Below, piece after piece: positions 1-25,729 of a stretch of DNA of 25,729 nt; the first letter of the stretch is position 1, and each line of letters starts with the position of its first letter. Origin of the DNA: a virus. Location of the stretch: positions 1 through 25,729 of IMG/VR virus record IMGVR_UViG_3300034122_000017; one strand, 5' to 3'. Made by a program: the position numbers and the translations under genes. The notes beneath the pieces were generated by a model. It made no database searches. It was not told the DNA's origin and saw only the letters and a list, made by a program, of their open reading frames with translations.

Positions 1-2
1 AA

Positions 3-347
3 CTCTCAGAAGTGACCGAGATCGATCCTCACTTTTTGTCTGCGATGATGAATAAGCTCTCTGGGCCTACCCAAAAAAAGCCTCAGAGAGTCCACATCAT
101 TGGGTGGGTGTATGACCAGCCAGGAGCAAGAAAGTACCCTCGGGCGGTTTATGCTATCGGCCCCGGCTCAAACCGGACAAAACCCAAAATGACACTAGCC
201 GAGCACTCTCGCAACTACAGAGAGCGCCAGAAATCAATCCTCAAGACCTCGAGTGTCTTTAACCTAGCCGTACCCCTGAAATGTTTACGCTCCCGAAATA
301 CACCTGGGACAAAGACCGCGAACTCTGTAAAAAGTGCAAGCACTTGA
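3..347 (+). CDS. Small winged-helix-like DNA-binding protein, 5' truncated by the window edge
   Basis: The reading frame is open to the left edge, so the N-terminus is probably outside the window; a GTG at 12 is the first possible start inside it (111 aa). The visible start (LSEVTEIDPHFLSAMMNKLS) has the spacing of a helix-turn-helix, and it is followed by RVHIIGWVYD and RAVYAIGPG. This resembles the wing of small phage proteins in which a helix-turn-helix is followed by a basic strand pair and an 'AVYALG' segment. Such proteins usually sit near replication or early genes, which fits its plus-strand position opposite the late operon. The last 67 bases overlap the next gene in another frame, so the C-terminal end may be ragged. 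DNA binding is inferred from this pattern; the target is unknown. Confidence 0.55.
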   Translation, partial: LSEVTEIDPHFLSAMMNKLSGPTQKKPQRVHIIGWVYDQPGARKYPRAVYAIGPGSNRTKPKMTLAEHSRNYRERQKSILKTSSVFNLAVPLKCLRSRNTPGTKTANSVKSAST

Positions 348-529
348 GAGAAGAGCCGCGCAAGCACAGCCAGTACACCAGCATCTCAATGTCTTGCGTC
401 AAGAACCCTTACAAAGCAAGTAAGGGTATCGGGTCTTGTATAGACAACCGCACCAGGGGGCCGTGCGGCCAAGAGGGAAGACTGTTCGAGGCTAGCTCTC
501 AGCCAGAAGGTACAGCCCGACATTGCTGA
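281..529 (+). CDS. Small cysteine-rich phage protein, possible zinc-binding
   Basis: An 82-residue protein with CKKC at residues 16-19 and further cysteines at 39, 53 and 62. The last two lie in the segments GSCIDNR and GPCGQEGRLFE. I recognise this layout (CxxC, a lone Cys, then CIDxR...GPCG..GRLF) from small uncharacterised phage proteins; the cysteines probably bind a metal. The start at 281 lies inside the preceding gene, suggesting translational coupling, although no good ribosome-binding site is visible. The last dozen residues (after RLFEASS) look unconstrained. Their codons overlap the end of the minus-strand gene 492-638 antiparallel, so this is where the two transcription units meet. 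Confidence 0.6.
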   Translation: MFTLPKYTWDKDRELCKKCKHLREEPRKHSQYTSISMSCVKNPYKASKGIGSCIDNRTRGPCGQEGRLFEASSQPEGTARHC

Positions 530-638
530 AGGAGTAGCCTGCGTACACCACGCACATGGGCCAATTTCCTTTTAATCCCTGCTCTAGAGCGATCCAGGCA
601 TAGATGCAGCCTGTCAGGGCTATGAGCCATCCGCTCAT
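492..638 (-). CDS. Small two-helix membrane protein (48 aa)
   Basis: This short gene begins two bases after the stop of the metallophosphoesterase gene. It starts MSGWLIALTGCIYAWIALEQ and ends GYSFSNVGLYLLAES. Two hydrophobic segments (about residues 3-18 and 28-46) flank a short polar linker, EQGLKGNWP, giving a hairpin membrane protein. The compact well-formed sequence and tight spacing argue that it is a real gene; I have the impression of similar short proteins ending late operons in other aquatic phages. It is the last gene of the minus-strand late operon. Its role is unknown: a lysis accessory or superinfection function is possible because the other small membrane proteins nearby lie in the lysis region. 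The competing reading frame at 499-696 on the same strand is not protein-like. Confidence 0.65.
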   Translation of the reverse strand: MSGWLIALTGCIYAWIALEQGLKGNWPMCVVYAGYSFSNVGLYLLAES

Positions 639-640
639 GG

Positions 641-1627
641 TCAGTCAGCGAACAGGCGGCCACGGAAGTAGGCTTTTCCATCATCCCGGACTGCACAGAA
701 CTCTGGATGGAGCAAAGTTCCCCCCTTCCAGGTCAACACCGCGAATCCTGATGTCCAGTTTAGCCCAGGCTTGCCGAGTCTGTAATCGAATTCTTGCTGA
801 TCGTCGTCGGCCAGCATCCCGGTCTTGATGCCGTAGTGCGTTCCCTTAAACCCTTTATGGGCTTTGCAGCCTAGCTCATGGGTGTGGCCGGTCACTGTAT
901 GACAGCCTCCCTTTAATACATCATTCCAGCCCGAATGGATGCCAGCGTGCCAGTCATGAAGGATCACCATATCCTCGTTGACATCAATCCGATCTGAGTC
1001 AGCCCACTTCGGGAGATGGTCTCTAAGGGTAAACCCTCCAATGCCTTCGTATTCAGGCACTTGAGCGGATAGGCGAGACTCAAATCTGGCGCAGTGGTTG
1101 CCATAAGTTCTGAACAGGTGAGTCCCAGGCTGAATGGCCTGCTCAATGTCTGTTGTCCTTTGAATCACTGCATCAAGTTCCTCCTTAACACTGGGGGGCT
1201 TCTTCCAGCGGATTCGAGGATGCCTGCTAATTGATCCGCCGTCCAAAATATCCCCGTTTAGGACGACAGCCTTAACCTCAGAGCCAAGATCGACAATGAG
1301 GTTACAAAGGGCTTTATGGGCCATCGGGATCACTCCTGGGGTGTAGTGAGCATCAGATCCAACCAGAACAACCCCATCGTGGATCTCAAGCCGGTTCACA
1401 TCCCGGCGAGCGGCCATGATTGCTCTCGTCAAGACTGGATCGTGCTTGACGGCCTTTGGAGTGTTTGCCACTAAAGTAATCCCGTATCGAGCCTCTATTG
1501 CATCCCGCCGAGCGTAGATGCCACGAATACTAACCCCTAATTGCTCGGACATCCGAGCGGGTGAGCCGCCCGCAGCGTGCCATGCGGAAATGAATTGTTC
1601 ATCCCTCTTTTTGCTCGGGTGCCCCAT
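641..1627 (-). CDS. Calcineurin-like metallophosphoesterase with N-terminal helix-turn-helix
   Basis: A two-domain protein of 328 residues, using the start at 1627 (MGHPSKKRDEQF). The open frame runs back to 1687, but the extra residues look unrelated and overlap the upstream gene more deeply. Residues 1-50 contain a helix-turn-helix-like stretch (SPARMSEQLGVSIRGIYARR). The rest has the ordered metal-binding motifs of calcineurin-like phosphoesterases: SDAHY (Asp92, His94), NGDILDG (Asp126), YGNH (Asn177, His178), HDWH (His224) and TGHTH (247-251). The family hydrolyses phosphomonoesters or diesters with two metal ions; the substrate here is unknown. The gene overlaps the end of the HExxH-protein gene by 29 bases and is followed by a tiny membrane-protein gene. 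A nucleic-acid substrate is plausible given the DNA-binding-like N-terminus, but this is inference. Confidence 0.88.
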   Translation of the reverse strand: MGHPSKKRDEQFISAWHAAGGSPARMSEQLGVSIRGIYARRDAIEARYGITLVANTPKAVKHDPVLTRAIMAARRDVNRLEIHDGVVLVGSDAHYTPGVIPMAHKALCNLIVDLGSEVKAVVLNGDILDGGSISRHPRIRWKKPPSVKEELDAVIQRTTDIEQAIQPGTHLFRTYGNHCARFESRLSAQVPEYEGIGGFTLRDHLPKWADSDRIDVNEDMVILHDWHAGIHSGWNDVLKGGCHTVTGHTHELGCKAHKGFKGTHYGIKTGMLADDDQQEFDYRLGKPGLNWTSGFAVLTWKGGTLLHPEFCAVRDDGKAYFRGRLFAD

Positions 1628-1994
1628 GTAAAACTCCGTACAAGACTGCTTCAAGAACATTGATGACCGAATGCTCAACAGCATCAAGATTCGGCTCTGC
1701 GCCCCGGTCTTGTGCGGCAGCGATCAATTCGTGGAGGAAAACATGGAGCACTTCGTGGAGTGCTGTCTGTGAGAGGGTTTTGTCGTTTATCGGCGTTGCG
1801 CCGAAATCCCCCAAGCGGTAAGTCGCCAGCTTTGCATCATCGTTGAACTCGATTGATGCCATCGCGTCTTTGGCCTGTTTCTGGCCTGGCTCTATTCGCC
1901 ATCGGTGCAGGCCCAGAAGATCCTGCCATTGCTTGACGAAATCATCAAACTGCTCTGCCTGAACTACGGTAGGAACATTCTGATGTTTCGGCAT
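1599..1994 (-). CDS. HExxH zincin-like putative metalloprotease
   Basis: A 131-residue protein carrying the zinc-metalloprotease signature HEVLH at residues 80-84 (context ALHEVLHVFLHELI) in a predicted helix. A second helix containing EH at 107-108 could supply the third zinc ligand and stabilise the fold. The N-terminal half contains WRIEPGQ and ASIEFNDDAKLATYRL, consistent with the small beta-sheet that precedes the active-site helix in minimal zincins. The protein is too short for a secreted protease and has no signal peptide. It starts three bases after the lysozyme stop and overlaps the phosphoesterase gene, so it is part of the late operon. Its target is unknown: cleavage of a virion or host protein, or a lysis role, are all open. 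The motif is clear; the activity is inferred. Confidence 0.78.
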   Translation of the reverse strand: MPKHQNVPTVVQAEQFDDFVKQWQDLLGLHRWRIEPGQKQAKDAMASIEFNDDAKLATYRLGDFGATPINDKTLSQTALHEVLHVFLHELIAAAQDRGAEPNLDAVEHSVINVLEAVLYGVLHGAPEQKEG

Positions 1995-1997
1995 ACT

Positions 1998-2507
1998 CTA
2001 TAGGCTTGAGAGGAAAAGCTCTCTTTCTGCCTTCCTGCGTTTAACGAGTCCCGTTAAAACCTTCCCGCCGCCCTTGGTCCAGTCCATCAGGTGATCGGCT
2101 GCCTTCTCCCATTCTCCTCGGTTCGCCTTAATGCGAATCTGAGAGCGCTGAAGATTCCCTAGCCCTGCGTTGTAAGCAAAAGAGACCAAAGCATCGAATG
2201 CGCCTTGATACTCAGTAACACCGGGAATAAGCCGAAGAACACCGCGTTCAAAAACGCCGATGTCATCTCGGAATAGATCTTCCACTTCCTGCTTCGACCA
2301 CATACGGGAGTCCTCAGCCCTGAGCGGATAGTCGCCCCTAAGCTGCCCGTTATAGCCTTCTTTTCTGACAACAGGAAGTCGGATCTGGTCTTGGTAGAGA
2401 ACATGGCCGTATCCAATCGTCCAGATCGTTGCTGGGCACAAATAAGGTTTGAGTCGGCACCCCTCGAAGTGGTGCATCAACTCAATTCCCTTCTCCGAGG
2501 TCTTCAC
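1998..2507 (-). CDS. Endolysin, GH24 lysozyme (muramidase)
   Basis: A 169-residue phage-type lysozyme that cleaves the glycan strands of peptidoglycan at host lysis. The family signature is present: FEGCRLKPYLCP followed by TIWTIGYGH. The catalytic glutamate is Glu15 and the conserved threonine is Thr30. At the position where T4 lysozyme has its aspartate there is Cys24, a replacement I recall in other GH24 endolysins (an E-8-C-5-T spacing). The C-terminal lobe has FDALVSFAYNAGLGNLQRS and the ending GLVKRRKAERELFL, as usual. No signal or SAR sequence is visible, so export should depend on a holin. Translation starts at GTG, which overlaps the stop of the holin gene (GTGA). An insertion-like stretch around residues 40-65 (LPVVRKEGYNGQLRGDYPLR) is longer than in T4 lysozyme. 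Confidence 0.93.
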   Translation of the reverse strand: MKTSEKGIELMHHFEGCRLKPYLCPATIWTIGYGHVLYQDQIRLPVVRKEGYNGQLRGDYPLRAEDSRMWSKQEVEDLFRDDIGVFERGVLRLIPGVTEYQGAFDALVSFAYNAGLGNLQRSQIRIKANRGEWEKAADHLMDWTKGGGKVLTGLVKRRKAERELFLSSL

Positions 2508-3007
2508 TTCTTGTTGAATCCGCGAGACCCAAACCAGTACGCAATGATTCCCGAAAGAAGAACCATCTCTTCCTCGCTGAAGATGATCTCAGAGACACGG
2601 AGGAAGTCGTCCAGGCTTCGGATGATGTTGGGATCTGTGAATGCGTAGTAAGTAATCGCCGCATTGATCGCTAGAAGCTCCAACACAAAGATGTAGGTGA
2701 TCGTGGGCCTGACAGACCCGATGTAGTTCACCATCCACCGAGAAGCTTTTTCAATGATCTTCTTGTCGTGATCCAGCGCAGCCTGGGTCATCTCGGCCTG
2801 GGTCTGCATCGTTACTTGCTCGGTGCGGATCTCCTCAATCCGCTGTTGAGCAGCAAACCCTTGAGCGGCCATCTGAAGATCACGCTCGGCAGAAATCTTC
2901 GCAAGATCACGCTCGTGAGCCTGGTCCGCTTTGGCTTGGAAGAACTCAAGAAGCTTAGGAAGGCCAGAGATTAAAAGCCCACCCAGGGTCGAAAGTAGAC
3001 TGAGCAT
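2504..3007 (-). CDS. Candidate holin, GTA-holin 3-TM type
   Basis: A 167-residue membrane protein. It has a hydrophobic N-terminal segment (about residues 3-22), a long charged coiled coil (about 24-90, rich in Gln, Glu and Lys), and a hydrophobic segment at 102-122 after SVRPTITYIF. A last hydrophobic stretch at about 147-160 ends WFGSRGFNKK. The VRPTITY segment and the WFGsR ending match what I recall of the three-transmembrane holin family found in gene transfer agents and many phages. The gene directly precedes the lysozyme with a GTGA overlap and starts on a TGATG overlap with the gene before it, the usual holin-endolysin pairing. Its expected role is to permeabilise the inner membrane so that the endolysin reaches the wall. 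The family call is by pattern only. Confidence 0.75.
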   Translation of the reverse strand: MLSLLSTLGGLLISGLPKLLEFFQAKADQAHERDLAKISAERDLQMAAQGFAAQQRIEEIRTEQVTMQTQAEMTQAALDHDKKIIEKASRWMVNYIGSVRPTITYIFVLELLAINAAITYYAFTDPNIIRSLDDFLRVSEIIFSEEEMVLLSGIIAYWFGSRGFNKK

Positions 3008-3483
3008 CAGATCACCATTGCGTAAATAAAGAGAACCATCCCCACACCTCCAACAGCGATGGAGGCATAGAGCAGGGGCATCATCACTGCAAGAATGGCG
3101 GCAGAAGATAGGACGATTGACAACTGGAGCGCCATACCCGCATACGAGAAGAATGGTGACCGGGATTTCGCGGCATCACGAGCAGCCTCTGCAAGCCGAG
3201 CCTTCTCAGATATCTCCTCCATGTCGGCTCTTTGCTTTTCTGCTTTATCTTCACGGCCAGAGGTCTCATAGATGGTCGCCCGTACATTCTTGGCTTGGAA
3301 CCATGCCCAATAGTTATTGGCAGCGATGGTCCCGTTCAGAACCTTGCTTGAGTTGCTTGATCCGTACATCCCATTGATTGCTAAGAGAAGAGCAAAGATG
3401 GAGATGGTCAGAGCAGCCCACTGTTTGACATAAGCCTCTCTCTCGGACCTGGAGGCAGTAGGAGATGGCTTTAGAACCCACAT
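3007..3483 (-). CDS. DUF4337-like membrane protein
   Basis: A 158-residue integral membrane protein. One transmembrane helix lies near the N-terminus (about residues 22-40, after a basic cytosolic start). A soluble helical region includes NGTIAANNYWAWFQAKNVR (51-68) and a charged coiled-coil stretch (75-108). Two adjacent transmembrane helices follow (about 112-133 and 136-158), running to the C-terminus. The 'A.NN.WAW.QAK..R' segment and the 1+2 helix layout match DUF4337 proteins, which occur in bacteria and phages with no known function. It sits between a single-TM protein and the holin candidate, so a lysis or membrane-remodelling role is suggested by position only. It overlaps the upstream gene by 13 bases. 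Confidence 0.7.
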   Translation of the reverse strand: MWVLKPSPTASRSEREAYVKQWAALTISIFALLLAINGMYGSSNSSKVLNGTIAANNYWAWFQAKNVRATIYETSGREDKAEKQRADMEEISEKARLAEAARDAAKSRSPFFSYAGMALQLSIVLSSAAILAVMMPLLYASIAVGGVGMVLFIYAMVI

Positions 3484-3965
3484 TCACGGGTCTCCTTGCA
3501 GTGTCCATATCCCAGAACTGCCATATATCCCATGCCCCCTAGAGCGGCCACGATGATGATTGCACCGATAGCAGCCTCTACAGCTTCTGCGATTTCTTTC
3601 TTTCGCTTGGCTGCGGCTTCCTTCTCTTTCCGGGCGTTGTGAGCGTCATCCCGGTTCATCTGGGCCACACGGATCTGGATGTTCTGCCAGACATCAGCGT
3701 TTCCAGATTGGAAGAAAAGCATCTTCAGCTCTTCCTCAAAGGACTTCTGCTGCATCAGCTCCAGTTCGACCTGGACCGCAGCGCCCATGTTGGAGCCGCC
3801 CTGTTTCTTGGCTTGATTGACCGCTTTCGTGCACTCGTGTTTTGCATCGAAATACTTCCCCAAAAGAGGGCCTAAAGACCGAACATCATCGACAGTCTTT
3901 GAGGCCTTCTTAATGAGGCTGACCGCTGACGAAACAGCGGCCATTGCGGTCAACGGATCAATCAC
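3471..3965 (-). CDS. Helical protein with C-terminal transmembrane segment
   Basis: A 164-residue protein starting at GTG, with the upstream stop overlapping the start (GTGA). The N-terminal 20 residues are mildly hydrophobic (AMAAVSSAVSLIKKA) and are followed by a predicted helical region with VDDVRSLGPLLGKYFDAKHEC. A highly charged lysine/glutamate coiled coil spans about 105-128. A single transmembrane helix at about 131-153 is followed by a short tail with two cysteines. I have seen such proteins beside holin genes in marine and freshwater phage contigs, without an assigned function. Topology and neighbours would suit a lysis regulator, a spanin-like role or a virion membrane protein, but none is demonstrated and there is no lipobox. 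Confidence 0.7.
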   Translation of the reverse strand: MIDPLTAMAAVSSAVSLIKKASKTVDDVRSLGPLLGKYFDAKHECTKAVNQAKKQGGSNMGAAVQVELELMQQKSFEEELKMLFFQSGNADVWQNIQIRVAQMNRDDAHNARKEKEAAAKRKKEIAEAVEAAIGAIIIVAALGGMGYMAVLGYGHCKETRECGF

Positions 3966-4120
3966 AACTTAAATGCTACGGAGAGCAAAAGAATGATGAT
4001 CGCGCCAGCACTCCCAATCAGGATCTGCTCCAGCCTTTTGAGCCGAGCATTGATCCCAAGATAGCGTTCAGCGCAGACAGCCTCGTGTGTGCTCAAACGG
4101 GATTCCACTTCGCTCACCAT
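3962..4120 (-). CDS. Small coiled-coil membrane protein (52 aa), XhlA-like layout
   Basis: A short gene reading MVSEVESRLSTHEAVCAERY at its start and ending IIILLLSVAFKL. Residues 3-32 form a charged amphipathic helix (including INARLKRLEQIL) and residues 33-51 are one transmembrane helix. This coiled coil plus C-terminal TM layout resembles XhlA-type and other small phage membrane proteins that assist holins. A good ribosome-binding site (GAGGTG) lies just upstream of the ATG at 4120, and the stop overlaps the GTG start of the next gene. The spacing and ribosome-binding site support a real gene despite its length. Function is inferred from topology and position. Confidence 0.68.
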   Translation of the reverse strand: MVSEVESRLSTHEAVCAERYLGINARLKRLEQILIGSAGAIIILLLSVAFKL

Positions 4121-4136
4121 TTCACACCTCGAGAAC

Positions 4137-4472
4137 TTATGCCGGTGTTGCAGAGGCCATATTGATGGTCGGCTCTACTGGATCATTGTTTTCCCACTGG
4201 CAGGTTGATTCATTCAAGCTGTAATTCCCAGGAGGCTTCGGAGGAATGAAAGCATCGCGCTGGGCATCAAAAGTGTATCCAATGCCTGCGTAGTTCTTAC
4301 GAATCCGTCCGTTATAGGAGGTTTGCTTCCAAGTCCCACCGAACAGCGACTCGCAGAAAGCCGCGCCGATGTGCTCCTTCTCAACACCAAAGGCATCAGA
4401 GCAGTCTTTGTTGTCAATCACGACAACACGCAACACGGTGCCGTCTGCGTCAATCTGTGCATAGTGAGCCAT
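4137..4472 (-). CDS. Conserved phage protein of unknown function (111 aa)
   Basis: A 111-residue protein beginning MAHYAQIDADGTVLRVVVID. Its middle reads GGTWKQTSYNGRIRKNYAGIGYTFDAQRDAFIPPKP. I recognise the combination of an N-terminal 'aqId..g.V.rVvvi.n' strand pair with 'W.QTSYNG..RK.YAGIGY.YD...DAFIPPKP' from many aquatic phages. There it sits near tail fibre or baseplate genes and is probably a virion or tail-associated protein. It starts one base after the stop of the oxygenase gene, and a GGAGG ribosome-binding site overlaps that stop. No membrane segment or catalytic motif is visible. The last ten residues (low complexity, ending MASATPA) are probably disordered. Confidence 0.78.
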   Translation of the reverse strand: MAHYAQIDADGTVLRVVVIDNKDCSDAFGVEKEHIGAAFCESLFGGTWKQTSYNGRIRKNYAGIGYTFDAQRDAFIPPKPPGNYSLNESTCQWENNDPVEPTINMASATPA

Positions 4473-5075
4473 TTAAGCCTCCAGTTTCAATCCAGTAAGT
4501 TCCATTTCATCGCCAACAGATCCCACAGGGAAGGTGTTGAACGACATCGAGATTCTTGTGTTTTCACCCTCTACAGGGGGAACATTGTGCTCAAGCGAAG
4601 AAGGGAAAAGAATCAGCCTTCCAGGAGTAGCCTCAAACCACCAAGACTCAGAGTTATACAGGTTCCAACTCTCAGGAGGAAACTTCATCTGCTGCCAGCC
4701 TGAGCGATGGAAATATATCCTGTCGTTTGGATTGGTTTGAGCGTAGAACACGCCAGAGATAAAAGAGTTCGGGTGAGCGTGCTTATGGTGAAACTGTCCT
4801 TGCTTGGAGTAGTTAAACCATGATTGCGTCACCCGCAAGTTCACATCGTGTTTCGGGTTGGTCGTGGCTTTGAAGTATTCAGCAACACAGTCCTCCACCC
4901 ATCCACGCAGGGGAGTCATCACCTGATCGCGCAACACAAAATGGTTTGCACTGGTGGTGTTCCCCTGATTAGGACGGGTGTCTTGGCCCAAGATAAAGGA
5001 ATGCTCTTCCTCAGACAGCGGCCTGCCTAAGTCGAACATCCCAATCGGGACAGGAAAGAGGTGGTGCATATTCAT
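4473..5075 (-). CDS. Putative 2-oxoglutarate/Fe(II)-dependent oxygenase
   Basis: A 200-residue protein matching the small phage/bacterial family of putative 2OG-Fe(II) oxygenases (double-stranded beta-helix fold). The N-terminus has the usual 'lFpvPig' opening (HHLFPVPIGMFD). The metal site is in FHHKHAHPNSFISGVFYA, with candidate ligands among His97, His99 and His101. The distal histidine is His163 (SSLEHNVPPV). Arg174 in ENTRISMSFN would bind 2-oxoglutarate, and SMSFNTFP is the typical closing strand. Such enzymes hydroxylate proteins or small molecules; the substrate is unknown. The start overlaps the stop of the 83-residue gene (ATGA), tying these genes together. Its place between adhesin and lysis genes suggests either modification of a virion protein or a host-metabolism role, which the sequence cannot decide. 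Confidence 0.88.
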   Translation of the reverse strand: MNMHHLFPVPIGMFDLGRPLSEEEHSFILGQDTRPNQGNTTSANHFVLRDQVMTPLRGWVEDCVAEYFKATTNPKHDVNLRVTQSWFNYSKQGQFHHKHAHPNSFISGVFYAQTNPNDRIYFHRSGWQQMKFPPESWNLYNSESWWFEATPGRLILFPSSLEHNVPPVEGENTRISMSFNTFPVGSVGDEMELTGLKLEA

Positions 5076-5323
5076 GCAACTTCCTCAATCTGCTTCTGCA
5101 AGCCGGTGATCTTCTCGATCTGATCCTCAGTAAAGATGGTGTTGATGGAGTCCTCAAACGCCTTGATCTTCTCCATCGTGTCCATCAGTTCCTCCCACGT
5201 CGGGCAGGGGCGAGGATCTTCCCAGCGGGTAATCATCGTGTTGCTGATCTCCCACTTGGCCCCTGGACGCAGCAGGTGCATCGCGGTGTCGATGCCGTAG
5301 AGCTGATAAATCTTCTGTGTCAT
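5072..5323 (-). CDS. Conserved small phage protein of unknown function (83 aa)
   Basis: An 83-residue acidic soluble protein. The N-terminal half has the conserved-looking block YQLYGIDTAMHLLRPGAKWE followed by RWEDPRPCPTWEELMDTMEK. The C-terminal half is a probable helical hairpin (FEDSINTIFTEDQIEKITG). I have seen this 'YgiDtAmhlLRPgAkweisn...rw.DPRPCPs.eE' signature in other aquatic phages near the same oxygenase type, with no known function. It lies eight bases after the glycine-rich adhesin gene and overlaps the oxygenase start, so the two products are probably made in step. A chaperone or cofactor role for a neighbouring tail protein is a guess from position only. Confidence 0.75.
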   Translation of the reverse strand: MTQKIYQLYGIDTAMHLLRPGAKWEISNTMITRWEDPRPCPTWEELMDTMEKIKAFEDSINTIFTEDQIEKITGLQKQIEEVA

Positions 5324-5331
5324 TCAATACC

Positions 5332-6993
5332 TCAATTCAACTTGATGATGACGATGCCGGAGCCGCCGGAGCCTCGTCCTGCTGTGACATTAAAACATCC
5401 ACCACCACCGCCACCTCTGTTTGCTGTTCCGTTAGATGCCGGAGCAGCAGAAACACCATTACCACCTCCGCCGGTTCCACCAGTTCCGTTTGTTCCGGAT
5501 GTTAAGTCTGTGTACCAACCACCTCCACCACCACCCGCATAAGTCACGGAAGAACCGGAAATTGAGGATGCGGTTCCATTACCGCCACTTCCAGCAGTTG
5601 TTGAGCCATTGTTCGATGCTGTTCCAGTTGCGCCTGCTCCTCCACCACCACCGCCAGACAACCCAAATGACCCACTGTTCCCTCCAGCGCCTCCGCTGTT
5701 GCCTTGGCTTGGAGAGGTAGAGGGCGTGTTCCCAGCTCCACCAGCCCCGCCACCTCCACCGCCACCACCAGACCCACCGCTGCTGCCAGCACCTTGGTAT
5801 CCACCGCCGCCGCCTCCAGCCGCAGTAATCGTGCTAAATGTTGAACTAGAACCATTAGGGCCGTTAGCAGCACTTGATGATGCGGCACCTCCAGCACCGA
5901 CAGTGATCGTGTATTCCGTTCCACCAGTAACAGACAGCCCGGTTCCCGTGCGGAATCCTCCAGCACCAGCACCAGCCTCCGATCCGGCTCCACCGCCGCC
6001 CACGACAAGGTAGTCCACGCTCGACACACCAGTCGGGCAAGTCCACTTGGTCGATGACTTGAAGGTGAATACGGTTTGAGCAGCGACGTTGTATTTCAGG
6101 ATGACGATGCCAGAGCCGCCTGCGCCGCCTGCGAAAGCTGTGCCGGGCACATTGAAACAACCACCACCACCGCCTCCGCCTGTATTGGTGGTTCCGGCAG
6201 TGCCAGCAGCGCCGGGAGAAGGCGCTCCAGCACCTCCACCGCCACCTGTTCCACCGCTGCCTTGTGTTCCTCCGGAAGCAACGCCGCCACCGCCGCCACC
6301 AGCGTAGGTTACCGAGGAGCCAGAGATGGTCGAGGCTGTGCCATTACCGCCCGCGCCTCCAGCCGTGCTCGTTCCAGCAGAACCAGTGGCTGTGGCGCCA
6401 CCTCCACCGCCAGACCCATAGTTGGGAGCGGCAGACGAACCAGCGCCTGCGCCGCCGTTGTTTCCTTGTGAGGGGCTGACCGAAGGCGTATTTCCAGAAC
6501 CCGCCGCTGCGTTATCTGCGCCACCACCGCCGGAGCCTCCGGACAATCCCGGCAACGCAGAAACCCCGGTGACTCCACCAGCACCGCCCCCGGCTGAAGT
6601 AATGGTGCTAAATACTGAATTGCTGCCCGATGTGCCGCGAGTTTGAGACGCAGGGCCACCATTCCCACCGCCACCCACGGTAATGGTGTAGTCGGTTCCA
6701 GCAGTTACAGACAGTCCTGTGCCCGTGCGGAAACCACCAGCACCGCCGCCCCCGCCATTTGCGCCACCACCACCGCCTCCGCCAGCAATAACCAGATACT
6801 CGACTTCAGTGACCCCAGCGGGGCAAGTCCAAGTGCCAGACGCGGTGAAGGTTTGCACGACGGTCAAGCTAAGGCGAGGCCAGATACCGCCCAGCACCGC
6901 CCTTTGCACTTCATTGAGTGCCCAAACGCCAGTAGCGACACTCGTTGTCGGCGTATTCTGTTTGCCGATTACGGCACCGTTACCGCGCTGCAT
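5332..6993 (-). CDS. Glycine-rich tail adhesin with an internal duplication
   Basis: The start at 6993 (MQRGNGAVIGKQNTP) is preferred over 7017. It forms a TAATG overlap with the upstream gene and has a GGAG motif nearby, and it gives 553 residues. The first 45 residues resemble a conserved virion-attachment region. Two tandem units of about 250 residues follow (48-301 and 309-553). Each opens with a 'FT..g.WTCP.GV..V.YLV' strand block, continues with long Gly runs and a shared GGFRTGTGLSVT block, and closes with GGGCFNV...GGSGIVI. Each unit has one Cys near each end (57/279 and 319/533). Similar glycine-rich domains occur in phage adhesins, where polyglycine helices pack and present variable loops to the host receptor. 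A receptor-binding role is therefore likely but inferred. The matching proline-rich frames on the other strand are artefacts of this composition. Confidence 0.88.
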   Translation of the reverse strand: MQRGNGAVIGKQNTPTTSVATGVWALNEVQRAVLGGIWPRLSLTVVQTFTASGTWTCPAGVTEVEYLVIAGGGGGGGANGGGGGAGGFRTGTGLSVTAGTDYTITVGGGGNGGPASQTRGTSGSNSVFSTITSAGGGAGGVTGVSALPGLSGGSGGGGADNAAAGSGNTPSVSPSQGNNGGAGAGSSAAPNYGSGGGGGATATGSAGTSTAGGAGGNGTASTISGSSVTYAGGGGGGVASGGTQGSGGTGGGGGAGAPSPGAAGTAGTTNTGGGGGGGCFNVPGTAFAGGAGGSGIVILKYNVAAQTVFTFKSSTKWTCPTGVSSVDYLVVGGGGAGSEAGAGAGGFRTGTGLSVTGGTEYTITVGAGGAASSSAANGPNGSSSTFSTITAAGGGGGGYQGAGSSGGSGGGGGGGGAGGAGNTPSTSPSQGNSGGAGGNSGSFGLSGGGGGGAGATGTASNNGSTTAGSGGNGTASSISGSSVTYAGGGGGGWYTDLTSGTNGTGGTGGGGNGVSAAPASNGTANRGGGGGGCFNVTAGRGSGGSGIVIIKLN

Positions 6994-7346
6994 TAGCTGA
7001 TCTCCTCGTATGAGCAAACAGCCTCAATGTCACTCGCTGCATTGGCCGTAAGCCTCAGAGAGTCGCCTTCCTCAAGATAGATGGGCTTTGACAGCACATC
7101 CAGTGAAGCATCAGCAGGCACCACTACCGTCTTGGCAATGTGGTATGCCGTAGAGCTTCGGAACAAATCAACATTGACCTCTGCGTTGTTAGTGCCATCC
7201 ACATTGGACACATACAAAGCATTGATCTTGAAAACTTTACCGCTAGCTGCGGAGTTGGTCACAATCGCCGTGGCTGAAGTACCAACTGCTTGAACAGCGG
7301 TCTTGCCAGTGATTGTGCTGACATTAACGATATTAGGGGCTGCCAT
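6993..7346 (-). CDS. Small conserved virion-associated protein (117 aa)
   Basis: A 117-residue beta-rich protein starting MAAPNIVNVSTITGKTAVQA. It contains SGKVFKINALYVSNVDGTN, ASLDVLSKPIYLEEGDSLRL and the ending DIEAVCSYEEIS. I recognise this as a protein commonly placed beside tail fibre genes in aquatic phages. The 'YVSN.dg' and 'iyLeEGDsLrltA' motifs suggest a small beta-sandwich, possibly a decoration, trimer cap or fibre-associated protein. A strong ribosome-binding site (AGGAAAGGA) lies in the short gap after the tail fibre gene. Its stop overlaps the preferred start of the glycine-rich adhesin, so the two are probably co-translated. The role is unproven. Confidence 0.8.
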   Translation of the reverse strand: MAAPNIVNVSTITGKTAVQAVGTSATAIVTNSAASGKVFKINALYVSNVDGTNNAEVNVDLFRSSTAYHIAKTVVVPADASLDVLSKPIYLEEGDSLRLTANAASDIEAVCSYEEIS

Positions 7347-7364
7347 GATGGATTCCTTTCCTGT

Positions 7365-9248
7365 TTAGCCGCCGAAAACGAGGGCGAATGCAATAGATTT
7401 ACCAGCAGAGATTCCACCCCCGCCACCAGAGGCCCAGCTAAGAGTGCCGCTGCCGTCCGTCTGAAGGACTTGTCCGTTAGTACCGTCTGCGCTCGGCAGA
7501 GTCCAAGTGATGTTCGTGGAGATCGTTGCAGGGGCTTGGAATGCCACCCAGTTCGATGAATCAGAATCAGCAAACCGAAGATCGGCTTGTCCGTTCAGCG
7601 TCAGATTGGTTCCGTCAGTAACCAGACCAGAGGCACCAGCAAACGCACCAGAATTGTTGTATTGCAGTTGCGTGTTTGACCCACCTGGAGAACCGCTACC
7701 ACCACCCGTGGCTGCAATCGTAATTCCACCGGCACTGTTGGTGATCGTTACATTCGACCCTGCGGTCAGAGCAGCAAGGCTGAATCCAGTTCCATTGCCA
7801 ATCAGCAATTGACCGTTGGTCGGCGTTGAGGAAGAACCCGTGCCGCCGTTGGCAACAGGCAAAGTTCCCGCCACACCCGTGGAAAGAGGCAATCCGGTGG
7901 CGTTTGTCAGAGTTCCCGAGGATGGGGTTCCAAGAGCACCACCATTGACAACGAAAGCACCAGCGCTTCCGGTGTTGACTCCCAAAGCAGTCAGAACACC
8001 CGTTCCCGTGGTTGTGGTTGAAGGAGCTACACCAGCCCCGCCACCGATCACCAAGGCATTAGCCGCCAAAGCCCCAGAGGATGCGAGCGTGTTTGTCGCG
8101 GAGAAGTAAAGCACCCCGCCCGAGGTTCCAGAGGACAAACCAGTTCCACCATCTGCCACGGCCAGGTCGGTGATCCCGGTGATTGACCCACCAGTAATCG
8201 ACACGCTCGAGGCGTTCTGGGTGGACATCGTGCCCAGGCCCGACACAGCCGAGTTGGAGATGGAGATGTTCGTGTTCCCCGCCGCAGTCAGTCGGCCTTG
8301 AGCATCAACCGTGAAGGTTGCAACCGCAGAGGCAGACCCGTAAGAGCCAGCAGTTACAGCGGTGTTTGCCAAGCTGAAGGTGCGGTTTGCACTCAGGTCT
8401 CCACCGCCACTCAAACCAGTTCCAGCGGTGAGGGTCGTAGCAGAAGCCGCGGCACCGAGGTTTGTCCGAGCATCAGCAGCCGTAGAAGCTCCTGTACCCC
8501 CATCGGCCACAGCAAGGTCCGTAATCCCCGTAATCGACCCGCCAGTGATCGCTACGCTGGATGCGTCCTGAGTGGCGATAGTCCCCAAACCGAGGTTTGT
8601 ACGGGCACCAGATGCTGTGGTGGCGTTCGTGCCGCCGTTTGCAATTGCAAGCGTTCCGGTGATATCTGCCGTGGAAATGTCCAAAGCATCCCAAGATGCG
8701 TTCGTTCCGTCTGTCTTGAGGTATTTCCCAGAGTTAGAGGTCTGAGACGGCGCAAGAGCATTAAACGCAGCATTGGCCGTTGTCTGACCAGTTCCACCGT
8801 TTGCTACGGGGAGGGTTCCAGTTACACCAGTTGAAAGCGGAAGACCCGTTGCGTTTGTCAGCGTGACAGAGGTTGGCGTTCCAAGGATCGGCGTTACCAG
8901 GGTCGGACTTGTCGCCAGGACATTATTTCCAGTTCCAGTATTCGTGACTGAAACGATGTTCTTGCTAGCATCTAACGCTAGCGCAGTCGAAGCGGTCAAC
9001 CCAGACAGAGTGGTCGTGGAAGATGCCGAAAGAGTCGTAAACGCACCCGCTGCAGGAGTGACAGATCCGATTGGGCCGTTGAAAGAGTCTCCAGCACTTC
9101 CGGTTTGGAAGTCTTTGAGCTGCGCCATCAACTCCCGAATTGCATCATTGATGCCAGAAGGAGGGCAACCTTCTGCGATGTTGATGCCATCAATATCCGT
9201 GTTATTACCAGCGGTTGCTGAAAACTCGGAGATTTTGGTACGGGGCAT
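7365..9248 (-). CDS. Modular tail fibre protein
   Basis: A 627-residue protein. The N-terminal 50 residues ([20 protein letters not shown] and a helix with [17 protein letters not shown]) look like a conserved particle-binding domain. The rest is low-complexity beta-rich fibre rich in Gly, Thr, Ser and Ala. It has repeated 'NGGTG' and 'DARTNLG' elements typical of trimeric phage fibres. Clear duplicated blocks are residues 123-154 against 440-471 ([14 protein letters not shown]...[11 protein letters not shown]) and 234-253 against 351-370 ([20 protein letters not shown]). The C-terminus ends with a glycine run and [14 protein letters not shown], which may be a conserved tip. No S74 peptidase chaperone domain is seen. 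It probably forms the long side fibre used for adsorption. Confidence 0.88.
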
Positions 9249-9251
9249 GAT

Positions 9252-11111
9252 TTATTCCAATCCAAAAACGGAGCCAAGACCGGCGGCGATTGCTCGCTTC
9301 TTCAGCTCATCAGACAAAGGCTCAACCGTGCTAACGGATGCTTTCTTCATCAGAGAACTGGCGAGTTTGGGATCAAGCATTGCCTCCACCAGAAGCTGGC
9401 GAATAGCGTCATCCGTCCCGTTGTAGAGCCAATTTAGCGGTGCGGCTGCTTTCTGTACGCCAGGAGAAATTTCCCCGAACATCTGCTTGCCGACAATCCC
9501 GCCAATTATGTTGGCAGTGCTGAGATTTTTAAAGGTGTCTGACCCTGGTACTTTTACGGCTCGGCCAAGAACACCAGAATCCAGATCCTCTCCCAGTCGC
9601 TTAAGAACAGCCAGTTGGGTCTTAGAGAGCTTGGTGTCTTTTTCTGCGTCTCGGATAGCCCTTACAAACGAAGGCTGAGAGATCAGATAGTCGCCCATTG
9701 AGGACGGGTCAGGGGTCGTTGTGAGGACTTTGCTCTTGAACTGTTGTGCAGCCTCAAGACGCTCAATGCCACGACTAGATGCGGCGTACTTCTGCAGATA
9801 GTCCTTATACCCAGGAGCAGCCGCCTCAAGAGCATCATCAATCGAGCGAATAACTTGCTCCAGTTGACCCTTGGCAAGACTGTAAGCAGCGCCTTCCTTG
9901 TCCAAACGGCCCTGGGAGGCATCACGAAGGTCTTTGCGGACCTCATACAGCCGTTGCGGAGTGGTTCCGCGCTGAACCTGTTGCTGCGCCCACCTCATGG
10001 TGTTTTCCACCGTAGAACGCGCCCCAACATCAGAAGCAAGGATGTCGTCAATCGTCTTATTGACGGTGAGAGTAACCCCGCTCTGGAAGGCCTCTGGAGT
10101 TACATTGGCCTTGGCGAACGCCTCCTCACGCAAAGGAGCTGTTACCTCATCACGCTTTGCAATGGCCCTCTCAAGAGCATCCTTGTCTTTTGCCAAGCGG
10201 TCAAGGATCGCCATCCGAGCACGATTGGCCTGAGCGGTTTGGATGCCGAATTGACCCGTATCCATTGAACGGATCGGGCCTTCTGCGGAGATCAATCCAA
10301 TATCGCGAGTGGCTTGTGCAGTTGTAGGGGTATACCCTGGAACACGAGGCGTATAAGTAGCAGCCGCCTCTGCTGCGCGTTCTGCATCTGTTGCGAGTTG
10401 GCGCAAGACATTCCCGGTGATGACTTCCCGGCCAGCCTGGGTGAATGGGCGAACCACCTCTGGAGCGGCCCGTCCGACAGCCTGAGCCGCAGTCCCGCCA
10501 CCAGGGATCATCGCACCACCCAAAAGACCAGCAGCCAACTGAGCACCAGTCCCGCCGCCCATCTCTTTTACTGCCTCAGTCGCCGAAGCAGCCGTGGCCG
10601 CAGCAGCAGTCTGAGCAAGAGGGCTTGTCGCTAGAGTCTGGGCGACTTGCCTAGCAATCGGGGAAACCAACTGCCGACCTGCGGCCTCTGCCATCCGAGC
10701 AGAACCAGCGGCACCACCCATTGCTTGGGCAATGGATTGAACACCCCGCTCCATTTCAGTCTCAGGCTTTGGAAGGCCCAAGATGTCGGAGATGATCTGC
10801 CCAGAACGAGTCGCGGAGATTCCTCGTTGCTGCAGAGTCGCGATATTTGCACCGGCCTTCTGAGCCAGGCTGATTCCAATATCTGCTAGTGCATAAGGGA
10901 CATTTGCCACCATCGCAGGAAGTGAAGTCACCCCTTCAATACCGGCTCGAGCAGTCAGCCCAAGCTGGCGCAGGAGTTCTTCTGAGCGAGGCCTGCGAGG
11001 AGCAGCAGGTGCCTCTCCAGCAAGCATCTGAAGGCCAGCGGTGGACACATCTTGCATCCGACCTGCGGCGATTGCCTCAAGGTCTTTATCGCTGAGTTTG
11101 GACAAGTCCAT
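9252..11111 (-). CDS. Probable internal virion / DNA-ejection protein (619 aa)
   Basis: A 619-residue protein that is mostly alpha-helical and rich in Ala, Gln, Arg and Glu. It starts MDLSKLSDKDLEAIAAGRMQ followed by VSTAGLQMLAG. I associate this 'LSD.dLeAia.G....VSt.gL..LAG' opening with large phage ejection proteins. A hydrophobic and glycine-rich middle (about residues 125-230) could interact with membranes, and long helices follow (about 290-450). No lytic transglycosylase motif is visible. It is the largest of three consecutive helical proteins between the head-tail connector genes and the fibre genes, the position of ejection proteins in P22- and T7-like phages. They are expected to enter the host cell and help DNA cross the envelope. 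Its start overlaps the upstream stop (TAATG). Confidence 0.7.
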   Translation of the reverse strand: MDLSKLSDKDLEAIAAGRMQDVSTAGLQMLAGEAPAAPRRPRSEELLRQLGLTARAGIEGVTSLPAMVANVPYALADIGISLAQKAGANIATLQQRGISATRSGQIISDILGLPKPETEMERGVQSIAQAMGGAAGSARMAEAAGRQLVSPIARQVAQTLATSPLAQTAAAATAASATEAVKEMGGGTGAQLAAGLLGGAMIPGGGTAAQAVGRAAPEVVRPFTQAGREVITGNVLRQLATDAERAAEAAATYTPRVPGYTPTTAQATRDIGLISAEGPIRSMDTGQFGIQTAQANRARMAILDRLAKDKDALERAIAKRDEVTAPLREEAFAKANVTPEAFQSGVTLTVNKTIDDILASDVGARSTVENTMRWAQQQVQRGTTPQRLYEVRKDLRDASQGRLDKEGAAYSLAKGQLEQVIRSIDDALEAAAPGYKDYLQKYAASSRGIERLEAAQQFKSKVLTTTPDPSSMGDYLISQPSFVRAIRDAEKDTKLSKTQLAVLKRLGEDLDSGVLGRAVKVPGSDTFKNLSTANIIGGIVGKQMFGEISPGVQKAAAPLNWLYNGTDDAIRQLLVEAMLDPKLASSLMKKASVSTVEPLSDELKKRAIAAGLGSVFGLE

Positions 11112-12334
11112 TATTGCCCCCTAAGACGGCGCTCGAGTTCTCTCTGAGCTGCGGTTCGAAGATCAATAGGCGGCTGAGTAGGCTCTGGAATCTTTGCGCT
11201 TCCAGCAGCTTGAATCATGCCTTGATTGGCAAGTGCTCGAGCTTGGGCCTTTTGTTCGATAACCCGTGGAGAGTCGCCAGTCACCGGGAAGTAGGTGCGG
11301 AATTCGTTTTCCTCTTCAGCCACGCCAATCGCAGCACCTGATTCCTTACGCAGCTTCGCACGAATCCAATCACGCGCAGCCTGAGCGTATTGCTGTGTCT
11401 CTGGAGACTGAGCCAAGTTCCTGAGAGACTCGCCAACAAACGGCACAGAACCGGCCAGGCCAGATCCAAGACCAGGAGCGGCAGCTGCAATCGCAGGCTG
11501 GCTGATGATCTGATTGGCAGCAATCATTCGGCCAGCAAACCCAGCGGCGTTACGCTCGCCCTCTGTTGGCTTTGCGCCTTTACCAGCAACAGGTTTCCCA
11601 TCCTGCATCACTGGAGTGAGTTGACCAGTGCGCGGATTGAAGGTCATCAAACCTGCTTCTGTCTCAACGGTCTGCAGCGATACCGGACCTTCTGGAGCTC
11701 GGCCCTTTGGCTTGCGGCCAACTTCCACACCATCCATGTATTCAATGATTGCGTTTCCGACATCGACAGTCGTGAACTTTGGCTCTCGCGGTTTTGGAGC
11801 ACCAGTGGCGACAACATCACCAGTCTCTGGATTTATCAAGCGCTCCTCAACTCCAAGCTTCTCAAGCTTAGGCCCGGCGAATGCCCCCTTGATCGCACCG
11901 GCCTCTTTCAAAACTTGGCTTCGTGCGCCAGGAGTCAATCCTGCAATGATTCCCTGCAGTCGGGTCATGTCCAGCATCGGAGCAGCGCCACCCTCACGAG
12001 CAACGAATGACTGCTGAAGAGCCTGCTGCGCCGCTTGAACATCGGCTTGAGCCTGTCGGCGCTCTGCAAGCTGCTCCATCAAAGCGCGCTCTTGTACGGC
12101 TTTGTTGTACGCACCCTGATAGGCCTGCTGACCGGCTTGAACGCCTTGGGCGAGAAGCTGACCAATGCCTCGAGGTTGTGCGGAAGGACCGGACCCAGCA
12201 AGGAGAGACAGACCTACATTCAGCAGACCCTGTTGTTGGGCTTGCTGTCGGAGTCGGCGAGCCTCTTCCTCACCAAGAAGCGCCGTGGCATAACTTGGTT
12301 GCTGACCAAAGAGCTGAGAAAAGAGTTCGTTCAT
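11111..12334 (-). CDS. Probable internal virion / ejection protein (407 aa)
   Basis: A 407-residue protein. The N-terminal 130 residues are Gln/Ala-rich and helical (EEARRLRQQAQQQGLLNVG, then GIGQLLAQGVQAGQQAYQGA, then a coiled coil). The middle is beta-like (about 155-245) with repeated 'VETEAGLMTFNPRTGQLTPV'-type strands, and the C-terminal part is helical with WIRAKLRKESGAAIG (about 342-356). That last segment ('aR.fi.AkLRKESGAaI....' followed by 'E...yFP.pGDs') is familiar from ejection-type proteins of aquatic phages. The gene lies between two other helical virion-protein candidates with no gap on either side. A role in the internal core or ejection apparatus is inferred from composition and position. 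No enzymatic motif was found. Confidence 0.68.
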   Translation of the reverse strand: MNELFSQLFGQQPSYATALLGEEEARRLRQQAQQQGLLNVGLSLLAGSGPSAQPRGIGQLLAQGVQAGQQAYQGAYNKAVQERALMEQLAERRQAQADVQAAQQALQQSFVAREGGAAPMLDMTRLQGIIAGLTPGARSQVLKEAGAIKGAFAGPKLEKLGVEERLINPETGDVVATGAPKPREPKFTTVDVGNAIIEYMDGVEVGRKPKGRAPEGPVSLQTVETEAGLMTFNPRTGQLTPVMQDGKPVAGKGAKPTEGERNAAGFAGRMIAANQIISQPAIAAAAPGLGSGLAGSVPFVGESLRNLAQSPETQQYAQAARDWIRAKLRKESGAAIGVAEEENEFRTYFPVTGDSPRVIEQKAQARALANQGMIQAAGSAKIPEPTQPPIDLRTAAQRELERRLRGQ

Positions 12335-13156
12335 TTACGCCCCCAAGAGTCCAGCAATACCACCGGCAATCGCACCAGGAACACCGAACATAGACCCACC
12401 AGCCAACGCTCCTCCAAGAGCACCACCGGCTCGGCTTGAGTAAACCGGCGTTGATGTCACTCGGCCTTGAGGAGATCCATAGACGGCTGCAAGATACTGA
12501 TTAAGCTGATTTGACGGAAGGCCTTGCTGGAAGTTGAAACGATCAATATCAGCCTGGAGCGCGGCTTGTTGATACTGTTCAGCAGTTTGACCGGCCTGAG
12601 CCAATCGCTCGATGTCGGTGTAATCTGCAGCAGCAAGAGCAGGCGCGGCCCCAAGCATTGCCTGCTGGCGAGCGCGTTCGGCTTCGTAGTTTTGGTACGC
12701 CAATTTAGCCGCGGTGTCTGTCAGCGACTGAGCGAATTGGCCTCGTGCGCGGTCTTCCATGTTGACCATCGCGCCAGAACCATAGCGGCCTGCTTGAGAT
12801 GCACGAGACTGGACTTGCCCAAGAGCATCAAAGTATTGCTGTTGAGCCGCTTGTGCTGCAGGCTGGAAGGCTCCTTGGAAGAAAGGATTGCCTCCGAGGT
12901 ATTGACCTTGGATTGTCGCCAAAGACTGAGCCTGAGCAGCCGGGAGGAGAGGTGACCCCATCACAGCCCGTTGTTGAGCAGCTTGTAGCGCAGATTGTGT
13001 CTGCGTACTGGGGCCGACATAGGTTTGTCCGGGATAGTATTCCGGTTGCTCTGTGGTGTAGAGACGCTTGGCCTCACTTAGACCATATTCCACATACGGC
13101 TTGACAGTAGGATCAAGCTGCTGTGTCGTTGTTTGCACTCGTGTAGAGCCGCCCAT
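12335..13156 (-). CDS. Probable virion protein of the ejection set (273 aa)
   Basis: A 273-residue protein rich in Gln, Ala, Tyr and Gly. It starts MGGSTRVQTTTQQLDPTVKP and contains 'YGLSEAKRLYTTEQPEYYPGQTY' near residues 24-46, then long Gln/Ala-rich helices. A motif-like block with ASQAGRYGSGAM lies at about 124-135. The last 30 residues are glycine/alanine-rich and hydrophobic (GALGGALAGGSMFGVPGAIA), like a membrane-inserting or amphipathic tail. I recall similar proteins upstream of the large internal proteins of environmental podophages. The composition resembles small ejection proteins such as P22 gp7, but no homology can be claimed by eye. It follows the GNAT-like gene immediately (TAAATG). 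Confidence 0.68.
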   Translation of the reverse strand: MGGSTRVQTTTQQLDPTVKPYVEYGLSEAKRLYTTEQPEYYPGQTYVGPSTQTQSALQAAQQRAVMGSPLLPAAQAQSLATIQGQYLGGNPFFQGAFQPAAQAAQQQYFDALGQVQSRASQAGRYGSGAMVNMEDRARGQFAQSLTDTAAKLAYQNYEAERARQQAMLGAAPALAAADYTDIERLAQAGQTAEQYQQAALQADIDRFNFQQGLPSNQLNQYLAAVYGSPQGRVTSTPVYSSRAGGALGGALAGGSMFGVPGAIAGGIAGLLGA

Positions 13157-13549
13157 TTAGACCTCCAATGCCCATGATCTGGGCTTGAATCCAAGTTTCT
13201 TAGCCTGTCGTTGCCAACCAGGTCGCCATGACTCAAATGTAAGCCGTCTTGCGTCACCGTGTTCGGCGATGTTCAGGAGATGCTGCCAGCCTTCCTCAAA
13301 ATATCCCACCTCTTGCAGATAGGCGCACCACACATGGAGCGAGGAGTCGCGGGGTTGCAATACCATGAACCCGACTGGCCTTGCGTCATCCAGTCCAACC
13401 CAGAGCATGGACTTCCCGTTATAGCAGTCTGTATAGACATCTTCGGGAATCCATCCCTCCGGGGTCTTCTGAAGAACCTTCAAAAGCCCTGGCCTGACGA
13501 ATCCCCACCATTGTCTCAGATCATTGGGGGAAATCAAGCGGACATTCAT
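13157..13549 (-). CDS. GNAT-fold-like protein in the virion gene cluster
   Basis: A 130-residue protein. The order of elements resembles a short GNAT acetyltransferase: an N-terminal strand MNVRLISPNDL, a helical part (RQWWGFVRPGLLKVLQ), paired strands (SMLWVGLDDARPVGFMVLQP), a helix (YFEEGWQHLLNIAEHGDARR), and the ending TFESWRPGWQRQAKKLGFKP. The final 'R.gw.r.akklGFkp' is the typical GNAT end. The acetyl-CoA pyrophosphate loop (Q/RxxGxG/A) is not evident, so it may be non-enzymatic. Some podoviruses (T7 gp13 for example) carry a GNAT-like protein beside ejection genes, and the position here is comparable. The start overlaps the upstream stop (ATGA). Confidence 0.62.
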   Translation of the reverse strand: MNVRLISPNDLRQWWGFVRPGLLKVLQKTPEGWIPEDVYTDCYNGKSMLWVGLDDARPVGFMVLQPRDSSLHVWCAYLQEVGYFEEGWQHLLNIAEHGDARRLTFESWRPGWQRQAKKLGFKPRSWALEV

Positions 13550-14325
13550 CCCACCACCACATAAGCAAATGTCTTGTCTGCCGTGGAATTGGCAAAGTGC
13601 GTAATAACCGCACTTCCCTGGGCCTGGGAGCTTACATACACATTGGCGATTGAGGCCATCGAGACATAAGTCATCGTCACAATGGCCGATGGAGTCGCTG
13701 GCCTTGTAGGGCTTGTTTGGGCAGGTATCTGCTCAAGCGTGACAGCCGTTGATGTGGTCGCCCACATGATCTGGATGTAGTCATTCGCCGCCAACTCAAT
13801 GAAGTAATTAAGCGAGGCAATAAGGTGACCGTTTGTCCCGCCGTGGGAGTTTGGAATGGAAAATCTACTGTTTGACCCAGCAACATCCGTCCCGTTCTTG
13901 CGGAACCAAATGTCAATGTCTTGAATCTGGGTGTCCGTGTTGGCAAACTGGAACGAGAACTGAATATTGTAAATACCAGGACTAGTGACATTCAGGCGCG
14001 AGCTGTTTGATACAGTGACCCCGTTGGAATAGTCCGTTGTGTTGTAAGTGACCGCATAAGCTGCGGTCGTTGAGGCCGCAGTCTGGTCCGTGGAGTCTTG
14101 AAACGCCCCATAAGGGATCTTGTCATTAAAGGCGTTTGCCGAGAATGGGATCAGAATGATCTTGGACTCAGGACTGATCCTAGCGTCATAGATCGTGGTC
14201 GTTGACGCACCACCCGTGGCGAGCGTTACCGTCCCGGTGTTATTCGATTTCCCATTCATCAGCCCATTGACGATCTCAGCAGTGGCCCGAGGATCGCCTC
14301 CGAATGGGGGAAGAACGCGAAACAT
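13546..14325 (-). CDS. Virion protein with an apparent C1q/TNF-like domain insertion
   Basis: A 259-residue beta-rich protein. Residues 1-66 (VNGLMNGKSNNTGTVTLATG and TTTIYDARISPESKIILIPF) and residues 223-259 (VYVSSQAQGSAVITHFANST and TFAYVVVG) together look like one small fold. I know that fold as a continuous phage virion protein of roughly 110 residues. Between them, residues about 72-222 resemble a C1q/TNF jelly roll: YAVTYNTTDYSNGV, a strand ending SPGIYNIQFSFQF, DIDIWFRKNGTDV, LIASLNYFIELAANDYIQIM and a terminal strand. C1q-like domains trimerise and occur in phage fibres and receptor-binding proteins. The gene starts on a TGATG overlap with the gp10-like gene. A tail-surface or adhesin role is inferred. 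Confidence 0.75.
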   Translation of the reverse strand: MFRVLPPFGGDPRATAEIVNGLMNGKSNNTGTVTLATGGASTTTIYDARISPESKIILIPFSANAFNDKIPYGAFQDSTDQTAASTTAAYAVTYNTTDYSNGVTVSNSSRLNVTSPGIYNIQFSFQFANTDTQIQDIDIWFRKNGTDVAGSNSRFSIPNSHGGTNGHLIASLNYFIELAANDYIQIMWATTSTAVTLEQIPAQTSPTRPATPSAIVTMTYVSMASIANVYVSSQAQGSAVITHFANSTADKTFAYVVVG

Positions 14326-15746
14326 CAGCGCCGCCCCGCCTGAATGGTGTCCACATCAACAGCAACCATCGTTGTCCAGTCTCCGCTAGGGACAACCCTC
14401 AGACGGTGATATTTGCCGAAACTTCTCAGGCTCACTCGATTGTCAGAGTCCGCAGAAGATGAAGATCCGAAAGCAATAGCATCGTCCAAACGGTCTCTAG
14501 AGGCCACAGAAACGGACGCAGAGCCGTTATCAACTTGAGGACGGGCCAATCTGACAACCGAGTTTTGACCGGCCACGAAGTCTCCAGTCTCCACATTCGC
14601 TGCGGTTGATTCGCCGGTAAACGAGACGATCTTTGCGCCTTGAAGACCAGCAAACACAAACTTGCCACCAAGCCAGATCCGAGAATCTAGAGAGGTATCC
14701 AAAGCATCCAGGCTGGCCGAGTACAGATCCAATCCCTCTAGCGTCACCTCAAAGGTCGCCATCGAGGAAATAAAATTGGCCGCGGTGTCGGCGTATGTCC
14801 ATCGCTGAACCTGCCAGTTATACATAAGAATCGACTGACCAGCCCGCGTGTTGGGGTAGCTCCAGGCCACAACCTTTCTCACGGGGTCAATGGCCGAACT
14901 CATCTTGGAGACATTAGCAGGATCAAGGTCGTCAAAGAACCAGCGATCAACCTTTTCTGCGCCGATTGGCTTTACAGACTGTCCATCACAGACATAGAAC
15001 CCGTCATCGCTCAGGAAGAAAGTAAGTGGGCCGTACTGGGCAACAGATCCAGCTTCATAGCACCCAAGAGAGCGAGAGATGGTGTCAAACTGGAAGAAGA
15101 ACGGTGCCCCAATGTAGGACATCCGCACAATGGCCTCATCGAGCAGAACAAGGCCAAACTCGCCGCCGGTGATTCCTACGATGTTTCCACCGTCAGGAAT
15201 GTCTTGGTAATCAGATTGAGATGCCCCACCCGAAGTCCAGTCAGTTTCATCGTTGATGTCTGACCATTGAACTCGGTTCGGATAGCTGGAGATGTTCGCC
15301 GCAACAACGAAATCCCGCACGACTGAAACATAAGATGCAATCGGAGCAGCGGCAGCTAGATCAGCAAAAGCGGTTGAGGTTCCGAGCGTCCATCCCTGCA
15401 GCTTCTCCGCTCCATTCGCGGCGATGACAACCTTGCCGAACTGGGTGAACTTCCACGGCTGAGTTCCCGTGTACCCACCAGCTTTGGAAACATTGTCCAT
15501 TGACAGGTCGGTGTTATCAAACTTGAACAGCTTCGTGTTCCCACCGGCAAAGATGTTGCGGGTAGATCCAAACTCACCAGTGAAGAACGATGTCAGATTC
15601 TCAGAGGCTGATGCGGAGTAATCCACAAGCCCAGGAAACGGCCCATATCCAACGGTCTGGGCAATGACATTCTTGGCGTCTTGGAGTGCCCCAACCACGC
15701 CAGGCTGATCTGGCAACCATTCCCCAAAGGTGATGCGCTGTTCCAT
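14325..15746 (-). CDS. Tail hub / head-closure protein, P22 gp10-like candidate
   Basis: A 473-residue beta-rich protein, close in length to the P22 head-closure protein gp10. It starts MEQRITFGEWLPDQPGVVGA and contains a run of blade-like strands with recurring aromatic and DxxxVS elements. Near residue 206 there is IVRMSYIGAPFFFQFDTISR, followed by PLTFFLSDDGFYVCDGQSVK and VVAWSYPNT. The pattern of a fold mixing 'FLSDDGFYv.dG....ig...v...ff..ld' with 'YnW...rWt' is familiar from hub/nozzle proteins of podoviruses. Its place immediately after the head-tail adaptor gene supports a connector role that closes the portal channel or joins it to the tail. Alternative: a T7 gp12-like nozzle. Confidence 0.72.
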   Translation of the reverse strand: MEQRITFGEWLPDQPGVVGALQDAKNVIAQTVGYGPFPGLVDYSASASENLTSFFTGEFGSTRNIFAGGNTKLFKFDNTDLSMDNVSKAGGYTGTQPWKFTQFGKVVIAANGAEKLQGWTLGTSTAFADLAAAAPIASYVSVVRDFVVAANISSYPNRVQWSDINDETDWTSGGASQSDYQDIPDGGNIVGITGGEFGLVLLDEAIVRMSYIGAPFFFQFDTISRSLGCYEAGSVAQYGPLTFFLSDDGFYVCDGQSVKPIGAEKVDRWFFDDLDPANVSKMSSAIDPVRKVVAWSYPNTRAGQSILMYNWQVQRWTYADTAANFISSMATFEVTLEGLDLYSASLDALDTSLDSRIWLGGKFVFAGLQGAKIVSFTGESTAANVETGDFVAGQNSVVRLARPQVDNGSASVSVASRDRLDDAIAFGSSSSADSDNRVSLRSFGKYHRLRVVPSGDWTTMVAVDVDTIQAGRR

Positions 15747-15748
15747 GC

Positions 15749-16369
15749 TTACCTCGTGGCAAGTGTCATCGCAAGAGGAGCTGCAGAGTATTCGTCTCCC
15801 TCATCCGATGTGGTGATTGAATCAATCGCTCGTTGATACAGCGCAGCCCAAGTAGCAAGCCGCTCATCGTTCATCAGATACGGCTCTGCCTCTCCTAATG
15901 ATGCGTAGATCAAAGCATCGGGGTAGTTCACCAAGAACACATTGGATGTGTTTGAGTCGCTGAGATACGGAGGCGCCCCGTAGTAAAGCAGCGGAGCGGA
16001 GTAGTTCGTATCAGGGATCGGTGCAAACTTGAACTCTGTATCAAGAGTCGTGTATTGCTTTGGAATCCCGGTATCTGTGATCCGAGCATTCCTGACGAAG
16101 TTGCTTGGATTGAGGTACTGCAGCGGAGTCGCAGGAGTGGTTGCTAGATACAGATCCCGCAGACCCAAAAAGTCTGAAGGAATCGCAACCGTTGAGTCAT
16201 TTGCGATGACGGAAAGCGTCGACAGCTTCAGCATCTTGCGAGTACGAAGATCGCGGCGAAGGCGATTCTCTGCAAGCGTGATGAAGTCGGGAATCTGAGA
16301 GGTCAGATCAGACCGAGCGAGATAGTTCGCAATCGTGGTCTTGAGATCTGAGTATGTTGCGAGAGCCAT
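15749..16369 (-). CDS. Head-tail adaptor protein
   Basis: A 206-residue protein. The N-terminus (MALATYSDLKTTIANYLARS, then IPDFITLAENRLRRDLRTR) is the helical start typical of phage head-tail adaptors of the SU10-like and related families. The middle includes 'VAIPSDFLGLRDLYL' and 'YLNPSNF', and the later part 'LYYGAPPYLSDS...NYPDALIYASLGEAEPYL', also characteristic. The adaptor binds under the portal ring and docks the tail hub. Its stop lies two bases before the hub gene, and its start overlaps the previous stop (TAATG). The family assignment is by motif recognition. Length and context agree. Confidence 0.85.
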   Translation of the reverse strand: MALATYSDLKTTIANYLARSDLTSQIPDFITLAENRLRRDLRTRKMLKLSTLSVIANDSTVAIPSDFLGLRDLYLATTPATPLQYLNPSNFVRNARITDTGIPKQYTTLDTEFKFAPIPDTNYSAPLLYYGAPPYLSDSNTSNVFLVNYPDALIYASLGEAEPYLMNDERLATWAALYQRAIDSITTSDEGDEYSAAPLAMTLATR

Positions 16370-16698
16370 TAAATCCTCCCAGGACGGGTGCGAAACGCTC
16401 TGTTGTCAGGATGGTTCAGCCAGGCCTTGAAACGAGGTTGATCCAGCACATGGAAGCCTCGCATGATGCCCTGCTTGTTCAGCTCATCAACAACCGCAAG
16501 CGGAATAGACGCTATCTTATTCCCAAGCAGATCATCTGACCATCGGGCACGCTCATCGTAAGCATTGAATTGCTTTCGATTGGACTCGATGATGCCGGTT
16601 ACATCTTGAGTGCTTTCGATAACCAGCCCACCATCATCGGTCTTATGGGCCTTGCGATCTACAACTTTGGCGGTCTTTGAGAATTCGTTGATGTTCAT
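16369..16698 (-). CDS. Small conserved protein downstream of the capsid gene (109 aa)
   Basis: A 109-residue soluble protein with 'DDGGLVIESTQDVTGIIESN' in the first half. The second half contains 'IASIPLAVVDELNKQGIM' and ends 'RFKAWLNHPDNRAFRTRPGRI'. I recognise the 'Gl..es.QDve.iie.nk' and 'iASIPl.v...l...Gi....d...fk.WLNdpdNR.FRt..G.i' signatures from proteins located just after the capsid gene in many podovirus-like phages. No function is assigned to them that I know; a head-completion or minor head role is plausible. An intrinsic terminator-like hairpin lies immediately upstream, and its U-tract ends a few bases before the ATG. Expression may therefore be much lower than that of the capsid protein, and no strong ribosome-binding site is visible. 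Confidence 0.78.
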   Translation of the reverse strand: MNINEFSKTAKVVDRKAHKTDDGGLVIESTQDVTGIIESNRKQFNAYDERARWSDDLLGNKIASIPLAVVDELNKQGIMRGFHVLDQPRFKAWLNHPDNRAFRTRPGRI

Positions 16699-16701
16699 GT
16701 G

Positions 16702-16732
16702 AAAAAGGGGGCTGAGTTGCCCCGGCCCCCTT
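16702..16732 (-). terminator. Intrinsic terminator or attenuator after the capsid gene
   Basis: Read on the minus strand, AAGGGGGC (16732-16725), a 12-base loop and GCCCCCTT (16712-16705) form an eight-base-pair GC-rich stem that runs into a T-tract (to 16702). It lies 20 bases after the major capsid gene stop and directly before the next late gene. Such a leaky terminator would let the capsid gene be transcribed more than the tail genes downstream. It is the clearest intrinsic terminator I found in the window. Confidence 0.85.
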
Positions 16733-16751
16733 AGTTGCTTGCTACCGAAGA

Positions 16752-17699
16752 TCAGCTCAAGTCAGCGATGATGCCGTGGGCAGCCTCATTGCGAACCTCA
16801 AGGGTGTATTCAACCTTGAGCTGGGTGCGCTCGGCATCGCCCACGATTGCCAGATCTTGCGTCTGGAAGGGACGCAGATAAGCAACGGCTGCGTACTCGG
16901 GATCGAGCACGAAGGCCACTTCGTTTGCCGAGTTGCCCGAAACCATGAAGCGGTTGGGCACCACGCTCACGGAGCCGAAGTCCGACAGATAGATGTCGGC
17001 AGCACCGATGATGGTCGTGGGGGCATCCGAAGGAGCCATATAGCGCTGAGCAGCGATACCGGCGAAGGCCGAAACGGTCTGCTTGTGAGCAGGCGTGACC
17101 ATTAGGATCTTCGGGGAACCACCGGCCTCGAACACCTCACGAATCACGGTCTTCAGGATGTCTTCCGTGAAGGTACGGTTCGTGCCGTTGGTACGAGCGG
17201 TCGTGCCAGAAGCACCAGCAGAGCCACCCGAGCCGAAGTCGCCGTTCGTTGCCAACCAGGTCTGCAAGCCACCCAACACACGAGCGGTAGAACCGGCAGA
17301 GCCGTTGCTCTGGACGGTGTTGCTCAGGAAGGTGAACTCCATGTCGCGCTTGATTTCGGACGAAGCCTTAGCAAGCTGATAAGCCTTTTCAGACTTACGG
17401 CCAGCCTTGTCAACAGCCTCCAGGGTGCCAGTAACACCAACGGTCTTCTGGCTGATCTGGGTGCGGTTGCCAACACGGGTCGTGGGCGACAGCGTAGCGG
17501 TCGATGCGTCAGCACCTTCCACGGCGGCGTTCGCGGCAGCAGCGGCCAGCGAGTCGGTCTGCCACTCGTGATAAACAGCGGTGGCCTTGGTCTTGCCAAC
17601 CGTGCTCATGAACGGGGTGTCAGTCGGGCTGATGTTGTAGATCACATCAGACAGGTCTTCACGCATACCGATGGCAGCGTAGGTACGGAATTGGGTCAT
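16752..17699 (-). CDS. Major capsid protein, SU10-like (DUF5309-type)
   Basis: A 315-residue HK97-fold-type coat protein. The N-terminus (MTQFRTYAAIGMREDLSDVI, then YNISPTDTPFMSTVGKTKA) is a hallmark of the SU10-like major capsid family. It is followed by 'HEWQTDSLAAAAANAAVEGAD' spread over residues 44-64 and 'RVGNRTQISQKTVGVTGTLE'. The central part has the family's 'KILMVTPAHKQTVSAFAG' block (about 199-216), and the C-terminal part has 'VVPNRFM', 'VLDPEYAAVAYLRPFQTQDL' and 'TLEVRNEAAHGIIADLS'. It would assemble the icosahedral shell with the scaffold encoded just upstream. A strong ribosome-binding site (TAGGAG) overlaps the scaffold stop. The coding sequence looks more GC-rich at third positions than its neighbours, as expected for a highly expressed gene. 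Confidence 0.93.
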   Translation of the reverse strand: MTQFRTYAAIGMREDLSDVIYNISPTDTPFMSTVGKTKATAVYHEWQTDSLAAAAANAAVEGADASTATLSPTTRVGNRTQISQKTVGVTGTLEAVDKAGRKSEKAYQLAKASSEIKRDMEFTFLSNTVQSNGSAGSTARVLGGLQTWLATNGDFGSGGSAGASGTTARTNGTNRTFTEDILKTVIREVFEAGGSPKILMVTPAHKQTVSAFAGIAAQRYMAPSDAPTTIIGAADIYLSDFGSVSVVPNRFMVSGNSANEVAFVLDPEYAAVAYLRPFQTQDLAIVGDAERTQLKVEYTLEVRNEAAHGIIADLS

Positions 17700-17708
17700 T
17701 TTTAACTC

Positions 17709-18656
17709 CTAGAGCATTCGTTCAAACAGGGCCGCAGCATCAGAGACTTTTCCAGACTTCCTCAACTGCGAGTGAGCTTTCTTGGTGCTTTCGTCGGCTG
17801 CGTTCTTTTGGTTCGCCGCCACGCCTGGACTCAGCATCTTGGGTGCGTTTTGTACCTTCTTGGTTACCTCGGGCTTCTGCTTCTGGAGTTTCGCGTATTG
17901 CGCTGCCATCCACAGCACCTGAACTTGTCGCGAGTCGTAAGCCTGAGCAAGTTCTTGGTCAGTAAATCCCACCTCTTTTGCAAAGGCGCGGATCGTCTGC
18001 TTCACTTCGTTGCTCTTCTTTGCGTCTCCATATTCAGGAATAACCTCAGCCACGCGCTTTGCTTCTTCGTGGAGTCGCCGCTGAAGTTCAGCCTGCTGCT
18101 CGGCGAATCGCTGTTGTGAAATTCGCTGCTGCTCGGCTTGAACCATCGCAAGCTGTTTCTCTCGCTCAGTTCGCTCTGCTACCTTGACTGCGTAACCAAT
18201 GGGGTCAACCTCTTTCAACGCATTGAGGTCTTCCCCTTCGTTTTGTTTACTCAAGAACTCTTCGATCAGGGTCAGGCGTTGAGAGTAGGCGTCCCTCGCT
18301 TGCTTGGCCTGTTCAATGGCGGCCCGTTCTGCCTCTACAGCTTTACGCTGCTCAGCTACGGACTGACTCTTTTTGGTGTAGTCCAGCCCCTTCTGATAAC
18401 CGTCCACCAATTCATCAAAGGTGACTTCCTTTTCCTCGCCAGCGGCTTTCACACGGAATCGCTGGGGTTCAGGCTCTGCCTCGACTTCTTGGGCTTCGAC
18501 TTCTTCAGGTTCGGACGCCTCGACTTGTTCCTGTTCCTCTGGAGCTTCAGGGGCGGCTTGTTCAGCTTCCTGAGTAGGCTCCATCAGTCCGAGAAACGCG
18601 CCAGCGGCATCGCTTACCGACATCGAAACACTCCCTTGCGGGTCAGTGTCTGCCAT
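17709..18656 (-). CDS. Capsid scaffolding protein
   Basis: A 315-residue acidic, helical protein. A flexible glutamate-rich N-terminal region (about 25-65, poly-E/P/A) is followed by 'FRVKAAGEEKEVTFDELVDG' and 'YQKGLDYTKKSQSVAEQRKA'. I recognise that 'v.GeekevtldElv.GY....dYt.KtQ..aeerk' motif from podovirus scaffolds. Long coiled coils follow (about 97-200, rich in Glu, Gln, Arg and Ala), and the C-terminus is short and basic (QLRKSGKVSDAAALFERML), the usual capsid-binding helix. It would guide procapsid assembly and leave before or during DNA packaging. It lies immediately upstream of the capsid gene. No protease motif is visible. Confidence 0.88.
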   Translation of the reverse strand: MADTDPQGSVSMSVSDAAGAFLGLMEPTQEAEQAAPEAPEEQEQVEASEPEEVEAQEVEAEPEPQRFRVKAAGEEKEVTFDELVDGYQKGLDYTKKSQSVAEQRKAVEAERAAIEQAKQARDAYSQRLTLIEEFLSKQNEGEDLNALKEVDPIGYAVKVAERTEREKQLAMVQAEQQRISQQRFAEQQAELQRRLHEEAKRVAEVIPEYGDAKKSNEVKQTIRAFAKEVGFTDQELAQAYDSRQVQVLWMAAQYAKLQKQKPEVTKKVQNAPKMLSPGVAANQKNAADESTKKAHSQLRKSGKVSDAAALFERML

Positions 18657-18694
18657 TTGAGTTTCCTAAGTTTTACCTGGATGCGCCAGGCCGC

Positions 18695-18925
18695 TTACAG
18701 AATCTTCCATCGCCTCTTGACCAACTGATCGCTGGAGGCAATCGAAGAAAAGTGCCCAATTATTTCATCAAGTACGCGCAATTTCAAATAGCATCGTTCA
18801 CGAACATCAATATCGGTCTCATTTGAGTTCGTTAGTGTGCTTATCAGGGATTTCCTGATGGACTCTATTTCCTCCTGAAACCACTCGTCGTTTAGAAGGG
18901 TTTGTGCGCGGTCTGCTTTGTTCAT
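18695..18925 (-). CDS. Small conserved helical phage protein (76 aa)
   Basis: A 76-residue helical protein starting MNKADRAQTLLNDEWFQEEI. It has a middle block 'IRKSLISTLTNSNETDIDVR' and the ending 'VLDEIIGHFSSIASSDQLVK' plus RRWKIL. I recognise the layout ('RA..lLnde.f....e.ir.....i.ns...d...re..y..lrvL..i..hl.sia......KRwkI') from small proteins between portal and scaffold genes of other podovirus-like phages, with no known role. The start overlaps the stop of the DUF4214 gene (ATGA). Its position in the head module suggests an assembly function, but this is inference. Confidence 0.75.
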   Translation of the reverse strand: MNKADRAQTLLNDEWFQEEIESIRKSLISTLTNSNETDIDVRERCYLKLRVLDEIIGHFSSIASSDQLVKRRWKIL

Positions 18926-20388
18926 CTGCTGGTTGTTGAATCTACATAATCAAGCAGCATTCCACCACCTTGGCCGAATGCCGGGATGTCGGCGAAATCC
19001 AAAAGCATCCCGTTGCCACGCCCAAAGACCGGGATAAAGTTGGCGTCTCCAATTTGTCCGAATGTGCTTCCGATAGACATATCAACCAATCCAGGAACAA
19101 GCCCACCGGTCATTGACCCAGAGTAATCCCTGCCAATGACCGTCCCACTAATCGGGTCAACAATTGAGGTTCCTTGGATAACGCCACCTGTGTTTAGATC
19201 AAACCCAGGCTGCGCTTGGTTGGCGAGAGGATTGCTCGCCTGACCGATTACAGCACCACTAATCGGATCAATGATGTCTCGGCCCTGCACAACACCGCCA
19301 GTGCTCAAGTCGTATCCCATGCCAGGGGCCACGCCGATTACTGCACCGCTGATCGGATCAATGATGTCTCCACCCTGGATTACGCCACCAGTTGCTCGAT
19401 CAAATGTGCCTTGAGTATTGCCAATCACTGAACCGCTGATCGGATCAACGATATTGCTGCCGACATACACGCCGCCCGTGTTTGGGTCAAAAGTAGCGGT
19501 GTTTGCTGTAGTTTGATTTGTACTCAAAAGGCCACCAGTAGACCCACCAACAATGCCAACACCGCCAGTGGTTCCTCCTACAGTATTGGTTACGCCACCG
19601 CCGCCGGTGTTCTCCATACTAGAGCCGATGGAGCCAAGCGCGGCCTGCCGAGTCGGTGCCGCTGGCAGTCGCTGCATCCCATCAGGAGCAGAGAAAAGCA
19701 GGGGGTTTACTGTCGCCAGGAATCGCCCAGCCCCGTATGGGCCTTGAGGATTGAAGTACCGTGTAAGGTACTCATTGGCTGTCATTTGCGTTGGGCCAAG
19801 TAGCCCAGGCTGCGTGCTGGGAGTAAACCCTGCTCGACGGGCGGGATCGGTTGCCAGCTCCATGCTTTCCGGGGAGCCTAGAATATTGGCCCGGATTTGG
19901 TCAGCAGAGAACTTAGACCCCAGATAGAACTGAAGCCCAGCCTTATCGGGTTCACGGCCAAGCACATCACGGTAGATGGCGCGAACTTGCTCTTCTGTGG
20001 CAGGGGTTCCGGTAGCGAACTCACGAGCGGCCATCCCTTGGCGCTCAGGAGATGCCAGGAGAACCTCGCGGATCTGCTCAGGAGAGAAGTCCGACTCAAG
20101 GTAGAAGTTCAGACCAGCAGGATCTGCCTCTCGGCCCAGAATGTCCTGATAAGCGGCCCGAACATCAGCCTCTGTTGCGGCGTTTCCTGATGCATATTGC
20201 CTAGCACTAATTGCCTCATTTCGAGCAGCCTCGTCCGCGAAGTTGCGTGCCTCTTGTGAGTTGGCAATATCGTTGGCAATCAGATCAAGACTGAACTGCG
20301 GGTTTGAGTAGAACTCCAGCCCAGCAGCGTCAGGCTCGCGCCCGAGGTAAGTGCGGTAAAGCTGTGTGATTTGCGCTTTTGTTGCCAT
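18922..20388 (-). CDS. DUF4214 protein with a C-terminal tandem repeat
   Basis: A 488-residue protein lying between the portal and scaffold genes. The first 175 residues hold three DUF4214-type helical repeats. Their core motif is YRTYLGREPDAAGLEFY (11-27), YQDILGREADPAGLNFY (80-96) and YRDVLGREPDKAGLQFY (139-155). A glycine/threonine-rich linker follows (about 250-298). Then come four copies of a 24-residue unit of the form FDxxTGGVxxGxxIxDPISGxVIG (from 300, 329, 359 and 396). The end has two short GxGxGMLLD-like copies (FGRGNGMLLDF and FGQGGGMLLDY). DUF4214 occurs in large bacterial surface and extracellular proteins and has been linked to polysaccharides, though its role is unsettled. In the phage it could be a head-decoration or surface protein, but no function is shown. 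Confidence 0.85.
   Translation of the reverse strand: MATKAQITQLYRTYLGREPDAAGLEFYSNPQFSLDLIANDIANSQEARNFADEAARNEAISARQYASGNAATEADVRAAYQDILGREADPAGLNFYLESDFSPEQIREVLLASPERQGMAAREFATGTPATEEQVRAIYRDVLGREPDKAGLQFYLGSKFSADQIRANILGSPESMELATDPARRAGFTPSTQPGLLGPTQMTANEYLTRYFNPQGPYGAGRFLATVNPLLFSAPDGMQRLPAAPTRQAALGSIGSSMENTGGGGVTNTVGGTTGGVGIVGGSTGGLLSTNQTTANTATFDPNTGGVYVGSNIVDPISGSVIGNTQGTFDRATGGVIQGGDIIDPISGAVIGVAPGMGYDLSTGGVVQGRDIIDPISGAVIGQASNPLANQAQPGFDLNTGGVIQGTSIVDPISGTVIGRDYSGSMTGGLVPGLVDMSIGSTFGQIGDANFIPVFGRGNGMLLDFADIPAFGQGGGMLLDYVDSTTSR
19132..19491 (-). repeat. Four in-frame tandem copies of a 24-residue coding repeat
   Basis: Within the DUF4214 gene, four units of 24 codons begin at residues 300, 329, 359 and 396, with spacers of 5, 6 and 13 residues. 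The invariant core is TGGV, then G, then I, then DPISG and VIG. The spacing differs between units, so the copies arose by duplication and then drifted in the linkers. Codon usage differs between copies too, so the array is not a recent exact expansion. Confidence 0.85.
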
Positions 20389-20391
20389 GTT

Positions 20392-22437
20392 TTACCCCGG
20401 AATCTCTACATTGGAGGAAATGCCTGCGCCCAACTTTGCTGCCTTGAGTTGGACTTCAGCCTCGAACTCTTGCTGTTTCAGTTGAAGTTCAGCAGCCGCT
20501 TTCTCTCGGGCCAGTTGGATTTCTGCAGCAGCCTTCTCGCGCTTGGCCTGAATATCGGCCATTGCCTTCTGGCGGTCAATCTCTAGTTGAGCTTGAGCCT
20601 GCATCATCATCGCCTGGATCGCAGGATCGGGCTGTTGCTGCTGCGGAGGAGGGTTGCTGAGAGCCTGGTCAATCTCAGGCGTGATCGGCTTGAAGAAGGT
20701 GGCCGAGTCCTTGAACCCTGCGGCCTCGATCATCCGTCCTAAAGTGTCCCGATACTGAGCCACAGAAACGAGCGGATTGGCAGGCCCGAACTGCTGCAGG
20801 ATCTTCTCCTGCTTATCAAGAATCATCGCCAGCATCGCCATCTGCTCTTGACGGTTACCAGTTCCCAATCCCACAGAGATGGTCACATCGTACTGATTCG
20901 ACCACTCACGCGGATCCATCGGCACATACTCACCACGCATCCGAATCAGACGAGGCTTGTCCTGGTACTTACACAGAAGATGCAGGATGCCCTTAAACAG
21001 AGTCTTTACGCCGGTCTCAGCGAAGATCCTGGCGATCAGCTCCAGCTTTCCTGACGATGCGCTTGAGAACGCAGCCACAGCCGTAGCGGTGACATTCTGG
21101 AGAATGTTGGGGTCTAGGCCTTGGCTTGCATCTGAAACGCCCGTGCGCTTGGCTTGGGTTTGATCCAAGTATTCCAGCATCGGGAAGGCTTGATTTGCCA
21201 CCGGCTGCACGGCCATCGGAACCACCGCATTCGGGTTCTTCATCCGAACTACGCCACCAGGTGTCACGCTTGTGAGGTCGTCCAGGTTTACCTGACCCTC
21301 GATAGCGCCCACCCGGACATTGTTCGTGAGATACAAGTTGTCCAGCATCTGGCGCGTGATGGTGGACTTCTGGAGCTGGATGTCCATCGTCTTGTCCGCG
21401 AGGGACAGGCCGTAGAACTTATGAGGCACGGGGATAGGACAGATCCCGTGGAAGGGGATGTAATCCGTCTCGCTCATCTCCAGGATCTTGGAACCTGCGT
21501 ACCAAACCTGCATAAGTTCGGCAATGCCATCGTTGTCCATATCTGCGCGGACATAGCACTCGTATACCTCGACCTCCTGCATGGAAGGATCGTAGGACTC
21601 CTGCTCCGATGGTTGTTCTCCTTCAGAGAATCGAGCCACTCGCTCAGGACTGAACGACAGATCATCGTAAGTGGGAAGGTTCTGGACTTCCTCCCAAGGA
21701 AATCCCATCGCCACCAGATCAGAGCGCGGGATCAATCGGCGATGAGCCGTGAAGGGAGAGTCTTGGATCGTCCGAGCGTGCTTGGAGATCAGAAACTCCT
21801 CGGGCGGGACATTGACGATCTTGATCTGGCCGACCTTGTTCTTCTTCTTGACCTGAACGGTGTGGGTCGTGTTCATCAACGGCATCCCATCCATTCCAAT
21901 GGCAGGCTGGCCGTTTTGATCGAATACTTGGTAACTGACCGTATCCTGGGCGATGATCTCCTGCGTCTGGTCTGCCATCAGCATCACCAGCTCATCATCA
22001 CTCAAGCCCTCATAGGTCTCCTTGATGACCGAGACCGAATCATCCCAGTAAGCCTTGACGATGCCGACCTTCTCCAGGAGAGCGTCCTTGAACCAGTCGT
22101 GCATGATCGCAAAACCACGGTTGTCCTTGTAGAACACCCAGTTTGCGTAATCAGTTGCTTGCTTGGCTTTCGGCTCGTCTCCGGGGCCAACAGGCTCGAA
22201 TCGAACCACATCGTCTGAAGCGGTAAAAATGCGAATGAGTTGAGGAAGCGCCCCGTCAATGACCTCAGCAACCTCCCCAGTGACGATCTGGGAGCGGCCC
22301 TCTACTTCATTCCCGTACGGGTATCGAAGGTAATACTCCAGCGCCCTCGTGCGTTGCTCGGTCGTCTCCGTCTGGAGATAGCCGATTGCTCCGTCGATTT
22401 CTGCTTCGAGTTGGGCTTTCAGAGCGTTCTCGTTCAT
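20392..22437 (-). CDS. Portal protein, SU10-like
   Basis: A 681-residue portal. It forms the dodecameric ring at one capsid vertex through which DNA is packaged and ejected. The N-terminal half has the family's 'QRTRALEYYLRYPYGNEVEG' and 'RSQIVTGEVAEVIDGALPQL' blocks, and then 'DWFKDALLEKVGIVKAYWDD'. Further on are 'VPPEEFLISKHARTIQDSPF', 'VPHKFYGLSLADKTMDIQ', 'DNLYLTNNVRVGAIEG' and 'YQDKPRLIRMRGEYVPMDPR'. The C-terminal 75 residues are a Gln/Ala/Lys/Glu-rich coiled coil (containing AKREKAAAEIQLAREKAAAE), probably the barrel helix extended by a tail. A GAGGAA ribosome-binding site lies just upstream of the ATG, inside the small overlapping ORF. It follows the large terminase gene, as usual. 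Confidence 0.93.
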   Translation of the reverse strand: MNENALKAQLEAEIDGAIGYLQTETTEQRTRALEYYLRYPYGNEVEGRSQIVTGEVAEVIDGALPQLIRIFTASDDVVRFEPVGPGDEPKAKQATDYANWVFYKDNRGFAIMHDWFKDALLEKVGIVKAYWDDSVSVIKETYEGLSDDELVMLMADQTQEIIAQDTVSYQVFDQNGQPAIGMDGMPLMNTTHTVQVKKKNKVGQIKIVNVPPEEFLISKHARTIQDSPFTAHRRLIPRSDLVAMGFPWEEVQNLPTYDDLSFSPERVARFSEGEQPSEQESYDPSMQEVEVYECYVRADMDNDGIAELMQVWYAGSKILEMSETDYIPFHGICPIPVPHKFYGLSLADKTMDIQLQKSTITRQMLDNLYLTNNVRVGAIEGQVNLDDLTSVTPGGVVRMKNPNAVVPMAVQPVANQAFPMLEYLDQTQAKRTGVSDASQGLDPNILQNVTATAVAAFSSASSGKLELIARIFAETGVKTLFKGILHLLCKYQDKPRLIRMRGEYVPMDPREWSNQYDVTISVGLGTGNRQEQMAMLAMILDKQEKILQQFGPANPLVSVAQYRDTLGRMIEAAGFKDSATFFKPITPEIDQALSNPPPQQQQPDPAIQAMMMQAQAQLEIDRQKAMADIQAKREKAAAEIQLAREKAAAELQLKQQEFEAEVQLKAAKLGAGISSNVEIPG

Positions 22438-22516
22438 ACAGTTCCTCTAACGCCTTGATGCGGCGTTCCAGTTCAGCTATCCGCTGCGGGAGATTTCCTT
22501 GAGGGTTTATCCACAT
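22307..22516 (-). CDS. Small coiled-coil ORF between terminase and portal (overlaps portal)
   Basis: The ATG at 22516 overlaps the terminase stop (TGATG) and opens MWINPQGNLPQRIAELERRI followed by KALEELYERER, a convincing coiled coil of about 30 residues. Short 'MWInp...l..Ri..LE.ri..LE..' proteins do occur at this position in phages. After that the ORF enters the portal gene in a different frame. For the last 130 bases (the first 43 codons of portal) its sequence looks unconstrained and rich in Arg and Ser. The N-terminal part is probably translated and the overlap may serve coupling of portal translation. Whether the full 69-residue product is functional is doubtful. Confidence 0.42.
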   Translation of the reverse strand: MWINPQGNLPQRIAELERRIKALEELYERERSESPTRSRNRRSNRLSPDGDDRATHEGAGVLPSIPVRE

Positions 22517-23778
22517 CACACGATCCACCGAGTGTTCGTCTTCAGCGGCTTATCCCATGATGAAGTCTCGCTGATTCCAACAGCCAGATACCGGAATGCG
22601 TCCGATGAATGGCTGGCCCAGTCGTGAAGCGGCTTGTCGTAAAAGACATTCCTCTTCTCGTCATACTCTCTTCGGTAGTTCCTGAGTGCGTCCAGACCCT
22701 GCCTGACTTGAGGGACATTGAACCAGCACTTGGGCAAGATGCGCCTGACTGCCTGAATCCCGTCTGCTACCGATAGACGCGGTGCGACAGTAATCTGCAG
22801 GCCAGCCTCTTGGAGCATTTCCTTGCGGCTGCGTCCCGTGCCGAGTTCCCTGACCTCCACATCGTGAGGGAGGATGTGCTCGGCTGTATGCCACCGGTTC
22901 TCTCGAATCCAGTTGACATACCAATCCAGTCCGACCCCGTGATTTTCCACGAAATCTAGGATTCTGTACTCCTGATTTACAGCTTGGACAACCCAAATTG
23001 CTGTTGAATCAGAAACACCCAAGTCCCAGGCAGTGTAAGTTCTACAGAGATCGTCCCGGTCAATGTGACACAAACGGCCCTTTTCTTCAAGGTCGTTTAT
23101 CAAAGAACCGTAGTAAGACCCCTCAACCGCAGCGTTGAAGGAGCACTCGAACTCTTGCTGGTACTTGTCCTCGCCCATCTCTTTGCGGGCGGCTTTGAGT
23201 TCGGTCTCTGCGATCAGATTGGTCTGGCTGGCTTTGAACTCCAGTAACCCCCAGTCCTCTTCGTCCTCGGCCTGGTCCCTCAGAGCCTTGAAGTGGTTGT
23301 TTCCCTTCGGCGTCCCAAGAAACAGTGCCCAGCCCAGCCGGTCTGAGAGCGCTGGTCGGATGATGTCCGTCCAGATCTTGGGATCTTGGTCACCGATCTC
23401 GTCCAGAATCACGCCATCAAAGTATTGACCGCGAAGTGAGTCAGGGTTGTCTGAGCCGTAGAGTTGGATGCGCCTGCCCCAGAAATCGGTTCTAAGCTCT
23501 GAGATGTTTGGCGTTGCCTGGAGCGGCTCTGTGTACTTTAAAAGGTAGTCCCAGGCCACTCGCTTGGCTTGCCCGTAAGTGGGGGCGATGTAAGCGTACC
23601 TTGGGGCTTCCTTTTGGTTCTGTACTGCGTCCTTGATGATGTGGTTCAGGGCAGCGACTGTCTTTCCCATTCTTCGGTGAGCCACTACTACCGAAAAGCG
23701 TTTCTCGGCCATCATCTTATGGATGGCGAGCTGCGGCTCTCTAGGAGCGTAGGGAATGATTATTTCTCTTCGGCCCAC
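22516..23778 (-). CDS. terL: Terminase large subunit
   Basis: A 420-residue DNA-packaging motor with an N-terminal ATPase and a C-terminal nuclease. The Walker A-like loop is AHRRMGKT (33-40) and Walker B is GVILDE (122-127, Asp126/Glu127). A coupling motif, LGTPKG, lies at 154-159. In the nuclease domain, Asp252 (TAWDLGVSDS), Asp275 and Glu278 (ILDFVE) and Asp393 (SSDAFRYLAVG) are candidate metal ligands. The only usable start is a GTG at 23778, which overlaps the small-subunit gene by 19 bases; the frame upstream of it is closed. The protein pumps DNA through the portal and cuts concatemers. At 420 residues it is somewhat shorter than many terminases, but every expected block is present. 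Confidence 0.95.
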   Translation of the reverse strand: MGRREIIIPYAPREPQLAIHKMMAEKRFSVVVAHRRMGKTVAALNHIIKDAVQNQKEAPRYAYIAPTYGQAKRVAWDYLLKYTEPLQATPNISELRTDFWGRRIQLYGSDNPDSLRGQYFDGVILDEIGDQDPKIWTDIIRPALSDRLGWALFLGTPKGNNHFKALRDQAEDEEDWGLLEFKASQTNLIAETELKAARKEMGEDKYQQEFECSFNAAVEGSYYGSLINDLEEKGRLCHIDRDDLCRTYTAWDLGVSDSTAIWVVQAVNQEYRILDFVENHGVGLDWYVNWIRENRWHTAEHILPHDVEVRELGTGRSRKEMLQEAGLQITVAPRLSVADGIQAVRRILPKCWFNVPQVRQGLDALRNYRREYDEKRNVFYDKPLHDWASHSSDAFRYLAVGISETSSWDKPLKTNTRWIV

Positions 23779-24080
23779 TTGATTACCATTTCAATGGACC
23801 CGCCATCAGTCCCGCTCACCTCAGTCCGGGCTAGCTTAGGAATGTGGTACTCAATAGCCTTGAGATAAAGCTCTGCCGCCCTTCCGGGGTCTGGCTTTGT
23901 TTTGGCATCGCCTTCTGCGACTCGCTCAAGCCATTCAGCGAACTTAGGAGCGTTCTGCTCTGCCACCATTGCGATCATCTCTCGCACATTCTGGGTGGTC
24001 TTATTGGGCACTCCCTTAATGCGCCCCATCCCTGCTGCGGGAGGCTTGCGCTTAGTAGGTGTCAATACTTTGTTGTCCAT
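23760..24080 (-). CDS. Candidate terminase small subunit
   Basis: The preferred start is at 24080 (MDNKVLTPTKRKPPAAGMGR), because AAAGGA lies seven bases upstream; the earlier ATG at 24101 has no ribosome-binding site. That gives 106 residues. After a basic N-terminal stretch comes 'GRIKGVPNKTTQNVREMIAM', a helix (VAEQNAPKFAEWLERVAEGD), then 'RAAELYLKAIEYHIPKLART' and 'DGGSIEMVIKWAEEK'. I recognise this arrangement ('GRpkGvpNKtT..vRe.I...ae.n...l..wl..va......a.dlylk.leYhiPKlArtE..g') from proteins directly upstream of large terminases. Such proteins are often annotated as DNA-packaging or small terminase subunits. Position and overlap support the same role here: recognising phage DNA and loading TerL. 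Direct evidence is lacking. Confidence 0.72.
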   Translation of the reverse strand: MDNKVLTPTKRKPPAAGMGRIKGVPNKTTQNVREMIAMVAEQNAPKFAEWLERVAEGDAKTKPDPGRAAELYLKAIEYHIPKLARTEVSGTDGGSIEMVIKWAEEK

Positions 24081-24087
24081 TTCCGAT

Positions 24088-24093
24088 TCCTTT
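24088..24093 (-). promoter_or_regulatory. Ribosome-binding site that decides the small-terminase start
   Basis: AAAGGA on the minus strand, seven bases before the ATG at 24080. No comparable site precedes the in-frame ATG at 24101, so the shorter product is preferred. Confidence 0.6.
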
Positions 24094-24116
24094 CGGGCCA
24101 TCGGGCTAAGGTTACT

Positions 24117-24413
24117 TTACTTTTTCTTATTACGCTCGCTTATTGCCTTGGCCTTAGCTTTTGCATCTGCTTTGGAGTTAGCCCCCCATGCTTTCAGACT
24201 TAGGAGGAGTCTCGTTGGGCTTCCGTCTGGCTTCTTCTCCGGTCCGGGCATATTTCCCATTCTTGCCAGGAAAGATGCTCGTCTAGGGTTATCCCCAGTC
24301 TTTACCGGAGGCTTCAGGTTAGAACCGGGGTTTTCCCTCTCATAGGACTTGCGGCCCTTTTCGTTCAGGCCACCCTTGGGGTTCTTCCCTTCCTTTTTCT
24401 GCCAGGCGCTCAT
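24117..24413 (-). CDS. DUF6321-like small basic protein
   Basis: A 98-residue very basic protein starting MSAWQKKEGKNPKGGLNEKG. It continues with 'RKSYERENPGSNLKPPVKTG', then 'RRASFLARMGNMPGPEKKPD' and 'SLKAWGANSKADAKAKAKAI'. The opening ('awq.keGKnpkGGLnekGrks') and the central 'R..sFcaRm.gm.g' and 'L.aW' signature agree with what I remember as DUF6321, found in aquatic phages and some bacteria without an assigned function. High lysine content suggests nucleic-acid binding or a packaged basic protein. The start overlaps the stop of the 50-residue gene (ATGA). It lies just upstream of the packaging genes. Confidence 0.78.
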   Translation of the reverse strand: MSAWQKKEGKNPKGGLNEKGRKSYERENPGSNLKPPVKTGDNPRRASFLARMGNMPGPEKKPDGSPTRLLLSLKAWGANSKADAKAKAKAISERNKKK

Positions 24414-24562
24414 TTCTTCCTCGCGGCCCTCATGTTGTCCACAAGGTTCGGGTAGGGACGGCCAGCCTTCTTTGCCATTGCCTTAGCGGACTTCTTCTCG
24501 CCTTTGGTCAGAGGCTCAGACTTGCCCTTGTAGGGCTTTTCCCAGACAGGCTTGGCTTTCAT
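24410..24562 (-). CDS. Short lysine-rich protein (50 aa)
   Basis: The gene reads MKAKPVWEKPYKGKSEPLTK at its start and ends 'KKAGRPYPNLVDNMRAARKK'. The stop overlaps the start of the DUF6321-like gene (ATGA), which argues that it is translated. The 'AKKAGRPYPNLVDN..AAR' ending is a pattern I associate with small phage proteins in this neighbourhood. It is strongly basic and probably binds DNA or RNA, but no function is known. It is the first minus-strand gene after the HNH insertion. A possible extended -10 element (TGCTATAGT) within the inverted repeat upstream could drive it. Confidence 0.7.
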   Translation of the reverse strand: MKAKPVWEKPYKGKSEPLTKGEKKSAKAMAKKAGRPYPNLVDNMRAARKK

Positions 24563-24580
24563 ATTGCGCTTTCGTGTAAA

Positions 24581-24608
24581 CTATAGCAATGCAAACTCAT
24601 TGCCATAG
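24581..24608. repeat. 28-bp inverted repeat in the divergent gap beside the HNH gene
   Basis: Arms CTATAGCAATG (24581-24591) and CATTGCCATAG (24598-24608) are complementary except for one position and are separated by six bases. As minus-strand RNA the mismatch becomes a G-U pair, giving an 11-base-pair stem. It lies between the divergent HNH gene and the 50-residue gene. It covers the earliest possible HNH start (ATG at 24589) and, on the minus strand, a TGCTATAGT extended -10-like element. It may be an operator, an RNA hairpin or part of a homing-site junction. Confidence 0.7.
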
Positions 24609-24612
24609 CGTT

Positions 24613-25176
24613 ATGAAAAACATCAACTGCTTATCGTGCGGCGTTTCATTTAAGCCAAAACGATCAACAACGAAATGCTGCTCAAGATCTTGCTCATCTA
24701 AGTATGTCGCAACTCTTGTAGGAGAGCAACGGGCGCAGAAACGAAGAAACGGCCAAATGATGATTTGCCAGCATTGTTCTACGGAGTTTTATGTCCCTAA
24801 GTATCGAATCGAGCTTGCCAAATTTTGCTCTCGCAGATGCTTGGCTTTGGCTCATCCAGAAATCTCACTCAAGGCCCGGACAAACAGTCCACTCATGCGT
24901 AGAGCTGGAACAGCGCAGCCCAGAAAGTATGTTGTGATTACTGTTGACGGAAAGCAAGTCAGAGAACATCGCCATGTTATGGAAAAACACCTTGGACGCA
25001 AACTTGAGCGTTGGGAGCAGGTCCATCACATCAATGGTGACCCAAGAGACAACAGAATTGAGAACCTACAAGTTCTCTCTAACTCTGAACACCAAAGGCT
25101 AGAACTCAGCCTTTTTTCTTCGCAACACGCCGACTTTCAGAAAGAGCAATCGCCAGCGCCTGGCGAGGATTGGTGA
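24613..25176 (+). CDS. HNH homing-type endonuclease
   Basis: The start at 24613 ([18 protein letters not shown]) gives 187 residues; an in-frame ATG at 24589 would add eight residues but lies inside an inverted repeat. Neither start has a clear ribosome-binding site. Two zinc-binding cysteine sets come first: CLSC...CC..SC and CQHC...FCSRRC. The HNH nuclease follows: [20 protein letters not shown], then [16 protein letters not shown] and SEHQRLE. These are the hallmarks of HNH_3-type homing endonucleases of phages, which cut alleles lacking the gene and spread by repair. It is the only plus-strand gene in the right-hand 25 kb. Its last 71 bases overlap the DUF6496-like gene antiparallel, and its final 20 residues look unconstrained. 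Confidence 0.9.
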
Positions 25177-25261
25177 CCTTCTGGCCTGAGCTGCTCTTGA
25201 GCTTGCCCTTGCCGTACTCAGTCATCACCTTCGAGATTTTCTTCTCCGCTTTCGTCTTCAT
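25106..25261 (-). CDS. DUF6496-like small basic protein
   Basis: A 51-residue basic protein using the start at 25261 ([20 protein letters not shown]); the frame is open further upstream to 25297 but looks less conserved there. AAAGGG lies a few bases upstream. The rest reads '[20 protein letters not shown]' and ends [11 protein letters not shown]. This 'K..kvM.E...G.L.SssG.kVt...QAiAIalSEaRra.kk' pattern matches what I know as DUF6496, a small domain found in bacteria and phages with unknown function. Its lysine/arginine content suggests nucleic-acid binding. It begins inside the cysteine-rich gene (44-base overlap) and its end overlaps the HNH gene on the other strand. Confidence 0.75.
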
Positions 25262-25694
25262 ACTCGCCCTTTCTGGCTTCGTATTTAGCGATTGCAAGCA
25301 TCTGCTTGCGCTTGTCAGTCATCTTCTTGATCGGGCCACCCGTCAGCCATGCACTGCAGGTTCTGTCTGCCGCACACTTAAACTCGAACAGCTCACAGTA
25401 ACCCAGATCAGCCGCTTCGACAACCTCGGGAGCATAGGTCTCATCGTCGGATTCTTCCTTCTGAATCCCTCCGGTGATGCACCCCATCATCTCGGGCGTT
25501 TGAATGAAAGCGGCACAGTTCCCGCACCTCATCGTCTGAGCGATCTCGGGAGTGGTGTTCCATTCCTCTGCGCGCTTGTCCCAGAATGCACCAGGCTCTT
25601 CTGGATTTGCAGGCCCGTAACCGTACTCCTCGAAGGCGTGGTTACGGTTCTTGAGGTTGACCTCTGTGTCCTGGGTGGCGATAGGGCACTTCAC
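25218..25694 (-). CDS. Cysteine-rich phage protein, possible metal-cluster protein
   Basis: A 158-residue protein starting at GTG (25694), which overlaps the stop of the gene before it (GTGA). It opens MKCPIATQDTEVNLKNRNHA and 'GYGPANPEEPGAFWDKRAEE', a block I recognise from aquatic phages. A set of cysteines follows: RCGNC (57 and 60), Cys72, Cys100 (GYCELFEFKC), Cys107 and Cys113 (RTCSAW). Their spacing with aromatic neighbours recalls high-potential iron-sulphur proteins, but no export signal is present and the similarity may be superficial. The C-terminus is very acidic ([14 protein letters not shown]). It is the first complete gene of the late operon in this window. Metal binding is likely; function is unknown. 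Confidence 0.75.
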   Translation of the reverse strand: MKCPIATQDTEVNLKNRNHAFEEYGYGPANPEEPGAFWDKRAEEWNTTPEIAQTMRCGNCAAFIQTPEMMGCITGGIQKEESDDETYAPEVVEAADLGYCELFEFKCAADRTCSAWLTGGPIKKMTDKRKQMLAIAKYEARKGEYEDESGEENLEGDD

Positions 25695-25729
25695 TTCTTC
25701 ATCGCCTTCTGCATCTCAATGGCTTCATA
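25691..25729 (-). CDS. C-terminal end of an upstream gene (partial)
   Basis: The last 12 codons (YEAIEMQKAMKK, then TGA) of a gene that enters from the right edge. Its stop overlaps the GTG start of the cysteine-rich gene, in the same style as the other junctions of this operon. Too little is visible to name it. Confidence 0.45.
   Translation of the reverse strand, partial: YEAIEMQKAMKK

Follow-up and report, generated by a model that had tools for sequence, protein, structure and literature searches.

Hypervariable phage genes usually encode points of contact with the host, tail fibres being their usual location, and accessory virion genes that are swapped among phages are a kind already known. 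For the podovirus SU10, the published description reports five ejection proteins, gp20-24, released from the head (PMC9509320). DUF4214, the domain with which this work is concerned, occurs in predicted bacterial surface proteins (PMC12780176).

Here we analyse a stretch of viral DNA of 25,729 nt (IMG/VR record IMGVR_UViG_3300034122_000017), called hereafter the window, in which a DUF4214 gene directly follows a portal gene of SU10 type. The place of this gene is called the slot. Our search of the open-access literature found no description of a hypervariable locus between portal and scaffold genes, and the position of the slot, the precision of its exchange and its modular content appear undescribed there.

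Results

The slot gene of the window lies in an SU10-type head module

Portal, capsid and adaptor genes, all of SU10 type, succeed each other in the window in the order of the head module of SU10-like podoviruses (Table 1). The slot gene begins 3 nt after the portal stop codon and is followed by a 76-aa ORF, the scaffold gene and the major capsid protein gene. An earlier note on this DNA had placed it between portal and scaffold; the neighbours were correctly named, but the 76-aa ORF intervenes before the scaffold gene. An ORF of similar size occupies the equivalent place in most annotated relatives. Promoter and terminator matches around the slot gene, sought with a sigma-70-type consensus only, were at chance level and formed no flanking pair, so that the gene is probably co-expressed with the head genes.

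Table 1. Coordinates of the slot gene, its parts and the neighbouring head genes in the window
Feature	Position	Strand	Evidence or remark
Portal protein, SU10 type	20392..22437	-	PF23899, 4e-223; 3' end is the upstream cassette edge
Slot gene, 488 aa, DUF4214 x3 / YGAGRF / DPISG x4	18922..20388	-	
DUF4214 unit 1, aa 2-53	20230..20385	-	profile; helical in AlphaFold2 models
DUF4214 unit 2, aa 71-122	20023..20178	-	profile
DUF4214 unit 3, aa 130-181	19846..20001	-	profile
Putative anchor region with YGAGRF, aa 206-252	19633..19773	-	common to otherwise unrelated slot proteins
DPISG unit 1, aa 300-323	19420..19491	-	
DPISG unit 2, aa 329-352	19333..19404	-	
DPISG unit 3, aa 359-382	19243..19314	-	
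DPISG unit 4, aa 396-419	19132..19203	-	
Conserved C-terminal tail GMLLDFADIPAFGQGGGMLLDY, aa 455-488	18925..19026	-	near-invariant in L005 and L006
76-aa ORF	18695..18925	-	ATGA start overlaps slot stop; downstream cassette edge
Head scaffolding protein	17709..18656	-	phrog_3927, 2.3e-52
Major capsid protein, SU10 type	16752..17699	-	PF17236, 1e-101
SU10-type adaptor protein	15749..16369	-	PF24175, 1.8e-33

Elsewhere in the window, a 2OG-Fe(II) oxygenase (4473-5075, minus strand; PF13759, 9.9e-23) is encoded after the tail genes. A 561-aa protein with two glycine-rich domains (5332-7017, minus strand; PF21722, 3.5e-54, two stretches) is possibly a receptor-contact protein, and an HNH endonuclease (24589-25176, plus strand; PF13392) is encoded on the strand opposite to the structural genes.

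The slot protein has a net charge of -21 and no cysteine. The Pfam profile of DUF4214 (PF13946) matched it in three stretches (4.7e-17) with 62.3 bits, against a curated cut-off of 23.2; each unit reached at least the cut-off, one of them only together with its neighbours, and pairwise identity among the three was 38-58%. The 24-residue DPISG unit (consensus [FY]DxxTGGVxxGxx[IV][IV]DPISGxVIG) is present four times within residues 300-419; its copies, separated by linkers of 5, 6 and 13 residues, share 62-79% identity as protein and 61-72% as DNA. The string DPISG, found four times here, never occurred as often as twice in 20,000 shuffled versions of this stretch. Profile, coordinates and shuffles thus confirm both sets of units, as the earlier note had described them. 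At the DNA level Tandem Repeats Finder detected no repeat in the DPISG region, which indicates that the repeat is old and maintained at the protein level. The protein contains no hydrophobic segment, and neither a signal peptide nor another export signal was seen by eye.

Relatives of the window protein keep its architecture

Six viral contigs in IMG/VR matched the window protein, three of them identically and the others with 71-90% identity over the best segment; over the whole length, identity was 92% for L005 and 73% for L006. Copy numbers are stable, since every complete relative retains three DUF4214 and four DPISG units, the latter 73-100% identical. Conservation was strongest in the C-terminal tail and in the stretch around YGAGRF. 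The dN/dS ratio of the family (0.08-0.11, versus 0.04-0.10 for the portal) shows that the protein is maintained by purifying selection.

Bacterial genomes gave no confirmed relative, and a search of 50,697 phage records with the window protein gave two insignificant matches only (E 0.1). Protein searches of the phage collection with P0001, L018, L030, L077 and L091 found no cultured phage with a similar allele. A comparison of DPISG copy number across phages, which had been proposed in the earlier note, was made with a DNA pattern that matched 99 stretches: against the constant four copies of the window family, the unit was found elsewhere only in L156 and L176, twice in each, and the remaining matches were short and single.

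L156 belongs to another phage group. Its 1020-aa protein (L156:4771-7833, minus strand) combines the two DPISG units with a DUF4214 match, and the gene directly precedes one of the phrog_4287 DNA-ejection type; the situation in L176 is similar. Both proteins, of about 1000 aa, have a hydrophobic Gly-rich region and a conserved C-terminal domain (LADGEFV.PARIVSELGNGS). In L011, another phage with a DUF4214 protein, a fusion of this domain with an ejection protein was suspected by eye, and was abandoned when pairwise comparison with phrog_4287-type proteins showed no similarity.

Predicted structure

An AlphaFold2 model, built on an alignment of three sequences, gave repeated four-helix units for the DUF4214 part (pLDDT about 80), and a second model of the triplet alone agreed with it (mean pLDDT 73.5). 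The linker, residues 175-304, had very low confidence (pLDDT 25-35), each DPISG unit consisted of two or three short strands (about 50), and the C-terminal tail was near 30. From a three-sequence alignment, such low values in the linker and repeats are compatible with disorder and do not prove it. The beta-solenoid-like stalk suggested in the earlier note calls for a confident prediction of evenly built rungs, all of one length; in this three-sequence model the strands are short and of modest pLDDT, the linkers irregular and the flanks disordered, which lends the idea no support but does not prove that a fold is absent.

Fold searches of solved structures gave no significant match, and none to decoration proteins or fibres. 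LPS binding of the RsaA kind was considered, as RsaA ranked first in two of these searches, and rejected: E was 0.04-0.09 with TM below 0.2, and two sequence profiles of DUF4214 units yielded just weak phycobilisome-linker and chance matches. The N-terminal domain of RsaA (PDB 6t72, an LPS-binding S-layer anchor) is helical like the DUF4214 region, and the resemblance is only a lead. In predicted viral structures, the matches included a phage protein with a DUF4214 annotation (1.3e-4) and a protein with a glycosyltransferase annotation (9.5e-6); a further one, with a glycosyl hydrolase annotation, had an insignificant E.

The gene after the portal is hypervariable

The gene directly after the portal was examined in the 80 contigs with the best portal matches. 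It was nearly always present, typically starting 3 or 4 nt past the portal. After removal of duplicates, the 65 distinct contigs with an intact slot gene fell into 36 full-length families (80% mutual coverage) of 131-1080 aa; when proteins were grouped by any shared module, seven groups resulted. For pairs whose portals were at least 90% identical, the slot protein had a median identity of 0.15, whereas scaffold and capsid protein reached 0.89 and 0.91, respectively. Even where portals were at least 97% identical (148 pairs), less than 50% of slot residues were identical in 90 pairs. Between the window and L014-L019, portals are 93-95%, scaffolds 88-92% and capsid proteins 95-100% identical, whereas the slot proteins share no similarity. 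From terL to orf473, the slot gene is the sole one without a match in the relatives compared with the window.

On a portal tree, at least 40 changes of slot family are required, a count that is approximate because this quick tree has open forks. Families F2, F3 and F7 reappear in separate branches, and alleles therefore travel between lineages. Two other sources of the variability were considered. Chimeric assembly is unlikely, since identical alleles recur across several samples and the breakpoints are constant, being shared by many independent contigs. Positive selection on codons was not seen, dN/dS being about 0.1.

Slot genes are replaced from start to stop codon

The DNA flanking the slot is 83-91% identical between the window and L014, L015, L016, L018, L019, L020 and L022. 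In all seven alignments, similarity is lost 6 nt into the slot gene and regained at the stop codon. For L028 and L029, the portals are 99.3% identical and the flanking DNA 95 and 98%, the slot proteins are unrelated, and the breakpoints lie 3-4 nt inside the ends of the slot gene. Overall, the break falls within 4-6 nt of the slot start codon. Because similarity breaks at the start codon and returns at the stop codon, slot genes are replaced whole: the entire gene is exchanged from start to stop while flanking genes remain 85-100% identical.

Partial sharing was also observed. L026 and L027 have the C-terminal part in common, but their SGNH regions, at the N-terminus, differ; the last part of the slot protein is common to L067 and L080, so that module exchange occurs alongside exchange of whole genes.

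The slot is empty in some relatives

L068 is a natural empty site, its homologue of the 76-aa ORF lying directly after the portal stop codon. A compact arrangement of portal and 76-aa-type ORF, lacking the slot gene, is found in Venkman, HTVC106P, tf and Mvi-Yong1342-1, as well as in the spring-water genomes MW202711 and MW202481. The p2-10_Or1 record has only 244 nt at this place, and phiM5 only small ORFs. It is occupied in C72C1 (362 aa), MW202462, MW202710 and MJing1. Most annotated relatives checked thus miss the slot gene, and the empty sites indicate that it is an insertion dispensable for portal function. The Microcystis phage MJing1 carries two unrelated genes there (L201:7199-9405), the first of which looks by eye like a methyltransferase.

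Sibling alleles share motifs and modules

A GDSL/SGNH lipase match was found in 11 of 40 slot proteins and a DUF4214 match in five. The slot proteins of L014, L026 and L030 display GDS and DxxH blocks like those of active SGNH enzymes. Many larger alleles contain Gly/Ala-rich hydrophobic segments, with one weak Gly-zipper match. Further alleles carry repeats, which are helical in the L018 group and coiled-coil-like in the L043 group, or Pro-rich sequence (L048).

In the lineage of the window, a motif around YGAGRF recurs among slot proteins. A profile of it from which the window family was excluded found L029 (2e-9) and the orthologues of the window protein in L006 (2e-7) and L007 (3e-8), and in the six-frame set it had no significant match outside slot proteins. 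The copy in the window protein itself scores weakly, the location of the motif within slot proteins varies, and in the L018 family a GAQRF variant is the most that is seen. Our guess, prompted by its conservation, is that the motif may serve as an anchor. Motifs and modules common to several relatives occur in new combinations.

A second lineage, the L054-L091 portal clade, has a constant slot C-terminus of its own, SINDIISGIQNQYGQ. Three of its members (L056, L061, L062) have two genes in the slot, and DUF4214 is present below threshold in two (L075, L088).

Across the 36 family representatives, only 2 of 21,113 slot residues are cysteine, versus about 0.5% in portals. This scarcity fits work outside the cytosol; the scaffold is likewise free of cysteine.

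DUF4214 and glycans

That DUF4214 is a domain of bacterial surface proteins, as the earlier note stated, agrees with PMC12780176. Some bacterial DUF4214 homologues, on the plasmids L210, L209 and L206, adjoin genes for GDP-mannose 4,6-dehydratase, GDP-L-fucose synthase or FkbM methyltransferase, a context hinting at a link with glycans. The glycan binding suggested in the earlier note gains indirect support, and a glycan or envelope role is reasonable given the surface-protein DUF4214, the sugar-gene neighbours and the SGNH sibling alleles. Substrates of SGNH domains also include lipids and peptidoglycan.

Discussion

We propose that the window gene is one allele of a slot between the portal and the conserved 76-aa ORF in a group of SU10-portal podoviruses. 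Alleles would be swapped during co-infection by homologous recombination in the conserved flanks, which we infer to be the simplest mechanism of exchange. The product would be synthesized late, together with the head proteins, and retained by the virion, inside it or on its surface, close to the portal or capsid through a lineage-specific docking motif, here YGAGRF. It would work on the host envelope at adsorption or genome entry: the three DUF4214 modules of the window allele may bind an envelope glycan, which the SGNH esterase of sibling alleles may modify, with the disordered linker and DPISG units as a putative flexible spacer. We lean towards this reading, an exchangeable accessory allele whose product is a component of the particle with the host envelope as its target; its putative function is probably to make a particle-borne part that touches that envelope.

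External display and an internal, ejected position are equally compatible with the data. In the second form, to which we give a limited chance, the product is packaged in the head by the conserved motif and exits the portal ahead of the DNA, its variable part being active within the periplasm or at the membranes. The hydrophobic Gly/Ala-rich segments of many larger alleles and the near absence of cysteine from slot proteins would suit such cargo, as would the L156 protein, which carries DPISG and DUF4214 modules directly before a phrog_4287 gene, and the release of five ejection proteins from the SU10 head (PMC9509320). However, the window protein lacks a hydrophobic segment and matched no PHROG, hence none of the phrog_4287 ejection type; the ejection proteins of SU10 are gp20-24, and the window's own candidate, orf273, sits elsewhere; and turnover of whole genes is more usual for receptor-contact parts.

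The main rival, which we regard as rather unlikely, is a role outside the virion, as a late factor of the infected cell (envelope superinfection exclusion, anti-defence) that is a passenger of the head operon. Such genes are typically exchanged rapidly, and the slot gene is accessory, being missing from many relatives and from the empty site of L068, with hydrophobic segments in many alleles. Against this, the window allele shows no signal peptide by eye and no promoter or terminator of its own above chance, and the motifs conserved within individual lineages point to docking with a partner from the phage.

The earlier note's combination of capsid display, glycan binding and a beta-solenoid-like stalk is itself a form of the favoured explanation. 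DUF4214 in surface proteins, the SGNH siblings and an allele turnover like that of receptor-binding genes argue for it, but the prediction for the repeats and the want of any similar solved decoration protein or fibre make it improbable as a whole. A helper role in the morphogenesis of portal or scaffold would account for the position between these genes and for an acidic, cysteine-free product like the scaffold, yet relatives that have this portal type manage assembly without the gene, and its sequence shows no co-evolution with either portal or scaffold, so that we give it hardly any credence.

Returning to a particle-borne product, we tentatively consider that the slot could be dedicated to payloads, the lineage-specific docking motif loading whatever protein is encoded and payloads being exchanged as whole genes. 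With the same reserve, the cargo might comprise envelope binders, esterases and membrane-active segments, by analogy with the variable parts of secreted polymorphic proteins of bacteria. Here it is the head operon that contains the hypervariable place, which adjoins the most conserved genes and has edges defined to within a few bases. If slot products are in the virion, portals could serve to locate host-contact or payload proteins in uncultured phages. The slot also offers a context in which DUF4214, a domain with no known role, can be put to the test.

Comparison with known systems

Bacterial DUF4214 (PF13946) proteins have the LGRxPDxxGL core in common with the window protein; the latter differs in that its gene lies in a phage head operon, in its fusion to the YGAGRF and DPISG regions, and in having no export signal by eye. 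SGNH/GDSL domains of particles, as in the head-operon sibling alleles, are known from the tail spike of Pseudomonas phage tf and from phiM5_14, a protein of the phiM5 head region annotated as detected in particles. Unlike phiM5_14, the window allele has no enzyme domain, and the slot follows the portal gene whereas phiM5_14 follows the capsid gene. SU10-like podoviruses have the same portal, capsid and adaptor types as the window; the accessible part of the SU10 virion description (PMC9509320) contains no counterpart of the slot protein, and the slot gene is absent from the LUZ24-like and the marine relatives.

With a classical moron the slot gene shares its accessory character and its absence from relatives (L068 and six annotated ones), but it has no promoter or terminator of its own above chance (sigma-70-type consensus only). 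Swapped accessory virion genes, such as receptor-binding and decoration genes and morons, are likewise accessory and exchanged between conserved flanks; what distinguishes the slot is its exact place between the portal gene and the 76-aa ORF, and replacement at the start and stop codons.
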